This document shows, one piece after another, positions 1 through 64,000 of a stretch of 64,000 bases of DNA (position 1 is its first letter; each line of letters starts with the position of its first letter). Under the pieces are notes generated by a model. The model ran no database searches. It was not told the origin of the DNA and was given only the letters and a program-made list of their open reading frames with translations. The stretch is from Pantoea allii. Lineage in GTDB: Bacteria > Pseudomonadota > Gammaproteobacteria > Enterobacterales > Enterobacteriaceae. The DNA lies in assembly GCF_002307475.1 (NCBI RefSeq), contig NZ_NTMH01000003.1:186001-250000 (forward strand). Reading direction: 5' to 3'. The position numbers and the translations under genes were made by a program.

Positions 1-939
1 CGTAACTGCGTCGGTAAACTGGTGCCGCTGTTGAGCGCCATGCAGGACAGTCTGCGCGAAGCCGTCAGTGCTATTCGCAGCGGTACGGAAAATATTTCAC
101 GCGGTGCCGCCGAGATTTCGATTGGTAATAACGATCTGTCATCCCGCACCGAAGAGCAGGCCGCCGCGCTGGAGCAAACCGCAGCCAGTATGGAACAACT
201 GACGGCGACCGTGAAATTTAATGCGGAAAATGCGCGCCAGGCCAGCACGCTGACCGAAGCGGCAACGGTAACGGCGAAACAGGGCGGCAGCCTGGTGGGT
301 GAAGTGGTGACCACCATGAACGGCATCTCTGACAGTTCGAAGAAAATTGCAGAGATCACCAACGTCATCAACAGCATTGCTTTCCAGACCAATATTCTGG
401 CGCTCAACGCCGCAGTGGAAGCTGCCCGTGCCGGCGAACAGGGCCGTGGCTTTGCGGTAGTAGCCAGTGAAGTCAGAAACCTGGCGCAACGCAGCGCCGG
501 TGCAGCGAAAGAGATCGCCAGCCTGATTGCCGATTCGGTTGAGCGCGTGGAAAAGGGCGCCCAATTGGTCAGCACCACCGGCGGCACCATGAGCGGTATC
601 CTGAAGTCGGTTCAGGATGTAGATGCGATCATGAAGCAAATCGCCGAGGCCTCAGAAGAACAAAGCAAAGGCATTTCGCAGGTCGGCACGGCGGTGACCG
701 AAATGGACAGCGTGACGCAGCAAAACGCCGCGCTGGTCGAAGAAGTGTCTGCCGCTGCCAGTGCGCTGGCCCTGCAAACGGAAGCCCTGCAGGCCTCGGT
801 GGCGCAGTTCCGTTTGTCCAGTGATGCGCCAGCGGCACTCGTGACCAGCCGAAAACCGCCATCAACACCGGCCAGCCCATCGGCACCTCTTCAGCCGAAA
901 ACCGCCACCGCGGATAACGGCGACTGGGTAACCTTCTAA
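1..939 (+). CDS. Methyl-accepting chemotaxis protein, C-terminal part (5' end outside window)
   Basis: The reading frame is open from base 1, so the gene starts upstream of the window; the first Met at base 22 is internal. What remains is the cytoplasmic signalling coiled coil. The conserved hairpin tip of MCPs ([21 protein letters not shown]) reads at about residues 120-140 of the fragment, followed by [15 protein letters not shown]. Ala/Gln/Glu-rich methylation-helix segments ([16 protein letters not shown]) lie on either side. The tail ends in DWVTF, like the C-terminal NWETF-type pentapeptide that tethers CheR/CheB, so this is probably a high-abundance type receptor. The ligand domain and membrane segments are not in the window, so the ligand cannot be inferred. 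A second full-length receptor with a very similar tip lies at 45188-46828. Confidence 0.93.
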
Positions 940-951
940 GCGAAACCTGTG

Positions 952-980
952 CACCGCCTTCATCGCGAAGGCGGTGTTTT
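952..980 (+). terminator. Rho-independent terminator of the chemoreceptor gene
   Basis: A perfect 10-bp stem (CACCGCCTTC / GAAGGCGGTG) with a 5-nt loop is followed by TTTT, 12 nt after the receptor stop codon. Confidence 0.85.
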
Positions 981-1000
981 ACAACGGCCTTCCTGATGAA

Positions 1001-2227
1001 CTATTCCGCTGCCAGATAGCACAGCTTCTCTGCCACCTGATAGGACTTCACAAACGAGGTGACGGGCAGAAACTCGAAGCGTGAATGAAAGTTATGCGCG
1101 CCCGTAAAGAAGTTCGGTGTTAATAATCCTTTGGCAGAAAGCGCTGCACCATCGGTACCGCCACGCATAGGGATCACTTTGGGCGCAATATCCAGTTCGC
1201 GCAGGGCAGCAAAAATCAGATCAACGGCCCGACGATCGTCACCAATAGCGTTGCTAATGTTGCTGTAAATATCGCGAACGGTCATCTCTACCTTGCCCGT
1301 GGGATAGCGTGCGGCGATAAGCTCGACAACCTGTTGAAGCTGCTGTTTTCGTGCCGCAAAACTTGTCAGATCGAAATCGCGAATCGATGCGTTAAGCGTT
1401 GCAACACTGGCGTTGGCCTGCATTTCGTTAAACCAGATATAGCCTTCACGGCCCTCTGTATGTTCCGGCGTCGCCTGTCTGTCGAAGTGGCTGATAAAAT
1501 CGTGGGCCATCAGCAAGGGGTTAACCAGCACGCCTTTCCCCGACATCGGATGCGCCGGTACGCCGGTAAAGCGGATTTCCGCTGCGGCCGCGTTGAAGTT
1601 CTCATACACCACTTCTCCCAGTTCACAGCAGTCAATCGTCCAGGCAAAATCCACGTTAAAGCGGGCTTCAAGATCCAGCGCTTTAGCCCCGCGCAGGCCG
1701 ATCTCCTCGTCCGGGACGAACGCCACCACCACATCGCCATGTTTGCCCTGTAAATTCTCCATCAGCGTCATGACGACGCTCACCGCCGCTTTATTATCCG
1801 CCCCTAATACGCTGGTGCCGTCGCTGAAAATGATCGGCTGACCGGTGTAGGGCGCGATCTCCGGATGCGCATCCCGACGCAGCCAGATGTCCTGTTGCGG
1901 GTTCAGGCAGAGATCTTCTCCTTGCCAGGTCAGGATCTGTGGATGAATGTCAGGGGACAGCCCGACGTCAACCGTATCGATGTGCGTAATAAACCCAATG
2001 CGAGGCGCGCCGGGGCAGTTGCCCGGTTTTACCGCGGTCACTGTGGCATGTTCATCAATCACAACCTGCTCAAGGCCCAGCTCGCGCAATTCGTCCGCCA
2101 GGAGCTTCGCCATCGCGTGCTGACTCGGGGTACTCGGCAATGTGCTCGACCTGGCATCACTTTGGCTGCTTACCGCCAGGTAACGAAAAAAACGCGTGAT
2201 CAGTTGCGTCTGAAGTTTGTCGGTCAT
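1001..2227 (-). CDS. pepT: Peptidase T-like aminotripeptidase (M20B)
   Basis: Cytoplasmic dizinc exopeptidase that releases the N-terminal residue from tripeptides. M20 metal-site motifs are visible in order: HIDTVD near residue 82, GADNKAAV near 143, DEEIGLRGA near 174, then a Gly-rich RGGTDGAALS segment and the closing FTGAHNFHS motif. From the ATG at 2227 the product has 408 residues, the same length as E. coli PepT. A GTG directly before it (2230) gives one extra residue, but AAGGA lies only 3 nt from the GTG and 6 nt from the ATG, so the ATG is preferred. The sequence diverges substantially from the E. coli PepT I remember, so it may be a paralogue. It is divergent from a DppA-like gene, which fits peptide use. 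Confidence 0.85.
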   Translation of the reverse strand: MTDKLQTQLITRFFRYLAVSSQSDARSSTLPSTPSQHAMAKLLADELRELGLEQVVIDEHATVTAVKPGNCPGAPRIGFITHIDTVDVGLSPDIHPQILTWQGEDLCLNPQQDIWLRRDAHPEIAPYTGQPIIFSDGTSVLGADNKAAVSVVMTLMENLQGKHGDVVVAFVPDEEIGLRGAKALDLEARFNVDFAWTIDCCELGEVVYENFNAAAAEIRFTGVPAHPMSGKGVLVNPLLMAHDFISHFDRQATPEHTEGREGYIWFNEMQANASVATLNASIRDFDLTSFAARKQQLQQVVELIAARYPTGKVEMTVRDIYSNISNAIGDDRRAVDLIFAALRELDIAPKVIPMRGGTDGAALSAKGLLTPNFFTGAHNFHSRFEFLPVTSFVKSYQVAEKLCYLAAE

Positions 2228-2294
2228 CACTAATCCTTATTAGTTGACGTACTGCGGGGTTCGCTATGGTGGAGATTCATGCTATCTATCAAAC

Positions 2295-2315
2295 ATCTAA
2301 ATAATTCATTTAGAT
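2295..2315. promoter_or_regulatory. Perfect palindrome between pepT and the dppA-like gene (possible operator)
   Basis: ATCTAAAT and ATTTAGAT are perfect 8-bp inverted arms around the 5-nt centre AATTC. The site lies in the 127-bp divergent promoter region, 40 bp before the dppA-like start. It has the size of a dimeric repressor operator, but I cannot assign a regulator. Confidence 0.45.
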
Positions 2316-2354
2316 ATTCTGACTAACGGAAGTCAACAGAAAGCGAGGACAATA

Positions 2355-3950
2355 ATGAGAAACAGGCTAACGACCCTGGCACTGCTTACTGCGGGTATTG
2401 CTCTGGCGAGCGGCGTCAATGCGAAAACGTTGGTGTACTGCTCAGAAGGCTCCCCGGAGAACTTTAATCCGCAACTTTACACCTCGGGAACCAGCGTGGA
2501 TGCCAGCGCAGTGCCGGTATTCAACCGCCTGGTAGATTTTAAGCCTGGCACAACGGAACTGATTCCGAGCCTGGCAGAGCGGTGGGACATCAGTCCCGAC
2601 GGTAAGGTTTATACCTTCCATCTGCGTCATAACGTCAAATTCCAGAGTAATAAGCTGTTTACGCCCAGCCGCGCGTTTAACGCGGATGATGTGATCTTCT
2701 CTTTTATGCGCCAGATGGACAGTAAAAATCCCTATCATGCGGTATCGGGTGGCAACTATTCCAACTTTGACAGCCTGGAGTTGGCGACGCTCATCACCCA
2801 CATCGATCGCGTAGATGACCATACCGTGCGTTTTACGCTGGCTCATCCTGAAGCCCCTTTTCTTGCCGATCTGGCCTGGTATTTTGCCTCCATCCACTCT
2901 GCTGAATACGCTGACAAAATGCTGAAGGCGGGCACGCCTGAGAAGGTCGATATGGACCCGATCGGTACCGGGCCTTTCCAGTTGGTTCAGTATCAAAAAG
3001 ACTCACGCATTCTGTATAAGGCGTTTCCTGACTACTGGCAGGGAAAAGCCAAACTTGATCGGCTGATTTTCAGCATCACGCCTGATGCGGCGGTCCGTTA
3101 TGCCAAGCTGGAAAAAAATGAGTGTCAGGTGATGCCGTTCCCGAATCCGGCCGATCTCGAAAAAATGCGGCAGAACAAGGACATTACCCTGAAGCAGGCG
3201 GCAGGATTGAACACGGGGTTCCTGGCGTTTAATACCACCAAAGCGCCGACAGATAATGTGAAAGTCCGCCAGGCGCTGGCTATGGCGATAAACAAGCCGG
3301 CCATCATTGAGGCGATTTTTAAAGGCACAGGTACGGTTGCCAAAAACATCCTTCCGCCGGGTGTATGGAGCGCGGACAAGGATCTTAAGGATTATGACTA
3401 CGATCCAGAAAAGGCAAAAGCACTGCTGGCAGAGGCCGGCGTAAAGCCGGGTACGGAAATCGCGCTGTGGGCAATGCCGGTTCAGCGCCCTTACAATCCC
3501 AACGCGCGCAGGATGGCGGAGATGATTCAGGCTGACTGGGCCAAAGTTGGCATTAAAGCCAATATCGTCAGTTATGAATGGGGTGAATACCTTAAACGCG
3601 TGCGCAGCGGCGAACATCAGGCCGCGCTGATGGGCTGGACCACTGCGACGGGCGATCCTGATAACTTTTTCGGGCCGCTCTACAGCTGTACCTCGGCGAA
3701 AGGCGGTTCAAACTCTTCAAAATGGTGCTATCAGCCGTTTGAAACGCTGATCACCCAGGCGCGGGCCGAACCGGATCAAAGTAAAAGGACCAGCATGTAC
3801 CTGCAGGCACAGCAGATGATGCATGATCAAATGCCTGCCGTCATGATTGCGCACTCGACCATTTACGAGCCAGTCCGTAATACGGTCAGCGGCTATGAAG
3901 TCGATCCTTTTGGCAAACACATCTTTTATCAGGTCGATATTAAACAGTAA
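2355..3950 (+). CDS. dppA: Periplasmic dipeptide-binding protein, DppA paralogue
   Basis: A cluster C (SBP family 5) substrate-binding lipid-free protein with a Sec signal peptide; cleavage is likely after the VNA at residues 22-24. The mature start KTLVYCSEGSPENFNPQL and internal segments such as VYHNP-like SITPDA-VRYAKLEKNECQVMP and PVQRPYNPNARRMAEMI follow E. coli DppA closely. Length is 531 versus 535 residues. The family delivers dipeptides (in E. coli also haem) to the DppBCDF permease. No dppBCDF genes follow; the next gene is ybiI. It is therefore an orphan binding protein that would have to use a permease encoded elsewhere. AGGAC precedes the ATG at good distance. The divergent PepT-like peptidase supports a peptide-uptake role. 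Confidence 0.88.
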   Translation: MRNRLTTLALLTAGIALASGVNAKTLVYCSEGSPENFNPQLYTSGTSVDASAVPVFNRLVDFKPGTTELIPSLAERWDISPDGKVYTFHLRHNVKFQSNKLFTPSRAFNADDVIFSFMRQMDSKNPYHAVSGGNYSNFDSLELATLITHIDRVDDHTVRFTLAHPEAPFLADLAWYFASIHSAEYADKMLKAGTPEKVDMDPIGTGPFQLVQYQKDSRILYKAFPDYWQGKAKLDRLIFSITPDAAVRYAKLEKNECQVMPFPNPADLEKMRQNKDITLKQAAGLNTGFLAFNTTKAPTDNVKVRQALAMAINKPAIIEAIFKGTGTVAKNILPPGVWSADKDLKDYDYDPEKAKALLAEAGVKPGTEIALWAMPVQRPYNPNARRMAEMIQADWAKVGIKANIVSYEWGEYLKRVRSGEHQAALMGWTTATGDPDNFFGPLYSCTSAKGGSNSSKWCYQPFETLITQARAEPDQSKRTSMYLQAQQMMHDQMPAVMIAHSTIYEPVRNTVSGYEVDPFGKHIFYQVDIKQ

Positions 3951-4052
3951 CCCATGCTGAGCAGGCTCACAGGGACGTGCGCCGTTTTGCCTGCAAAATA
4001 TCAGATATGTTGTACATTTAAGAGGTGTTTGATACGAAGTAAGGAAATGGCA

Positions 4053-4319
4053 ATGGCAAACGGTTGGGCTTCAGAAGGGGCGGTACAGGAACAGATCGAC
4101 AGTACGGTCAACGACGGTATTGAACGCGTACGTCAGTCGCTTGGCCAGGGAGAAAGCGCGACAGAGTGTGAACTTTGCGGTGAGCCGATTCCGGCTGCGC
4201 GTCGTCAGGCACTGAAAGGCGTGCGCTACTGTGTCGCCTGTCAGGAAAAAATCGATAAGCAACAAAAAGACAGCAGTCTGTATAACCGTCGCGGCAGTAA
4301 AGACAGCCAGCTACGTTAA
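4053..4319 (+). CDS. ybiI: DksA/TraR-type C4 zinc finger protein YbiI
   Basis: Small 88-residue protein ending with a single zinc finger: CELCGEPIP near residue 36 and CVACQEK near 58 provide the four Cys. The N-terminus MANGWAS and C-terminus YNRRGSKDSQLR agree with E. coli YbiI, also 88 residues. The reading frame extends upstream, but AAGGA at 4041-4045 is 7 nt from the ATG at 4053, only 1 nt from the ATG at 4047, which fixes the start. DksA/TraR proteins can bind the RNA polymerase secondary channel; whether this short member does so is unknown. It converges with yoaK, with only 2 nt between the stop codons. Confidence 0.88.
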   Translation: MANGWASEGAVQEQIDSTVNDGIERVRQSLGQGESATECELCGEPIPAARRQALKGVRYCVACQEKIDKQQKDSSLYNRRGSKDSQLR

Positions 4320-4321
4320 GC

Positions 4322-4420
4322 TCAGGAGCCCGGCATGGCCAGGCCACTGCCAATAAACCAGGCGAGAAAACCGATACCGGCCACGATGATAGCGATGGGG
4401 AACAACAGACCAATTCTCAT
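4322..4420 (-). CDS. yoaK: YoaK-like small membrane protein, 32 residues
   Basis: An open frame too short for ordinary gene callers. It begins MRIGLLFPIAI, contains one hydrophobic helix of about 22 residues and ends AMPGS. I recall E. coli YoaK as 32 residues with the same MRIG-IFP start, LAWF core and APGA-like end, so start, length and pattern agree. AGGAT lies 5 nt before the ATG. The function of YoaK is unknown; it is an inner-membrane peptide. The gene is convergent with ybiI and practically abuts it. Confidence 0.8.
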   Translation of the reverse strand: MRIGLLFPIAIIVAGIGFLAWFIGSGLAMPGS

Positions 4421-4476
4421 GTTTATCCTGTCAGGGTTGTTAGGGATGAATATTCAGGGACACTGTTATTCCTGAG

Positions 4477-4803
4477 CTACGCCAGCCGTAGCACGGCGCG
4501 ATGGTTCTTCAGCAACGTAAACAGCTCAAACTGGGTCGCTTCATTAACCGAACGCTGCAGCTCGCCTTTGGTGTACATCATCGTGTGGATATGGCCCAGT
4601 TGACGCCACACGACAACGGCAGAGGCGATGAGTGCGCATGAATCCTCGGCCTGAACACATTCTACTGTGGCATGGTGTGTGTCGTCTAAGTCATTAACAA
4701 AAATTTTCAACCCATCCGCGGGTAAAATTGCCCGAAAGTCTTCCAGCATCACCTGGCTGACGTTGCGCGATAAATAGAGCGTTAACCATTTTCTCGTCAT
4801 CAT
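4477..4803 (-). CDS. Hypothetical protein, 107-108 residues
   Basis: Not recognised. A soluble protein with no signal peptide, starting MMTRKWLTLYLSRNVSQ. It has an alpha/beta look: an LTLYLS strand, a VMLEDFRAIL helix, a LKIFVND strand, a helical SALIASAVVVWRQLG stretch and a final helix FELFTLLKNHRAVLR. Two consecutive ATGs (4803, 4800) follow AGGTG; the second has the better spacing. It stands alone between the yoaK-like gene and a long empty region. Codon use looks like that of its neighbours, so I consider it a real gene, perhaps lineage-specific. Confidence 0.55.
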   Translation of the reverse strand: MMTRKWLTLYLSRNVSQVMLEDFRAILPADGLKIFVNDLDDTHHATVECVQAEDSCALIASAVVVWRQLGHIHTMMYTKGELQRSVNEATQFELFTLLKNHRAVLRLA

Positions 4804-5381
4804 GACACCTGACGTTAATTATTTTCTCTGTTATACGGGGTAAACAGATGTAATGGAAGTGTTGAGATTATTGATGTGATATTAAGTTCTGCGTAGTAAC
4901 CGACGGGCTTTATAACCCGCAGGTTAAATTCTATTGGCCTAAATCAATGCGCGATACGTTCCTTGATCAATGAGCGATGCATTTTAATTAAGCATTTAAT
5001 ACAACACGTTTAAACCTGTTGATCCTGCACCGCTGGGCGTAACGACCATAAAAAGGGCTAAGAATATAAGCTTAAGGATTGCAGGTATTTTCAGGGGGCA
5101 TTTTATCGTCGATGGGCGGGTAAACAGGGCCGGGGACTTACTTCCGCCAGACGCGTTACTTCAGCCAGACCGGTGTCCGGTACGTCAGGCTGGACGGTGC
5201 ATGACTGTTCAGCAACTGAGCGTTTTCGGTGAGGCGGAACCCAGCGCTATTTCGCGGGACGTCAGAATGATTCACCCTGATAAGCGGCTATTTAGCAGGG
5301 CATAGAAGGGGACCGGAGTTTTACGTCGCGCGGTCTGTGATCTTATTTGAGACGAGCGTGACGGGGAGCAGTAAATAACAT
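4804..5381. other. Intergenic region without recognisable genes
   Basis: About 580 bases. The first 250 are AT-rich and would hold the promoter of the hypothetical gene at 4477-4803; the rest is GC-richer. I found no convincing frame with a ribosome binding site on either strand, no repeats and no RNA gene. A decayed gene is possible, but I cannot name one. Confidence 0.4.
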
Positions 5382-5408
5382 CAGGCTCCAGATAAAATCT
5401 GAAGCCTG
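5382..5408 (-). terminator. Hairpin terminator downstream of sotB
   Basis: A 12-bp stem with one G-U pair and a 3-nt loop begins 6 nt after the sotB stop. The tail ATGTTATTTA is only moderately U-rich. Confidence 0.6.
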
Positions 5409-5414
5409 TTATTA

Positions 5415-6599
5415 TCAGCCATTAGAACGTAACTGCGGATAACGTTTGAAAATATAGACACACCATAATAGTGCGGCCAGACCAATCATCGCCCCCACAT
5501 TACCCACATCAGACAGACTCATATAAGCGCTAACCTGACTGCCTAACAGCGCACCCGCGCCGATGCCGATATTATAAATACCGGACATTAATGACATCGC
5601 CACATCCGTGGCATCAGGGGCCAGAGACAGCACGCGGATTTGCATCCCCAGGCCGATCATCATCATGGCCATTCCCCAAATCACGCACAGGGTAATGATA
5701 GCCCCAGGGCGGACAGCCGCGAAGATTAACAGCCCCATGCACAGGGTCACCAGGGCAATAGCGGCAATCAGCAGTGCAGAGGGGAATTTTTTACCCAGCG
5801 AGCTGAACAACAGGCTGCCGACAATGCCCGCCGAACCAAACAGCAGCAGCAGTAACGTCGTGAACCCCTCGCTGGCGTTGGCGACGAGCTGCATAAAGGG
5901 CTCAATGTAGCTGTAAGCGGTGTAGTGCGCGGTCACCACCAACGTCACCAGCAGATACATTCCCACCAGCGCCGGACGGCGGAACAGCAGCGGAACGCTG
6001 CTGAGCGATCCCGTGTGCTCGCTGGGCAGTCGGGGCAATATGCGGACAAGCATAATCATCAGCACCAATCCAGACAGTCCGATCACGCCGAATGTGGTAC
6101 GCCAGCCCAGTGCCTGGCCCACAATGCGGCCGATAGGCACGCCCAGCACCATCGCCAGCGCAGTCCCGGTCGCCAGCATGCTCAGCGCCTGGGTCTTTTT
6201 ACCTGCAGGCGCAACGCGAATGGCCAGCGAAGCCGTAATGGACCAGAACACGGCGTGGGATAGCGCAATGCCAATACGTGACACGATCAGGGAGCTAAAG
6301 CTCCATGCAAACGTCGAGAGCACATGGCTGGCAATAAAGACGCTAAACAGCACCGTTAACAGTAACCGGCGCTCAAAATTTCGCGTCAACAGCATCAAAG
6401 GCAGTGACAACAAGGCCACCACCCAGGCATAGATCGTCAGCATAATGCCCACTTCCGATGTTTTCATCGAAAAGCCTGCAGCAATATCTGAAAGCAATCC
6501 CACCGGCACGAACTCGGTAGTATTAAAAACAAAAGCGGCAATGGCCAGCAGCACCACGCGTAGCCAGGCCGTTTTACGGGAAACAGTTGTTGATGGCAT
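5415..6599 (-). CDS. sotB: Sugar efflux transporter SotB (MFS, DHA1)
   Basis: 394 residues with 12 predicted membrane helices; E. coli SotB (YdeA) has 396. The N-terminal pattern is the one I remember for Sot[23 protein letters not shown], then a helix-2 [22 protein letters not shown] and a basic loop ERR. SotB exports arabinose and IPTG-type sugars by proton antiport from the inner membrane. It is a single gene with its own downstream hairpin, and cybB lies upstream on the same strand, separated by 165 bases with a hairpin. Confidence 0.88.
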
Positions 6600-6697
6600 G
6601 AGAAGTTAAATCAGTCTGTGCGTCAAAAATGGATGAGAGTGCTCACCCCATGAGAGTGACCTGCGTCACAATTTAGCGGTTATTGTGGAGGAATTAA

Positions 6698-6722
6698 GCG
6701 CCGGGTGGAACCACCAGGCGCC
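6698..6722 (-). terminator. Imperfect hairpin between cybB and sotB
   Basis: GCGCC-GGTGG pairs with CCACC-GGCGC around one mismatch and a 2-nt loop. It lies 43 bases after the cybB stop and before sotB, and is likely a weak terminator. Confidence 0.45.
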
Positions 6723-6764
6723 GATTAAGATGAAATTTTTTAGCCTGACGCCTGCAGGCGCTGT

Positions 6765-7310
6765 TTATGGCTGGCGATTACGCTGTCCGGGCATCATGCG
6801 CCGCAACGTATTATCTTTCAGGGCATAGTGATGAAACAGCGCCGCTGCCACATGCAAGCCAATCAGCCAGTAGCCTAAGGGAGCGAGCGTCTCGTGCCAG
6901 TCGGTCAGTGTGTCCGCCAGATCAAAGTCAGGCTCGCCGGCCATCGGCATCGGAATGCCAAATAACCACCACTCACGTCCTTTCAGATAACGCGACGCCA
7001 GACCCAGCACCGGAAGGGTAATGAAAAGCGCATAAATCAGTGTGTGCGTCAGGTGGGCCAGGCCGGTTTGCCAGCGCGGCACCGGGGGAATAATTGCAGG
7101 ACTGCGATGACGGATTTTCAGCAGCAACCGCGACAACATCACCACCAGAATGGTCGCCCCGGCGCTGAAGTGCGTCACCATCATGGCAAAGCGCTGCCAG
7201 GAGCCGCGTTCGACATAGCCGCGCAGTTCCATCGTGGCATAGGCGACGATGAGCAGCAAAACGGTAAGCCAGTGAAGCGCAATTTGAGATGCGGCAAATT
7301 TATCACGCAT
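6765..7310 (-). CDS. cybB: Cytochrome b561 (CybB)
   Basis: 181 residues with four membrane helices and the histidines that ligate two b haems: His13 in ASQIALHWLTVLL, His47 in MVTHFSAGA, and the helix-4 pair around GLHVAAALFHHYALKDNTLRRM. E. coli CybB has 176 residues. It is an inner-membrane dihaem quinol oxidoreductase reported to pass electrons from ubiquinol to superoxide in E. coli. The start ATG is preceded by AGGGATTTACC. It is monocistronic. Confidence 0.9.
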   Translation of the reverse strand: MRDKFAASQIALHWLTVLLLIVAYATMELRGYVERGSWQRFAMMVTHFSAGATILVVMLSRLLLKIRHRSPAIIPPVPRWQTGLAHLTHTLIYALFITLPVLGLASRYLKGREWWLFGIPMPMAGEPDFDLADTLTDWHETLAPLGYWLIGLHVAAALFHHYALKDNTLRRMMPGQRNRQP

Positions 7311-7513
7311 GGTAAATCCCTGTCAGAAAGTAAGGGCTCTAAGATAACGGAAAAAAGCGAAAAAGCTTAACGAATTGACCACTTCTGGCTGGGATAACGA
7401 AAGGATGATTGGCCGCGTCAGGCAGCAGAGAGAGGCGATATGAAGGGCAACACGGGAGTGGTTGAGGATGGCGGCCAGGAACCGCCATCGTTACGTCAAA
7501 CGGGCGCGCGTAA

Positions 7514-7771
7514 TCAGAAATCGACGCCGTGCTTAAGCGCCACACTGTCCTGGGCAGGCTGAGGTTTAGCCGCGGTCACCGGGCAACATTCCTCACAGCC
7601 TAAAGAGCCGGGATAATATTTGCGCGCCTGCTGAATGGCGGCGGTCGCCGAATAAAACGTGCCAAGAAACAGCCGACCTTCCAGGTCCGGAAGGTATTTA
7701 CAGCCATTTGCATGCACAACATGATTATTGTTGTAGCCTGATTGTTTGTTGACGTAATAGTAACGCGCCAT
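7514..7771 (-). CDS. Small conserved hypothetical protein with Cys-rich C-terminal half
   Basis: 85 residues from the ATG at 7771, which sits 5-6 nt behind GGGGAGA; a longer frame upstream lacks a ribosome site. The sequence reads MARYYYVNKQSG, then VVHANGCKYLPD, then FYSATAAIQQARKYY and GCEECCP. This layout (YYVN start, H-x-x-GC, A-x-x-A-x-KYY, then a GC-x-x-CCP metal-site-like end) belongs to a widespread small-protein family found in many bacteria whose function I do not know. The Cys cluster suggests zinc binding. It is a single gene. Confidence 0.65.
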   Translation of the reverse strand: MARYYYVNKQSGYNNNHVVHANGCKYLPDLEGRLFLGTFYSATAAIQQARKYYPGSLGCEECCPVTAAKPQPAQDSVALKHGVDF

Positions 7772-7893
7772 TAGGTCTCCCCTTTGCTGTGAATTCAAAG
7801 ATTACATTAATCTTTGGGATCAAAACGAGTATAGCGGGGAAACGCGTGAAATCAGCAATCACGCTGATAATACGGACAATTCTTGTACAGGAG

Positions 7894-7923
7894 ATATTCC
7901 GGGCAGCAAACCACCCGGAATAT
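7894..7923. terminator. Hairpin downstream of ynfM
   Basis: A perfect 10-bp stem ATATTCCGGG / CCCGGAATAT with a 10-nt loop lies 14 bases past the ynfM stop. There is no real U tract on the minus strand, so it may be a weak terminator or an mRNA 3' stabiliser. Confidence 0.5.
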
Positions 7924-7936
7924 TTATTAAGATTTG

Positions 7937-9184
7937 CTAGAGTTTGCGCCTGTGCAACTGCCAGGCAACCCACAGTGCCACCAGCAGTAAAGCGGAGATG
8001 AACAGCGTAATACCACCCCAGCCAAACTGATGCCAGAAAAAGCCGCCTGCCGTGCCAGCCACGCTGGAGCCCACGTAATAGCTGAACAAATACAGCGAAG
8101 AGGCCTGACCTTTTGCCCGGCGGGCGCGAGGGCCAATCCAGCCGCTGGCAACAGCGTGGGCGGCGAAAAAACCGGCGGTAAACAGCATCATACCGACAAA
8201 CACCAGCACAATGGCGTTAAAGGCAGTCAGGAGTAAGCCTGTCAGCATAATCAGGGTAGAACCCAACATCACCGGACCGCGACCAAACTTGTTGGTTAAT
8301 GCCCCGGCCTTCGGCGAACTCCATGAACCCGTCAGATAGACAACCGACAACAATCCCACCACGGCCTGACTTAAATGCCAGGGCGCGCCCAGCAGGCGAT
8401 AGCCAATGTAGTTGAACAGCGTCACAAAGGCCCCCATCAATAACAAGCCCTCTGCGAACAACAGCGGTAATCCCGCATCCCGCCAGTGCAGTCGAAAATT
8501 GATCGCCAGATGGCGTGGGCGCAGCGAGGCCGGACGGAAATGACGGGATTCCGGTAAGATTTTCCAGAACATCAGGGCGGCGGCCAGGGCAAAGCAGCCA
8601 ATTGCCGCGATAGCCACGCGCCATGAAAAAAAGTCGGTTAACACGCCACTGATTAAACGGCCGCTCATACCGCCAATCGAGTTTCCGCTGATATACAGCC
8701 CCATTGAAAAGGCGATTACGCTGGGATGAATCTCTTCACTCAGGTAGGTCATCCCCACGGCGGCCACACCGCTCAGCGACAGGCCGATTAACGCCCGCAT
8801 CAGCAAAATGCCGTGCCAGCTGGTCATGGTGGCCGACAGCAGGGTGCAGATTGACGCCAGCATTAATGCCGTCACCATCACGGACTTACGTCCTATCGCG
8901 TCCGACAGCGGGCCAGTAACCAGCAACCCCAGGGCCATCATCGCGGTTGAAATGGACAAAGAAATGCTGCTCGCGGCGGGTGAAACGCCAAACTGTGTGG
9001 AGAGCACCGGCAGAATAGGCTGTACGCAATAGAGCAAGGCAAAGGTCGCCAGCCCGGCAGAGAACAAGGCGAGCGTGACGCGCATAAACGGGCGTGTGCC
9101 GCGCACGATGCCGTCAGACGCGGGAACATCAGACTGTTCCGGCACGTTTCTGTCCAGCGGCAGCGCAGGTGAGGAGCGATTCAC
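7937..9184 (-). CDS. ynfM: MFS transporter YnfM
   Basis: 415 residues, 12 membrane helices after a cytoplasmic N-tail of about 30 residues; E. coli YnfM has 417. Sequence blocks such as FMRVTLALFSAGLATFALLY, SISLSIST-M, GMTYLSEEIHPS and GLYISGNSIGGMSGRLISG are essentially those of YnfM. It is assigned to the drug/arabinose-type exporters; in E. coli a role in arabinose export and acriflavine resistance has been reported, the natural substrate being unclear. It is divergent from the LysR gene ynfL across 94 bases, the same arrangement as in E. coli, so YnfL is the likely regulator. Confidence 0.92.
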   Translation of the reverse strand: MNRSSPALPLDRNVPEQSDVPASDGIVRGTRPFMRVTLALFSAGLATFALLYCVQPILPVLSTQFGVSPAASSISLSISTAMMALGLLVTGPLSDAIGRKSVMVTALMLASICTLLSATMTSWHGILLMRALIGLSLSGVAAVGMTYLSEEIHPSVIAFSMGLYISGNSIGGMSGRLISGVLTDFFSWRVAIAAIGCFALAAALMFWKILPESRHFRPASLRPRHLAINFRLHWRDAGLPLLFAEGLLLMGAFVTLFNYIGYRLLGAPWHLSQAVVGLLSVVYLTGSWSSPKAGALTNKFGRGPVMLGSTLIMLTGLLLTAFNAIVLVFVGMMLFTAGFFAAHAVASGWIGPRARRAKGQASSLYLFSYYVGSSVAGTAGGFFWHQFGWGGITLFISALLLVALWVAWQLHRRKL

Positions 9185-9278
9185 AATGGGTCCTTATGAG
9201 TAAAAACATAGCGTTACTCTAGAAAAGGCAGATTAGGTTGTCTAATATATTAATAATCTCAAATAAGATGTTTAACAT

Positions 9279-10163
9279 ATGAATATAGAGCTGCGTCATC
9301 TGCGTTATTTCATCGCCGTTGCGGAAGAACTTCATTTTGGCCGCGCAGCCCAACGCTTACACATCTCGCAACCGCCGCTGAGTCAGCAAATTATGCAGCT
9401 TGAGGCGGAAACAGGCGCGCAGCTCTTTAACCGCACCAATCGCAGCGTGCAGCTCACGCCCGCCGGACAGCAGTTTTTACAGGACGCGCGGGCCATCCTG
9501 CTGCAGGTTGATCAGGCGACGCAGCGCGCTGCGCGTTTGCATCGCGGTGAAGAGGGGGAGCTGCGCATTGGTTTTACCTCTTCTGCTGCTTTTATCGGCG
9601 TGATGTCGGATGCGCTTTATCGGTTTCGTCAGCGCTGGCCTGAGGTGCATGTTCAGATGCAGGAAATTAATACCCGCCAGCAATTGGCTCCGCTGCATGA
9701 AGGGAAGCTGGACCTTGGGGTGATGCGTAACACGCCGCTTCCGGCGGATCTGCATCATCAGCTTTTGCTGCGTGAGCCGCTGTGTGCCGTGGTGCATAAA
9801 GCGCATCCGCTGGCCGCAGCAGGGCAGATTTCGCTACAGGCACTGGCAAACGAACCTTTTGTGTTTTTTGATCCCCAGGTGGGGACAGCGCTTTATAGCG
9901 AAATTCTTGATCTCCTGCAGCGCTATCAGATCCGGCCCTATATCACTCAGGAAGTCGGCGAGGCGATGACCATATTAGGACTGGTGGCGACCGGGCTGGG
10001 CGTTTCCATCCTGCCTTTGTCATTCAGCCACGCGCGCCTCGCGAATGTGGTATGGCTGCCGCTTAAGGAACCGGATGCGCTCTCGGAGATGTGGCTGGTG
10101 TGGTCGGGTGAAAGAGAGATGAGCGCGCAGATGACGCATATGATGGCTTTGCTGCGTCGCTAA
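9279..10163 (+). CDS. ynfL: LysR-type regulator YnfL
   Basis: 294 residues. The N-terminal winged helix-turn-helix carries the LysR signature (MNIELRHLRYFIAVAEELHFGRAAQRLHISQPPLS, residues 1-35 in blocks), followed by a linker helix and a two-subdomain effector-binding region from about residue 90. It is divergent from ynfM as in E. coli, and the intervening AT-rich 94 bases contain ATTAG-N-CTAAT-like dyads suited to a LysR box. The effector is unknown. Confidence 0.88.
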   Translation: MNIELRHLRYFIAVAEELHFGRAAQRLHISQPPLSQQIMQLEAETGAQLFNRTNRSVQLTPAGQQFLQDARAILLQVDQATQRAARLHRGEEGELRIGFTSSAAFIGVMSDALYRFRQRWPEVHVQMQEINTRQQLAPLHEGKLDLGVMRNTPLPADLHHQLLLREPLCAVVHKAHPLAAAGQISLQALANEPFVFFDPQVGTALYSEILDLLQRYQIRPYITQEVGEAMTILGLVATGLGVSILPLSFSHARLANVVWLPLKEPDALSEMWLVWSGEREMSAQMTHMMALLRR

Positions 10164-10195
10164 AGGGCAGCTATCCCACAATGTCAGAAAAATTA

Positions 10196-10211
10196 TGTGT
10201 GATAAATCACA
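10196..10211. promoter_or_regulatory. Putative CRP site upstream of mlc
   Basis: TGTGT-N6-TCACA differs in one position from the CRP consensus TGTGA-N6-TCACA. It lies 89 bases before the mlc start codon. In E. coli mlc is CRP-controlled, so the site makes sense here. Confidence 0.5.
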
Positions 10212-10299
10212 TATCTAAGCAAATCTTTGCCGTAACAAGCCAATCTGCCGCACCATAGCGGATATTTATTTAGAAGCGCGAAAATAACCGGAGCAGGGT

Positions 10300-11517
10300 G
10301 TGAGTTCGGACAGTCAACCTGGCCATATTGACCAAATCAAACAAATTAATGCGGGGGTCGTTTACCGGTTAATCGATCAGCATGGGCCCATTTCGCGTAT
10401 TGAACTGTCAAAACGGGCCCAACTGGCCCCTGCCAGCATCACAAAAATCGTGCGGGAAATGCTTGATGCCCACCTGGTTCAGGAAACCGAGTTTCAGGAG
10501 CCGGGTGCCCGTGGACGTCCGGCGATTGGCCTTATCCTTGATACGGATGCCTGGCACTATCTGGCTATCCGTTTGCATCGTGGCATATTGACGCTCACCT
10601 TACGCGATCTGAGCAGCAGGGCGCGGGTTGAGGATCATCTGCCTTTGCCCGATGACCCAACACAGCCGTTGCTGACGACCCTGACCGACCATGTCGATGC
10701 GTTTTTTATTCGGCATCAGAAGCAGTTAGAAAGGCTCACCGCGATTGCCATCACCTTGCCGGGCTTGATTAATGCCGCCTCCGGCGTCGTGCACCGTTTA
10801 CCGGGTTACCGTTGTCATGACATGCCTCTGGGCAGCACCCTGGCGGCACGCACCGGTCTGCCGGTATTTATCCAGCATGATATCTCAGCCTGGACGCTGG
10901 CTGAGTCGTTGTTTGGTGCGTCTCGTGGCGCACAGGACGTGATACAGATTGTGATCGATGAAACCGTCGGCGCGGGTGTGATCACGGGCGGTCAACTGCT
11001 GCACAAAAGCGGACGGGCGCTGGTCGAAGTGGGCCATACTCAGGTCGATCCTTACGGTCAGCAGTGCTACTGCGGCAATCACGGCTGTCTGGAGACGGTT
11101 GCCAGCACCGGCAGCCTGCTGGCGCTGGTCGCCCAACGGCTGCCAGGCCAGCCTGACAGCCTGTTACATCATCAGGCGTTAACGCTTTCCGCTCTCTGCG
11201 AGGCGGCGCAGGCCGGCGATCGGCTCGCCCGGGATGCGATCGCGACGGTGGGACATCACGTTGGCAGAATCCTGGGCATGATGGTCAACATCTTTAATCC
11301 TCAACAAATTCTTATAGGTTCGCCGCTAAATCAGGCGGCAGATATTTTATTTCCCGCCGTACAGAACACGATTCATCAGCAGTCTTTACCTGCTTACAGC
11401 GCTGAAATTCAGCTAGCACCGACTGAATTTACTGAGCCTGGCACACTTGGCGCCGCCGCCTTGATCAAGGATTCACTCTACAGTGGTTACCTGTTAGTTA
11501 AGTTACTGCAAGGTTAA
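10300..11517 (+). CDS. mlc: Glucose-PTS-responsive repressor Mlc (ROK family)
   Basis: 405 residues with a GTG start behind GGAGCAGG; E. coli Mlc has 406. The N-terminal winged helix (residues 12-75: ISRIELSKRAQLAPASITKIVREML) binds DNA. The ROK domain follows and shows the structural zinc site GHTQVDPYG...CYCGNHGC near residues 247-266 (His plus three Cys). Mlc represses ptsG, manXYZ, malT and ptsHI, and is sequestered at the membrane by dephosphorylated EIICB-Glc. The C-terminal helix ending LLVKLLQG matches Mlc. It is followed by bioD2 in the E. coli order. Confidence 0.94.
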   Translation: MSSDSQPGHIDQIKQINAGVVYRLIDQHGPISRIELSKRAQLAPASITKIVREMLDAHLVQETEFQEPGARGRPAIGLILDTDAWHYLAIRLHRGILTLTLRDLSSRARVEDHLPLPDDPTQPLLTTLTDHVDAFFIRHQKQLERLTAIAITLPGLINAASGVVHRLPGYRCHDMPLGSTLAARTGLPVFIQHDISAWTLAESLFGASRGAQDVIQIVIDETVGAGVITGGQLLHKSGRALVEVGHTQVDPYGQQCYCGNHGCLETVASTGSLLALVAQRLPGQPDSLLHHQALTLSALCEAAQAGDRLARDAIATVGHHVGRILGMMVNIFNPQQILIGSPLNQAADILFPAVQNTIHQQSLPAYSAEIQLAPTEFTEPGTLGAAALIKDSLYSGYLLVKLLQG

Positions 11518-11589
11518 GCATCACTAACCTTGCGCTAACGCAATCTGCCCGGTCTTTTCCTTCCTTAGAATGTGAATTCGCACGAAAGC

Positions 11590-11604
11590 CTAATCGTCGA
11601 TTAG
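11590..11604. promoter_or_regulatory. Palindrome upstream of bioD2
   Basis: CTAATCG-T-CGATTAG is a perfect 7-bp inverted repeat with a 1-nt centre, 29 bases before the GTG start of bioD2. It could be an operator; it does not resemble the BirA site. Confidence 0.35.
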
Positions 11605-11632
11605 CCCATACCGCTTGTGAAGGAGAAGTCGA

Positions 11633-12331
11633 GTGAAAACGCTATTTATTACTGGAACCGATACCGAAGTGGGAAAAACCGTAGTCTCACGCGCGCTGCT
11701 ACAAAGTTTTAGTCAGGCGAACGAGCGGGCAGCGGGTTACAAACCGGTTGCCCGCTGCGGGGTCAGGACAGAAGAGGGCCTGAGAAACAAGGACGGTTTA
11801 TTTTTGCAAAACGCCTCTTCCCTTGCGCTGCCGTATCATGCCGTCAATCCGGTGATTTTTGAGAAAGAGGAAATTTGCGGCTATCCGCCTGAAAAGGTGG
11901 ACTATGCGCAAATCACCCAAGGGTTGCAGCACCTCAATCAGCTTGTCGACCGCGTGGTGGTCGAAGGCACCGGTGGCTGGCGCAGCCTGATGAACGATAC
12001 GCAACCGCTTTCGACCTGGGTGGTCGAGCAGCAACTGCCGGTGATCTTAGTCGTCGGTATTAAGTTAGGCTGCATCAGCCATGCGCTGCTGACGGCCGAG
12101 GCGATTCTGGCAGACGGTTTACCGCTTGTGGGTTGGGTCGCAAACCGTATTAATCCCGGACTGGCGCACTATGCCGATATCATTGCCGTCCTGCGTGAAC
12201 AGATTTCCGCGCCCCTTCTGGGTGAGTTGCCTTATTTACCGCGCGCAGAGCAACGCGACCTGTCGCCATATCTTGATATCTCGCGGCTAAACGCGGATAA
12301 CCTGCATTTTGCCCGTGCAAAAATAGCCTGA
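11633..12331 (+). CDS. bioD2: Dethiobiotin synthetase paralogue BioD2 (YnfK)
   Basis: 232 residues with a GTG start behind AAGGAGAAG. The N-terminal P-loop FITGTDTEVGKT (residues 5-16) binds ATP. The second conserved block is VVEGTGGWRSLMND; note that biosynthetic BioD usually has VEGAGG at this place. The C-terminal nucleotide-base motif NRINPGLAHYA is present. The enzyme class carboxylates and cyclises 7,8-diaminopelargonate to dethiobiotin. YnfK is a paralogue of BioD whose physiological role is not settled. Its position next to mlc matches E. coli. Confidence 0.9.
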   Translation: MKTLFITGTDTEVGKTVVSRALLQSFSQANERAAGYKPVARCGVRTEEGLRNKDGLFLQNASSLALPYHAVNPVIFEKEEICGYPPEKVDYAQITQGLQHLNQLVDRVVVEGTGGWRSLMNDTQPLSTWVVEQQLPVILVVGIKLGCISHALLTAEAILADGLPLVGWVANRINPGLAHYADIIAVLREQISAPLLGELPYLPRAEQRDLSPYLDISRLNADNLHFARAKIA

Positions 12332-12448
12332 TATAAACCGCAATATCAGGGTAGTCCGCTAATCAGAACGCTTTATTTTTTCAGACGTGATGTGTCTGAG
12401 AGCACCAACAGACAGTGATATGGGATGAGAAGCAAGGTCAATCATAAA

Positions 12449-12473
12449 AGGGCCGCAATGCGATTGCGGCCCT
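12449..12473 (-). terminator. Terminator of the osmVWXY operon
   Basis: An 11-bp GC-rich perfect stem with a 3-nt loop begins 7 bases after the osmV stop and is followed on the minus strand by CTTTTAT. It could also stop bioD2 transcripts from the other side. Confidence 0.8.
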
Positions 12474-12479
12474 GATTCG

Positions 12480-13616
12480 TTACGGATTCAGACGACGACG
12501 AGTCCGCCCTGAGCTGAGATAGTCAGCAATATAATCCTGAGAAATTTCCCCGCTGTAGCGTCCATCCTCATCCACAATTGGCATCCATACGGTGTTGTGC
12601 TCATAGAGTTTTGACAGCACCACACGCAGGTTTTCCTCGGCTTTACCGGTGACTTTAAAGGTATGCAGCATCTCTTCGCAGCGACCGCTGGCGTTTCGTG
12701 CTTCGCGACGTTTCACAAAACCTAATGGCTTACCGTCGTCGTCCACCACGGTAATGGAACGCATGTCGTTGTCGTCCATGGTGCCAAAGGCCTCCGTTAA
12801 CGGCGTTGAGCGTTTCACCGTGATCGTTGGCTGCTGGTCGGTGACATCGCCGGCCTGAACTAACAGCAGACGCTTCAGGGTACGGTCCTGACCGACGAAC
12901 GAGCCAACAAACTCGTTTGCTGGCGTTGCCAGCAACTCATCCGGGCTGGCGCACTGGACAATTTTGCCCTGACCGAAGACCGCGATACGATCGCCAAGCT
13001 TTAACGCTTCATCAATATCGTGGCTGACCAGCATCACCGTTTTCTTTAACTGGCGCTGCATATCCAGAAACTCGTTCTGAATCACTTCCCGGTTTATCGG
13101 GTCTACTGCGCCGAAAGGTTCATCCATCAGCAGCACCGGTGGATCCGCCGCCAGCGCGCGGATCACCCCGATACGTTGCTGCTGGCCCCCGGACATTTCG
13201 CGCGGATAGCGGTGCAGGAACTTGTGCGGATCAAGCGCCACCATGCTCATCAACTCCGTTGCCCGCTCGCGGCACTGCTTCTTATCCCAGCCCAGCATGC
13301 GTGGCACGACGGTAATGTTCTCTTCAATCGTCATATTGGGGAACAGGCCGATTTGCTGGATCACGTAACCGATATTGCGGCGCAGGGTGGTGGTGTCCTG
13401 CGTACTGGTATCTTCGCCGTTAATTAAAATCCGGCCGCTGGTGGCGGGAATCAACCGGTTAATCATTTTCAGCGTGGTGGTTTTACCACAGCCGGAAGGG
13501 CCCAGGAGCACACACATTTCTCCGGCGGGAACTTCCAGACTCACATTGTCCACCGCTTTCATCAGCGTGCCATTTTTCTGGCTGAAGGTTTTCGTCAGAT
13601 TTTCAAGTTTTATCAT
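12480..13616 (-). CDS. osmV: Osmoprotectant ABC transporter, ATPase OsmV
   Basis: 378 residues. ABC ATPase domain with Walker A GPSGCGKTT near residue 39, Q-loop YVIQQIGLF, signature MSGGQQQR near 142, Walker B VLLMDEPF near 160 and the switch His in LVSHD. Two CBS repeats follow from about residue 250 (TPLTEAFGTMDDND...; NTVWMPIVDEDGRYSG), the typical ionic-strength/regulatory module of ProV/OpuCA-type ATPases. It energises uptake of compatible solutes such as glycine betaine. The start codon overlaps the osmW stop (TAATG). The order permease-SBP-permease-ATPase next to mlc/bioD2 fits what I recall of the Salmonella osmU system. Confidence 0.9.
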   Translation of the reverse strand: MIKLENLTKTFSQKNGTLMKAVDNVSLEVPAGEMCVLLGPSGCGKTTTLKMINRLIPATSGRILINGEDTSTQDTTTLRRNIGYVIQQIGLFPNMTIEENITVVPRMLGWDKKQCRERATELMSMVALDPHKFLHRYPREMSGGQQQRIGVIRALAADPPVLLMDEPFGAVDPINREVIQNEFLDMQRQLKKTVMLVSHDIDEALKLGDRIAVFGQGKIVQCASPDELLATPANEFVGSFVGQDRTLKRLLLVQAGDVTDQQPTITVKRSTPLTEAFGTMDDNDMRSITVVDDDGKPLGFVKRREARNASGRCEEMLHTFKVTGKAEENLRVVLSKLYEHNTVWMPIVDEDGRYSGEISQDYIADYLSSGRTRRRLNP

Positions 13617-14263
13617 TATCGAATTCCCTTAGGAGTCAGCGCCAGCTGCAAACGGTGCAGCAGCCAGTCAAGAACAATAGCCAACAGACAAATCATCAGC
13701 GCCCCGGCGATCAGCATACGAATATCACTGCCGCTGATACCATCCAGCAACAGCATGCCCAGGCCGCCCGCGCCAATTACGGCAGCGATAGCCATCACGC
13801 CGACGTTCATGACCACAGCGGTACGGATACCACCGAAGATCACCGGGAGCGCCATGGGAATCTCCACCCAACGCAGGCGCTGCCAGAACGTCATGCCAAT
13901 GCCGCGACCGGCTTCACGCAGGCCATCTGGCAGATTCTCCAGCGCGGTATGGGTATTACGCACGATGGGCAGTAATGAGTAGAGGAACACCGCTGTGATA
14001 GCGGGCAAGGCACCAATTCCCTTACCAATAAGGGAGAACAGCGGAATCATCAGGCCAAACAGGGCAATGGTTGGGATGGTCAGTACAATCGTGGCAACCC
14101 CAAGCACCGGCGTTGCCAGCCATTTGAACCGCACGATCAAAATGCCAAGCGGCACGCCAATCACAATGGCGCATCCCACCGCGACCAGCACCAGCCAGGT
14201 ATGTTGCCAGGTGAGCGTGAGCAGGTTATTCCAGTTATCAATGATGTAATGAAGGGTATCCAT
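13616..14263 (-). CDS. osmW: Osmoprotectant ABC transporter, permease OsmW
   Basis: 215 residues, five to six membrane helices, with the ABC permease EAA-loop REAGRGIGMTFWQRLRWVEIPMALPVI that docks onto OsmV. It forms the inner-membrane channel with OsmY. Its stop shares one base with the osmV start, and osmX ends 9 bases upstream, so the four genes are clearly cotranscribed. Confidence 0.88.
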   Translation of the reverse strand: MDTLHYIIDNWNNLLTLTWQHTWLVLVAVGCAIVIGVPLGILIVRFKWLATPVLGVATIVLTIPTIALFGLMIPLFSLIGKGIGALPAITAVFLYSLLPIVRNTHTALENLPDGLREAGRGIGMTFWQRLRWVEIPMALPVIFGGIRTAVVMNVGVMAIAAVIGAGGLGMLLLDGISGSDIRMLIAGALMICLLAIVLDWLLHRLQLALTPKGIR

Positions 14264-14272
14264 GATGCCTCC

Positions 14273-15184
14273 TTACAGCATGTTTTTGGATTGAAGGAAA
14301 TCGCGCGCCACCTGTTCAGGTGACTGGTGGTCGATGTCCACCCGCTTGTTCATCTCGGTGATGGCCTCGTCGGTAATCAGCGGGGAAAGCTGATTCAGCG
14401 CCGCCTCAAGACCGGGATGGCTCTCCAGGACGTCTTTACGCACCACCGGCGTCACGTTGTAGCTGGGGAAGAAGTGTTTATCGTCTTCCAGCACCTTAAG
14501 ATCGAACCCTTTCACGCGCCCGTCCGTGGTGTAAATCAGCCCGGCATCAACAAAACCATCGCGTACAGCGTTGTAGACCAGGCCCGGGTCCATCTGGCGA
14601 ATCTGTGGCCTGTCGAGCGTCAGGTTATAGGCCTTCTGCAGGGGCTTCATCCCATCGGAACGGCCATAAAATTCCAGGTCCAGACCGAGACGCCAGTTGT
14701 GTTTTGGGTCCGTTTTTCGCACCTGTTCCATTTTTGCAACCAGTTGCGACAGAGTAGAAATGCCTTCTTTTTCAGCCCGGGCGCGCTGCATAGCAAAGGC
14801 ATAGGTGTTGTTCATCGGGGCCGGTTTGAGCCAGATAAGGCCCAGTTTGGCATCCAGATTTTTAACGGTGTTGTAAGCCTCCTCAGAGGACATCGGTTTG
14901 TTGATATGGTTGAAGATAATCAGCGAGGTACCCGTGTATTCCCAGGTCATATCGATCTGCTTATTGATCATGGCATTACGACTGATGGTGGTCGCGATGT
15001 TGCGTTTCGGGACAACGTCAAAGCCTTTCTTTTGCAGCCACATCACCGTCATGGCAGACAGAATGTGTTGCTCGGTAAAGCTTTTTGTCGCGAGCACCAG
15101 CGGTGTGGCGGCTTGTACGGTCTGGCTGAGTGCCAGCGTGGTCATCAATGCCAGAGTACAGCTCTTAATCCAGCGCGTTAGCAT
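14273..15184 (-). CDS. osmX: Osmoprotectant-binding protein OsmX
   Basis: 303 residues with a Sec signal peptide (charged start MLTRWIKS, hydrophobic core, cleavage near VQA-A at residue 25). The mature start [15 protein letters not shown] is the hallmark of the OpuC/ProX-like family of betaine/choline-binding proteins, and [12 protein letters not shown] carries the conserved WEYTG motif at the ligand pocket. It captures quaternary-ammonium osmoprotectants in the periplasm and hands them to OsmW/OsmY. Confidence 0.88.
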
Positions 15185-15200
15185 TACAAACCCCTTATTG

Positions 15201-15917
15201 TTATGCCGCAGCGTGCGGACTGAGATAGCGCCCTAATGACGCCAGTAGCATATCCAGCACCAGTGCAACCAGCGCGGTTGCAACCGCACCCAGAATAAGC
15301 ACAGGGAAGTCGTTAAGATAAATGCCGGGGAAAATCAGCTCGCCGAAACTGCTGGCGCCAATCAGGAAGGCCAGCGGGGCGGTGCCTACGTTAATGGCCG
15401 TGGCGATACGCACGCCAGCCAGAATTACCGGTAAGGCGTTAGGGATTTCAACCTGACGCAGGCGTTGCCACTTGGTCATACCGATGCCGTTTGCCGCCTC
15501 GAGCAGGGAAGGCGGCACTGCGCTGAGTCCGGAATAGGTGTTGCGGACAATCGGCAGTAAGGAGGCCAGAAACAGCGCGATCAGGGCAGGCTTGTCACCG
15601 ATGCCGATGACCACCATGGCCAGCGCCAGTACGGCCAACGGCGGCAGCGTATTGCCGACGTTAAAGATTTGCATCACGTATTCCGCCCAGCGACGTGCAA
15701 AAGGGCGGCTGAGCAGGATACCGCTGGGAATACCGACCAGCAGCGCGAACAGCATTGACCAAAACACCAAAAACAGGTGCTGCTGTCCAAGGTAAATCAG
15801 ATCGACTCTGCGGGCGACCAGTGTATCCCAGCCAAGCCCCCAGACCAGTGCGCCCAACACTGCTACAACAGCAAGCAGCGCAAGACCGGCACGTTTGGCC
15901 AGTGAAGCGTTATGCAT
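15201..15917 (-). CDS. osmY: Osmoprotectant ABC transporter, permease OsmY
   Basis: 238 residues from the ATG at 15917 ([12 protein letters not shown]), which has AGGGAGA 6 nt upstream; a 30-codon upstream extension of the frame has no ribosome site. Six membrane helices and an EAA-loop [27 protein letters not shown]. It is the first gene of the operon. The name follows the Salmonella osmU nomenclature and is unrelated to the E. coli periplasmic protein OsmY. Confidence 0.85.
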
Positions 15918-16295
15918 ATGGATTCTCCCTGTTAACAGATCTGTTGTTATAGATACCCAAAACAGCATGACAAAAGCGGCTAAATTGATTGCAGCTTCCA
16001 AAACCATGACTGTCGCTAAAGATCGAAAACCGCTGCCATTTTCTGCGTAATTTCAGCAACTGCAGAAAATACAGCTTTATTCCTATAGCAGCGCCAAGCG
16101 AAGCGCGCCAGTTTTTATCGGAAAAATCAGGAAGATAGGAATAGCCCAAAAGCGCCTCAGCCCTTATAGCAACTGGTTTAAGGGCGAAACTACCTAAAAA
16201 CGCATCTATTAGGTGACGGTGTCACATATTGAGCTGAAGTGATTCCTGTCGCGCTAAATTTGCGCTAGCCTTAGAGGACTTAAAAAGGGAGCATC
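15918..16295. promoter_or_regulatory. Divergent promoter region between osmY and the DHA2 exporter gene
   Basis: About 380 bases without a credible gene. It must hold both promoters. Small dyads are visible (AACAGATCTGTT at 15934-15945), but I cannot assign a regulator. Confidence 0.4.
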
Positions 16296-17762
16296 ATGAC
16301 CAACAGCACCTCCGCACCATCGCGCCGTCACTGGATTCTTCTTGCCTGTATGCTGGCGATGTTTATGGCGGCTATTGAAGTCACCATTGTGGCGACCGCG
16401 ATGCCCACTATTGTGGCTGACCTGGGCGGCTTTTCGCAGTTCGGCTGGGTTTTCTCGGTCTATCTCCTGACGCAGGCGGTAAGCGTGCCGCTCTATGGAC
16501 GGCTGGCCGACCTGTGGGGACGAAAAAAGATGCTGTTCCTTGGCATCATCCTCTTTCTTATGGGGTCCGTGCTCTGCGGCTTTGCCCAAAGTATGCTTTG
16601 GCTGATTATTTTCCGCGCCTTCCAGGGGCTGGGTGCCGGTGCCATCATGCCGCTGAGTTCCACCATCGTGGCCGACGTCTATTCCCCGCGTGAACGGGCC
16701 AGCGTGCAGGGCTGGTTGTCCAGCGTGTGGGGCGTCGCCGCCATTATCGGCCCGTTGTCTGGCGCATGGCTGGTTCAGCACTTTAGCTGGTCAGTGATCT
16801 TCTGGGTCAACGTACCGATTGGCATGATCAGTATGCTGATGCTGGCGGCGCTGTTGCCCGCTCACCCGCAGAAAGCACAGCCGTCTCAGTCCCTGAATCT
16901 GACCGGCAGCGGCTGGCTGACGTTATGCATCAGCGCCGTACTGATTGCGCTGTTGCAGGCGGAGCAGTTGGGATACTGGCTGTTGCTGTTTTTGCTCATT
17001 GGCCTGGTGGCGGGTTGGCAGTTAACCCGCCATGAGCAGCGCACCCGGTCGCCATTGTTTCCGTTAGTCATCTGGAAGAGCCGGCTTATCATCGCAGGAA
17101 ACTTAGGCAATCTGGTGATTGGTGCGACCATGATGGGCGTCAGCGCTTTTCTGCCGACCTGGATTCAGGGCGTGACGGGAGGTTCGCCGCTTCAGGCGGG
17201 GACCGCGCTGGCGATGATGTCGATAGGCTGGCCGCTGGCAAGCACCCTGAGTGGCCGGTTGATGCTGGTGACATCCTACCGCTTTACCGCGCTGTTGGGC
17301 GCGCTGTTGCTGATTAGCGGCAGCGCCTTGCTGCTGCTGTTACACAGAGAAAGCTCGCTGTTTCAGGCCGGATTTACGGCGTTTGTCATCGGCACCGGCA
17401 TGGGAATGACCAGCACGACGTTTCTGGTGTCCGTGCAGAATCATGCCGATTATGACGTGCGCGGTATCTGTACCGCGTCGGTCATGTTTAGCCGCATGAT
17501 CGGTTCGGCGTTGGGTACGGCGGTGATGGGTGCCGTGCTGAATCTGAATCTGCAGTGGCGACTGCCGCAGGCGCAGGACCCGGTTCAGCAAATCATGTCA
17601 CAGGAAACCCGCGATCGTCTGGCCCCCGATGTCTTGCAACATATGCTGCAGGCCATTGCCGCATCGCTGCACTCGGTATTTATCGTGGCGTTGGTGATTG
17701 CGTTACTGACGATGTGGGTAGCATGGAAAATGCCGCGCCAACAGCCACAGCAGGCTGAATAA
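16296..17762 (+). CDS. Drug efflux MFS transporter, DHA2 family (14 helices)
   Basis: 488 residues with about 14 hydrophobic helices, the EmrB/QacA architecture. Motif D1-like AIEVTIVATAMPTIVADLGG in helix 1, motif A GRLADLWGRKKM after helix 2, and motif C region GVAAIIGPLSGAWLV in helix 5 are typical of proton-drug antiporters. It most resembles MdtD-like exporters. There is no adjacent membrane-fusion protein, so it likely works alone. GGGAG is 7 nt before the ATG. A promoter must lie in the divergent region to osmY. Confidence 0.85.
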   Translation: MTNSTSAPSRRHWILLACMLAMFMAAIEVTIVATAMPTIVADLGGFSQFGWVFSVYLLTQAVSVPLYGRLADLWGRKKMLFLGIILFLMGSVLCGFAQSMLWLIIFRAFQGLGAGAIMPLSSTIVADVYSPRERASVQGWLSSVWGVAAIIGPLSGAWLVQHFSWSVIFWVNVPIGMISMLMLAALLPAHPQKAQPSQSLNLTGSGWLTLCISAVLIALLQAEQLGYWLLLFLLIGLVAGWQLTRHEQRTRSPLFPLVIWKSRLIIAGNLGNLVIGATMMGVSAFLPTWIQGVTGGSPLQAGTALAMMSIGWPLASTLSGRLMLVTSYRFTALLGALLLISGSALLLLLHRESSLFQAGFTAFVIGTGMGMTSTTFLVSVQNHADYDVRGICTASVMFSRMIGSALGTAVMGAVLNLNLQWRLPQAQDPVQQIMSQETRDRLAPDVLQHMLQAIAASLHSVFIVALVIALLTMWVAWKMPRQQPQQAE

Positions 17763-17823
17763 GGCGGGAGCAGCAGTAACGCGTTGCGTGACAGGCGGTC
17801 AGAGGGATAGCGCGGCAAAAGAA

Positions 17824-17846
17824 AGGGCGACAGTTATCGTCGCCCT
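17824..17846 (-). terminator. Terminator of ynfD
   Basis: AGGGCGAC / GTCGCCCT stem, 7-nt loop, followed on the minus strand by TTCTTTT, directly after the ynfD stop. Confidence 0.8.
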
Positions 17847-17851
17847 GAACG

Positions 17852-18148
17852 TTATTGTGTCGAGGTATCTTGCGAGCTGCCTGCGCTGTCCGGCACAGAT
17901 GCACCTTCATCGCGGCCCAGCTTTTTATAGACGATTTTCTGGCTGTCGTTGTCGCAATGGCCGACCACCTGACCGCCCGCCTGATCAACCTGATCATTGG
18001 CGACCACGTCAAGGCTAAAGCCAGATTCGGGCACACCGTTTTGAATGATTTTCTGGCTGATATCCGCTTTTACAGATTCGCAGGATGCCTGAGCCAGCAA
18101 GGGGAATGCCAAAAACGTCGCGGTCAGTAATGCAGTCTTGATCTTCAT
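17852..18148 (-). CDS. ynfD: DUF1161 exported protein YnfD
   Basis: 98 residues, signal peptide of about 21 residues (MKIKTALLTATFLAFPLLAQA). The mature part starts SCESVKADISQKI, contains a second Cys in VVGHCDNDSQKIVYKK, and ends in a Ser/Asp/Gln-rich tail. The Cys pair and GHC motif define the DUF1161 family to which E. coli YnfD belongs. Periplasmic, function unknown. Confidence 0.85.
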   Translation of the reverse strand: MKIKTALLTATFLAFPLLAQASCESVKADISQKIIQNGVPESGFSLDVVANDQVDQAGGQVVGHCDNDSQKIVYKKLGRDEGASVPDSAGSSQDTSTQ

Positions 18149-18193
18149 AACCCTTTCCTTTTGTCATGCGTCAGTCATTACTATAGCTGAAAT

Positions 18194-18517
18194 TTACGGC
18201 AATACCGGGCGGCCTGTGCGGCGATCTAAACAGCGCAGCGTGTTCGGTTCCCAGTAAGCATTCAGGTTAGCACTTTGTTCGCACTTATCCCGTGTGTCGA
18301 AGGCGCGATCGGCCTTATCGAACTCTTTTTCCACCCGATTGTTCACTTTATTACGCAGCATATGCGTATCATTCCACTGCTCTTTACTCTGGCGTGCCGC
18401 TTCGTTATTTAGCGCGCTGCTGCCGTTTTCAATAATCAGGTGATCGGTAGCTGCACTCACAGACAGGGCGGTCGCAGAAAGCAGGGCCACCATCAGAACC
18501 GGAACCAATTTTTTCAT
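18194..18517 (-). CDS. ynfB: DUF1283 exported protein YnfB
   Basis: 107 residues with a signal peptide ending at VSAA-T near residue 23. The mature part ([26 protein letters not shown], then [21 protein letters not shown] in separate blocks) is nearly the E. coli YnfB sequence I remember. Two Cys could form a disulfide in the periplasm. Function unknown. It is divergent from ynfA and upstream of ynfD, as in the E. coli neighbourhood. Confidence 0.88.
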
Positions 18518-18647
18518 CGTAATATCCTTCGATTAACTCTGCTTTTACCTATGGGTAAAACTATTGCATCAAATGAGGATAGTATACCATTGACGATTAC
18601 TTGCTCACCAGTTGTGTGCATGTTGTTTACCTGTCAGAGAGATTATC

Positions 18648-18977
18648 GTGCTGCTCAAAACCACCTTCCTGTTTTTTATAACCGCACTGGCGGAAATTAT
18701 TGGCTGTTTTCTGCCGTGGCTCTGGTTGAAGAAGGGCGCCTCTGTCTGGTTGTTATTTCCTGCTGCATTAAGCCTGGCGCTGTTTGTCTGGCTGCTCACC
18801 TTACATCCTGCCGCCAGCGGACGTGTTTATGCGGCTTACGGCGGCGTTTATGTGCTGACGGCGTTGCTGTGGCTGCGCGTGGTCGACGGGATCAGGCTGA
18901 GCGTATGGGACTGGAGTGGCGCACTCATTGCTCTGAGCGGCATGGTAATTATCGTGGTGGGTTGGGGCAAAGCGTAA
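18648..18977 (+). CDS. ynfA: UPF0060 small membrane protein YnfA
   Basis: 109 residues from the GTG at 18648; E. coli YnfA has 108 and the homology starts here, so upstream Met codons in the open frame are rejected. Four membrane helices in an SMR-like layout. The blocks [18 protein letters not shown] ([14 protein letters not shown]) and [17 protein letters not shown] are the YnfA signature. In Shigella/E. coli, YnfA has been reported as an SMR-type multidrug efflux protein. A GC-rich dyad (18979-18999) follows the stop. Confidence 0.9.
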
Positions 18978-19005
18978 ACGCCAGCCCGGGCGGCTGGCGC
19001 TGCGA

Positions 19006-19752
19006 TCAGGGTTTGTGGACTTTCAGTCCCGCCAGGGTCTGACTGACAGGCATCATTTCCAGAGTGTTAATGTTGACGTGCTTCGGCAGTGTCGCCACCC
19101 AGTAAACGGCTTCGGTGACATCTTCCGGCGTCAGGGCTGTCGCGCCTTCATAAACCCGATCGGCCTTGTCATCGTCGCCTTTAAAGCGCACGTTGGAAAA
19201 CTCGGTACCGCCGACCAGGCCCGGCTCAATATCGGTCACGCGCAGTGCGGTGCCGTGTAAGTCGGTACGTAAGTTGAGGCTGAACTGGCGCACAAAAGCC
19301 TTGGTTGCCCCATAGACATTGCCCCCGGCATAAGGCCAACTCCCGGCAATGGAACCAATATTAATAATGTGGCCGACGTTACGCTCTACCATGGCAGGCA
19401 AGACGGCGCGCGTCATATAGACCAGCCCTTTGGTATTGGTGTCGATCATATTTTCCCAGTCATTCACATCTGCCCGGTGCGCCGGTTCGATGCCCAGCGC
19501 CAGGCCAGCGTTATTCACCAGAACATCAATATGACGCCACGCATCAGGCAACTGCGTGATGGCTTCTTCAATGGATGCCCGGTTACGCACATCTAACTGA
19601 ACGGTATACAGATTGTCGCCCAATTCCGCTTTTAGCGCCTTCAGCCGTTCTGCACGACGTCCACTGGCGATGACCTTATGACCGGTTTCGATGAACCGGC
19701 GGGTAATGCTTTGGCCAAATCCTGCGGTGGCCCCCGTAACAAATATAATCAT
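19006..19752 (-). CDS. ydfG: NADP-dependent 3-hydroxy acid dehydrogenase YdfG
   Basis: 248 residues, classical SDR. TGATAGFG (residues 6-13) is the cofactor loop, NNAG (80-83) follows, and the catalytic Ser134, Tyr147 and Lys151 (YGATK) are in place. The sequence closely follows E. coli YdfG, which oxidises L-allo-threonine and serine-type 3-hydroxy acids and reduces malonic semialdehyde (also a back-up for RutE). In E. coli ydfG is next to dcp; here the guaD-xdhABC operon sits between them. Confidence 0.93.
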   Translation of the reverse strand: MIIFVTGATAGFGQSITRRFIETGHKVIASGRRAERLKALKAELGDNLYTVQLDVRNRASIEEAITQLPDAWRHIDVLVNNAGLALGIEPAHRADVNDWENMIDTNTKGLVYMTRAVLPAMVERNVGHIINIGSIAGSWPYAGGNVYGATKAFVRQFSLNLRTDLHGTALRVTDIEPGLVGGTEFSNVRFKGDDDKADRVYEGATALTPEDVTEAVYWVATLPKHVNINTLEMMPVSQTLAGLKVHKP

Positions 19753-19871
19753 CTCGCTTTTCCCTTATCCCGTTTCGTGGTGTTTGCATCACCTTAGCAT
19801 GTCAGTTTTGCGTATGCCCGTTGAATTCTGAGGCAATGATGACCGCGACGTTGCGCTGTTTTAGCGCAGGA

Positions 19872-19888
19872 TGCACTGAAACCGTGCA
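19872..19888. promoter_or_regulatory. Putative NtrC binding site upstream of guaD
   Basis: TGCAC-N7-GTGCA, the exact half-site arrangement of NtrC sites such as those of glnA. It lies about 180 bases upstream of the sigma-54 element of guaD, a workable enhancer distance. Confidence 0.6.
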
Positions 19889-19932
19889 GTGCCCGACGCT
19901 GCCGGGGAAGCATTCAGGCGGCTGATGGGTTA

Positions 19933-19965
19933 GCAACCGATTGCCTTGGGTGAGCAATCGGTTGC
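19933..19965. repeat. Perfect 12-bp inverted repeat in the guaD promoter region
   Basis: GCAACCGATTGC and GCAATCGGTTGC are perfect inverted arms around a 9-nt loop, 85 bases upstream of the sigma-54 element. There is no gene ending just upstream on the plus strand, so an operator is more likely than a terminator. A further small palindrome GTTGCGCAAC lies at 19989-19998. Confidence 0.55.
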
Positions 19966-20049
19966 GTGGTGATTTTGTCAGCATAAAAGTTGCGCAACAA
20001 AGAAATCCATCTATCTTTATGAAAATAAAGGATTTTAATTAAATCGCTG

Positions 20050-20066
20050 CTGGCACGACTCTTGCA
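20050..20066 (+). promoter_or_regulatory. Sigma-54 (-24/-12) promoter of guaD-xdhABC
   Basis: CTGGCACGACTCTTGCA fits the sigma-54 consensus YTGGCACGRNNNTTGCW at every defined position, with correct GG-GC spacing. Transcription should start near 20077, 60 bases before the chosen guaD ATG. Confidence 0.82.
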
Positions 20067-20136
20067 AAGTGATTACATATAGACAGTGTTAAATGAACAG
20101 GACGAGGAGATGATGCGTCCGGTAAGAGGAAACCCT

Positions 20137-21465
20137 ATGTTTACAAGCCCGGACACAGCGATTCGCGCCAGCTTTTTCGATTTCGTCGACGTGGCAAAAG
20201 ATCCTGAGGCTATTTTAGCCCAGGCGCGTTATATCGACGATGGCCTGCTCATTTTACGTGAGGGCCGCGTCGTGGCGCTGCATGACTGGCATGAGGTGAG
20301 CGACAGCCTGCGTCCAGACGCCGTCATCGATTTGCGCGGTAAGTTGATCATGCCGGGTTTTGTCGACTGCCATATCCACTATCCCCAAACGGAAATGATC
20401 GGTGCCTTTGGTGAACAGCTTCTCGAATGGCTGAATCAGTATACGTTCCCGGTGGAAGGCCAGTACCGCTGCCCGGAACATGCCGCGCAAATGTCGGCAT
20501 TTTTTCTTCACCAACTGCTGGCCAACGGCACCACCAGCGCGTTGATCTTTGGCACGGTTCATCCTCAGTCGGTAGAGGCTTTATTCAGCGCGGCTGAAGC
20601 GCTGAATATGCGCATCATTGCCGGAAAAGTGATGATGGATCGCAACGCGCCCGATTACCTCGTCGAAACGCCGGAAGAAAGCTATCAGCAAACCCGTGCG
20701 CTGATTGAACGCTGGCACCAGCGGGGCCGCCTGGGCTATGCCCTTACGCCGCGTTTTGCGCCTACGTCTTCGCCCGCCTTGCTGGAAAAAGTGCAGACGC
20801 TTCGTACGGCCTATCCTGATGTCTGGCTCCATACGCACCTCAGCGAAAACCCGCAGGAGGTGGCCTGGGTGAGAGCGCTGTTCCCCGACCACAATGGCTA
20901 TCTCGACGTTTACCACCAATACCAGCTGACCGGTCGTCGCAGTGTGTTTGCGCACTGCCTGCATCTGGAAAATCATGAATGGCAGTGCCTGCATGATACC
21001 GATTCCGCCATTGCCTTTTGTCCGACCTCAAACCTGTTTCTGGGAAGCGGCCTGTTTAATATCAAACGCAGCTGGCAGCAGGGCATTAACGTCGGCATGG
21101 GCACCGATGTGGGGGCGGGAACCACCTTTAATATGTTGCAAACGCTGGGGGAAGCCTACAAGGTCGGCCAGCTGCAACAATACAGGCTGAGTGCGGCAGA
21201 AGCCTTTTATCATGCCACGCTGGGCGGTGCTCATGCCCTGGATCTTGACCAGCACATTGGTAATTTTTTACCAGGTAAAGAAGCCGATTTTGTCGTGCTG
21301 GATATGGCCGTTTCCCCGTTGCAAAAGCTGCGCATGAGTAACTGCAAGGATATCTGGGAGAAACTGTTTGTGCTGATGACCCTGGGCGATGACAGAAACA
21401 TCGTTCAGACCTGGGTTAACGGTCAGCCAGTCTGGCAATCCGCCACAAGGGAGAATGCCGCATGA
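20137..21465 (+). CDS. guaD: Guanine deaminase GuaD
   Basis: 442 residues from the ATG at 20137, preceded by AGAGG at 7 nt; E. coli GuaD has 439. An in-frame GTG at 20086 would put the start only about 9 bases from the predicted sigma-54 start site, so it is rejected. Amidohydrolase zinc motifs are visible: GFVDCHIHYPQ near residue 75, HTHLSE near 230, FAHCLHL near 272 and GTDVGAGTT near 323. The enzyme deaminates guanine to xanthine plus ammonia in the cytoplasm. Its stop overlaps the xdhA start (ATGA), so product and next enzyme (xanthine dehydrogenase) are made together. Confidence 0.94.
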   Translation: MFTSPDTAIRASFFDFVDVAKDPEAILAQARYIDDGLLILREGRVVALHDWHEVSDSLRPDAVIDLRGKLIMPGFVDCHIHYPQTEMIGAFGEQLLEWLNQYTFPVEGQYRCPEHAAQMSAFFLHQLLANGTTSALIFGTVHPQSVEALFSAAEALNMRIIAGKVMMDRNAPDYLVETPEESYQQTRALIERWHQRGRLGYALTPRFAPTSSPALLEKVQTLRTAYPDVWLHTHLSENPQEVAWVRALFPDHNGYLDVYHQYQLTGRRSVFAHCLHLENHEWQCLHDTDSAIAFCPTSNLFLGSGLFNIKRSWQQGINVGMGTDVGAGTTFNMLQTLGEAYKVGQLQQYRLSAAEAFYHATLGGAHALDLDQHIGNFLPGKEADFVVLDMAVSPLQKLRMSNCKDIWEKLFVLMTLGDDRNIVQTWVNGQPVWQSATRENAA

Positions 21466-22901
21466 TTCAGTTCCTACTTAACGATTTACCGATTACCGAA
21501 GAACAGATCGATCCTAATCTGACAGTGCTGTCTTATCTGCGCACCCACAAGCGCCGCTGTGGAACCAAAGAAGGCTGTGCTTCTGGTGATTGTGGTGCCT
21601 GCAGCGTGACGCTGGGCAGTGTGGTAGACGGAAAATTACAGTATCAGACCGTTAACAGCTGCCTGATGCTGGTGAGTGGATTACAGGGCAAACAGCTTAT
21701 TACGGTTGAAGATTTACGTCAGGGCAAAACCCTGCATCCCGCTCAGCAGGCCATGGTGGACTGCCACGGTTCACAGTGTGGCTTCTGCACACCGGGTTTT
21801 GTGATGTCGTTGTTCAGTTTGCAGAAAAACAATCATGGCTGGGATCGTCAGCAGGCAGAGCACGCGCTGGCCGGCAACCTGTGCCGCTGCACCGGCTATC
21901 GTTCCATCATGGCGGCAGCCGAGCAGGTGGTGACGCAGCCGCAGCCTGACCGCTTTGATCGGCAGGAAGAGAAGGTGGTTGAGCGCCTGACCGCGCTGAA
22001 TAGCCAGGAAGTCCAGGTGGTGCAGGACAAAGGCCGCTACTGCTATATCCCCAAAACCGTTGAACAGCTCGCCACGCTCTACGCGGCGCAGCCCGACGCC
22101 GCGTTGCTGGCAGGGGGCACCGATCTCAGCCTGCTGATCACCCAGCGTTACCAGAGCATTCCGTTAATGATTGCGCTAGGACAGGTTGATGCGCTGAAAG
22201 TGTGCCATGAGGATGACGCGTATTATCGGCTGGGAGCCGCGGCCTCGCTGGAAAAAATCGCCGATTTTATGGCGACGCGCATACCGGGTTTGACCGAGAT
22301 GCTGACGCGTTTTGCCTCACTGCAAATTCGTCAGCTCGGCACGCTGGGCGGTAATCTTGCGAATGCGTCCCCGATTGGCGATGCTTCACCTACGCTGCTG
22401 GCGTTAAATGCTTCCTTGCTTCTGCAGAAAGGCAACACGCAACGCACCTTGTCACTCGACGACTTTTTTACCGATTACCGCCAAACCGTGCTGGAGGCAG
22501 GGGAATTTATTCATAGCATCATCATTCCAAAAGTGACGGTGTCACCTGATTTTGTGGCCTGGAAGGTGTCAAAACGTCTGGATGATGATATTTCGGCCGT
22601 GTTTGCCGCCTTTAACATCCAGACCGAGAACGGCGTTGTCACCGCGGCGCGCATCGCCTTTGGCGGTATGGCAGCAACGCCAGTGCGCGCGGCGGGCTGT
22701 GAGCAGGCCATCGTCGGATTACCCTTAACCGCAGAAACGATGGCAAAGGCCTGCCAGGCGCTGGCAGAAACCTTCCAGCCGCTCAGCGACTTCCGCGCCA
22801 GTGCCGATTACCGCCTGCAGGTGGCGGGCAACCTACTGCGCCGTTATTTCTACCGCCTGAATGGATTATCCATTACCGAGGTAAGCCGCTATGTCTCATA
22901 A
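21462..22901 (+). CDS. xdhA: Xanthine dehydrogenase, FeS/FAD subunit XdhA
   Basis: 479 residues. The N-terminal plant-type 2Fe-2S cluster is carried by CGTKEGCASGDCGAC (residues 33-47) with a further Cys in NSCLM. The second cluster comes from GSQCGFCTPGF and GNLCRCTGY. From about residue 190 an FAD domain follows with the LLAGGTDLSLL pyrophosphate loop and LGGNLANASPIGDASP. The two-domain fusion is the form seen in proteobacterial XdhA. It passes electrons from the molybdenum site in XdhB to NAD. Confidence 0.94.
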   Translation: MIQFLLNDLPITEEQIDPNLTVLSYLRTHKRRCGTKEGCASGDCGACSVTLGSVVDGKLQYQTVNSCLMLVSGLQGKQLITVEDLRQGKTLHPAQQAMVDCHGSQCGFCTPGFVMSLFSLQKNNHGWDRQQAEHALAGNLCRCTGYRSIMAAAEQVVTQPQPDRFDRQEEKVVERLTALNSQEVQVVQDKGRYCYIPKTVEQLATLYAAQPDAALLAGGTDLSLLITQRYQSIPLMIALGQVDALKVCHEDDAYYRLGAAASLEKIADFMATRIPGLTEMLTRFASLQIRQLGTLGGNLANASPIGDASPTLLALNASLLLQKGNTQRTLSLDDFFTDYRQTVLEAGEFIHSIIIPKVTVSPDFVAWKVSKRLDDDISAVFAAFNIQTENGVVTAARIAFGGMAATPVRAAGCEQAIVGLPLTAETMAKACQALAETFQPLSDFRASADYRLQVAGNLLRRYFYRLNGLSITEVSRYVS

Positions 22902-25257
22902 CCGTCCGGCATTGCCCGATTCCGCCTTACCCATTGCCCATGCGCGTGACATCAGCAGCGGCGTGGGGCGCAGCAATAAACATGAAAGCGCCGATAAACA
23001 TGTGTCTGGCGAAGCGATGTATATCGATGATAAAGCGGAGCAGCCCGGCCTGCTGCATCTCTGTCCTCGCCTGAGTGAACATGCACATGCCCGCATCACG
23101 CAGGTTGACGTGCAGCCGTGCTATGCCATTCCCGGCGTGGTGCGCGTCCTGACCTGGCAAGAGGTGCCCGGGGTAAACGACGTCGGGCCGCTGCAGCCCG
23201 GCGATCCGCTGCTGGCGCAGGAAAAAGTCGAATACGTTGGGCAGATCATTCTTGCCGTCCTGGCCGAAACGCCAGACGCGGCCAGGCAGGGCGCGATGGC
23301 GGCCATCATCGAGTATGAGGTTCTGCCCGCATTACTGGACGTGGAACAGGCGCTGCAACAGGGCAGCTTTGTCCAGGAACCCCACATCCACCAGCGCGGT
23401 GACGTCGAGGCGGCGCTGGCGCGTGCCCCGCACCGCGTTCAGGGCGCATTTCATATCGGCGGACAAGAGCACTTTTATCTGGAAACCCAGACGGCAATGG
23501 TCATCCCCGGTGAAGACGATGCGCTGCAGGTCTTTTGCTCCACGCAAAATCCAACGGAAATTCAAAAGCTGGTGGCGGAGGTCATGGGCATCAGCATGAA
23601 CAAAGTGACGATTGATATGCGGCGCATGGGCGGGGGATTTGGCGGCAAAGAAACCCAGGCGGCGAGCGTTGCCTGCCTGTGTGCGGTTGCGGCGAACCTG
23701 ACCGGGCGCGCGGTTAAAATGCGCCTGGCCCGGCGTGATGACATGCGTATTACCGGCAAACGGCATCCTTTTTATGTGCGTTACGATGTGGGCGTGGACG
23801 ACGACGGACGGCTGTGCGGTGTAAAAATCGATCTTGCCGGGAACTGCGGCTACTCGCTCGATCTGAGCGGATCGATAGTGGATCGGGCCATGTTTCATGC
23901 GGATAACGCCTATTACCTTGGGGATGCGTTGATCACGGGCTACCGTTGTCGTACCAATACCGCATCCAATACGGCTTTTCGCGGCTTCGGCGGTCCGCAG
24001 GGCATGGTCGCCATCGAACAAATCATGGACCACATCGCCCGTGAACGGGGGCTGGACCCGCTCACACTGCGCAAACGCAACTATTACGGCAAACATGAGC
24101 GCAATATCACCCATTACCACCAGCAGGTGAAAGACAATCTGCTGGATGAGATCACGGCGCAGCTGGAAACCAGCAGTGACTATTATGCCCGGCGCGAAGC
24201 CATCGCAGCGTTTAACGCGACGCATCCCGTGCTGAAACGCGGACTGGCGCTGACGCCGGTTAAATTCGGTATTTCCTTTACCTCCAGTTTCCTTAATCAG
24301 GCCGGGGCGCTGATTCTGATCTATACCGACGGTACGGTGCAGCTCAACCATGGCGGGACGGAAATGGGTCAGGGACTCAACACCAAAGTGGCGCAGATTG
24401 TCGCCCAGGTGCTGCAAATTGAGGTCGATCGCATTCAAATCACCGCCACCGATACGGGTAAAGTACCCAACACCTCGCCGACGGCGGCGTCCAGTGGCAC
24501 AGATCTTAACGGCAAAGCGGCACAGAACGCCGCCGAAATCCTGCGTGAGCGCATGACGAACATGTTGTGCACGCTGCACGCGTGCGCGCCAGATGCGGTG
24601 AATTTCAGCAACGGCATCGTTCGGGCGGCAGATCACTATTACACCTTTGCTCAGGTCGCCCAGCTTGCCTGGCTGAACCAGGTGCCGCTTTCGGCTACCG
24701 GCTATTATCGCGTGCCCGGCATTCATTACGATCGCCAGGCCGGTCGCGGCGAACCTTTTTACTACTTCGCCTACGGTGCGGCCTGCTGTGAGGTGATTAT
24801 TGATACGCTGACGGGTGAATACCGGCTGCTACGGGCGGATATTCTGCACGATGTGGGCGCGTCGCTGAATCCGGCTATCGACATCGGACAGGTTGAAGGC
24901 GGATTTGTACAGGGGCTGGGCTGGCTGACCTGTGAAGAACTGGTCTGGAATGACCAGGGCCAGTTGATGACTGACGGCCCCGCGAGCTACAAAATTCCTG
25001 CCATCAGTGATGTACCGGCCGACATGCGCGTCACCCTGGTGGAAAACCGCAAGAACCCGCAGGACACGGTTTTTCATTCGAAAGCCGTGGGCGAACCGCC
25101 TTTCATGCTGGGGATCGCCGCCTGGTGTGCATTGCAGGATGCGGTGGCCAGCGTGGCCGGTTATCGCCTGCATCCCGGGCTGGATGCGCCCGCCACGCCG
25201 GAGCGGGTATTCTGGGGCGTACAGCGCATGACCGGAGGTGCGGATGATTTATCATGA
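22891..25257 (+). CDS. xdhB: Xanthine dehydrogenase, molybdenum-binding subunit XdhB
   Basis: 788 residues, starting 11 bases inside xdhA. The molybdopterin-cofactor domain shows the conserved GGGFGGKE block (near residue 247), the FRGFGGPQG motif that contacts the cofactor, the GTEMGQG block and, near the end, AVGEPPF, whose Glu is the catalytic base that activates the Mo-OH. It oxidises hypoxanthine and xanthine to urate. Needs sulfurated Moco delivered by XdhC. A 464-codon antisense open frame inside it is a coding shadow. Confidence 0.94.
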   Translation: MSHNRPALPDSALPIAHARDISSGVGRSNKHESADKHVSGEAMYIDDKAEQPGLLHLCPRLSEHAHARITQVDVQPCYAIPGVVRVLTWQEVPGVNDVGPLQPGDPLLAQEKVEYVGQIILAVLAETPDAARQGAMAAIIEYEVLPALLDVEQALQQGSFVQEPHIHQRGDVEAALARAPHRVQGAFHIGGQEHFYLETQTAMVIPGEDDALQVFCSTQNPTEIQKLVAEVMGISMNKVTIDMRRMGGGFGGKETQAASVACLCAVAANLTGRAVKMRLARRDDMRITGKRHPFYVRYDVGVDDDGRLCGVKIDLAGNCGYSLDLSGSIVDRAMFHADNAYYLGDALITGYRCRTNTASNTAFRGFGGPQGMVAIEQIMDHIARERGLDPLTLRKRNYYGKHERNITHYHQQVKDNLLDEITAQLETSSDYYARREAIAAFNATHPVLKRGLALTPVKFGISFTSSFLNQAGALILIYTDGTVQLNHGGTEMGQGLNTKVAQIVAQVLQIEVDRIQITATDTGKVPNTSPTAASSGTDLNGKAAQNAAEILRERMTNMLCTLHACAPDAVNFSNGIVRAADHYYTFAQVAQLAWLNQVPLSATGYYRVPGIHYDRQAGRGEPFYYFAYGAACCEVIIDTLTGEYRLLRADILHDVGASLNPAIDIGQVEGGFVQGLGWLTCEELVWNDQGQLMTDGPASYKIPAISDVPADMRVTLVENRKNPQDTVFHSKAVGEPPFMLGIAAWCALQDAVASVAGYRLHPGLDAPATPERVFWGVQRMTGGADDLS

Positions 25258-26020
25258 CTGGATTGCCATTCTGCACGACCTGCGCCAGAAGCGGCAACAC
25301 TGCGTACTGATCACCGTGCTGAAAGACCGAGGCTCAGTACCGCGTGACGGTGGTGCCAAGATGGTGGTGACGGACAGTGAAACCTTTCTCACCATCGGTG
25401 GCGGTCACCTGGAGTTTCAGTGCATCGCTCAGGCACGGGCGCTGTTAGAAGGTGGAGAGCGGCGCCCCCATACCGAAGAGTTCAGCCTGGGCGCGCGACT
25501 GGGGCAGTGCTGCGGCGGAATGACCACGATTCTGTTTGAACCGCTCATGCAGGCGCAGCCAGAAATCCTGGTGTTTGGTGCCGGTCATGTCGGTCAGGCG
25601 CTGGTTAGCCTGCTGGCGACGTTACCCTGTCACGTTAACTGGATTGACAGTCGGGATAACCAGTTTGTGTCGGTGCCGCCTGGCGTCAACGTCCAGCAGC
25701 CCGACGATCCCCTGGACTGCGTGGCCGGGGCGGCCCCCGGAAGCTATTATATCGTTATGACCCACCATCATCCGCTGGATCTTGCCCTGTGCGAGGCTAT
25801 CCTGCGGCGGGGTGATTTTCGCTATGCCGGCGTCATCGGTTCGCAAAGCAAAAGTCAGCGCTTTCGCTACCGGCTGGAAGGCAAAGGGATTAGTGAAGAC
25901 CGGCTGGCGCGCCTGCGCTGTCCCATGGGCTTACCCGATGTCAAAGGGAAGCTGCCCGCCGAAATCGCCGTCGCGATTGCGGGGGAAATTATCGCGGTGT
26001 ATCAACAACCACGCGGGTAG
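25244..26020 (+). CDS. xdhC: Xanthine dehydrogenase accessory protein XdhC
   Basis: 258 residues from the ATG at 25244, which is preceded by GGAGG at 5 nt; a GTG two codons earlier overlaps that ribosome site. It overlaps xdhB by 14 bases. An N-terminal XdhC/CoxI domain carries the CCGG motif (residues 88-91, LGQCCGGM), and a Rossmann-type domain with VFGAGHVGQAL follows. The protein binds molybdenum cofactor and helps its sulfuration and insertion into XdhB. Last gene of guaD-xdhABC. Confidence 0.92.
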   Translation: MIYHDWIAILHDLRQKRQHCVLITVLKDRGSVPRDGGAKMVVTDSETFLTIGGGHLEFQCIAQARALLEGGERRPHTEEFSLGARLGQCCGGMTTILFEPLMQAQPEILVFGAGHVGQALVSLLATLPCHVNWIDSRDNQFVSVPPGVNVQQPDDPLDCVAGAAPGSYYIVMTHHHPLDLALCEAILRRGDFRYAGVIGSQSKSQRFRYRLEGKGISEDRLARLRCPMGLPDVKGKLPAEIAVAIAGEIIAVYQQPRG

Positions 26021-26080
26021 GTTGTTCTGTCAAAGGCAACCTGCCACTATGAGACTCTGTGTTGTTCTCCAGGAGCGCCT

Positions 26081-28123
26081 ATGAACGCCCGTCAAAATCC
26101 TTTTTTTAGCGTCAGCAGTTTGCCTTATCACACGCCACCCTTTGATCAGATTCAGGAAACCGACTTTCTCCCTGCGCTGCAGGCCGGTATTGAAGAAAAG
26201 CGCCAGGAAGTGCAGGCCATCGCCACCGATCCTGATACGCCGACCTTTATTAACACCTGCGAGGCGCTGGAGAAAAGCGGCCAACTGCTGACCCGCGTAA
26301 GCCTGGTGTTCAACGCGATGACCTCCGCCCATACCAGCCCCTATCTTCAGCAGATTGACGAGGACATCGCGCCACAGCTCACCGCACTAAACGATGAGAT
26401 CATGCTGAACCGGCCGCTGTTCTCACGCATCGATCAGGTCTATTTGCAGCGCAACCAACTTGATGCCGAATCGAAACGCCTGGTCGACGTGCTATGGCAG
26501 CGCTTTCAGCTGGCGGGGGCGAACCTGCCGGAAGCGCAAAAGCAGCAGTTAAAGGCGCTGAACCAGGAAGCGGCCCGACTCAGCACGCAGTTTACCAACA
26601 AGCTGCTGGCCGCTACCAAGGCGGGCGGGTTGATGGTGAATGATGTCCAGCAACTCGCGGGGCTGAGCCCGTCCGATCTGGCCGTCGCCCAGGCGGCTGC
26701 CCGCGCGCGTGGCCTGGAGAATGCCTGGTGGCTGGTACTGCAAAATACCACGCAACAGCCTGCGCTTCAGTCTCTGGAAGACCGCGCGACGCGGCAGGCC
26801 TTGTTCCATGCCGCCATGACGCGCAGTGAGAAAGGCGATGACAACGACACGCGAGCGCTGGTGTTGCGTCTGGCACAGGTGCGCGCTGAGCAGGCGAAAC
26901 TACTGGGATTTGCCAGCTTTGCCGCCTGGCAGTTACAGGATCAGATGGCAAAAACCCCGGATGCTGCCTTCGCCTTTATGCGTAATATCGTTCCCGCCGC
27001 CCGAGCCCGTGCGGAGCGGGAAGCCTCGGCCATTCAGCAAACCATCGACAGCCAGCAGGGCAACTTCACGCTCAGCGCATGGGACTGGAATTTTTATGCA
27101 GAACAGGTGCGGCGGGCACAGTACGATCTGGATGAAAGCCAGATCAAACCCTATTTTGAACTCAACACGGTGCTCGAAAATGGCGTGTTTTGGGCTGCGA
27201 CCCAGCTCTATGGTATTCAGTTTGCCCCGCGTCACGATCTGCCGGTTTACCATCCAGACGTACAGGTATATGAAATTTTTGATGTTGACGGCAGTGGGTT
27301 GGCGCTGTTTTATACCGATTTCTTCAAGCGTGACAGTAAAGGCGGCGGCGCATGGATGAGCAACTTTGTTAACCAGTCCACGCTGCTCGACGCCAAACCG
27401 GTGATCTACAACGTCTGTAACTACACCAAACCCGCCGACGGTGAGCCCGCACTCCTGAGCTGGGATGAGGTTATTACCCTGTTCCATGAGTTCGGTCATA
27501 CGTTGCATGGCCTGTTTGCCAGTCAGCGTTATCCCAGCCTGTCAGGAACGGAAACGCCGCGTGATTTCGTCGAGTTCCCCTCGCAGATTAACGAGCACTG
27601 GGCAAGTGAGCCGCAGGTGTTTCGCCATTTCGCCCGGCATTACCAGACCGGCGAACCCATGCCGGTGGCGCTGCATGAAAAAATCATCAGGGCAGGTAAA
27701 TTCAACAAAGGTTATGAGATGACCGAGCTGCTGGCTGCCGCACTACTGGACCTTCACTGGCACAGCCTTGACGGTCGAACGCCGGTGCAGTCCGTTGACG
27801 GATTCGAGCAGCAGGCGTTACGCAGCGACGATATTGATTTGGCTGCCGTTCCCCCACGCTATCGCTCCAGCTATTTTCAGCATATCTGGGGCGGCGGCTA
27901 TTCTGCGGGTTATTATGCCTATATCTGGACCCAGATGCTGGCCGACGACGGCTACCAGTGGTTTGTCGAACAGGGTGGCTTGACGCGGGAAAATGGCGAT
28001 ATCTTTCGACAAAAGATTTTGTCACGCGGCAACAGCAGCGATCTTAAAGCGTTGTATGAAGCCTGGCGCGGCGGTGAGCCGCAGCTCGAACCTATGTTGA
28101 AAAACCGCGGCTTAGCGGAATAA
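26081..28123 (+). CDS. dcp: Peptidyl-dipeptidase Dcp (M3)
   Basis: 680 residues; E. coli Dcp has 681. The zinc motif HEFGH lies near residues 469-473 (ITLFHEFGHTLHGLF), with the distal Glu in the downstream FVEFPSQINEHWA block. It removes C-terminal dipeptides from peptides in the cytoplasm. The gene has its own ribosome site (CAGGAG) 61 bases after xdhC and a strong terminator after it. It is an E. coli-type neighbour of ydfG that has been separated from it by the purine operon. Confidence 0.94.
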   Translation: MNARQNPFFSVSSLPYHTPPFDQIQETDFLPALQAGIEEKRQEVQAIATDPDTPTFINTCEALEKSGQLLTRVSLVFNAMTSAHTSPYLQQIDEDIAPQLTALNDEIMLNRPLFSRIDQVYLQRNQLDAESKRLVDVLWQRFQLAGANLPEAQKQQLKALNQEAARLSTQFTNKLLAATKAGGLMVNDVQQLAGLSPSDLAVAQAAARARGLENAWWLVLQNTTQQPALQSLEDRATRQALFHAAMTRSEKGDDNDTRALVLRLAQVRAEQAKLLGFASFAAWQLQDQMAKTPDAAFAFMRNIVPAARARAEREASAIQQTIDSQQGNFTLSAWDWNFYAEQVRRAQYDLDESQIKPYFELNTVLENGVFWAATQLYGIQFAPRHDLPVYHPDVQVYEIFDVDGSGLALFYTDFFKRDSKGGGAWMSNFVNQSTLLDAKPVIYNVCNYTKPADGEPALLSWDEVITLFHEFGHTLHGLFASQRYPSLSGTETPRDFVEFPSQINEHWASEPQVFRHFARHYQTGEPMPVALHEKIIRAGKFNKGYEMTELLAAALLDLHWHSLDGRTPVQSVDGFEQQALRSDDIDLAAVPPRYRSSYFQHIWGGGYSAGYYAYIWTQMLADDGYQWFVEQGGLTRENGDIFRQKILSRGNSSDLKALYEAWRGGEPQLEPMLKNRGLAE

Positions 28124-28135
28124 GCGAGAAGCGAA

Positions 28136-28159
28136 AGGGCGGCGATGCCGCCCTGTTTT
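28136..28159. terminator. Bidirectional terminator between dcp and hpxO
   Basis: AGGGCGGC / GCCGCCCT with a 3-nt loop. GTTTT follows on the plus strand and CTTTC on the minus strand; the dcp and hpxO stops converge on it. Confidence 0.85.
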
Positions 28160-28160
28160 A

Positions 28161-29318
28161 TTAACCCAACGGGCCGCCTTCAATGGTTTCGCACAACCCA
28201 GCCAGTACCCGTTCACCGGTTTCCGTCTTCAGCGACTGATACCACGCCGAGGTCATCTGGGGATCTTTAGCATGGGTGATGTCACAGCGTTTACGCGCTT
28301 TCAACACCAAATCCTTAACGCGCTCGACACGGCGCATCTGGTAACGCAGTAGCGCATCCTCGATGCCAAGCGAATGCGCAGACAGCGCGGACGCCAGCAC
28401 AATGGCATCTTCCATGGCAGCACAACCGCCCTGGCCGATATCGGGCGTGGTGCTGTGTGCCGCGTCGCCAAGCAATACCACCCGGCCTTTAACAAAACGC
28501 TGAAAAGGTTCAATGTCGTGAATTTCGACCCGGTTGGTGGTGTCCACGTCAATTGCCGAAATAAGCTTTTGCACGGGTTCAGACCAGTCGCTGAAATAGT
28601 GGCGCAAATCGTCCCGCATCGTTGAACGATCCTGCTCCAGACCGGCGGGCAGCGGGACATCGAAGAAGAAGTAAAAACGATTACCACTTACCGGCATCAG
28701 TGAAACGCGCTTGCCATCACCCACAAAGGTTGTCCATTGATCAGCGGGCGCGATGGACTCATCAATCCTGACCAGACCGTTCCAGTTCACATAGCCCGCG
28801 TAGCGGCGTGGCAATTTTTCATCCAGTACATAATCGCGGATCACCGAATGCGTCCCGTCAGCCGCGACCAGAAAGTCGCCTTGCGCCTGGCTGTTATCGT
28901 CAAAGGTGGCGATAACGCCGCTGGCGTACTGCTCCACCTGGACGATACGTTTGCCAAAATTCACCCGACTGCGGCCATAAGCATCCAGCAGCATCGCCTG
29001 AAGCTCCGCGCGGGCGATGGGGTAGGGAAATTCGCCCACCTGTTGCACCAGCGGTGCCAGGCTAAAGCGGGTCAGCGTGTCACCCGAAAACGCGTCTTGA
29101 TAGGCCATAAACGCCATGTTACCGCCCAGAGCGCGGACTTTTTCTTTCAGTCCCAGTGCATTAAGGCACTTCACGCCGTTTGGCCAGACAGAAATCGCCG
29201 CGCCAACAGGCCGTATCGTTTTGACCGCCTCATAAACTTCAGTTTCGAAACCGGCCTGTTCCAGAGCCAGTGCGGCGGTCATCCCACCCATTCCGCCACC
29301 AATGACGATCGCTTTCAT
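28161..29318 (-). CDS. hpxO: FAD-dependent urate hydroxylase HpxO
   Basis: 385 residues, flavoprotein monooxygenase of group A. GGGMGGM (residues 8-14) is the Rossmann FAD loop, GDAAHSTTPDIGQGGC the second FAD motif. Alignment from memory with Klebsiella HpxO is close along the whole chain, including Arg204 in the GKRVSLMP block, an active-site residue studied in the Klebsiella enzyme. It converts urate to 5-hydroxyisourate with NADH and O2, so it takes over where XdhABC stops. No hpxPQT or allantoin genes are in the window. It has its own sigma-54 promoter and NtrC-like sites upstream. Confidence 0.92.
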   Translation of the reverse strand: MKAIVIGGGMGGMTAALALEQAGFETEVYEAVKTIRPVGAAISVWPNGVKCLNALGLKEKVRALGGNMAFMAYQDAFSGDTLTRFSLAPLVQQVGEFPYPIARAELQAMLLDAYGRSRVNFGKRIVQVEQYASGVIATFDDNSQAQGDFLVAADGTHSVIRDYVLDEKLPRRYAGYVNWNGLVRIDESIAPADQWTTFVGDGKRVSLMPVSGNRFYFFFDVPLPAGLEQDRSTMRDDLRHYFSDWSEPVQKLISAIDVDTTNRVEIHDIEPFQRFVKGRVVLLGDAAHSTTPDIGQGGCAAMEDAIVLASALSAHSLGIEDALLRYQMRRVERVKDLVLKARKRCDITHAKDPQMTSAWYQSLKTETGERVLAGLCETIEGGPLG

Positions 29319-29348
29319 ATGTTATCTCCTGTGTACATATCAGTAATT

Positions 29349-29365
29349 TGCAACTTTTGTACCAG
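29349..29365 (-). promoter_or_regulatory. Sigma-54 promoter of hpxO
   Basis: On the minus strand CTGGTACAAAAGTTGCA matches YTGGCACGRNNNTTGCW with two tolerated changes; GG and GC are correctly spaced. The start site would be near 29338, 20 bases before the hpxO ATG. Confidence 0.72.
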
Positions 29366-29425
29366 AAGCGAAAAGGGCCGGATGCCTGAATCTGTCGGGA
29401 TAACACAACAGATAACCTCAGTCGA

Positions 29426-29442
29426 TGCACGGTAGCTGTGCA
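29426..29442. promoter_or_regulatory. Putative NtrC site 1 upstream of hpxO
   Basis: TGCAC-N7-GTGCA, roughly 90-105 bases upstream of the predicted hpxO start site. Confidence 0.65.
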
Positions 29443-29448
29443 ACGATC

Positions 29449-29465
29449 TGCACCTGGCCGGTGCA
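29449..29465. promoter_or_regulatory. Putative NtrC site 2 upstream of hpxO
   Basis: A second TGCAC-N7-GTGCA, 23 bases centre-to-centre from site 1, about two helical turns. Paired sites of this kind support cooperative NtrC oligomers. Confidence 0.65.
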
Positions 29466-29578
29466 GAGAAATCTGTAAACCACAGTAACCCTGCGTTTTT
29501 AAGATGTTACCTATAATCCGTTTCATATTTAGCGTGATATAGATCACGTTCGCCCTCACAATGACTTCGGAATCCTCC

Positions 29579-30760
29579 ATGAAAATCGGAATAAGTAACA
29601 ATCACTATCCGGAGCAGCGCAATATTTTGGTCAATCCGGAAAACGACTATATCAACCTGAAAAAACGTAACGTTTTCTATTTCCTCAATCCGCTGCGTAC
29701 CCGTTTATTGAAAAAAAATAAAAGCTTTGTCTTTTTACCTGTGCCATTTGCAATGGGGCAGAAGCCCGATATTTTGCATCTGTTTAATGAAGTGGCGATC
29801 ACCCAGATGAACTGGGTGGCGACATTTGAAACAGAACTGCCGCGCGTGCTGCCGGTGGCGGGGGTTGCCAAACAGGACAACCCAGAATTAAAGCGCCTGA
29901 TTCCGTATTTACTGAAAGACAACTGTTTCGGCCTGATTGCCATTTCAGAGGCCACGCTTCATATTCAGATGAAGCTGTTTAAACCCGATGTCGCCGCAAA
30001 AATTCGTGCCAAAACCCTGGTGATGCATCCGCCGCAAACGTTGTTTACCCCAGAAAAAACTGCACACCAGAGTGACAACATCCGTCTGGTGTTTGTCGGC
30101 AACGAGTTTTATCGCAAAGGTGGCGCAGAAATTGTGCTGGCGCTGAGCGAACTGGTCGAAGCCGGCCAGATTGATGCGTCGCAGCTAGACGTTCAGCTTA
30201 TTGGTGACCTGAATAAGCGGCATAATGTGGCACACCGTCAGTTCCAGGACGATGACGCCTTTTATCGCACGATTCAGGATCGCATTTCCCGCCTCAGCTT
30301 TATTACCCATCACTCTCAGATGGCGAATCCGGAACTGTTGAAACTGTTCCAGCGCAGCGATCTTGGCTTATTACCCACCTGGCAGGAAACCTACGGCTTT
30401 TCGGTACTGGAAATGCAGGCGAGCGGGTGCCCGGTATTAACCAGTAATGTGCGCGCGCTGCCGGAAATTAATCCTGCCAGTGCAGGCTGGACGATTGGCG
30501 GTACGCTGAATGACGATCGCGAATATCAGGTCAACAGCGAAGCTGATAAACACCGTCTGCGCCGGGCGTTAATTGACGGCCTAAAATCAACACTGCTGGA
30601 TATCCTGGCGCATCCACAGGTATTAACGGAAAAGGCTGAAGGATCGATTTTACGCATTAAACAGCAGCACGATCCGCGCCAGTATTGCGCGCGCCTTAAC
30701 GAAATTTATCGTCGTGGCGTCGTCGATGTTGTTGAACATCCACCCGCGATCTCAATTTAG
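29579..30760 (+). CDS. Glycosyltransferase, GT4-like
   Basis: 393 residues from the ATG at 29579 (MKIGISNNHYPEQ); an upstream in-frame ATG at 29561 has no ribosome site. The C-terminal half is a GT-B domain: RLVFVGNEFYRKGGAEIV, VQLIGD, and the nucleotide-sugar site ETYGFSVLEMQASGCPVLTSNV-type E-x7-E motif near residues 275-290. The N-terminal half is unusual for GT4 (basic NPLRTRLLKKNKS segment, no clear GGxxR/H loop). It is a retaining-type, cytoplasmic transferase probably acting on a surface polysaccharide or lipid. It stands alone, so the substrate cannot be guessed. The 5' region overlaps the hpxO control region. Confidence 0.8.
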   Translation: MKIGISNNHYPEQRNILVNPENDYINLKKRNVFYFLNPLRTRLLKKNKSFVFLPVPFAMGQKPDILHLFNEVAITQMNWVATFETELPRVLPVAGVAKQDNPELKRLIPYLLKDNCFGLIAISEATLHIQMKLFKPDVAAKIRAKTLVMHPPQTLFTPEKTAHQSDNIRLVFVGNEFYRKGGAEIVLALSELVEAGQIDASQLDVQLIGDLNKRHNVAHRQFQDDDAFYRTIQDRISRLSFITHHSQMANPELLKLFQRSDLGLLPTWQETYGFSVLEMQASGCPVLTSNVRALPEINPASAGWTIGGTLNDDREYQVNSEADKHRLRRALIDGLKSTLLDILAHPQVLTEKAEGSILRIKQQHDPRQYCARLNEIYRRGVVDVVEHPPAISI

Positions 30761-30828
30761 TAAGATTTATCAGACGTTACGCGCCAGAGTCACCATACTT
30801 AACTGACGCGTTTCTCTGGAGATCGGTT

Positions 30829-31074
30829 ATGAAATATCTGCTTGCTTTGCTGCTGTCCGGCCTGATGGTCAGCAGCGCATTGTCACAACCCGCACCCACG
30901 TTTCCCCCACGCGCGCCGTTACCTCAGTTGACGCTCGCCGCTGCAAAATGTGATCTCTCCAGCTGTCAGACGCGTTGTTATGTTGAGCAATCGCATTGTA
31001 ATACGCGTAATTCCGGTGCCTGCAGTACCCAGGCACAGCTTTGCGTGCAATCATGCGCGGCTCAATGTAAATAA
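30829..31074 (+). CDS. Small exported Cys-rich protein
   Basis: 81 residues. A signal peptide of about 19 residues (MKYLLALLLSGLMVSSALS) is followed by a Pro-rich stretch and then eight Cys in a tight domain (C-x4-C-x3-C-x6-C-x7-C-x6-C-x3-C-x3-C), almost certainly four disulfides after export. GGAGATC precedes the ATG. It ends 22 bases before ampC on the same strand, so the two may be cotranscribed. I do not recognise the family. Confidence 0.6.
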   Translation: MKYLLALLLSGLMVSSALSQPAPTFPPRAPLPQLTLAAAKCDLSSCQTRCYVEQSHCNTRNSGACSTQAQLCVQSCAAQCK

Positions 31075-31096
31075 CCTGCCACCTGAATGAGTGCTG

Positions 31097-32233
31097 ATGA
31101 AACGATACCTTACTGCATTACTTGTCGCCCTTAGCGCCAGCAGCAGCGCTGCAGATTTATCCTCGCAGGACATTGCCTCGCGGGTGAAGAACATCATTAC
31201 GCCGCTGATGGAGCAGGAGGGGATACCTGGCATGTCGGTCGCAGTGCTGTATAAAGGCCGCCCGCAGTACCTGAACTTTGGTGTAGCCGATACCGCATCC
31301 GATCGACGCGTAACCGAAAACACGTTGTTTGAACTGGGTTCTGTGAGCAAAACGTTTACCGGCGTACTGGCGGGCGTGATGATGCGTAACAGCCAACTTC
31401 ATCTCAACGACCCGGTACAAAAGTACTGGCCCGCCCTGAAAGGCCCCCAGTGGCAGGCGATTAAAATGGTGCACCTTGCCACCTACAGTGCTGGCGGCAT
31501 GCCATTACAGCTTCCCGCCAGCGTGACCGACCAGGATACGTTGCTGACTTACCTGCAACAGTGGCAGCCTGACGCCGCGCCCGGCACGCAGCGCCGCTAT
31601 TCCAATATCAGCCTGGGGTTGCTGGGATATTTGATGATAAAAGGTGAGTTTGAAGAGGCGATGCAGAAGAACGTCTTTACGCCATTGCGGCTGACGCGCA
31701 CCTTTTACAGGGTTCCGGCTTCCATGATGTTTGACTATGCGTGGGGATATAAAGACGGACAGCCGGTGCGCGTCTCGCCCGGTATGCTGTCAGCAGAAAC
31801 CTATGGCGTGAAGTCTACCGCGCGCGACATGATGACCTTTATGCAGGCCAATGCAAATCCGAACGGATTATCGTCCGGTAATACCGTTTTGCGAAATGGC
31901 ATGATCACGGCACAGTCGCGCTACTTAACGGCAGGCAAGCTGTCTCAGGGGCTGGGTTGGGAAATCTATCCCTGGCCGATGGCTACCCAAACGATCGTTG
32001 ACGCCAGCGACAACAACATGGCACTACAGGCACAACCGGCAACGCTGTTGAACCCGCCCAAACTGGCGAATCGTGCCAGCTGGATTCATAAGACCGGCTC
32101 CACAAACGGATTCGGTGCCTACATTGTCTTTATCCCACAGTTGAACAGCGGCGTTGTGATGCTGGCGAATAAAAACTACCCCAACCCGGCGCGGATAAAA
32201 GCGGCTGCCGCCATCCTGGAGGCCATTCAGTAA
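31097..32233 (+). CDS. ampC: Class C beta-lactamase (AmpC type)
   Basis: 378 residues from the ATG at 31097; a signal peptide of about 18 residues. The active-site set is complete: Ser82-Val-Ser-Lys85 (mature Ser64/Lys67), Tyr168-Ser-Asn170 (mature Tyr150/Asn152), the Gln in SAGGMPLQ (mature Gln120) and Lys332-Thr-Gly (mature Lys315). The C-terminal block MLANKNYPNPAR is typical of AmpC. It is a periplasmic serine cephalosporinase. No ampR lies next to it, so expression is probably not inducible in the usual way. Whether it confers resistance cannot be said from sequence. Confidence 0.9.
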   Translation: MKRYLTALLVALSASSSAADLSSQDIASRVKNIITPLMEQEGIPGMSVAVLYKGRPQYLNFGVADTASDRRVTENTLFELGSVSKTFTGVLAGVMMRNSQLHLNDPVQKYWPALKGPQWQAIKMVHLATYSAGGMPLQLPASVTDQDTLLTYLQQWQPDAAPGTQRRYSNISLGLLGYLMIKGEFEEAMQKNVFTPLRLTRTFYRVPASMMFDYAWGYKDGQPVRVSPGMLSAETYGVKSTARDMMTFMQANANPNGLSSGNTVLRNGMITAQSRYLTAGKLSQGLGWEIYPWPMATQTIVDASDNNMALQAQPATLLNPPKLANRASWIHKTGSTNGFGAYIVFIPQLNSGVVMLANKNYPNPARIKAAAAILEAIQ

Positions 32234-32242
32234 CGCAGAGAC

Positions 32243-32270
32243 TAAAAAAATGGCCGCTGTGCGCGGCCAT
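32243..32270 (-). terminator. Terminator of the yghA-like gene
   Basis: ATGGCCGC / GCGGCCAT stem, 5-nt loop, followed on the minus strand by seven U. It lies 18 bases after the stop and may also receive ampC transcripts. Confidence 0.88.
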
Positions 32271-32287
32271 TAGGGGATCAATGCGGA

Positions 32288-33181
32288 TTAGAGCGTACCG
32301 GTACCGCCGTCAGAGCACCATACCTGTCCAGATGCAAAGCTGCATTCATCTGAAGCCAGGGTAACGTAGAGCGGGGCGATCTCTACCGGCTGGCCTGGAC
32401 GGCCTAGCGGTGCATCGGCACCAAACTGCTCCACTTTCTCCTGTGGCTGACCGCCGCTCGGCTGCAGAGGCGTCCAGTAAGGGCCAGGGGCGACCGCGTT
32501 AACGCGAATCCCTTCCGGGCCGAGCTGTTTGGCCAGCGCCTTAGTAAAGGCCACGTTACAGGCTTTTGTCTGGGCATAATCCAGCAGGATATCGCTGGGC
32601 TTAAAGGCCTGAACAGAAGAGGTGTTAATAATAGATGCACCGCGCGGCAGATAAGCCAGTGCCGCTTTCGTGACCCAGAATGGCGCATAGACATTGGTTT
32701 TGAAGGTGGCATCAAAGTCTTCTGTGCTCAGCGTCCGAATGGATTCATTAAACTGCTGACGTCCGGCGTTGTTAACCAGAATATCCAGCCCGCCCAGTTT
32801 CTCAGCCGCTTCTTTAACCAGCTTCTGACAAAAAGCTTCGGAACGCAGATCGCCGGGAATCGCCACCGCTTTACGGCCTTCGGCCTCGATCAGTTTAACC
32901 ACTTCAACCGCATCTGACTCTTCTTCCGGCAGGTAGTTAATGGCTACGTCCGCCCCTTCACGTGCATAGGCAATGGCGACGGCGCGACCAATACCTGAAT
33001 CGCCGCCGGTAATCAGCGCTTTACGTCCGGCAAGACGACCGTGGCCGCGATAGCTTTTTTCACCATGATCGGGAGCAGGGTCCATTTCGCTGGCCAGTCC
33101 GGGTGCCTGTTGCGGCTGCTGCCTGAATGGCGGCTTCGGAAAGCGATCTGGGTCGAGAATTGCGTTATTTGACGTCGTCAT
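32288..33181 (-). CDS. yghA: Short-chain dehydrogenase, YghA-like
   Basis: 297 residues; E. coli YghA has 294. The 45-residue N-terminal extension (PFRQQPQQAPGLASEMDP..., with GEKSYRGHGRL) is typical of the YghA/Gram-positive general-stress SDR group. TGGDSGIGRA is the NADP loop, NNAG is present, and the catalytic Ser/Tyr-x3-Lys read as NTSSVQAF and YAQTK. Cytoplasmic NADP-dependent aldehyde/alcohol reductase, often stress-induced; substrate unknown. Confidence 0.88.
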   Translation of the reverse strand: MTTSNNAILDPDRFPKPPFRQQPQQAPGLASEMDPAPDHGEKSYRGHGRLAGRKALITGGDSGIGRAVAIAYAREGADVAINYLPEEESDAVEVVKLIEAEGRKAVAIPGDLRSEAFCQKLVKEAAEKLGGLDILVNNAGRQQFNESIRTLSTEDFDATFKTNVYAPFWVTKAALAYLPRGASIINTSSVQAFKPSDILLDYAQTKACNVAFTKALAKQLGPEGIRVNAVAPGPYWTPLQPSGGQPQEKVEQFGADAPLGRPGQPVEIAPLYVTLASDECSFASGQVWCSDGGTGTL

Positions 33182-33525
33182 AGTGAGCTCCTTGAACTGT
33201 TGTCAGGTACTTAAGCCTGGCACAGATGTGATGTTTGTCACATTCAACTGCTTATTTAATGCACGAAGCCAGTTAAAAAAGGACTTTATCAGACAAATTC
33301 CCCGACATAATGTCCGCTAAGCGCAGCGGTAATAGCAGAATATATCGATTATGTGTTTTGGCGGCAGGCGCAGGCACGAAACGGAAGAGAACAGCAGCGA
33401 CGAATAATCGCGGGTTGCTTACGCTAAGCTATTGAGAACAGGGCAGTTATGACGAGTATGAATAAGCGATTGTATTAAAGGAGATTAAGGAGGAGAATAA
33501 AGCAATGCGGAGTGATGTTAAATGT

Positions 33526-33554
33526 TTGTACAAATGTTTCTAAGATGTTACTAT
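33526..33554 (+). promoter_or_regulatory. Sigma-70-type promoter of the ArcZ-like small RNA
   Basis: TTGTAC (33526-33531), 17-nt spacer, TACTAT (33549-33554). The predicted start near 33561 coincides with the first base of the RNA's 5' stem. The -35 box lies in the palindrome TTTGTACAAA. Confidence 0.6.
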
Positions 33555-33560
33555 GAGTGT

Positions 33561-33661
33561 CCCGGCCAGCACCACTTTATAGTTTGTGACGTCTGGCCGG
33601 AAAGTTTTTCCCTGGTGTTGGCTGTTTTAGCGACCTGGCCTTGCAGGTCAGGTTTTTTTTT
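33561..33661 (+). ncRNA. Probable small RNA carrying the ArcZ seed (candidate EsaS)
   Basis: About 100 nt, no coding frame. The 5' end forms an 8-bp perfect stem CCGGCCAG (33562-33569) / CTGGCCGG (33593-33600). An unpaired pyrimidine-rich segment then contains TTTCCCTGGTGTTGGC (33607-33622), identical over 16 nt to the seed of the Hfq-dependent ArcZ small RNA as I remember it from E. coli, which pairs with rpoS, flhDC, tpx and sdaC mRNAs. A terminator stem GACCTG / CAGGTC (33632-33649) and nine T end the RNA. The E. coli arcZ locus is beside arcB/elbB, not here. An EsaR-activated putative sRNA, EsaS, has been described upstream of esaR in P. stewartii; this could be it. Target set is inference. 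Confidence 0.72.
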
Positions 33662-33731
33662 ACCGCTAAACAACTTGAAGCCATTGTAACCTCTGGATGA
33701 ATCATTGTAAGTTATTCTTAAGTATTATCTT

Positions 33732-33751
33732 ACCTGTACTAAAGTGCAGGT
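33732..33751. promoter_or_regulatory. esa box (EsaR operator) at the esaR promoter
   Basis: ACCTGTACTAAAGTGCAGGT is a 20-bp near-perfect palindrome that fits the lux-box-like esa box known from P. stewartii. It is 39 bases before the esaR ATG, where apo-EsaR would block its own transcription until the AHL signal accumulates. Confidence 0.85.
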
Positions 33752-33790
33752 TATGTCATCATTAAGTAAAAGAAGCAGCATGGAGCCTGA

Positions 33791-34540
33791 ATGTTTTCTT
33801 TTTTTCTTGAAAATCAAACAATAATGGATACGCTTCAGACTTACATACAGAGAAAGTTATCTCCGCTTGGCAGTCCTGAGTACGCTTACACGGTGGTGAG
33901 CAAAAAAAATCCTTCAAATGTTCTGATTATTTCCAGTTATCCTGACGAATGGATCAGGTTATACCGTGCCAACAATTTTCAGTTAACCGATCCGGTCATC
34001 CTCACCGCCTTCAAACGGACCTCGCCGTTTGCCTGGGATGAAAACATTACCCTGATGTCCGATCTGCGGTTTACCAAAATTTTCTCATTATCAAAGCAGT
34101 ACAACATCGTTAATGGCTTTACCTACGTGCTCCATGACCATATGAACAACCTCGCGTTGCTCTCCGTCATTATTAAGGGCAACGATCAGGCAGCCCTGGA
34201 GCAGCGCCTTGCGTCTGAGCAGGGCACCATGCAGATGCTGTTGATTGATTTTAATGAGCAGATGTATCGACTGGCCGGGACAGAAGCCGAAAGAGCACCG
34301 ACGGTGAATCAGAACGCCGACAAAACGATTTTTTCGTCGCGTGAAAATGAAGTGTTGTACTGGGCGAGCATGGGTAAAACCTATTCTGAAATTGCCGCCA
34401 TTACTGGTATTTCCGTCAGTACCGTGAAGTTCCACATCAAAAACGTCGTGGTTAAATTGGGCGTCAGTAACGCCCGACAGGCTATAAGACTGGGTGTGGA
34501 GTTAGACCTTATCAGACCGGCAGCGTCAGCGGCCAGGTAG
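33791..34540 (+). CDS. esaR: Quorum-sensing regulator EsaR (LuxR family)
   Basis: 249 residues, the same length as EsaR of P. stewartii and nearly identical in every block I remember. The N-terminal autoinducer domain has the family's Trp/Tyr/Asp pocket residues (DEWIRLYRANNFQLTDPVI, SPFAWDENI). The C-terminal LuxR helix-turn-helix runs from about residue 178 (SSRENEVLYWASMGKTYSEIAAITG, SVSTVKFHIKNVVVKLG). EsaR is active as apo-protein and is released from DNA by 3-oxo-C6-homoserine lactone; it represses esaR and the capsule regulator rcsA in P. stewartii. The 3' end overlaps esaI by 29 bases, convergently. Confidence 0.95.
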   Translation: MFSFFLENQTIMDTLQTYIQRKLSPLGSPEYAYTVVSKKNPSNVLIISSYPDEWIRLYRANNFQLTDPVILTAFKRTSPFAWDENITLMSDLRFTKIFSLSKQYNIVNGFTYVLHDHMNNLALLSVIIKGNDQAALEQRLASEQGTMQMLLIDFNEQMYRLAGTEAERAPTVNQNADKTIFSSRENEVLYWASMGKTYSEIAAITGISVSTVKFHIKNVVVKLGVSNARQAIRLGVELDLIRPAASAAR

Positions 34541-35144
34541 TTACCGCGACGGGCGCACAGCCCGTACGTGAGACAATATCGCCACCCAGTTGTTGTTTAT
34601 CCTCTTCTCCGGCTGGCAGAGTCAGCAGATAAATCCGTTCCTTTTCAGTCAGAAAAGCTTCTTTGACGACGCTGATTTGCCATCCGGACCGTTTCAAAAT
34701 TTTCAGCATTGCCCGGCTGACTATCGTATAGATATGGTTGTACGCGTTATCCTGCGCCCAGTTCACCATCGCTAAAAACAATACCTGACTAATAGGATAG
34801 TGTTCACCCAGCAGTTCGCGTGCGCGTGCTTTATCCACGAAAAAGCGGCTTGACTCCGTGCCACAGGCGGGCAGGGGGACGTCGTTAAAACAGTGCTGGA
34901 AGGTGTGAGTGATCATATTGGGCCGATCCAGGCAGGTAAAGCGCACGCTGCACACTAATTGCCCTTCACAGATCCCCAGAATATAGCGCGTCCCTGGCCC
35001 ATCAAACTCATCCGACTCCATGCCCTGGCTGCATACCACTTCCCATCCCAGGCGGTCGCTAAAAGTTTTTTTTCTGAGCTTATAAAGTTCTTCTGAACGT
35101 GTGGTTTGCAGCTCTTCGTAACTGACGTCAAACAGTTCAAGCAT
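34512..35144 (-). CDS. esaI: Acyl-homoserine-lactone synthase EsaI
   Basis: 210 residues, as in P. stewartii EsaI and almost the same sequence. Catalytic residues of the LuxI family are present: Arg24 and Phe28/Trp34 region in LYKLRKKTFSDRLGWEV, Asp45/Asp48 in GMESDEFDG, Arg68 in CSVRF, Glu97 and Arg100 in CGTESSRFFVD, and the Thr near 140 (IYTIVS) that favours 3-oxo-acyl chains. It makes 3-oxo-hexanoyl-HSL from SAM and acyl-ACP. It is convergent with, and overlaps, esaR. Confidence 0.95.
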   Translation of the reverse strand: MLELFDVSYEELQTTRSEELYKLRKKTFSDRLGWEVVCSQGMESDEFDGPGTRYILGICEGQLVCSVRFTCLDRPNMITHTFQHCFNDVPLPACGTESSRFFVDKARARELLGEHYPISQVLFLAMVNWAQDNAYNHIYTIVSRAMLKILKRSGWQISVVKEAFLTEKERIYLLTLPAGEEDKQQLGGDIVSRTGCAPVAVTTWPLTLPV

Positions 35145-35669
35145 TCCATTTCCTCTAAAAAGTTACTGCGGCCCTCACGGCTATCCTGTACTGATTTTAC
35201 TAACTTTTCGCGCTGACGTTCAGCTAAATAACACTTTATTCGACTGAAATAGGGATTCTCTGTCTGTCAGTGGGCAGGATAACGCATCTCAAGCGGTAAA
35301 ATTCTCCCTGAGGGGATATTATTTGCCATAACGCAACAGAAAACAATACAAATAGTCACCGCCCTGTACTATTTCAATAGTGCATATTCCCGTGTCATAC
35401 CAATTTTATATGGGACGCCTGCCGGTTTTTAACAAAGTAACCCCGCCGAATGTCATAAATATGTCGCTCAACATTAATTGATTTATTGGTTATCTATATG
35501 GCCTGCATCACAAAGCGGTAAAAAAACCAAATATCATAAATTGGCTGTTAATTTCTGGAATTGTTGGCACAGGGCCGTATTACTAATACTTGAGCCGGAC
35601 CTGTCTGTCCATACAGGCCGTGGATAGCTGACTGATCAAGGTGTTTACCTAATTATAAGGCTCATAACA
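35145..35669. promoter_or_regulatory. Divergent region esaI / GPH transporter with partial esa-like boxes
   Basis: 525 AT-rich bases without a gene. Two elements recall the esa box: the half-site CCTGTACT at 35185-35192, and TGTACTATTTCAATAGTGCA at 35365-35384, a 20-bp imperfect palindrome. Promoters of esaI (minus) and the sugar transporter (plus) must lie here. Confidence 0.4.
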
Positions 35670-37049
35670 ATGACTATATCCTCTGTGCTTAAAACAAAAG
35701 ATAAAATTGGTTACGGCATCGGTGATGCCGCCAGTTCCATGGTATGGCAAACCGCTACCTTGTTTCTGGCCTACTTCTATACAGACGTATTTGGTTTACC
35801 CGCCGCGATTATGGGGACGATGTTTTTGATGGTGCGCCTGGCGGATGCCTTTGTCGATCCCTGTATCGGGGCGTTAGTTGACCGAACCCGAACCCGACAT
35901 GGACGTTTTCGCCCCTGGCTAATGTGGTTCGCGATTCCGTTTGGCGTGAGTTGCCTGATAACCTTCTATGTTCCTGATGTGGGTCCGACCGCGAAAATCG
36001 TCTATGCCTGTGTCACCTATACCATCCTCAGCTTCATATACTCTGCAGTAAATGTCCCTTATTGCGCCATGCCCGGTGCGCTGACGCTCGATCCGCGGGA
36101 ACGCCATTCTCTGCAATCCTGGCGTTTTGCCTGTGCCTTTATCGGCGGACTGGTGGTCACGGTCATCGGGCTACCGCTGGTGGATCTGTTAGGTCAGGGC
36201 GACAAGGCGAAAGGGTACCTGTTTGCCATGGGGTTCATGGGTTTTTTAGGGGTGATTTTAATCTACTGTTGCTTCTTTATGACCCGGGAACGTTATTTAC
36301 CGCGCGGCGATAGTGCAAGCTCGATGTGGTCCGACCTGAAGCTGTTAAGTAAAAACAGCCAGTGGCTCATCATTGTTATTTTCAACATCCTGTTGCTGAC
36401 TGCGGTAGTAACGCGTGGCTCGTCCACAATATATTACATGAACTATGTTTTATTGCGGCCTGACCTGGTATTCACCTTTATTATTACCGGCATGATAGCG
36501 GCATTGTGCGGTGCATTTTTTTCAGAGCGGTTATTGGGGAAATTTGACCGCGTGCGTGCTTATCAGATTTGCCTGGTCAGTTTTGTTTTTTTCGTCACGA
36601 CCATTTATTTTATTCCGCCTTCACAGGTTTGGCTGATCATCGGCATAAATATCGTTTTTGGCTTTGTTCAAAACCTGACCACACCCATTCAGTGGAATAT
36701 GTTCTCCGATGTCGTGGATTTCGAAGAACACCGCAGCGGGAGAAGGCTGGACGGCCTGGTCTTCTCCACCGCTTTATTTGCCATCAAATTTGGCCTCGCC
36801 ATGGGCGGTGCCGTCGTGGGCTGGATTCTGGGGCTGGTGCACTACCAGCCTGGCGTGGCGGCACAAACGCCTCACGTGATTACCACTATCAATCTGATGC
36901 ACAACCTTATTCCCGGCGTTTTATTTATTGCCATGCTGCTGCTGCTTTGCCTCTACAAGCTTAACAGCACCCGCGTCAATGCGATTGCCCTTGAGCTGGC
37001 CGCAAAGCGTGCCGCTGAAGAGAAAATGGACGCCCAAAACGCTATCTGA
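35670..37049 (+). CDS. GPH-family sugar:cation symporter (MelB/XylP/YicJ type)
   Basis: 459 residues, 12 membrane helices. Helix-1 region KIGYGIGDAASSMVWQT and the helix-2 block MFLMVRLADAFVDPCIGALVDRTRTRHGRFRPWL carry the GPH signature, including the Asp residues of the cation site. It imports a glycoside or pentoside with Na+ or H+. The GH3 glycosidase gene follows after 22 bases with a clear ribosome site, so the pair should take up and hydrolyse a plant-derived oligosaccharide, perhaps a beta-glucoside or xylo-oligosaccharide. Confidence 0.88.
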   Translation: MTISSVLKTKDKIGYGIGDAASSMVWQTATLFLAYFYTDVFGLPAAIMGTMFLMVRLADAFVDPCIGALVDRTRTRHGRFRPWLMWFAIPFGVSCLITFYVPDVGPTAKIVYACVTYTILSFIYSAVNVPYCAMPGALTLDPRERHSLQSWRFACAFIGGLVVTVIGLPLVDLLGQGDKAKGYLFAMGFMGFLGVILIYCCFFMTRERYLPRGDSASSMWSDLKLLSKNSQWLIIVIFNILLLTAVVTRGSSTIYYMNYVLLRPDLVFTFIITGMIAALCGAFFSERLLGKFDRVRAYQICLVSFVFFVTTIYFIPPSQVWLIIGINIVFGFVQNLTTPIQWNMFSDVVDFEEHRSGRRLDGLVFSTALFAIKFGLAMGGAVVGWILGLVHYQPGVAAQTPHVITTINLMHNLIPGVLFIAMLLLLCLYKLNSTRVNAIALELAAKRAAEEKMDAQNAI

Positions 37050-37071
37050 AATCAGTACGAAGGAGTGAAAC

Positions 37072-39447
37072 ATGACCGTAATCTACAAGGACCCTCAGCG
37101 TTCTGTTAGTGAACGTGTTGCCGACCTGCTGCCACGCATGACGGCAGAGGAAAAGTTCGCGCAGATGCATGCTTACTGGCTTATCCTGGATGAAAAGGGC
37201 AACCATCAGGAACGGACAGATTTAAGCGACACCTTTACCGGTGTGAGTGCCCAGAATGCCCTTAAAGAGAGATTAACCCGCAGCATCGGCCAGATTACCC
37301 GCCCGTTGGGAACACATATTGTTGACGCCGCAACCGGCGTACGGGCGGCGAATCGCCTGCAACGTGATGTGATGGAAGGATCGCGCCTGGGGATTCCAGC
37401 GCTGTTTCACGAAGAGTGCCTGGTCGGCCTGCTGTGCAAAGGGGCAACGCTTTTTCCCTCATCGCTGAACTACGGATCAACCTGGGCGCCTGAACTGATC
37501 AGGCGAGCGGCTCAGCACATTGGCGACGAAGCCCGCTCAATTGGCTGCAAACAGGGACTGGCCCCCGTGCTGGATGTTTCCCGCGATGTCCGCTGGGGCC
37601 GGACAGAAGAAACCTTTGGCGAAGATCCCTGGCTGGTGGGGGTGATGGCAACCGCCTATGTCGAAGGCCTGCAAGGCGATAAGCGCGATCTGCTGGCCAC
37701 GCTTAAGCATTACGTTGGTCACTCATTCAGCGAAGGCGCACGAAATCACGCGCCCGTTCATCTCGGCTTCAGCGAATTAAACGATATCTTTCTGCTGCCG
37801 TTTGAAATGGCGGTAAAGCTGGCGAACGCAGGATCGGTGATGCCGGCCTACCATGACATTGATAATCAACCCGGCCACAGCGATCGCTTTTTGCTGACCG
37901 AGGTGTTGCGTGAACAGTGGGGATTTGACGGCATCATCGTGGCTGATTATGGCGGTGTCAGTCTGCTTCACCAGCATCATGGCGTGGCGCAGGATGCGGC
38001 AACGTCGGCTGCGCTGGCGTTTAATGCCGGGCTGGACGTGGAGTTGCCGAAGGATGACTGCGCTCGCCATCTGGCCGACGCCGTGTCGCGTAATCTGCTG
38101 TCGATGGATAAGGTTGACGAGATCGTGGCACGCATCCTGACCGAGAAGTTCCGCCTGGGCTTATTTGAGCATCCTTATATCAATGAAGCGGCGATTTCTC
38201 TGCAGCACGATGCCACCCGTCAGGTTGCACGTGATGTGGCAACCCAGTCGATCACCTTGCTGGAAAATAACGGTATTCTGCCGCTGAAAACCGGCGGGCA
38301 CGTTGCGGTAGTGGGGCCCTGTGCGGACGATCCGCTTGCGCTACTGAGCGGTTACAGCTTTCCCGTTCACCTGATTATCAGCGATATGCTGGAGGAAACG
38401 TCACAGGTCACCACGCCGCTCGCCGCGCTGCAGCATTACCTGGGGCAGGAAAACGTCGGCTATGCCAAAGGCTGTCATATTATTGAAAAACGCACTGCAG
38501 GTGCCCCTGTTTTCCCCGGCGACAGTGCGGCGAAACCCATGCAGCAATCGCCTGTGTCACAGGATACCCACCTGATTGCCGATGCCGTTCGCGTGGCGCA
38601 AGACAGCGATGTGGTGATTGCCTGCGTGGGCGATCTGGCGGGCCTGTTCCAGAGCGGCACTGTGGGTGAGGGTTCTGACACCGACAGCCTGAATTTGCCC
38701 GGCGTACAACAAGCATTGCTTGAGGCCCTTGCCGCAACCGGAAAACCCTTGATCGTCGTGATGACCGGGGGACGGCCTTATAGCCTGCAAGGTCTGGAAG
38801 ACAAGGTTGCCGCCTTTATGCTGGCCTGGGCACCGGGGCAGGAGGGCGGCTGGGCGATAGCGGATATTCTGACCGGCCGCGCGGAACCCCAGGGCCGCCT
38901 GGTGGTGAGCGTACCGAAAAACGTCGGTGCGATGCCGTTTTATTACAATCACAAACTGAAAAGCGGCGGTACGCCGATCGCCTTCCATTTTGGCGCGCGC
39001 TATCCGTTTGGGTTTGGCCGCGGCTGGACGACCTTTGACTGGGGCCAGCCGCAGCCAGAACAGGACAACGTGGCGATTGATGGGGAGATTCAACTCCGGG
39101 TCACGCTCACCAACACCGGCGAACGGCAGGGCAGTGAAGTGGTGCAGCTTTATGTCCGGGACAAGGTGGCCAGCATGGTGCGACCGCTTCAGGAGCTTAA
39201 AGCTTTCCAGCGCGTCACGCTGCAGCCGGGTAAAACCGCTGAACTGTGCTTTAGGCTTCCGGTGGATATGCTCAACTTCACGCGCCGCGATGGTCAGCGC
39301 ATCGTAGAACCCGGCGAGTTTGAGCTGCAGGTCGGTTCTTCCTGTCGCGATATCCACGGCGTCAGTACAGTAACGGTGACGGGTGAAACACGCGTTCTGC
39401 CTTGCCACTGGCGCATGTTAAGCGACTGCACGATAAACATTGCCTGA
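37072..39447 (+). CDS. Glycoside hydrolase family 3 (beta-glucosidase/beta-xylosidase)
   Basis: 791 residues with no signal peptide, therefore cytoplasmic and acting on sugars brought in by the preceding symporter. Domains: GH3 TIM barrel (about 30-370), GH3 C-terminal sandwich (about 395-640), fibronectin-III-like domain (about 690-770). The nucleophile Asp lies in DGIIVADYGG near residue 290; KHYVGH and RWGRTEETFGEDP are the other substrate-site blocks. AAGGAG is 7 nt before the ATG. Exact sugar specificity is open; the ADYGG type nucleophile motif occurs in xylosidase- and glucosidase-like members. Confidence 0.88.
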   Translation: MTVIYKDPQRSVSERVADLLPRMTAEEKFAQMHAYWLILDEKGNHQERTDLSDTFTGVSAQNALKERLTRSIGQITRPLGTHIVDAATGVRAANRLQRDVMEGSRLGIPALFHEECLVGLLCKGATLFPSSLNYGSTWAPELIRRAAQHIGDEARSIGCKQGLAPVLDVSRDVRWGRTEETFGEDPWLVGVMATAYVEGLQGDKRDLLATLKHYVGHSFSEGARNHAPVHLGFSELNDIFLLPFEMAVKLANAGSVMPAYHDIDNQPGHSDRFLLTEVLREQWGFDGIIVADYGGVSLLHQHHGVAQDAATSAALAFNAGLDVELPKDDCARHLADAVSRNLLSMDKVDEIVARILTEKFRLGLFEHPYINEAAISLQHDATRQVARDVATQSITLLENNGILPLKTGGHVAVVGPCADDPLALLSGYSFPVHLIISDMLEETSQVTTPLAALQHYLGQENVGYAKGCHIIEKRTAGAPVFPGDSAAKPMQQSPVSQDTHLIADAVRVAQDSDVVIACVGDLAGLFQSGTVGEGSDTDSLNLPGVQQALLEALAATGKPLIVVMTGGRPYSLQGLEDKVAAFMLAWAPGQEGGWAIADILTGRAEPQGRLVVSVPKNVGAMPFYYNHKLKSGGTPIAFHFGARYPFGFGRGWTTFDWGQPQPEQDNVAIDGEIQLRVTLTNTGERQGSEVVQLYVRDKVASMVRPLQELKAFQRVTLQPGKTAELCFRLPVDMLNFTRRDGQRIVEPGEFELQVGSSCRDIHGVSTVTVTGETRVLPCHWRMLSDCTINIA

Positions 39448-39454
39448 CCTTTAA

Positions 39455-39480
39455 CCCTGCCCATCATGGAATGGGCAGGG
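39455..39480 (+). terminator. Hairpin after the GH3 gene
   Basis: A perfect 10-bp stem CCCTGCCCAT / ATGGGCAGGG with a 6-nt loop, 8 bases after the stop. No uninterrupted U tract, so termination may be partial. Confidence 0.6.
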
Positions 39481-39689
39481 CATCATCCTTGTGTCTTTCA
39501 TGGCTAATAGTCAGCTCACCTTGTTTAACGCGCGCATCAGATAATGAAGCAGTATGCCGACATCGGGGAAATCCGTCAGTGACATCTGCAATACATTAAG
39601 CAGAAGGGCAACGCCTGAAAACTGAAGCTATCTGGCAAGGGCACCACGGCCATCCGCCGCGATAGCTGTTCTGCTGCAATAACCCAGCG

Positions 39690-39944
39690 TTAATCCAGGC
39701 CTGAACCGCAGGGATTCGCTGCCCAGCGAAACGCAACACACAGCCCGTTTCCTTTTTGGCTGCCAGTCAGCCCGACCTGTAATTTCCCCTGCTTATCGCG
39801 GCAACATCCCGCCAGCGGGCGATATGTCGCGGTATCGATAAACGGATTATGGTCAGCGAGCAAATCTTGCCTGTCCTGCTCTGTAGTGGAATACGTTACC
39901 CTCAGGGAGAAACGCGTGCGGAGAAAGCGAGGCGATGCTTTCTC
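39690..39944 (-). pseudogene. Possible gene remnant, about 84 codons without start
   Basis: The minus strand is open between stop codons at 39945 and 39690 with no ATG or GTG. The translation looks protein-like in its second half (LLADHNPFIDTATYRP, then LQVGLTGSQKGNGLCVAFRW, ending NPCGSGLD). DHNPFID at this place recalls the tail region of some metallo-hydrolases, but I cannot name a family. It may be the 3' remnant of a lost gene next to the hip locus. Confidence 0.25.
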
Positions 39945-39949
39945 TCAAA

Positions 39950-39967
39950 TATCCGCTACAGAGGATA
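39950..39967. promoter_or_regulatory. HipB operator 1
   Basis: TATCC-N8-GGATA, the exact HipB operator consensus of E. coli. Confidence 0.85.
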
Positions 39968-40005
39968 TTTTTGCTTTTCGGGTTACGTTGCAGTTAGTCT
40001 GATAA

Positions 40006-40023
40006 TATCCTCTGGCGGGGATA
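40006..40023. promoter_or_regulatory. HipB operator 2
   Basis: A second exact TATCC-N8-GGATA, 56 bases from operator 1 and 28 bases before hipB. The two sites bracket the likely hipBA promoter. Confidence 0.85.
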
Positions 40024-40050
40024 AAACTCACTTATTACGGAGCGTGCCAC

Positions 40051-40290
40051 ATGATCTACAGCCCCAGGCAATTGGCGAACCAGGTAAAGCTATTGCGTCA
40101 ACAAGATGGCTTGACGCAGGCTGAACTGGCGAAGACCGTGGGCCTTAAACAGGCAACTTTGTCTCACTTCGAAAACAACCCGGAGACGACGTCGCTGGCT
40201 ACCCTGTTCAAAATCTTGCAGGCGCTCAATCTCGCCGTCGTGCTTCAGGGGAATCCACCCGCGTCAGCCTCATCTGAGGATGCCTGGTAA
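40051..40290 (+). CDS. hipB: Antitoxin/repressor HipB
   Basis: 79 residues; E. coli HipB has 88. The XRE helix-turn-helix covers residues 8-62 (LANQVKLLRQQDGLTQAELAKTVG, KQATLSHFENNPETTSLATLFKILQAL). The C-terminal tail is shorter than in E. coli. HipB dimers bind TATCC-N8-GGATA operators and neutralise HipA. Both operators are present upstream, so autorepression should be intact. Its stop and the hipA start share one base (TAATG). Confidence 0.88.
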   Translation: MIYSPRQLANQVKLLRQQDGLTQAELAKTVGLKQATLSHFENNPETTSLATLFKILQALNLAVVLQGNPPASASSEDAW

Positions 40291-41405
40291 TGGCGAAGCT
40301 GATTGCCTGGATGAACGGGGCGCGGACGGGCACGCTGACGCGGCATCACAGCGGCGCACTCCGTTTCCAGTATGACGAGGAGTGGCTCAGGCACCCGCTT
40401 GCCAGGCCGCTGTCGCTTTCATTGCCCTTGCAGCATGCCGCGATACATTCTGCGAAGGTAGCTTATTTTTTTGAAAACCTTCTCTCACCCAGCACGTTGA
40501 TTAAAAGCGATATTTACGCTGAGCACCCGATAAAATCCTGCGATGTCTTTGCACTGTTGCAAAAAGTGGGACACAAACTGCCCGGCGCGATCACGCTGCT
40601 GCCGGTGAAGCAGCAATCCCTTGCGCCGGATAACGCGACCTACCGCGTGGTCAGCGCTGCAGACGAGGCACAGCAGTCTGATATCGACAATGCCTATCTG
40701 TGTATGGCCCTTGCCCGCGAGCTAAGGCTCCCGGTAGCGGATGCCAGGCTGTTTCATGAGGATGGCCGCCGGAAATTACGCATCGAAAGCTACGATCGCC
40801 GCTGGAGCCGCGACGGAAAACATCTTTATTATCTTCCTGAAGAGGATGTGTGCCAGGCGCTGGGATTACCGGCGTCAAGCCGTTATGAACAGCAGGGTGG
40901 ACCGGGGCTTCAGGATGTGATGGCCTTGCTGATGGGGTCGAGCTGCGCCATGAAAGACCGTGAAGAGATGATGCGCTATCTGGTTTTTCAGTGGCTGATT
41001 GGGGCTACCGGCGGGCACGCCAAACAGATCAGGATACTCATCGCCCGTGGCGGCAGTTTCCGACTGGCCCCCTTTAGCCCAATCCTGTCTGCCTGTCCCG
41101 GGCTTTCACAGCGCAGGACAGACAGGCAAGATTTTCAGCTGGCGATTGGCGTGCCCGGCCCTGAGGGGAAACGGCATCACATTGACGCGATCTGGCCAGC
41201 GCATTTTGTCGCCAGCGCGGGCAGCGTCGGATTGAGTCAGGCGAAGATGCAGCAGATACTGACGGCCTTTATTGCGGGCTTACCGGCTGCGATCGTTAAG
41301 CTGCGCGACAGCCTGTCGGACGATTATCCTCTGGCGATGGCTGACGCGGTGTTCAGCCATGCGATGATCATGCTGGAAAGGGTACGCCAGCCTGACTGGC
41401 TTTGA
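40290..41405 (+). CDS. hipA: Degenerate HipA: kinase fold without catalytic residues
   Basis: 371 residues against 440 in E. coli HipA. Both ends align (start KLIAWMNGARTGTLT; LCMALARELRLPVADA; YDRRWSRDGKHLYYLPEEDVCQALGLP; FQWLIGATGGHAK). Three key elements of the kinase are gone: the ~65-residue stretch with the Gly-rich loop/autophosphorylated Ser (ISVAGAQEK in E. coli) and the ATP-contacting Lys is missing between about residues 110 and 130; catalytic Asp309 (GATDGHAKN) is Gly241; metal-binding Asp332 (PFYDIIS) is Pro264. It therefore cannot be an active GltX kinase. The frame is intact, so it may be a pseudokinase kept for binding HipB, or a recently disabled toxin. Confidence 0.88.
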   Translation: MAKLIAWMNGARTGTLTRHHSGALRFQYDEEWLRHPLARPLSLSLPLQHAAIHSAKVAYFFENLLSPSTLIKSDIYAEHPIKSCDVFALLQKVGHKLPGAITLLPVKQQSLAPDNATYRVVSAADEAQQSDIDNAYLCMALARELRLPVADARLFHEDGRRKLRIESYDRRWSRDGKHLYYLPEEDVCQALGLPASSRYEQQGGPGLQDVMALLMGSSCAMKDREEMMRYLVFQWLIGATGGHAKQIRILIARGGSFRLAPFSPILSACPGLSQRRTDRQDFQLAIGVPGPEGKRHHIDAIWPAHFVASAGSVGLSQAKMQQILTAFIAGLPAAIVKLRDSLSDDYPLAMADAVFSHAMIMLERVRQPDWL

Positions 41406-41416
41406 CGGACTGACCG

Positions 41417-41833
41417 TCAGGGCTTTTCTGCCACATAGTGGAGATAACCGGCCACACCGCCTTTACCGCCATCTTTGGGATGATGATTACCATCTGTCAC
41501 AGGAATGGAGGCAAAATCGAAAGGAGAAACCCCCGCCAGACAGGCGGCATTCACGCCGTACTGTTCAGGGTTGGAACGGCTCTGGTGAAAGGTGTAAATG
41601 CCGCAGACAGAGCAAAAGTAATGAACCGCCTCACCCGTATTAAACCGATACTCGCTTAGCTTGTCCTTACCTTTGACCACCTCAAGCCCGGAAACGGGGG
41701 CGAATACCACGACCGCACCGCGCATACGACAAAACGAACAGTTACAGCGCCGGGCGGTTTTCAGGCCATCCAGCAGTTCAACGTTAAACGCAACAGCGCC
41801 GCAGTGGCACTGACCCGATGTAGCATCAGACAT
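41417..41833 (-). CDS. GFA/CENP-V domain zinc protein
   Basis: 138 residues. Zinc ligands appear in the order expected for the glutathione-dependent formaldehyde-activating (GFA) fold: C-x-C (CHC, residues 9-11), C-x-C-x2-C (CNCSFC, 30-35), and C-x2-C (CSVCG, 74-77). Family members activate formaldehyde with glutathione or bind other thiols, and most remain uncharacterised. It is convergent with hipA and unlinked to any formaldehyde gene here. Confidence 0.82.
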   Translation of the reverse strand: MSDATSGQCHCGAVAFNVELLDGLKTARRCNCSFCRMRGAVVVFAPVSGLEVVKGKDKLSEYRFNTGEAVHYFCSVCGIYTFHQSRSNPEQYGVNAACLAGVSPFDFASIPVTDGNHHPKDGGKGGVAGYLHYVAEKP

Positions 41834-42432
41834 GGCTTGCTCCTTTTTTCATCCTGCAACCTTGCGTCGCGCGACAGGGATGAAGTGTTAGTGGCATCAA
41901 CAAAACAGGTGAACCGGTAAGGTTATTGTGAAGGGTTAACGTCAAAGACACCAGCATGTCGCCCGAAGCGTGCAGCGATTTTCTTTAGCATGACGTGCCC
42001 GTCAGGGTGAAAGGCGTCAGCACGCCGATGACTCGTGAGCCGCTTGTGCTGTTCCCGAGCAGGATATTCGCCGTGTGTCAGTCCGGCCTGATGGCAATAA
42101 TCCACGGCTTCCCGATGACAAGAAACAGAGACGCCTGCACAGCATTATGGCGCTGCGCTAAAACAGGCGAACTCAGCAGAAAGTGAACGCCAAAGCAACG
42201 AAAGGTTTTTTAGCCACGAGAAGAGCAAGCCTGTCCCTGGGCTGACGTCGCACAGCCTGCGCACATGCGGCTGACGCAGAGTGAAGCCAGCGAGTTTGAA
42301 AAAAGCCTGACGAGGCGCAGCGAAGGATTGTGGGCTGGCAGCAGAAGGTTGAACGCGGTGCGCTGGCAGTTAAGATTCATCACGCAAGCGGAAAGCGGCA
42401 AAGCCCCTCAGGGACTCTGCCGCAATCCCTTA
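41834..42432. other. Intergenic region, nothing recognised
   Basis: About 600 bases between the GFA gene and kup. Several short open frames exist on both strands (for example 41923-42105 minus, 42210-42401 minus, 42265-42504 plus), none with a good ribosome site or familiar sequence, and the last runs into kup. Possibly decayed DNA. Confidence 0.35.
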
Positions 42433-44301
42433 TCAGAACTCTTTTTGCCCACCCAGTTCAATCACCCGATTGGCCGGTATCCTGAACTGTTCATGCGCGC
42501 GTAATGCATTACGCTGGAAGAAGTGGAATATCGCCCCTTTAGCATGGGCCAGGCCGCGACGTTTTTTCATTACCAGCGTGTCGTGAGAGGTAAAAAACGA
42601 CGCTTCATTCAAGGTACAGCCAAATCCTTCCAGCCCGCAAAGGTGCAACACATCTTTCATTGACGGGCGTTCATGCCAGCCGTACGCGGCGGTAACCTGC
42701 CAGAACGAAGGCGACAGCTGGCGCAGCGCGATGCGTTTCTGATTGTGCACGCGGGGCAGATCGACCGTTTTGATGTGCAGTAACACGGTACGCTCGTGCA
42801 GCACCCGGTTGTGTTTCAGGTTATGCAGCAGGGCCTGCGGAATTTCATACTCTTTGCGCGTCAGGAAGATGGCTGTTCCCCCCACGCGCATGGGCGGAGA
42901 GGCTTCCAGAGAGCTGATTAACGCTTTCAGCCTGACTGGATCGTCGGTGAGACGGCGGATAAGCCGGGAGCGTTCACTGCTCCAGATAAGCATCAGCACC
43001 AGCATCATCATCGCCAGCAGCACCGGCACCCAACCTCCCGACAGCAGCTTCATCAGGTTTGCCGCAAACAGCGGTACATCGATTAACAACATGCAGAGCA
43101 GGAAAAACAGCGCAACAGGTAATGGCCACTTCCAGTTTTTAAAGGCAACAATACCGGCCAGGCAGGCCGTCAGCACCATGGTTCCCGTCACCACAATACC
43201 GTAAGCAGAAGAGAGCGCAGAAGACTGACGGAAAGCCAGGATTACCACCGTAACAGCCGCAAACAGAAGCCAGTTTACGACCGGAATATAAATCTGCCCC
43301 GATTCTGTAGCAGACGTAAATATCACGCGCATCGGCGGCAGAAAGCCCTGGCGGATAGCCTGATGCGTCAGCGTATACACGCCGCTGATAATCGACTGGG
43401 CAGCGATAACCGTGGCCAGCGTTGACAGCACAATCAGGGGAATCTGTGCCCAGACCGGGGCCAGGATATAAAACGGATTTTTGACTGCGCTGGGGTCGGC
43501 CAGCACCAGCGCACCCTGACCAAAATAGTTCAGCACCAGTGCGGGCAGGGCAATGATCAGCCAGGCGAGGCGGATAGGGGTTTTGCCTAAATGTCCCATA
43601 TCCGCATACAGGGCTTCAGCCCCGGTAACGGCCAGCACCACCATGCCTAAGGCAGCAAAGGACAGGGCTTCATGATTGAGTAAAAAGGTCAGGGCAAACG
43701 CCGGATTAAGCGCATGTAAAACGTGGGGATTCATAATAATGCCGCGTACCCCAAGGACTGCCAGGGTAATAAACCACACCAGCATGATTGGCCCAAAGAT
43801 GCGGCTGACGCGTTCAGTACCGTGCTTTTGAATCACAAACAGCAACGTCAGGATCACCACGGACAGCGGCACGATATAACGATCCAGGGCCGGGGCCACC
43901 ACCTCAATCCCCTCAACGGCGGAAAGCACAGAAATAGCGGGAGTAATAATACCGTCACCGTAAAAAAAGGCCCCGCCCGTCAGGCCAGCAAGAACGATAA
44001 TGCGACTGAGCCGTGCGCCAACATTTTGTCGGGCCAGCGACATTAACGTCAGTATTCCGCCTTCGCCATCGTGGTCTGCGCGCATGATAAAGATGACGTA
44101 TTTAACCGTCACAATCAGCGTCAGCCCCCAGAATATCAGGGACAGAAAACCCATCACGGCTTCTTCTGTCACCGCCCCAGAGGGAAGAATAGAAAGACAC
44201 TCTTTTAAGGTATAGAGCGGGCTGGTACCGATATCACCAAATACGATCCCCGCTGCCGCCAACATACCTGCAGGCAGGGACTGCTTTTCAGACTGCGCCA
44301 T
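42433..44301 (-). CDS. kup: Low-affinity potassium transporter Kup
   Basis: 622 residues, the same length as E. coli Kup. Twelve membrane helices with the family blocks GIVFGDIGTSPLYTLKE (helix 1, with the K+-coordinating GD), FFYGDGIITPAISVLSAVEG and GAEALYADMGHLG, then a cytoplasmic C-terminal domain of about 180 residues. H+/K+ symporter of the inner membrane, important at acid pH and low K+. AGGAT is 5 nt before the ATG. A folded leader (44321-44382) sits just upstream. It is monocistronic. Confidence 0.93.
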   Translation of the reverse strand: MAQSEKQSLPAGMLAAAGIVFGDIGTSPLYTLKECLSILPSGAVTEEAVMGFLSLIFWGLTLIVTVKYVIFIMRADHDGEGGILTLMSLARQNVGARLSRIIVLAGLTGGAFFYGDGIITPAISVLSAVEGIEVVAPALDRYIVPLSVVILTLLFVIQKHGTERVSRIFGPIMLVWFITLAVLGVRGIIMNPHVLHALNPAFALTFLLNHEALSFAALGMVVLAVTGAEALYADMGHLGKTPIRLAWLIIALPALVLNYFGQGALVLADPSAVKNPFYILAPVWAQIPLIVLSTLATVIAAQSIISGVYTLTHQAIRQGFLPPMRVIFTSATESGQIYIPVVNWLLFAAVTVVILAFRQSSALSSAYGIVVTGTMVLTACLAGIVAFKNWKWPLPVALFFLLCMLLIDVPLFAANLMKLLSGGWVPVLLAMMMLVLMLIWSSERSRLIRRLTDDPVRLKALISSLEASPPMRVGGTAIFLTRKEYEIPQALLHNLKHNRVLHERTVLLHIKTVDLPRVHNQKRIALRQLSPSFWQVTAAYGWHERPSMKDVLHLCGLEGFGCTLNEASFFTSHDTLVMKKRRGLAHAKGAIFHFFQRNALRAHEQFRIPANRVIELGGQKEF

Positions 44302-44320
44302 TTAATATCCTGTTTTGCTT

Positions 44321-44382
44321 CGCGTAATCACCAACGTCCGCCGGGTCATTATCCCGGTCAGAGGTGAGGATGAGATTACGCG
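44321..44382 (-). promoter_or_regulatory. Structured 5' leader of kup
   Basis: On the minus strand CGCGTAATC (44382-44374) pairs perfectly with GATTACGCG (44329-44321), enclosing a second hairpin CCGGG-N7-CCCGG (44357-44341). The outer stem closes 19 bases before the kup ATG, so it would form in the mRNA leader beside the ribosome site. It has no U tract and does not look like a terminator. Confidence 0.5.
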
Positions 44383-45095
44383 GTTTAGCGTGCGTTAGGG
44401 AGTAGGTGGTGAAGTTATGAACTACATTTTTACAGGTTTGTGCCTTTTTTTTACGGCATTTTTACACGGTTGTCGATTAACTCATCACTTCTTTTGCGCC
44501 CTTGACCGGGTTATTCCGTCACAGCCTAAAACGGCCTGTAAAATAATGATGCACTAAGGCAAATTCCCGACGGCTTCACCACATCAGGGCCGCGCAATGC
44601 GCGAGATGAAGCAAGCCAGATAAGTTGCCAAACGGCACTACCAGGCTGACGCAGAACAGCGTCATCCTGACTGACACCCACTGTCTGCACGTAAACAACA
44701 TCACAGGAGCAGATAACCGTTTTTTTGGAAGACGTGACACAAAAAATGAAAATATTTTAAAAATAGTCCTTACTAATGATTAATTCGCTCGTCATTTTAT
44801 GCGGTTAATTTATTTCAAAGATGTTGGCAAAGATATCGTCCTTCTGCACGCCGTCAGGAACGATATTTAACTACCCTTAACCGAACTTTCATGCATTAAC
44901 GTCACATGCTTTTTTTAAAAAGCGTATTCCGCCATCATCAATGATAAATTCCACTTTGCTCTATCCATTAATTATTTTTATTGTTTTTAGATAAGATAAG
45001 GTTGTCAATTTCTTTATGCATTCAACGCACTAATACTTTTTATCCCGATTATACCCGATATCTCCGTTATTCCCCGCAATGATCATTTGGCGCAT
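44383..45095. other. Long AT-rich intergenic region upstream of kup and the chemoreceptor
   Basis: About 710 bases. I see no coding frame with a ribosome site, no repeat and no clear terminator. It should hold the kup promoter. The AT content rises towards the chemoreceptor side. Confidence 0.4.
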
Positions 45096-45122
45096 TAATG
45101 CTTATTCTCGCGCTGTCGATAC
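45096..45122 (+). promoter_or_regulatory. Candidate sigma-28 (FliA) promoter of the chemoreceptor gene
   Basis: TAATGCTT, exactly 11-nt spacer, GTCGATAC; each box has two mismatches to TAAAGTTT-N11-GCCGATAA. It lies 66 bases before the start codon. Flagellar control is expected for a chemoreceptor. Confidence 0.45.
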
Positions 45123-45187
45123 CTGAATAGCGAATGTCATTCAGTACGGTGTACAGACTGGCGAACCTATTATTCGGGGAAATTTAC

Positions 45188-46828
45188 ATGACTATTACTC
45201 AGCGGCTTTTCCTGACGTTTTCATTACTCTCAGCATCAATGATTGCTATGGTTGTGATCGTCATCATGGTATTAGGCGGCTTTCAGTCGCGCTTCCAGTA
45301 CGTGCAAACCAACACACTGCCCTCGATTGTTGACCTGGATAAAATGGTTAACGGCAGTAACCGACTTAACGTAGCGCTCTATCGGCATCAAAGTGCAAAA
45401 GCCCTTGATAAACAGGCTGAATTTGAAAAGGAAATTTCCACGCGTATTGAAGCGCTTAAAGCACTGACTGAATTTTATCTCAAGAACGAAACCACTAACG
45501 ATCAGGATACGAAGCTCAGTGAAAATGCCTTAGCGCTGATTAAACAAATGGAAGTGCGCCTGCCGGCTTTTCTGACAAATTCGCGGACACATAATGATAC
45601 CGCCCTGGTGGATTTGCAGGGAAATAGCGGCGTCGGTCAGACTATTCGTGATTTAATTGAAAGTTATCAGAAACAACTCCAGCTCAATGTAGAGGTCGGC
45701 GCGGCATTTGAAAAAGAGAATAACCGGGTTTACCGGCAAACACTCTGGTCGTTAATTGCCGGTTCAGTCGCGATTATCCTGTTGCTCGGGGCTTTTTCCA
45801 TCAGGACGATTCTGGGCATCCGTAAAAACCTTAACGGTATGCGAGCGGCTATGGAACGCGCCAGTGAGCGACTTGATCTTACGCTGCGTGCCGATGATTC
45901 GCGCAAGGATGAAATTGGTCTGACGGCTAAAGCCTTTAATCATCTTATCGGGAATGTCGCGAACTCGCTTTCATCGGTTGAACGGTCGGCCCATTCGGTC
46001 AGTTCAGCCTCCTCGCAAATTTCCGCGGGCAATGAAGATCTCTCTTCCCGCACCGAGCAGCAGGCGGCTTCGCTGGAACAAACGGCCGCCAGCATGTCAG
46101 AGCTGAGTGAAACCGTCCGTCAGACGGCAGAAAACACCCGACTTGCCAGTCAACTGTCGAAAAACGCCCGTGAAATTTCCGATGACAGCTCCACGAAAGT
46201 CCATACGATGCTCGGCACCATGACTGACATTAAACACAGCTCTGAAAAGATCACCGCCATAATCACCCTGATAGAAGGCGTGGCTTTCCAGACCAATATT
46301 CTGGCGCTCAATGCCGCCGTCGAAGCGGCGCGGGCAGGTGAGCAGGGTCGGGGATTCGCGGTCGTAGCCGGAGAAGTTCGCAATCTGGCGCAGCGATCTT
46401 CGGCTTCGGCGCGCGAAATTAAAGAGCTTATCGAATCCTCCATGCGTTATGTGCAAACCGGAGTGAATCAGGCGGAGCAGGTGGGTGAGAACATGGGGCG
46501 CATGAATGAGGCGATCCGTCAGGTGACCGATCTTGTGGATGAAATTGCCGTCGCGTCTCAGGAGCAGTCGCTCGGTATTGGTCAGGTGCATCAGGCGGTC
46601 AATCAGATGGATGATGTGACACAGCAGAATGCGGCGCTGGTGGAGGAAGCCTCGTCGGCCTCTCGTTCACTGATGGATCAGGCTACGGCCCTGAACGAAC
46701 TTGTCGCAGCATTTGTGCTGGCGGAGCACGCGCCGGTTGTCCAGGCCAGCCCTGCCGCCATTTCTCCGGCCTTTGTTCAGGCTCGTGCGGCCTATGCTAA
46801 GCAGGAAGATAACTGGCAACGTTTTTAG
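45188..46828 (+). CDS. Methyl-accepting chemotaxis protein, full length
   Basis: 546 residues from the ATG at 45188 (MTITQRLFLTF), preceded by CGGGGAAA; an upstream in-frame ATG has no ribosome site. Topology is the Tsr/Tar plan: TM1 (about 10-32), periplasmic four-helix ligand domain (33-190), TM2 (about 194-215), HAMP (216-270), then the signalling coiled coil. The hairpin tip [21 protein letters not shown] lies near residue 370. The C-terminus NWQRF resembles the CheR-tethering pentapeptide. The ligand domain is not one I recognise (no aspartate/serine Arg motif evident). Confidence 0.9.
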   Translation: MTITQRLFLTFSLLSASMIAMVVIVIMVLGGFQSRFQYVQTNTLPSIVDLDKMVNGSNRLNVALYRHQSAKALDKQAEFEKEISTRIEALKALTEFYLKNETTNDQDTKLSENALALIKQMEVRLPAFLTNSRTHNDTALVDLQGNSGVGQTIRDLIESYQKQLQLNVEVGAAFEKENNRVYRQTLWSLIAGSVAIILLLGAFSIRTILGIRKNLNGMRAAMERASERLDLTLRADDSRKDEIGLTAKAFNHLIGNVANSLSSVERSAHSVSSASSQISAGNEDLSSRTEQQAASLEQTAASMSELSETVRQTAENTRLASQLSKNAREISDDSSTKVHTMLGTMTDIKHSSEKITAIITLIEGVAFQTNILALNAAVEAARAGEQGRGFAVVAGEVRNLAQRSSASAREIKELIESSMRYVQTGVNQAEQVGENMGRMNEAIRQVTDLVDEIAVASQEQSLGIGQVHQAVNQMDDVTQQNAALVEEASSASRSLMDQATALNELVAAFVLAEHAPVVQASPAAISPAFVQARAAYAKQEDNWQRF

Positions 46829-46835
46829 TGGATGT

Positions 46836-46874
46836 CGCCCAGGGCGGTCGCACTGATAGTGACCACCCTGGGCG
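46836..46874 (+). terminator. Hairpin after the chemoreceptor gene
   Basis: A long stem (14 bp with one mismatch, CGCCCAGGG / CCCTGGGCG) with an 11-nt loop, 8 bases after the stop. The U tract is poor. Confidence 0.55.
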
Positions 46875-46952
46875 CGCTATAACGTTCGAAAGGGGCTTTT
46901 TTCACTCGAATATGCCCGGGGTCTGCATCACGAGTCGTATCGCATTTCGATA

Positions 46953-47600
46953 TTATATTTTGCCACTGTAGAGCACCGGACCGGTGGGCTGACCTGTTGG
47001 TGAACCGCCCTCCGGTTCAAGGCTAATCGCGATAACCCCGTTTTTTACCGCATCACGTCCTGCGAGTTTAAGCTCGGTGGTGTCCCGCGCGTGGAGCAGT
47101 CCCAGAGAAACCGGCTGATGACCGGCAGGAATCAGCCACAGTTGCAGGCTGTTGTTGGCGGCTACCGTCGCGGGCTGCAACGGCGTGACGCGCAATTGTG
47201 TGAGCGTCTTGTCTGCACTGACGACCCATTGCCCCTGGTGCTGGGCGTCATTCATCACGGTAAGCGGCGTAAATTCCGGGGCCTTGATGGCCTGATAAGA
47301 CACCAGCGTCAGGGCGGCAAGGGCGGCGGCAACCATCCAGCCAATATAGGCGCGAGCAGCGCGGGGCCTTTTCCTGGCCGGCAGACTTAACGCAATTTTC
47401 TTCCAGACATACGCTGGTGGCACCTGCGGCATGACGTGAAGATCCAGCCCGGACAGCAGGTTTTGCCAGTTGGCGACCTGTTCAGCGAGTCCAGGCTCGG
47501 TCTGCAGGCGCTTCTGAAAACGTAATCGCGCGCCACCGCGTAGCGTACCAAGCGCATATTCAGCAGAGAGTGCATCGTCACGTTGGTGTTGTTTATTCAT
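46953..47600 (-). CDS. Anti-sigma factor, RskA/anti-sigma-K type
   Basis: 215 residues from the ATG at 47600, which overlaps the sigma gene stop (ATGA). N-terminal cytoplasmic part with the AEYALGTLRGGARLRFQKRL helix typical of anti-sigma-K proteins (ALG-L-x4-R-x-R), one membrane helix near residues 88-108 (YIGWMVAAALAALTLVSYQ), and a periplasmic RskA C-terminal domain (LWLIPAGHQPVSLGLL, AISLEPEGGSPTGQPTGPVLYSG). It should hold the cognate ECF sigma factor at the membrane until a signal triggers release. Confidence 0.87.
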   Translation of the reverse strand: MNKQHQRDDALSAEYALGTLRGGARLRFQKRLQTEPGLAEQVANWQNLLSGLDLHVMPQVPPAYVWKKIALSLPARKRPRAARAYIGWMVAAALAALTLVSYQAIKAPEFTPLTVMNDAQHQGQWVVSADKTLTQLRVTPLQPATVAANNSLQLWLIPAGHQPVSLGLLHARDTTELKLAGRDAVKNGVIAISLEPEGGSPTGQPTGPVLYSGKI

Positions 47601-48151
47601 AGTCCGACACACTCCCGAAGGTGCGCCATCGCCCGGCGGATCCAGCTTTTTACCGATCCGACCGGCTGCTGGAGCCAGTGAGCAATATCGCTGTGAGACA
47701 TGCCCTGATAGTAGGCAAGCGTAATGCTCTGACGCTGCTCACTGCTGAGGTTTCCCAGACAGCGCTGTAAACGAGCGGCTTGTGCATCATCCTGTCTGTT
47801 ATGCAGTTCGTCATGTTCAGCAACCAGAAGCGCATCATTATGCGCCTCTTCCGAACTGGCCATACGCGCCTGTCCGCTACGTAGCCAGTCAATACAGCGA
47901 TTACGGACAATATGGGTCATCCAGGTCAACGGGGAGCTCAGCTCGGCATTATAGGTTTCCGCCTTGCTCCAGATGGTGATATAGCAATCATGCAGCACCT
48001 CCTCTGCCCAGGGGCGGTGCTGCAACATGCGCAACGCGATGGCAAACAGGTGTGGCGATGTCAGCCGGTAAAGGTGTTCAAATGCCCGGCGATCGCCGTC
48101 GACGACTGCCTTCATTAGTTTTACCTGCTCCACTGCCTGCACCTTGTCCAT
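47597..48151 (-). CDS. ECF RNA polymerase sigma factor (SigK-like)
   Basis: 184 residues. Region 2 (residues 20-90: AFEHLYRLTSPHLFAIALRML, AEEVLHDCYITIWSKAETY) binds core polymerase and the -10 element; region 4 (130-180: LSSEQRQSITLAYYQGMSHSDIA, GSVKSWIRRAMAHLRECV) reads the -35. It sits between a fasciclin gene and its anti-sigma gene, the mycobacterial SigK/RskA arrangement. Likely partner promoter at 48800-48828. Confidence 0.9.
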   Translation of the reverse strand: MDKVQAVEQVKLMKAVVDGDRRAFEHLYRLTSPHLFAIALRMLQHRPWAEEVLHDCYITIWSKAETYNAELSSPLTWMTHIVRNRCIDWLRSGQARMASSEEAHNDALLVAEHDELHNRQDDAQAARLQRCLGNLSSEQRQSITLAYYQGMSHSDIAHWLQQPVGSVKSWIRRAMAHLRECVGL

Positions 48152-48191
48152 AAGCGTCCCGGATGATCTGTTTCCGTTCGAGTATAAATAA

Positions 48192-48755
48192 TTACTTCGG
48201 CATTAATACGGTATCAATCACATCTATCACGCCATTTTTTTGGTTGACGTCATAGGTGCTGATATTGGCTACGTTGCCCTGACCGTCTTTCAGCTGGATG
48301 TTATGGGGCCCATTATTCATGATCCACAACGGCTGACCGTTAACGGTTTTCAACTCAGCATGACCGCCGCCTTGTTTAATTTTGGCTTCCAGCGCCTTCA
48401 TATCATACTTACCTGCAACCACGTGATAGGTCAGTACGCTGGTCAGCATGGCCTTATTTTCTGGCTTCAACAGATTGTCCACGGTGCCAGCTGGCAGCTT
48501 AGCAAACGCCGCGTTAGTGGGGGCAAACACGGTAAAAGGGCCTTTACCTTCTAAGGTATCAACCAAACCGGCCGCTTTAACCGCCGCCACTAAGGTGGTG
48601 TGATCTTTGGAATTGACCGCGTTCTCAACAATATTTTTCTGAGGGAACATAGCCGCGCCGCCCACCATAACAGAATCCGAGGTCATAGCGGCCATGGATG
48701 CGGTGGTAAACAGCAATGCACTTGATACAACGGTAACAGCAATTAGCTTTTTCAT
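48192..48755 (-). CDS. Exported fasciclin-domain protein
   Basis: 187 residues with a Sec signal peptide (cleavage near SMAA, residue 22). One FAS1 domain: the H1 motif FTVFAPTNAAFAKLP near residue 95, the conserved YHVV (LTYHVVAGKYD) and the final GVIDVIDTVLMPK, which is the FAS1 H2 block. FAS1 domains mediate adhesion or matrix binding; here it is periplasmic or secreted. It heads a minus-strand operon with the ECF sigma factor (40-base gap) and the anti-sigma factor. Confidence 0.9.
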   Translation of the reverse strand: MKKLIAVTVVSSALLFTTASMAAMTSDSVMVGGAAMFPQKNIVENAVNSKDHTTLVAAVKAAGLVDTLEGKGPFTVFAPTNAAFAKLPAGTVDNLLKPENKAMLTSVLTYHVVAGKYDMKALEAKIKQGGGHAELKTVNGQPLWIMNNGPHNIQLKDGQGNVANISTYDVNQKNGVIDVIDTVLMPK

Positions 48756-48799
48756 CGTAAATCCTCATTAGAGCGTGGAGTAAGTGGCTTTCAATGAGA

Positions 48800-48828
48800 T
48801 ATACGAGAGCGGGATACAAACTGGATGC
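48800..48828 (-). promoter_or_regulatory. Candidate ECF-sigma promoter of the fasciclin operon
   Basis: On the minus strand GCATCC (48828-48823), 17-nt spacer, CGTATA (48805-48800). These are not sigma-70 boxes but have the look of ECF promoters; the -35 resembles the CCATCC I recall for mycobacterial SigK. Confidence 0.4.
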
Positions 48829-49184
48829 AGAAAAAAAATAATTTTTTTCAACGTGGCGCGTTGTTATCACACTCAGTCGCAAAGCCTGGCCTTTTCAACC
48901 GGCGTTCTCCTGCCCGTATGGGCGCGACAGGTCGGATGGTGGGCGACAGAAGACCTGCTCCCATCCGTTCTTCACGTTCCCGTATATGGCTCAGCGCCGA
49001 GGGGGAAAGACGCAGTATTGCAGCGGTACACATGAAACTTTTTTGCTACCGCCACGCAAAAAGCAATCAGCGCGTTAACCTTCTCTTTCAGCACCTGAGG
49101 TTTCGTCTGTGAAAAAGCGAGAAGGGTATTCCTGTTTTTCACGCATAAACTGTATCGATCCCATTCATCAGAGGTAAAGCCATC
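48829..49184. other. Intergenic region fasciclin / cupin
   Basis: About 350 bases; apart from the promoters of the two divergent genes I recognise nothing. The poly-A/poly-T tract at 48830-48850 is notable as likely bent or UP-type DNA on the fasciclin side. Confidence 0.35.
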
Positions 49185-49580
49185 ATGAAAATCATCAAAA
49201 ATGCATCCGTTCCCTCAGCCAAAGGGCCTGAGGCGTATTTCACCGGTCAGGTCCGCATTGACGCCCCGTTCAGCACAACCTCACCAGCCCGGGTCGGGGG
49301 CGCTACCGTCACCTTTGAGCCAGGTGCCCGGACGGCATGGCACACGCATCCCCTGGGCCAGACGTTGATAGTCACCGCCGGTCAGGGCTGGATTCAGTGT
49401 GAAGGCGAAGAGAAGCACACAATCAATCAGGGCGATATGGTGTGGATACCGGAAGACGTCCGTCACTGGCACGGGGCAACTGCCAACACCGCTATGACAC
49501 ATATTGCGATTGCCGAATCCCTTAACGGCAGCCCAGTGACCTGGCTTGAGAAAGTCACAGAGGCAGAATTTTTATCCTGA
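49185..49580 (+). CDS. Small cupin, hydroxynitrile-lyase-like
   Basis: 131 residues, a single cupin barrel. Metal ligands His-x-His ([13 protein letters not shown], with Gln four residues on) and a later His (DVRHWHG). Size, ligand spacing and whole-chain pattern follow the bacterial manganese cupin hydroxynitrile lyases (Granulicella GtHNL type), whose natural role is uncertain. AGAGG precedes the ATG. Cytoplasmic. It converges on the LysR gene downstream. Confidence 0.82.
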
Positions 49581-49613
49581 GCCACCGCTGGCGGCAGGCG
49601 GATGAGAGAAAAC

Positions 49614-50522
49614 CTACCAGGCTTCCCACTGCGGCGAGCTGAAGGTTTTTTTCATTAATTCGATAAAGCCCTGGGTGCGGGGAAGCCGTTTTTTCTCCTG
49701 CAGGCTGGTCAGGGCGACGATATCCGCCGCCGGCAGGGTGAACGCGGGCAGCAGGGGGATAAGTAACCCCTGGCGAAGCTCACTGCGGATATCCCAGGCC
49801 GAACGCACCATGATCCCTTTCCCGCCCAGCGCCCATTTTTTGATGATGCGGCCATCGTTGCTGGCCAGGCGCGGCGTAATTCTGACGATGGTTTCGTCAC
49901 CGTTATGGGTAAATATCCAGCGCGTGACATCCTCGGCATTCTCCCTGATCACCAGACAGTGATGGCGATGAAGCGCATCAGGATGTGTCGGTGTGCCATA
50001 GTGTTGCAGGTAAGCGGGCGAGGCGCAGAGAATACGCGGATTGGCGGCGAGCCACGTGCTGTAAAGCGTTGAGTCACGCAGATGACCAATATAGATCACC
50101 ACATCCCACTTATCGGCCTGCATCCAGTCGGGGTTATCGGAGAGCGTCAGATCGATACTGAGATCTTCGTGGCTGTCCGCGTAATCGGCCAGCAAGGGCG
50201 CAATATATTCAGAGCCAAAGCCCAGCGGAGCCAGCACTCTCAGCGTACCGCTGATACGGTTTCGCGTCTGGTCAATCACGTCCTGCAACTGGTCTATCTC
50301 ATGCAAAATCACGCGCGCCCGCTCAAGCAAGGCTTCGCCTTCATCGGTCAGGATGATGCGTTTTGCCGGGCGCAGAATCAGCTTAACCCCAATTTTATTT
50401 TCAATGCTTTGCAGGCGCTGCGTCACCGAGGGCGGGGTGATATCCAGATAGCGCGCGGCAGCGGCAAGGGTTGGATGTGAGGCGATGACCTGAAAAAAAC
50501 GTAAATCTTCACTGTTGATCAT
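49614..50522 (-). CDS. LysR-type regulator of the adjacent amino-acid operon
   Basis: 302 residues from the ATG at 50522 (MINSEDLRFFQVIASHPTL). N-terminal winged helix with the LysR signature (AAARYLDITPPSVTQRLQSIENKIG), effector domain from about 90. It is divergent from the D-serine-dehydratase-like gene across 85 bases that carry TAGGTTT-N-AACCTA, a 15-base dyad right over the start region, so it probably controls both itself and the operon. Effector unknown. Confidence 0.86.
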   Translation of the reverse strand: MINSEDLRFFQVIASHPTLAAAARYLDITPPSVTQRLQSIENKIGVKLILRPAKRIILTDEGEALLERARVILHEIDQLQDVIDQTRNRISGTLRVLAPLGFGSEYIAPLLADYADSHEDLSIDLTLSDNPDWMQADKWDVVIYIGHLRDSTLYSTWLAANPRILCASPAYLQHYGTPTHPDALHRHHCLVIRENAEDVTRWIFTHNGDETIVRITPRLASNDGRIIKKWALGGKGIMVRSAWDIRSELRQGLLIPLLPAFTLPAADIVALTSLQEKKRLPRTQGFIELMKKTFSSPQWEAW

Positions 50523-50607
50523 TAGGTTCAAACCTAATCATTAATTGGGCATGACCGCATTTTAAACAGATTTAAACGATGAGAGCATCAACTAAACCTC
50601 TACAGGA

Positions 50608-51747
50608 ATGCCGACGATGCTCAATCACTTAACCCTGACGACACCTTATCTCCTGTTAGATAAAGTTAAGTTCGAACGCAATATCAATCGGTTATACCAG
50701 CGGATTGAAGGACAGCACTGTCAGATTCGCCCGCATCTCAAAACACTTCGTACCCTCCAGGCGGCACCCTGTTTGCTGCAGGATCTGTCTTCGCCTGCCA
50801 CCGTTTCTACCCTGGCCGAAGCCGAGGCCTTTACCGCCGCCGGCTATAGCAATGTGCTTTACGCGGTGGGCATTGCGCCCGGTAAGTTACCCCGCGTTGC
50901 CGCCCTGCGCCGCAACGGGAAACAGGTGCATGTGTTGCTGGACAGCATGGCGCAGGCACAGGCCGTCAGCGACTACGGCTTACAACATCAGGTGATCTTT
51001 TCCGTGTTTATCGAGATTGACTGCGACGGCCATCGCGGGGGAATTCAACCTGCCGACGCGGCGCTGACGGCGATTGCCCGTCATTTGCACCAGGCCGGGA
51101 TGGTGGTGGAAGGTGTGATGACGCACGCCGGTGAGTCTTACCACTGCCGGTCGCAGGAGGAGATTATCCTTGCCGCACAGGAAGAGTGTCAGGCTGCTGT
51201 CACGGCAGCAAATCATATTCGTGCCGCCGGGATTCCGTGTCCGGTGGTCAGCGTAGGCTCCACACCGACGGCGCATGCGGCCCATGATCTGCAGGGCGTG
51301 ACTGAAGTCAGAGCCGGGGTGTTTTCCACCTTTGATCTCTTTATGCACAACCTGGGCGTTTGCACCCGCGACGATATCGCGCTTTCCGTCGTCACCACGG
51401 TGATCGGGCACAATCACGACAAAGGCTGGATCTTCGTCGATGCAGGCTGGATGGCCATGTCACGCGATCGCGGCACCGCCGCTCAGCACACCGATTACGG
51501 TTATGGGCTGGTGTGCGACGACGAAGGTTGCCCGTTGGGGCTGCTCCTGACGACCACGAATCAGGAACACGGGATTATTGCGCTGCCACATTACGGTGAT
51601 TATTCGACGGCAGACTTCCCGCTCGGCACCGTGCTGCGCGTGCTGCCCAATCATGCCTGTGCGACCGCCGCGATGCATACGCATTACCAGGTGATCGACA
51701 CCCGGAACGGCGAACATGAAGTCTGGCAACGGGTTGTGGGCTGGTAG
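50608..51747 (+). CDS. D-serine dehydratase-like / D-threonine aldolase-family PLP enzyme
   Basis: 379 residues, alanine-racemase-type N-terminal barrel plus C-terminal beta domain. The PLP Lys is in RPHLKT near residue 45; SVGSTPT is a phosphate loop; the C-terminal metal site reads PNHACA, i.e. His-x-Cys, the ligand set of zinc D-serine dehydratase and D-threo-3-hydroxyaspartate dehydratase, whereas D-threonine aldolases have His-x-Asp. I therefore favour a dehydratase. First gene of a four-gene operon. Confidence 0.85.
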   Translation: MPTMLNHLTLTTPYLLLDKVKFERNINRLYQRIEGQHCQIRPHLKTLRTLQAAPCLLQDLSSPATVSTLAEAEAFTAAGYSNVLYAVGIAPGKLPRVAALRRNGKQVHVLLDSMAQAQAVSDYGLQHQVIFSVFIEIDCDGHRGGIQPADAALTAIARHLHQAGMVVEGVMTHAGESYHCRSQEEIILAAQEECQAAVTAANHIRAAGIPCPVVSVGSTPTAHAAHDLQGVTEVRAGVFSTFDLFMHNLGVCTRDDIALSVVTTVIGHNHDKGWIFVDAGWMAMSRDRGTAAQHTDYGYGLVCDDEGCPLGLLLTTTNQEHGIIALPHYGDYSTADFPLGTVLRVLPNHACATAAMHTHYQVIDTRNGEHEVWQRVVGW

Positions 51748-51781
51748 CCGGGCGTTTTTTCATTCATTGTGCGAGGACATC

Positions 51782-53254
51782 ATGTCAGATTTTGATCCAG
51801 ATAAGGTCCGTCTTTCTACCGGCCACTTTATCAACGGCCAGTTCGTTTCTGCATCCGGTCGCACGCTGGGCATCAAACGTCCCTCTGATGGTCAGCATTA
51901 TGCCGACATTAACGAGGCGGACGCCGCTACAGTAGCTGATGCGGTGACTATTGCGGACGAAAAGCGCATCAGCAGCGGCTGGTCGAGCTGTTCACCACGG
52001 GAACGGGGAGCGGCGATTTCCCGCTGGGCAGATTTAATCGACGGCGACAGAGATTACCTGGCGCAACTCGAAGCGGTCGGTTCCACGCGTCCGATCACGG
52101 ACACCCGCAATATTGAAGTGCCGTTTACTGCGGCGGCCCTGCGCTTTTATGCAGAATGCGCAGATAAATACAGTGGCGATGTTTTTCCCACCCAGAGCAG
52201 CAGCCTGGGAATGCTGGTGCCGGAACCCTATGGGGTGATCGGTGCGATTACGCCATGGAATTTCCCGCTGTCGATGGCCTCATGGAAGTGCGGGCCGGCC
52301 CTGGCGGCAGGCAATGCGGTGGTGCTGAAACCTTCTGAGCTGACGCCGTTTTCTACCGCGCGCCTGGCTGAACTGGCGGTGCAGGCGGGCATTCCGGCAG
52401 GCGTGCTCAACGTGATTCAGGGCGGCGGGCAGGTCACGGGCAATGCGCTGGTCACGCATCCGCAGGTAAGAAAAGTGTCTTTTACGGGGTCCACTGCGAC
52501 CGGCGCCGCAATCATGAGCCAGGCCGCGCTGCACGGCACCAAACCGGTGACGCTGGAGCTGGGTGGAAAAAGTCCCCAACTGGTGTTTGATGATGCAGGC
52601 GATGCCAACGAGATAGCCGAGCGTCTGTTTCTGGGTTTCACCGTGAATGCTGGCCAGGCCTGCGTCTCAGGCACGCGCCTGATCATCCAGAAAGGCATAG
52701 CAGAAGCGGTGATCGAAAAACTGATTGCCTTGTGCAAGAAACCTGTGCCCGGTATGACCTGGCAGGCTTCCACCCGTTACTGTCCGCTTATCGACCAGCG
52801 TCAGGGCGAAAAAGTGGCGGCAATTATCGCGCAGTCCGTCGCACAGGGGGCGAGCATTCTGGCGGGCGGTCAACGCTACGAAAACACCGCGCAGGGCTGG
52901 TTCTGGCAACCGACGCTCTTATCCGGTGTCAGTCAGGATAACGTCGCGAATCAGCAGGAGATCTTCGGACCAGTGCTGACCATTCAGACGTTTAGCGATG
53001 AAGAAGAAGCCCTTGCACTGGCGCAGCACAATGTCTTTGGCCTGTGTGCTGGCGTGCATACTCTGAACATGCCGCGTGCAATGCGGCTGATGAAAGCGCT
53101 GGATAGCGGCACGGTCTGGATTAATCGTTATCGTCGGACCTGGGACTTTATCATCCCGACCGGGGGCTTCCAGGGGTCCGGTTTTGGCAAGGATCTTGGC
53201 AGGCAGGCCTTTGAGTCCTGCCAGCGCTACAAAAGTGTATTAATCGATTTTTAA
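51782..53254 (+). CDS. NAD(P)-dependent aldehyde dehydrogenase
   Basis: 490 residues from the ATG at 51782, behind GAGGACATC; the open frame begins inside the previous gene. ALDH family landmarks: ITPWNFPLSM (near 157), KPSE, FTGST cofactor loop, catalytic Glu in LELGGKSPQ (near 256) and catalytic Cys in NAGQACVSGTR (near 290), then EIFGPV. It likely oxidises a semialdehyde from the pathway of the neighbouring genes. Cytoplasmic. Confidence 0.9.
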   Translation: MSDFDPDKVRLSTGHFINGQFVSASGRTLGIKRPSDGQHYADINEADAATVADAVTIADEKRISSGWSSCSPRERGAAISRWADLIDGDRDYLAQLEAVGSTRPITDTRNIEVPFTAAALRFYAECADKYSGDVFPTQSSSLGMLVPEPYGVIGAITPWNFPLSMASWKCGPALAAGNAVVLKPSELTPFSTARLAELAVQAGIPAGVLNVIQGGGQVTGNALVTHPQVRKVSFTGSTATGAAIMSQAALHGTKPVTLELGGKSPQLVFDDAGDANEIAERLFLGFTVNAGQACVSGTRLIIQKGIAEAVIEKLIALCKKPVPGMTWQASTRYCPLIDQRQGEKVAAIIAQSVAQGASILAGGQRYENTAQGWFWQPTLLSGVSQDNVANQQEIFGPVLTIQTFSDEEEALALAQHNVFGLCAGVHTLNMPRAMRLMKALDSGTVWINRYRRTWDFIIPTGGFQGSGFGKDLGRQAFESCQRYKSVLIDF

Positions 53255-53286
53255 TCAGCTAACACCTTCGCTGGAGAGCACAGACT

Positions 53287-54618
53287 ATGCCCGCACCGCT
53301 CAGACTTGTTCAGGACAGTATCCATTTCCCCGATTCGGTGGATGTGGTGATTATCGGTGCAGGAATTGCAGGGGCAGCCACCTGCTGGGAACTGACGCAA
53401 AAAGGCTATCGGGTTGCCGTGATCGAAAAGGGCCTGGTCGGGGCAGAGCAGTCAAGCCGTAACTGGGGCTGGTGCCGTCAGCTTAACCGCGACGAACGGG
53501 AAATTCCGCTCATTATGCATGCCCTGCAACGCTGGCATGCGCTGAGTGACGAAACTGGCATGGACGTGGGGTTTCGTGCCAGCGGGCTGGTCTATGCCAC
53601 GCGGACGGAAAAAGATATCCGCAACTGGGATAACTGGGGAAAAATGGCGAAGCAGTACGGTATTCGCAGTCGGATGCTCAGTGCCGCCGAGGCCAAAGCC
53701 ATGACGCCGGGCAGTACCACCGCCTGGAATGGCGGGGTACATTCACCTGATGATGGTCACGCCGATCCGGCGTTAGCCGCGCCGGGGTTGATGGAAGCCG
53801 CCGTGAAAAAGGGCGCACTCCTGTTTCAGCGCTGTGCGGTGCGCGGTCTGGATATTTCGGCAGGGCGCGTCAGTGGGGTGATCACAGAACGCGGGCTGAT
53901 AAAAACCGCCAGCGTAGTGTGCGCCGCCGGTGCCTGGACATCGCTGTTTTGTCGCCGTCACGGCATCGATCTACCGGCCGGTAACGTGATTGGGAGTGCG
54001 TTTCGTACCTGTCCCGTAGAGCAACTCATCACCATGCCTTTTTACACGGATGCTTTTGCCTGTCGTCCACGACTGGACGGCGGATATACCATTGCGCTGT
54101 CGGGAACCGGACGACTGGAACCGGGCTTTCAGGGATTACGCTATGCCCGCGAGTTTTTCCCGCTATACAAAGCTCGCCGCTTAAATCTTCAAACCAAAAT
54201 CCGGCTGGCGTCCTTCTTAACAGGCCCAGAGTCGCGGGCGAGCTGGTCCATGGAGGGCATTTCACCCTTCGAGAAAACCCGTGTACTGGACCCGCAGGTC
54301 TCTGACGGCGTCGTCGAAAAGGGGCTGGCAGCCATCGGCAACGAGTTTCCGGCGCTGGCATCGCTTCGTGTCAGCCAGGCCTGGGGCGGCGTGATTGACT
54401 GTATGCCGGACGACATTCCGGTCATCTCAACCGTGCCGCAGCTTCCGGGACTTATCCTCTCGTCCGGCTACAGCGGTCATGGATTTGGCATTGGCCCCGG
54501 TGCGGGACGTTTGACGGCGGACCTGGTGACCGGAGACGCACCGATTGTCGATCCTGCCGCGTTCCGCTATTCCCGTTTCCGTGACGGGAGCAGCATGAAA
54601 AAGCCTGGTATGATGTAA
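53287..54618 (+). CDS. FAD-dependent amino acid oxidoreductase (DadA/DAO family)
   Basis: 443 residues. FAD Rossmann loop VVIIGAGIAGAATCWELTQKGYRV at 20-44 (block GAGIAG), SSRNWGWCRQLNRDE near 59, and the closing GYSGHGFGIGPGAGRL block of the DAO superfamily. It should oxidatively deaminate a D- or N-substituted amino acid, passing electrons to a quinone or oxygen. Second-to-last gene of the operon, with RidA 9 bases behind it. Confidence 0.86.
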   Translation: MPAPLRLVQDSIHFPDSVDVVIIGAGIAGAATCWELTQKGYRVAVIEKGLVGAEQSSRNWGWCRQLNRDEREIPLIMHALQRWHALSDETGMDVGFRASGLVYATRTEKDIRNWDNWGKMAKQYGIRSRMLSAAEAKAMTPGSTTAWNGGVHSPDDGHADPALAAPGLMEAAVKKGALLFQRCAVRGLDISAGRVSGVITERGLIKTASVVCAAGAWTSLFCRRHGIDLPAGNVIGSAFRTCPVEQLITMPFYTDAFACRPRLDGGYTIALSGTGRLEPGFQGLRYAREFFPLYKARRLNLQTKIRLASFLTGPESRASWSMEGISPFEKTRVLDPQVSDGVVEKGLAAIGNEFPALASLRVSQAWGGVIDCMPDDIPVISTVPQLPGLILSSGYSGHGFGIGPGAGRLTADLVTGDAPIVDPAAFRYSRFRDGSSMKKPGMM

Positions 54619-54627
54619 GGAGGAAAG

Positions 54628-55017
54628 ATGCAACCAGTGATACACGCGCACGATATCCACGACAAACCGCATCCGGGCCACTATTCACATTATGCTCTGG
54701 CGTCGGGGATGATGTTTATCTCCGGCCTGTTGCCGGTTACGTCAGCGGGCGAAATGCTCAGCACCGCGTCGTTTGCCGAGCAGGCTTTGCAGGTAATGGC
54801 TAACCTGGAGGCCTGCCTGCAGCAGGAAAGCCTGGACAAGCATCATCTGGTGATGGTGAGAGTCTATCTGGTCGATGTCGAACGTTGGGCGGAATTTAAT
54901 ACGTTGTATGCACAATGGCTTGGCGCGTGGAAACCCGCCAGAGCCATCGTGCCCGTTCCTGAACTTCACTACGGTGTGTTACTGGAGGTCGAAGCAACCG
55001 CGGCGACAGGCCGATAA
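54628..55017 (+). CDS. RidA family imine deaminase
   Basis: 129 residues, YjgF/YER057c fold. Motifs GMMFISGLLPV near 30 and a late NTLYAQWLG...PARAIVPVPEL block, which normally holds the substrate-binding Arg (PARA) that salt-bridges the imine carboxylate; the Glu near the C-terminus (LLEVEATA) is also there. RidA proteins hydrolyse reactive enamines/imines released by PLP dehydratases and amino-acid oxidases, which are exactly the enzymes encoded upstream. AGGAGG is 5 nt before the ATG. Confidence 0.9.
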   Translation: MQPVIHAHDIHDKPHPGHYSHYALASGMMFISGLLPVTSAGEMLSTASFAEQALQVMANLEACLQQESLDKHHLVMVRVYLVDVERWAEFNTLYAQWLGAWKPARAIVPVPELHYGVLLEVEATAATGR

Positions 55018-55063
55018 CGGGTTCGTGCTGAACCTGACCGGCAACCGCTGTTTGCAGGCGGGA

Positions 55064-55094
55064 AATAAAACCGTCGCCAGCACGCCAGCGACGG
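55064..55094 (-). terminator. Terminator of the M48 protease gene
   Basis: CCGTCGC / GCGACGG stem, followed on the minus strand by TTTTATTT, just after the protease stop. Confidence 0.75.
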
Positions 55095-55100
55095 GTGAGG

Positions 55101-56963
55101 TTACGCCGTGCCCTGGCTGTTTTCGGCGAGTTCCTGTGCCTTCAGCGCCTGCACGGTCTGGTGACGATGCCAGTAATAGTTGAGTGAGTGCTTAACGTTC
55201 TCAATCTCTTTTTTCAGACCCGATAAGCGGATTTTGCTGCGCTTTTTGCCCTGCGCATTGGGCTGGACATGCTGCACATACAAAATATCTCTGCCGAACT
55301 GGCGGAGGACGTTGATGTTTTTGACATTATCCCATTCCAGCAGCCCGGCGGACTGTGGCTGCACAATGCCCTGCCAGGTAATGGTCAACTGCGAGCCATC
55401 CTTGAGCGTAAAGGGCACATCCGGGAAGTACTTTAAGACCAGCGCCGTTTCTTCTTCACCGGTTGGCTGATAGCGCCAGGCCAGGCTCTCTTCATGTTGC
55501 GACGTAAAGTCACGCTCATATTTCTGCCAGAGCTGTTGTTCAATCTGATCGGCTACGGGGATCAGATCGACCCAACTGTCTGCCGGTGAGGTCGCGGCGA
55601 TAGCGGCATAATCTGCATCTTCCACAGAATAGTTAACGTTGCGCATCCTTTCAGACAGCGGGGGATGCGAATCAAACGGATGCGGTATGTTTTGTTCGCG
55701 CATCGCGCTGACAAAATCGGAAGAACTAACATGGTGAGGCAGACCGGCTGCGATCGCCTGACTGATGCCAGGTTCATTCTCATACAGCGTTTTATTCTCA
55801 AAAAGCTTACGCTCCACCTCATAGCGATAGCTGGCATAGGCTGAGATTTTGATCAGCGATTCGATAATCGCCGACGAGGAAACCAGCGTTGCCGCATTTC
55901 GGTCCGCGACAAATTCGCGTTCACGACTGTTGCGCTGCCAGGCCAGTTCAAAAAACAGCCGGTACAGATAGAGCGGATAGAAAACGATAAGCGTTGCCAG
56001 ATTCTCACTCATCAAATGCGTGTACATATCAAACCGGTGCAGCTTCGGCCCCAGTAGTGCACCCGACGCGGTATCGCCTTCATGCAGGTGCGTCAGTTCA
56101 TGCACCATGACGCCATCCGCTTGTGCGGTACTGAGCTGACGCAGCAGGGGAATACTCACATACAGTTTTCGGCCCTGCAGCGGCTGATCATTCACGCTCA
56201 GCGGGGCTTCTGTCACGTAGAAGTTGGTATCGATCCCGGCAATGATGTGATCCGGTGACGGGGTGCCGACCTTCGCGGCCAGCGCATCAACGCGCGCCCA
56301 GAGCGCAGGGGCGGCTTCACGGGTCACCACGTCGCCTTCAATGCTGTCCTCCGGCGGCAGCTTTTTAAAGATGCCTTTGATCATGTAATACATACCGGCT
56401 AAAACCAGCAGTGCGACCAGCAGCACCAGCTTTGGATAGTATTTTTGCGTGAAAAAGGCGGTGCCCCAGAACGACAGCCATACCAGCATCCCGCCCTGTA
56501 CCAGCACCTGCAACGAGCACGCCAGCATCAGAAAAGGACGTGCGAGCCTGAGACTGAGTAACTGTCCTTGTCTGCTTTTAAAGGCCAGGGCGCTAAACAC
56601 TAAAATCATCAGCAAAATGACGCCGCTGAAAACCATTGTCCACAAGGCGACTTTGCCGATGAGATAAAATTGCGACAGCTCAGAACCCGGGCCGCAGACG
56701 GCATTTTTATAGTCGAGCAGATCGTCGGCGACAGGGCCACAAACAGTGGATGGGGGATTAGCTTGCAGGAAACGCGTTAATTTCCCCACATTCTGATTTT
56801 GCGCACGCGCATCATCGATAAAGATTTGCGTATATTCTTTGTCGAGTTCGTTGCTGCCGTATTTGGCAAACGTCAACGTAATAGCAGGGGTTAAAAACAG
56901 CGTGAGCAAAAGCCATAAAAAGACCTTTGCATATCCTTTTTTCAATGCCGTTAATTTATTCAC
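55101..56963 (-). CDS. M48 family membrane metalloprotease
   Basis: About 620 residues from the GTG at 56963 (VNKLTALKKGYAKVF); a TTG start at 56999 is possible but has no ribosome site. Four membrane helices (about 10-35, 95-125, 140-160, 165-190) precede the protease domain. Zinc motif HELTH in GVMVHELTHLHEGD and the third ligand Glu in SREREFVADRNAA. A large C-terminal part of about 200 residues follows with no motif I know. HtpX-like proteases degrade misfolded membrane proteins; this is a longer, lineage-specific form. Confidence 0.8.
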   Translation of the reverse strand: MNKLTALKKGYAKVFLWLLLTLFLTPAITLTFAKYGSNELDKEYTQIFIDDARAQNQNVGKLTRFLQANPPSTVCGPVADDLLDYKNAVCGPGSELSQFYLIGKVALWTMVFSGVILLMILVFSALAFKSRQGQLLSLRLARPFLMLACSLQVLVQGGMLVWLSFWGTAFFTQKYYPKLVLLVALLVLAGMYYMIKGIFKKLPPEDSIEGDVVTREAAPALWARVDALAAKVGTPSPDHIIAGIDTNFYVTEAPLSVNDQPLQGRKLYVSIPLLRQLSTAQADGVMVHELTHLHEGDTASGALLGPKLHRFDMYTHLMSENLATLIVFYPLYLYRLFFELAWQRNSREREFVADRNAATLVSSSAIIESLIKISAYASYRYEVERKLFENKTLYENEPGISQAIAAGLPHHVSSSDFVSAMREQNIPHPFDSHPPLSERMRNVNYSVEDADYAAIAATSPADSWVDLIPVADQIEQQLWQKYERDFTSQHEESLAWRYQPTGEEETALVLKYFPDVPFTLKDGSQLTITWQGIVQPQSAGLLEWDNVKNINVLRQFGRDILYVQHVQPNAQGKKRSKIRLSGLKKEIENVKHSLNYYWHRHQTVQALKAQELAENSQGTA

Positions 56964-57230
56964 AATAATAAGCTCGCTAACTGTCGGTGGGAGGGACAAG
57001 CTGTTTATTATCTGGCGATACTGAAAAGGGTTCCCGACATATAAGGAAAATGGCGTGAGATCCGTCTCAGCAGGCTGCAGCTTTGTTAGTGTTATTGAAA
57101 AGCGAAGTTATTATAAGCTAACAATTACATTAAGTCTTCTTAACACAAGCGCTGTCAGGTGAAAGACGGACAGGTTACGCGCGGTGTATTCACGTGAAGG
57201 GCTTGCCGCAGGATTCATCGCTATATCGAT

Positions 57231-57255
57231 AATGCGGCGCTACAGCCGCATTTTT
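57231..57255 (+). terminator. Orphan terminator-like hairpin between two minus-strand genes
   Basis: AATGCGGC / GCCGCATT perfect stem, 6-nt loop, then TTTTT counting the two stem T. No plus-strand gene ends here. Confidence 0.45.
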
Positions 57256-57373
57256 ACAGGCAACGCGATTTTGGGCTGATAATTTACGATTACACCCGAC
57301 AATTGCGCAGATTATTTAACGCGGCAGCCGGAGCCAGGCCGGCCTGATGTTTATCTGGCTCTCAGTTTCATTT

Positions 57374-58378
57374 TTACTGGCGCTCCATAAATACCGGCAA
57401 TTCAGGCACCGGTAATACCGACAACACTTTCAGACGCTGCAACGTCCTGACCTGCGCCCGCTCAAGATGGTCTCGCATACAGGCCGCCGCCAGCGCCCAG
57501 TTTCGTTTCAGCAAAAACTCATAAACCAGACCGTGTTCATCAAGCATTGCGCTGTCGACGGGAATTTTGAGCAGATCATAAAAAATGCGGGTGACAATAA
57601 ACGGCGACTGATTTTGCCGCAAAATTTGCATCATCAGCTTATTTCCGGCGGGTTCAAGGCAGCGTATATGCAGATCTTCTTCCAACGTTTCGAGTTCAGC
57701 GGGGTTCAGCTGTTTGCCTCGGTACTTTTGGACGTTATCGAGTCGTTCATTAAGCCAGGCCACACTGAGCCGGTCGCCCGCTTTGCATAATGCCGCAGGT
57801 TCCAGGTTCGCTCTGATCTCAAAATGGTCGGCCAGCTCACGCGCAGTTAGCGGCCCTGTCAGCCATTGAGAATAGGGCTCTTTTTCCACCAGTCCTTTAT
57901 CACGCAGGCGCATCAGGCTTTCACGTATTACCGCGCGGCTGGTGTTGTAATGTTTCGCGGCGCCCAGCTCATCAACCTGATAGCAGCCAAAGACCATGGC
58001 GGTAGAAAGAATACCTTGCAGGTTCTCCAGCACTTTTTCGCCCGTGCTGCGGGTATCAACCAGTTCATCGCGCTGTTCAAGGCCGAACAACTCCCGCGTC
58101 AGCGCAATGCGGAGAGGCTCCACTTCCTGATTATCACGTGCAACAATAAAGCCTCGCCCTTCAAAGCGGGCAATCCAGCCTTCTTCGTGCAGCATGCTTA
58201 ACGCGCGCCGGACGGGAACACGACTGGTGCCAAACAGCTGCGCCAGGGGACCTTCCAGTAATACCAGCCCCTCAGGCACGCCATCCTGCTGAAAAACCTT
58301 CAGTAAAACCTGCCGGATACTCTCGTAACGCGCAGAACCTGCCTCGTCCATGTCAGTCCCATTTACCTTGTTTTGCAT
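57374..58378 (-). CDS. GntR-type regulator with two winged helices and an FCD-like domain
   Basis: 334 residues from the ATG at 58378. The frame extends 123 bases further, but that stretch contains NtrC-like sites and no ribosome site. A first GntR winged helix covers residues 15-82 (YESIRQVLLKVF...LAQLFGTSRVPVRRALSMLHEEGW). A second complete one follows at about 110-170 (VFGCYQVDELGAAKHYNTSRAVIRESLMRLRDKGLVEK), then the helical FCD-like ligand domain. Two DNA-binding domains in one GntR protein are unusual. It is divergent from the amidase-imidase operon and probably binds the operator at 58675-58703. Confidence 0.82.
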   Translation of the reverse strand: MQNKVNGTDMDEAGSARYESIRQVLLKVFQQDGVPEGLVLLEGPLAQLFGTSRVPVRRALSMLHEEGWIARFEGRGFIVARDNQEVEPLRIALTRELFGLEQRDELVDTRSTGEKVLENLQGILSTAMVFGCYQVDELGAAKHYNTSRAVIRESLMRLRDKGLVEKEPYSQWLTGPLTARELADHFEIRANLEPAALCKAGDRLSVAWLNERLDNVQKYRGKQLNPAELETLEEDLHIRCLEPAGNKLMMQILRQNQSPFIVTRIFYDLLKIPVDSAMLDEHGLVYEFLLKRNWALAAACMRDHLERAQVRTLQRLKVLSVLPVPELPVFMERQ

Positions 58379-58463
58379 TGTGTCATCTTCAGTTCCCCGT
58401 CCTGCCAGCCACATTAGCATACCTGACACGACTCCCGATGCCTGCGCAGCGCAGCACTGATGC

Positions 58464-58480
58464 AGCACTGATACAGTGCA
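58464..58480. promoter_or_regulatory. Putative NtrC site upstream of the amidase operon
   Basis: GCAC-N7-GTGC (58465-58479), with a third half-site GCAC 11 bases upstream in the same orientation (direct repeat GCAGCACTGAT). About 200 bases upstream of the predicted sigma-54 start. Confidence 0.5.
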
Positions 58481-58651
58481 CTGCGCCCAATAATGGATCA
58501 TTTATAAATTAATACATTTAATGTTGGCGCGCCATTTATTCTGCTATGCCGTAATAAAAATTAAACAACGATAATTAAGTAGTTGAATAAACTCATTTTT
58601 TATTTTTAATGATCGACACGATCACAATTATGCAACTTAACAGTGCTTTTT

Positions 58652-58668
58652 TTGGCACCGTTATTGCT
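58652..58668 (+). promoter_or_regulatory. Sigma-54 promoter of the amidase-imidase operon
   Basis: TTGGCACCGTTATTGCT differs from YTGGCACGRNNNTTGCW at one position, with correct GG-GC spacing. Start site near 58679. Confidence 0.75.
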
Positions 58669-58674
58669 ATCTTC

Positions 58675-58703
58675 AAATGTACATTGAAACGTAATATACA
58701 TTT
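58675..58703. promoter_or_regulatory. Inverted repeat overlapping the amidase start site (GntR operator candidate)
   Basis: AAATGTACATT, 7-nt spacer, AATATACATTT: inverted arms with one mismatch in 11. It covers the predicted +1 region and ends 2 bases before the ribosome site, an ideal repressor position. A related AATACATTT sequence lies at 58512-58520 near the GntR gene start. Confidence 0.6.
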
Positions 58704-58715
58704 AAAGGTGATCGC

Positions 58716-60092
58716 GTGCAGGCCGAAAACGTTCGTCAGTTATTTATGGCTGGTCAGATTGATGCACTGGGCATCAGTGCACTCTATGCACAACAGCGTC
58801 TGTCACCGCTGGCGTTTACCGAGGCCTGCCTGAAGGCGGCAGAAAACGCCAACTCTGTCTTTATCGCCATAACCGCCGCGCGTGCCCGCGACGAGGCTGA
58901 AGCCTCAACTCTGCGCTGGCAGCAGTGCCGCCCACTGAGTCCGCTGGATGGCATTCCGGTGGCCTGGAAAGATCTGTTCGATATTCAGTCGAGCCAGACC
59001 ACCGCCGGATCGGCCACGCGAAAAAATGTCCCTGTCGCACAGCAGGACGCGGCGCTGGTGGCCCAGTGCTCGGCTGCAGGCCTGGTGACGCTGGGTAAAA
59101 CCAATCTCAGTGAGTTTGCCTTCTCCGGCCTGGGATTAAATCCCTATTTTGGCACGCCGGGCATCCGTACAAACACGCCGCACCTTTATGCGCCGGGCGG
59201 CTCCTCCAGCGGTGCCGGACGGGCAATCGCCGAAGGGCTGGCCTGCATTGCCTTTGGCACCGACACCGGCGGCTCAATACGCATTCCCGCCGCATTCAGC
59301 GGCACCATTGGCTATCGCGCCAGCCGCCACCGTTACGCGATGGACGGCGTATATCCTCTGGCGCAGTCGCTGGACACGGTCGGACCGCTTTGCCGAAGCG
59401 TGCGTGATGCCATCGCCCTGGATGACATCCTGTGCGGACGGGAAAAGATGCGTTTTCCCGCACCGCATTTTCGTTTCGATGACGCCTTACTGGCCGCATG
59501 CCAACCCGCGGTACGCGACAACGGTTATCGCCGGTTAGAGCAGCTGACGGCTGCCGGATTTGACATCGAGCGCGCGCCTCTGGCGGCCTTTAACCAGGCG
59601 CTGGCGTGGATTGAAGACAACGGCTGGCCGGGCGGACGTGAGGCCTGGCTGCTGCATCGCGAGCTGTTAGCCTCGCCTGACGCGGAGGTAATGGACCCGC
59701 GCGTACGCGACCGACTGCTTGCCGCCAGCCATCAGGACCCGGCGGTTCTCACGACCTTTCTTACCCAGCGTAAACAGTGGCAACAGGCGCTCGCCGCAGA
59801 GCTGGATGGCGCGGTGCTGATTACGCCCACCGTCGCCCATACCGCACCGGAACTTGCGCCGTTGATGCGTGACAGCACCTTGTTTGCCGACACTAATCTG
59901 GCCACGTTGCGGTTAACCATGCCGGGCAGCCTGTTGGACATGCCGGGTATCGCTTTTCCGACCGGAACCGATTCGGACGGGCTGCCTACCAGCCTGCTTT
60001 TTTCCCTTCCTGCTGGCGAAGATCGCCGGCTTCTTCATGCTGCCAGCACGGTAGCAGGCACGTTCACAGCAGACACGTCTGTCTGCGCTTAA
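58716..60092 (+). CDS. Amidase-signature amidase (possible half-amidase)
   Basis: 458 residues from a GTG at 58716 with AAAGGTG 5 nt upstream. The Ser-cisSer-Lys triad of the amidase signature family is complete: Lys in IPVAWKDLFD near 85, cis-Ser in APGGSSSGAGRA near 160, nucleophile Ser in FGTDTGGSIRIPA near 184. It hydrolyses a linear amide, releasing ammonia. The next gene encodes an imidase-like enzyme, suggesting that the substrate is the half-amide produced from a cyclic imide. Confidence 0.88.
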   Translation: MQAENVRQLFMAGQIDALGISALYAQQRLSPLAFTEACLKAAENANSVFIAITAARARDEAEASTLRWQQCRPLSPLDGIPVAWKDLFDIQSSQTTAGSATRKNVPVAQQDAALVAQCSAAGLVTLGKTNLSEFAFSGLGLNPYFGTPGIRTNTPHLYAPGGSSSGAGRAIAEGLACIAFGTDTGGSIRIPAAFSGTIGYRASRHRYAMDGVYPLAQSLDTVGPLCRSVRDAIALDDILCGREKMRFPAPHFRFDDALLAACQPAVRDNGYRRLEQLTAAGFDIERAPLAAFNQALAWIEDNGWPGGREAWLLHRELLASPDAEVMDPRVRDRLLAASHQDPAVLTTFLTQRKQWQQALAAELDGAVLITPTVAHTAPELAPLMRDSTLFADTNLATLRLTMPGSLLDMPGIAFPTGTDSDGLPTSLLFSLPAGEDRRLLHAASTVAGTFTADTSVCA

Positions 60093-60112
60093 CTCCTCCA
60101 GAGGAATGAATC

Positions 60113-60988
60113 ATGGCTAAAGAAATTTTGTGTGCATTTGGTGTGGATGTCGATGCGGTGGCGGGCTGGCTGGGCTCGTACGGGGGTGAAGACTCCCCGG
60201 ACGATATCTCACGCGGCCTGTTTGCCGGCGAAGTAGGCGCACCGCGTTTGCTGAAAATGTTTGCCGAGCACCAGTTACGTACCACCTGGTTTATTCCCGG
60301 TCACTCGATTGAAACCTTTCCCGAGCAGATGAAAGCGGTGGTAGATGCGGGTCATGAAATTGGCGTGCACGGTTACAGCCATGAAAACCCCATCGCCATG
60401 ACGCCTGCGCAGGAAGAAGCCGTGCTGGACCGCAGTATTGAGCTGGTCACCCAGCTGGCTGGCAAACGCCCGACAGGCTACGTTGCGCCCTGGTGGGAGT
60501 TCAGCAATGTAACCAATGAACTGCTGCTGAAAAAAGGCATTAAGTACGACCACAGCCTGATGCACAACGACTTTCATCCTTACTACGTTCGCGTTGGCGA
60601 CAGCTGGACCAAAATTGATTACAGCCAGCATCCCGACAGCTGGATGAAACCGCTGGCGCGCGGTGAAGAGACCGATCTGGTGGAAATTCCCGCCAACTGG
60701 TATCTCGACGATCTGCCGCCAATGATGTTTATCAAAAAGTCGCCAAACAGCCACGGCTTCGTTAATCCTCGTCATCTGGAAGAGATCTGGCGCGACCAGT
60801 TTGACTGGGTCTACCGCGAAAATGACTACGCCGTGTTTACCATGACTATCCATCCCGACGTTTCAGGCCGCCCGCAGGTTCTGCTGATGCTGGAACGTTT
60901 GATCAAGTACATCCAAAGCCACCAGGGTGTGCGATTTGTCACTTTTGACGAAATCGCAGACGACTTCTTAGCGCGCAAACCGCGTTAA
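60113..60988 (+). CDS. Polysaccharide-deacetylase-fold hydrolase, cyclic imidase-like
   Basis: 291 residues. NodB fold with metal ligands Asp14 (GVDVDAV) and His86/His90 ([10 protein letters not shown]). The sequence follows the Helicobacter HP0310 type (IVG-like start [37 protein letters not shown]), a subgroup that also contains the cyclic-imide hydrolase (imidase) of Pseudomonas putida. There is no signal peptide, so peptidoglycan deacetylation in the periplasm is unlikely. In this context, next to an amidase and under a sigma-54 promoter, ring opening of an imide is the better guess. PuuE-type allantoinase is an alternative. Confidence 0.82.
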
Positions 60989-61022
60989 GTCTTTTTCCTT
61001 TATCTAGCAGAGCGATCGCGAC

Positions 61023-62393
61023 ATGAGCATCTACAAAAAAAAATCTGTAAATGGCTGGCAGCCGCAGCAGTTAACCATCAGGGATGTGAAGTTCGCCACA
61101 TGGATTGCCTTCTTCGCCTGGATTTTTGCCGTCTACGACTTCATCCTTTTCGGCACGCTGCTGCCGGAAATCGGCGGACATTTTGGCTGGAGTGAAGTTG
61201 AGCAGTCAGAGATTGCCACCTGGGTGGCCTTTGGCGGGGCGGTAATCGCCCTGGCCATCGGCCCACTGGTTGACAGGCTGGGACGGCGCATGGGGATTGT
61301 GATCACGGTCGGAGGCGCCGCGCTGTGCTCGCTGCTGACCGCGATAGGCGGCTTATGGGGCAAGGGCGCGCTAACCGCCATCCGTTCCGTGGCCGGTCTG
61401 GGTTACGCAGAGCAGACGGTAAACGCGACCTATCTGTCCGAGCTGTACAGCGCACTGGACGATCCCAAGCTCAATAAACGCAAGGGCTTCGTTTACAGCC
61501 TGGTGCAGGGCGGCTGGCCCGTGGGTGCGCTGGTCGCGTCAGCGCTGACCGCCATCCTGTTGCCGATCATCGGCTGGCAGGGCAGCTTTATCTTTGCCGC
61601 CTGTCCTTCGTTAGTCATCGCATTGCTGGCACTCCGGCTCAAAGAAACGCCACAGTTTGAAGTGCAGAAAAAAATCAAAACGTTGCGCGAGCAGGGTAAT
61701 GATAAGGATGCGCGTCAGGTGGCCGCGGATTATTTAGTGCCTTATGAAGATCAGCCTAAGTCAGGTTTTGCCTCGGCGTTTCGGGGAACGGCGCTGCGTT
61801 CTACGCTCGTGCTGGGCATTGCTATCCTGCTGAACTGGTTCGCGATTCAGATCTTCAGCGTTCTGGGCACCACGGTGATTACCAAAACCCATGCCGTGTC
61901 ATTTAATAACTCGCTGCTGATCCTGATTCTCTCGAACCTGGTGGGCTACTGCGGTTATTTAGCACACGGCTGGCTCGGTGATCGCATTGGTCGCCGCAAC
62001 ACCATCGCCGGAGGCTGGATGCTGGGCGGTATTGCCTTTGCCGCCATGCTGTTCTGTCCGGACAACTTTGCCATCATCGTGGCCCTGTACAGCGTAGGGT
62101 TGTTCTTCCTGATCGGCCCCTATGCGGCGGCCCTGTTTTTTATCAGTGAAAGCTTCCCGACGGCCATCCGCGCCACCGCTGGCGCACTGATCATGGCGAT
62201 GGGTCCCGTGGGCGCTATCGTGGCCGGTGTCGGTACCACCTCGGTGCTGAGCCAGGGCGGACACTGGCAGGAAGCCGCGCTGTGGTTCGGCGCAGTGCCG
62301 TGTTTTGTCTCGGGCATTATCATTCTGTTTGCCCGCCCGGTGACGCAACGGGATAGCCAGGTCGCTACCGCTTCTACCCAGCCTCAGGCTTAA
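61023..62393 (+). CDS. MFS permease (sialate/metabolite:H+ symporter type)
   Basis: 456 residues, 12 membrane helices with a longer central loop of about 55 residues (residues 205-260). Motif A LVDRLGRRMGI after helix 2 and GWLGDRIGRRNT in the second half. Helix-1 Asp (AVYDFILFG) and AIRATAGA-type helix-11 entry are typical of metabolite:H+ symporters. It probably imports the substrate of the flanking amidase/imidase. The operon is tight: 34 bases from the upstream gene and 9 to the next. Confidence 0.86.
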   Translation: MSIYKKKSVNGWQPQQLTIRDVKFATWIAFFAWIFAVYDFILFGTLLPEIGGHFGWSEVEQSEIATWVAFGGAVIALAIGPLVDRLGRRMGIVITVGGAALCSLLTAIGGLWGKGALTAIRSVAGLGYAEQTVNATYLSELYSALDDPKLNKRKGFVYSLVQGGWPVGALVASALTAILLPIIGWQGSFIFAACPSLVIALLALRLKETPQFEVQKKIKTLREQGNDKDARQVAADYLVPYEDQPKSGFASAFRGTALRSTLVLGIAILLNWFAIQIFSVLGTTVITKTHAVSFNNSLLILILSNLVGYCGYLAHGWLGDRIGRRNTIAGGWMLGGIAFAAMLFCPDNFAIIVALYSVGLFFLIGPYAAALFFISESFPTAIRATAGALIMAMGPVGAIVAGVGTTSVLSQGGHWQEAALWFGAVPCFVSGIIILFARPVTQRDSQVATASTQPQA

Positions 62394-62402
62394 GGACAGC
62401 AC

Positions 62403-63176
62403 ATGCAGAATGATAAGGGAACACCGGTTGCCGCCATCAGCGGCGCGGCCAGCGGCATTGGTCTGGCGCTGGCAACGCTGTATGCGCAACGCGGCGTGCG
62501 GGTGATTGCGGGTTACTACCCGCAGGACCCTCACGATCCGGCGCTGGCGTCCGCGCAGGTTGAAGCGGCGGGCGGCGATGCGCTCTGGTTGCCGCTCAAT
62601 GTCGCTTCAACCGCCTCAGTCGATGCGTTTATCACCCAGGGTGTGCAGCACTTTGGTCGGCTTGACTACGTGGTCGCCAACGCCGGTATTCTGCGCCGCG
62701 CAGGGATTGATGAGATGAGCGATGCGCACTGGGATGAGATGCTGAATGTCGATCTGACAGGCGTGATGCGGCTGTTCCGCGCCGCCGCCGCGCATCTTCA
62801 GACCGGGGCCAGCCTGGTTGCCGTGTCATCGATTGCGGGCGGGGTTTATGGCTGGCAGGAACATGCGCACTACGCCGCCGCCAAAGCTGCCGTGCCGGGC
62901 ATTTGCCGGTCACTGGCCGTCGAACTGGCAACGCGCGGCGTGCGCTGTAATGCGATTATCCCCGGCCTGATCGAAACGCCGCAGTCGCTGGACAAACAAA
63001 ATTCGCTTGGCCCGGAAGGGCTGGCGAAGGCGGCTCGCGCGATTCCGCTGGGACGGGTTGGTCGGGCCGAGGAGGTGGCAAAGACGATTGCGTTTCTGAC
63101 CAGCGAAGAAAGCAGTTATCTCACCGGGCAAAGCCTGATTGTCGATGGCGGCCTGACCGTTCGCTGGCCTGATTAA
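62403..63176 (+). CDS. Short-chain dehydrogenase 1 of the operon
   Basis: 257 residues, classical SDR: SGAASGIGLA cofactor loop (13-22), NAG, Ser in AVSSIAGG, Tyr-x3-Lys in YAAAK (near 153-157), and the end YLTGQSLIVDGG. It oxidises or reduces a hydroxy/keto intermediate; substrate unknown. Ribosome site AAGGACAGC, 9 bases after the permease stop. Confidence 0.87.
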   Translation: MQNDKGTPVAAISGAASGIGLALATLYAQRGVRVIAGYYPQDPHDPALASAQVEAAGGDALWLPLNVASTASVDAFITQGVQHFGRLDYVVANAGILRRAGIDEMSDAHWDEMLNVDLTGVMRLFRAAAAHLQTGASLVAVSSIAGGVYGWQEHAHYAAAKAAVPGICRSLAVELATRGVRCNAIIPGLIETPQSLDKQNSLGPEGLAKAARAIPLGRVGRAEEVAKTIAFLTSEESSYLTGQSLIVDGGLTVRWPD

Positions 63177-63185
63177 GGAGAGAGT

Positions 63186-63932
63186 ATGCAGTTAGCAAAC
63201 AAACGCTGTGTGATCAGTGGCGCGGCCAGCGGAATCGGGGCCGCCATTGCCACGCTGTTTGCCAGGGAGGGCGCGCAGCTGATACTGACTGACCGCGACG
63301 GCGACAAACTGGAGGCGATGGTCGCGCGCTGTGGCGCGCTGAACGCGCCGTGCTTTGGCGTGGTGGCCGATGTCGGTGAGGTGGACGGGGCGACGGCGGG
63401 CGTGGATGCCTGCCTCGAACGCTTCGGCGGGATTGATATTCTGGTTAATAATGCCGGGATGCTGACGCAGGCCCGCTGCACCGACATCACGCTGGCGATG
63501 TGGGAGCAGATGATGGCGGTCGATCTGCGCAGCGTCTTTCTGGCAACCCAGCGGGCGCTGCCTTCGATGCTGGCACAGCGTTGGGGAAGGGTAATCAACA
63601 TTGCGTCACAGTTGGGCATCAAAGGCGGTGCCGAACTGAGCCATTACGCCGCCGCGAAGGCGGGCGTAATCGGCTTTACCAAATCGCTGGCGCTGGAGGT
63701 CTCTTCAGACAATGTGCTGGTGAACGCGATTGCGCCGGGACCGATCGAAACCCCGCTGATTGATGGCATCAATCAGGCATGGAAAACCGCCAAGGCCGCT
63801 GAGCTGCCGCTGGGGCGTTTTGGACGGGCAGAAGAGGTGGCACCGGTCGCGCTGCTACTCGCCAGCGAGCCGGGCGGCAATCTGTTTGTCGGTCAGACGC
63901 TGGGGCCTAATTCCGGCGATGTTATGCCCTAA
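63186..63932 (+). CDS. Short-chain dehydrogenase 2 of the operon
   Basis: 248 residues, classical SDR: SGAASGIGAA (10-19), NNAG, Ser in NIASQLG, Tyr-x3-Lys in YAAAK (near 151-155), GRAEEVAPVALLLAS, end FVGQTLGPNSG, where most SDRs have VDGG. It resembles FabG-like ketoreductases and is about as different from SDR 1 as typical paralogues. AAGGAGAG lies 4 nt before the ATG; 9 bases separate the genes. Confidence 0.87.
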   Translation: MQLANKRCVISGAASGIGAAIATLFAREGAQLILTDRDGDKLEAMVARCGALNAPCFGVVADVGEVDGATAGVDACLERFGGIDILVNNAGMLTQARCTDITLAMWEQMMAVDLRSVFLATQRALPSMLAQRWGRVINIASQLGIKGGAELSHYAAAKAGVIGFTKSLALEVSSDNVLVNAIAPGPIETPLIDGINQAWKTAKAAELPLGRFGRAEEVAPVALLLASEPGGNLFVGQTLGPNSGDVMP

Positions 63933-63942
63933 GGAGCTGGTT

Positions 63943-64000
63943 ATGTGTGGAATGTGTGGATTACTGGATAACGGCCCGCAGTGGAGCGACGCGCTGGAAA
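63943..64000 (+). CDS. Class II glutamine amidotransferase, N-terminal fragment
   Basis: Only 19 codons are in the window: MCGMCGLLDNGPQWSDAL. Cys2 right after Met is the Ntn nucleophile of class II glutamine amidotransferases, and AAGGAG sits 8 nt before the ATG. It is 10 bases after SDR 2, hence the same operon. Which transferase it is cannot be seen. Confidence 0.65.
   Translation, partial: MCGMCGLLDNGPQWSDALE

Follow-up and report, generated by a model that had tools for sequence, protein, structure and literature searches.

The window analyzed here, a 64,000-nucleotide stretch of the Pantoea allii genome, contains an esaR/esaI quorum-sensing locus whose two gene types, as named in the original prediction, are borne out by Pfam domains. 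Elements of a small RNA (sRNA) lie ahead of the receptor gene on its own strand, and a candidate antisense promoter faces them from the other. In window coordinates, the features are:

33526..33554, plus strand: candidate promoter TTGTAC-N17-TACTAT (TTGTAC 33526-33531, TACTAT 33549-33554), from sequence
33561..33661, plus strand: ArcZ-seed sRNA, pPAR237-like, short form from promoter prediction; from sequence, covariation, the R2 model and the P. ananatis counterpart
33471..33661, plus strand: possible longer form of the sRNA, from the published 191-nt length of pPAR237 counted back from the T run
33562..33600, strand unspecified: long hairpin with arms CCGGCCAG (33562-33569) and CTGGCCGG (33593-33600), from sequence and covariation
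33607..33622, plus strand: 16-nt segment TTTCCCTGGTGTTGGC, identical to the ArcZ seed; its complement on the minus strand is the anti-seed
33632..33661, plus strand: intrinsic terminator with stem 33632-33654 and nine T up to 33661, from sequence and terminator scan
33683..33711, minus strand: antisense promoter candidate (-35 CTTACA 33711-33706, N17, -10 TACAAT 33688-33683; start estimated near 33676), from a scan and from geometry conserved in relatives
33545..33676, minus strand: putative RNA of the EsaS/pPAR238 type, probably also the YenS type, reaching at least the long hairpin; placed from the promoter, with the pPAR238 primers on the same strand
33717..33723, strand unspecified: proximal lux-type box core CTTAAGT adjoining the antisense -35
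33732..33751, strand unspecified: esa box ACCTGTACTAAAGTGCAGGT, from sequence and from its alignment with GCCTGTACTATAGTGCAGGT of P. stewartii (L022)
33791..34540, plus strand: esaR-type gene (Autoind_bind and GerE; Pfam)
34512..35144, minus strand: esaI-type gene (Autoind_synth; Pfam)

Elements of the plus-strand RNA

The original prediction described a complete sRNA layout upstream of esaR, and every element it named is present at the position given, including the nine-T terminator; the start point and the unpaired state of the seed did not hold up. Both promoter hexamers can be read in the sequence, but the promoter is missing from the output of a consensus promoter scan. The two arms of the 5' stem are also in place, although the start near 33561 from which the stem was said to begin finds no support in P. 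ananatis, the relative in which the existence of such an sRNA is confirmed by a counterpart, pPAR237, reported from RNA-seq and 5'-RACE (PMC6749038). If the last T is the 3' end, the 191 nt of pPAR237 project to about 33471-33661 of the window. Because the nested RACE primer for pPAR237 maps over 33544-33563, only 5' ends further upstream were detectable in P. ananatis. The seed, in turn, is not clearly unpaired: in the minimum-energy structure of 33561-33661 it is bound to the 5' arm, and its mean unpaired probability is 0.30 in this strain and 0.54 averaged over 25 hairpin-type loci.

A scan of the whole window against Rfam at gathering thresholds returned no match, and the R2 core covariance model described below gives 78.5 bits for the window copy, which is itself one of that model's 54 training rows. 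A 55-aa reading frame (33522-33689) overlaps the sRNA on the same strand, with nothing to indicate a gene.

An ArcZ seed away from arcZ

The 16-mer that had been recognized as the ArcZ seed is present exactly twice in the 5.24-Mb genome, in the window and at arcZ, and its reversed control pattern has 0 occurrences. The second copy (on L001), which adjoins an ArcB-like HisKA/HATPase/receiver/Hpt protein and reaches 66.5 bits with the ArcZ model, is this genome's genuine arcZ. At arcZ, the 16-mer is unchanged in 22 of 22 genomes. As also proposed originally, the remainder of the window RNA differs from ArcZ and the locus is not arcZ, the RNA lying beside esaR rather than arcB and its covariance score against RF00081 being 16.7 bits (E 0.61). 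Thus, we found the ArcZ seed (UUUCCCUGGUGUUGGC) with neither a 66-bit score nor arcB adjacency, and membership of the ArcZ family was rejected at 16.7 bits against the RF00081 cut-off of 66. The R2 model scores genuine arcZ genes at just 21-29 bits, compared with 78.5 for the window. The order of seed, small GC hairpin, and terminator matches the 3' part of ArcZ, whereas the 5' part and the terminator are different and the window RNA is linked to luxR, opposed by an antisense promoter candidate, and away from arcB. ArcZ is processed down to its 3' part and represses flhDC. Modulation of flhDC by ArcZ in E. coli is also mentioned in PMC6749038.

In E. coli genomes, a blastn search with the 105-nt RNA gave no match at E 1. 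Two further weak matches to the ArcZ model, L067 and L068 from Serratia, carry the seed as TCCTGGTGTTGGC and have no T run close by.

Conservation at EsaR-type loci

A blastn search of plasmids gave 13 records, among them the locus in Erwinia, Serratia, Yersinia hibernica, and Duffyella (H1-H5, H9, and two from Rahnella were read; H6, H7, H8, H10, and H13 were left out), and an EsaR-alignment scan of named genomes gave 23 loci, two of them partial (L042 and L043). Setting aside the partial loci, the comparison covers 28 EsaR-type loci: the window, six plasmid records, and 21 from named genomes. Three matches to LuxR only (L017, L019, L020) stand outside the sRNA comparison. In all 28 loci the seed lies 162-188 nt ahead of the receptor gene with 0-2 mismatches, perfectly in 18 and with one change in P. 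stewartii (L022), which upholds the seed conservation on which the original prediction depended.

Covariation backs the two helices by four measures out of five. Among 24 aligned sequences, 10 of 19 base pairs are changed on both sides, and the covariation score, the percentage paired, and the number of both-side-changed pairs were each reached by 0 of 500 shuffles; further pair types did not exceed the shuffles (204/500). Alignments A2 and A3 omit L030, L034, L040, and L041, which have no long hairpin, and A4 omits L030, L034, and eleven duplicates. Wobble cells in the long hairpin are 16 minus-only vs 3 plus-only and those in the terminator stem 10 plus-only vs 4 minus-only, where cells count sequences rather than independent events and nine of the hairpin's 16 come from one column. 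Folded in isolation, the hairpin is stabler as the minus strand in 18/24 and the terminator stem stabler as the plus strand in 19/24. This pattern agrees with the presence of two RNAs, in that the hairpin would fit a minus-strand RNA better and the terminator appears to evolve as part of the plus RNA.

Distribution in the family and linkage to lux genes

Within the GTDB family, a first model (R1) matched 39 of 295 sampled genomes, many of the matches lying beside LuxR genes 41-57% identical to EsaR and lacking the 5' hairpin. Run across the order, R1 had matches in 8 of 394 genomes, each belonging to this same GTDB family, in a sample whose share of other families is not given. The R2 core model, built from 54 sequences, matched 54/295 sampled family genomes in 31 of the 154 genera sampled; as it was built from R1-found copies of the same genome sample, part of these 54 genomes are its own training. 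Among 67 loci, a LuxR-type gene is found at 50 and a LuxI-type gene at 41, compared with 0 of 22 arcZ controls. These calls come from two rounds of tblastn at 1e-8 on flanks of mostly about 2.5 kb (1.5 kb for nine loci), and the 67 loci represent 68 places, L140 (14.7 kb) holding two, with its LuxI about 11 kb from the seed used. The denominators retain L173, which looks like the arcZ of another genome, and L155, L159, L160, and L164, which have no clear terminator. Four distant LuxR proteins carry Autoind_bind and GerE and gave no NCBIfam match over cut-off.

Across 54 aligned copies, identity is 95.6% in the seed core (98.6% for CCTGGTGT), 55% in the linker, 69% in the terminator arms, and 91% in the T run, compared with 39% just before the seed and 34-39% outside. 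A perfect 13-mer is present in 60 of 89 distinct copies, and the same seed precedes terminators of quite different sequence. Since the models weight the seed, these conservation figures are partly selected; the 21 EsaR loci, found through the protein, are free of this selection. The ArcZ seed and its complement seem to be the most conserved content of these loci.

Two main arrangements recur: in the same-strand one luxR follows the sRNA, and in the divergent one it lies upstream of the sRNA and points the other way. At +90..+135 from the seed, 42/67 loci have a lux-box core, vs 0.92 expected by shuffling and 0/22 at arcZ, with 27/34 in the same-strand arrangement, 9/11 in the divergent one, 3/5 in others, and 3/17 where there is no luxR match. 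Because the box is kept at this distance in both arrangements, and falls outside the stretch covered by R2, it is part of the sRNA unit and not just a matter of luxR autoregulation. Loci lacking a luxR match mostly lack the box, so some of the family functions in its absence. In 23 of the 27 same-strand loci that have the box (0.59 expected), a minus-strand -10 matching at five or more of six positions is set exactly 34-35 nt from it. Among the box-bearing divergent loci, 0/9 have such a -10 and 8/9 a hexamer with four of six matches (1.97 expected); with the -10 reaching only 4/6, the antisense promoter there is weaker or not a promoter. An alignment of 62 box-bearing segments, picked by the box core so that only their flanks are independent, reads ACTTAAGTACAACTTAC followed by a TATAAT-like hexamer. 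A role of the box in driving an antisense RNA is well supported at same-strand loci and less so at divergent ones.

The opposite strand

The original prediction tentatively identified the sRNA with EsaS of P. stewartii, which is probably not the case. EsaR is described as binding a bidirectional region in which, without AHL, it represses PesaR and activates PesaS (PMC13365800). PesaS being divergent from PesaR, EsaS should lie on the other strand, antisense to the plus RNA. A receptor-box promoter divergent from luxR, the feature that marks EsaS and YenS, is indeed seen for the minus RNA and not for the plus RNA, which runs in the direction of esaR. EsaS would therefore cross the ArcZ-seed RNA antisense, and its own sequence would contain the ArcZ seed's exact complement. 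It had further been stated that no esa box is placed for activation; this stands for the plus RNA, with no lux-type box seen by eye ahead of its promoter, but not for the minus-strand promoter, for which the boxes are suitably positioned. A promoter scan found two minus-strand sites including CTTACA-N17-TACAAT, vs 0.8 expected by shuffling, and the case for this promoter rests on its conservation rather than on the scan count. The minus-strand RNA (33545..33676) folds with a z of -3.4. Beyond what was originally predicted, then, an EsaR-controlled RNA would bear the anti-seed, in an arrangement that is widely repeated in the family.

Published counterparts

Four RNAs of such loci are already known: EsaS, YenS, pPAR237, and pPAR238. 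YenS is a known quorum-hindered sRNA, and sponge RNAs, complementary to the seed of another sRNA, are familiar. Like these sponges, or anti-sRNAs, the minus RNA is complementary to another RNA's seed; it differs in being antisense to an ArcZ look-alike beside a quorum-receptor site, its sponge action being putative.

P. ananatis LMG 2665 has an orthologous pair, pPAR237 and pPAR238, reported to lie by eanIR, to be Hfq-dependent and partly mutually antisense, and to have 5'-RACE starts (PMC6749038). The nested primer given there for pPAR238 includes the plus-strand seed sequence, suggesting that pPAR238 is the minus RNA. That account, in the portions available, does not mention the ArcZ seed, the lux-type antisense promoter, or a recurrence at other luxR loci. 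Both RNAs are described as plentiful when density is low and as dropping drastically when it is high (Shin 2019; PMC6749038). The density data may not be strand-clean, as the qPCR amplicons reported for each overlap the RNA of the other strand.

EsaS and YenS (Y. enterocolitica) represent the same locus type, an EsaR/YenR-controlled RNA beside the receptor gene, EsaS differing from the plus ArcZ-seed RNA in strand. According to a review, YenR activates without AHL, as EsaR does (PMC3493969); pairing of YenS with yenI is likewise reported in reviews (PMC3493969, PMC3652290), and YenS is described as promoting swarming, also independently of yenI (PMC4773443, PMC3493969). Published lengths of YenS are 105 and 165/169 nt (PMC3493969, PMC4773443). 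On the minus strand in Y. hibernica, no obvious terminator falls at these lengths, whereas the plus RNA there measures 98 nt from the hairpin through the T run, so the assignment of YenS to the minus strand is only probable. In Y. enterocolitica 8081, yenR is reported to be without effect on AHL profiles, with strain-dependent motility phenotypes (Ng 2018, PMC6027161). EanR is reported to lower RpoS and ArcZ to raise it (PMC7883899).

The EsaS/YenS literature covered consists of reviews and later papers; considered together with ArcZ, it yielded no mention that the seed is shared or that the arrangement recurs, and the original reports (Schu 2009; Tsai and Winans 2011) may carry one. PesaR and PesaS also serve in engineered quorum circuits (PMC13365800, PMC12459020).

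Pairing predictions

The minus RNA, whose complement to the seed is perfect or nearly so, can form an uninterrupted helix of 12-20 bp, wobbles counted, with ArcZ of the same genome in 22/22 cases, of at least 15 bp in 19. Seed substitutions show no bias towards retained wobble pairing between minus RNA and ArcZ (17 G>A or T>C vs 8 C>T, near the 9:4 ratio of sites, and 15 other changes). Accessibility of seed and anti-seed favors neither strand, with no difference worth claiming. For unrestricted duplexes with the rpoS and flhD leaders, respectively, the shuffles per 100 that were as good numbered 38 and 65 for the ArcZ 3' part, 11 and 4 for the plus RNA, 12 and 73 for the seed with tail, and 0 and 57 for the minus RNA, eight comparisons that are uninformative as to use of the ArcZ target set. 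The seed has a 9-bp match at -143 of rpoS. Over 26 loci, pairing with the locus's own esaI leader was at shuffle level for both the minus RNA (mean rank 0.50; 2/26 at or below 0.05) and the plus RNA (mean rank 0.46; 4/26), the lower ranks falling mainly in some Serratia and Yersinia loci. Control of yenI may therefore be a local Yersinia/Serratia feature.

A proposed two-RNA switch

We propose, with a probability of roughly 0.55, that the locus encodes two RNAs that converge and antagonize each other, one mimicking ArcZ and the other, driven by the receptor, acting as an anti-ArcZ RNA. Its anatomy is well supported; its function, including mutual antagonism, ArcZ titration, and physiological output, we infer. 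The elements of both strands, their conservation, and the luxR/luxI linkage are observed here, and both transcripts with their Hfq dependence have been reported by others in P. ananatis (PMC6749038). The plus RNA possesses what an ArcZ-like sRNA requires, namely a promoter candidate, a seed, a small hairpin, a terminator, and the Hfq dependence reported for its ortholog, and an antagonist pair with a receptor-driven antisense is the most economical reading.

Under the proposed switch, the plus RNA (from 33561 or earlier to 33661) would be an ArcZ look-alike that acts with Hfq on ArcZ-type targets, and the minus-strand promoter, whose -35 has lux-type boxes next to it and behind it, would send an EsaS/YenS-type RNA across the plus RNA from the opposite direction. 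Activation of this promoter by EsaR/YenR-type receptors would require the absence of AHL. At low density the antisense RNA would be made and would block the plus RNA, either by pairing with it as an antisense or by interfering with its transcription; holding the exact complement of the ArcZ seed, it may also titrate ArcZ. At high density AHL would release the receptor, the antisense would cease, and the ArcZ-type signal would climb, with RpoS rising and FlhDC changed. In this way, cell density may feed into the network through which ArcZ governs stress and motility. The switch agrees with EanR lowering RpoS while ArcZ is reported to raise it (PMC7883899) and with the yenI-independent effect of YenS on swarming as described (PMC4773443, PMC3493969). 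Against it, both pPAR RNAs reportedly fall at high density, where a simple switch predicts that the plus RNA should rise, and the seed substitution pattern gives pairing of the minus RNA with ArcZ no preference. The null effect of yenR on AHL profiles and the variable motility reported for Y. enterocolitica 8081 (PMC6027161) also count against it, as do the weak -10 of divergent loci, the misfit of the YenS lengths, the neutral accessibilities, and the lack of the box in part of the family.

An unlikely alternative is that only the plus RNA acts, as a second ArcZ under a promoter of its own, and that the opposite transcript is just a side product of the region containing the luxR promoter. This account fits short copies in which a TTGACA-type promoter immediately precedes the seed (e.g. 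L138, L141, L148, L153, L154), orphan copies without a lux box, and a seed that stays constant while terminators get replaced. It does not anticipate a lux box at near-fixed distance from the sRNA even when luxR is on the far side, a -10 at fixed distance from that box in the same-strand arrangement, or the Hfq and density dependence reported for the P. ananatis antisense (PMC6749038). We think it quite improbable that the minus RNA (EsaS/YenS) alone is functional, silencing the AHL synthase mRNA and/or sponging ArcZ, with the plus RNA a decoy or inactive. The published YenS-yenI pairing (PMC3493969, PMC3652290), the hairpin's wobble bias towards the minus strand, and the 12-20 bp with ArcZ in 22/22 genomes speak for such a role, but across 26 loci the minus RNA pairs with the locus's esaI leader no better than shuffles do, the terminator hairpin changes in the manner of a plus RNA, and hairpin-less relatives retain the plus promoter, seed, and terminator. 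An unrelated sRNA that contains 16 nt of ArcZ by chance, as the low covariance score (16.7 vs 66 bits) might imply, is refuted by the conservation of the seed, with 0-2 mismatches in 28/28 EsaR-type loci and a perfect 13-mer in 60/89 copies whose flanks differ.

The two-RNA switch may extend well beyond Pantoea. As a tentative generalization, with the odds somewhat against it, in much of the Enterobacteriaceae (in the GTDB sense) LuxR-type receptors would own a convergent pair of ArcZ mimic and anti-ArcZ RNA that tunes the whole ArcZ regulon, ArcZ included, with EsaS and YenS as examples. If true, such a family-wide pair would explain the control of RpoS by EanR and the yenI-independent swarming effect of YenS, and a class of AHL systems would act on stress, motility, and biofilm genes by way of a global sRNA network already in place instead of through many promoters. 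The means by which EanR reduces RpoS, and by which YenS affects movement independently of yenI, would then be directly testable.

Several individual copies stand out. In two Pantoea genomes (G014, G021), the solo copies L016 and L018 combine the seed variant CCCTGGTGTTTGC with a similar terminator, and have neither an EsaR/EsaI match on the 3-kb locus nor a lux-box core at +90..+135. Genome G251 has four core-model matches (L136, L155, L160, L178), two of them without a clear terminator. At L104/L166 (G112) the seed is changed to CCCTGGGGTTGGC, with an EsaR-like gene adjoining and no LuxI match, possibly a decaying copy. About 160 nt before luxR in L037 and L038 (Serratia), a deletion seems to merge the two lux boxes into one; these loci have no EsaI match downstream and, by eye, retain the antisense -35/-10 and the seed. 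Finally, ahead of the EsaR-like gene of L041 (about 2290-2330), the seed motif is in tandem, TTTCCTGGTGT being followed by TTTCCCTGGTGCTGGC.
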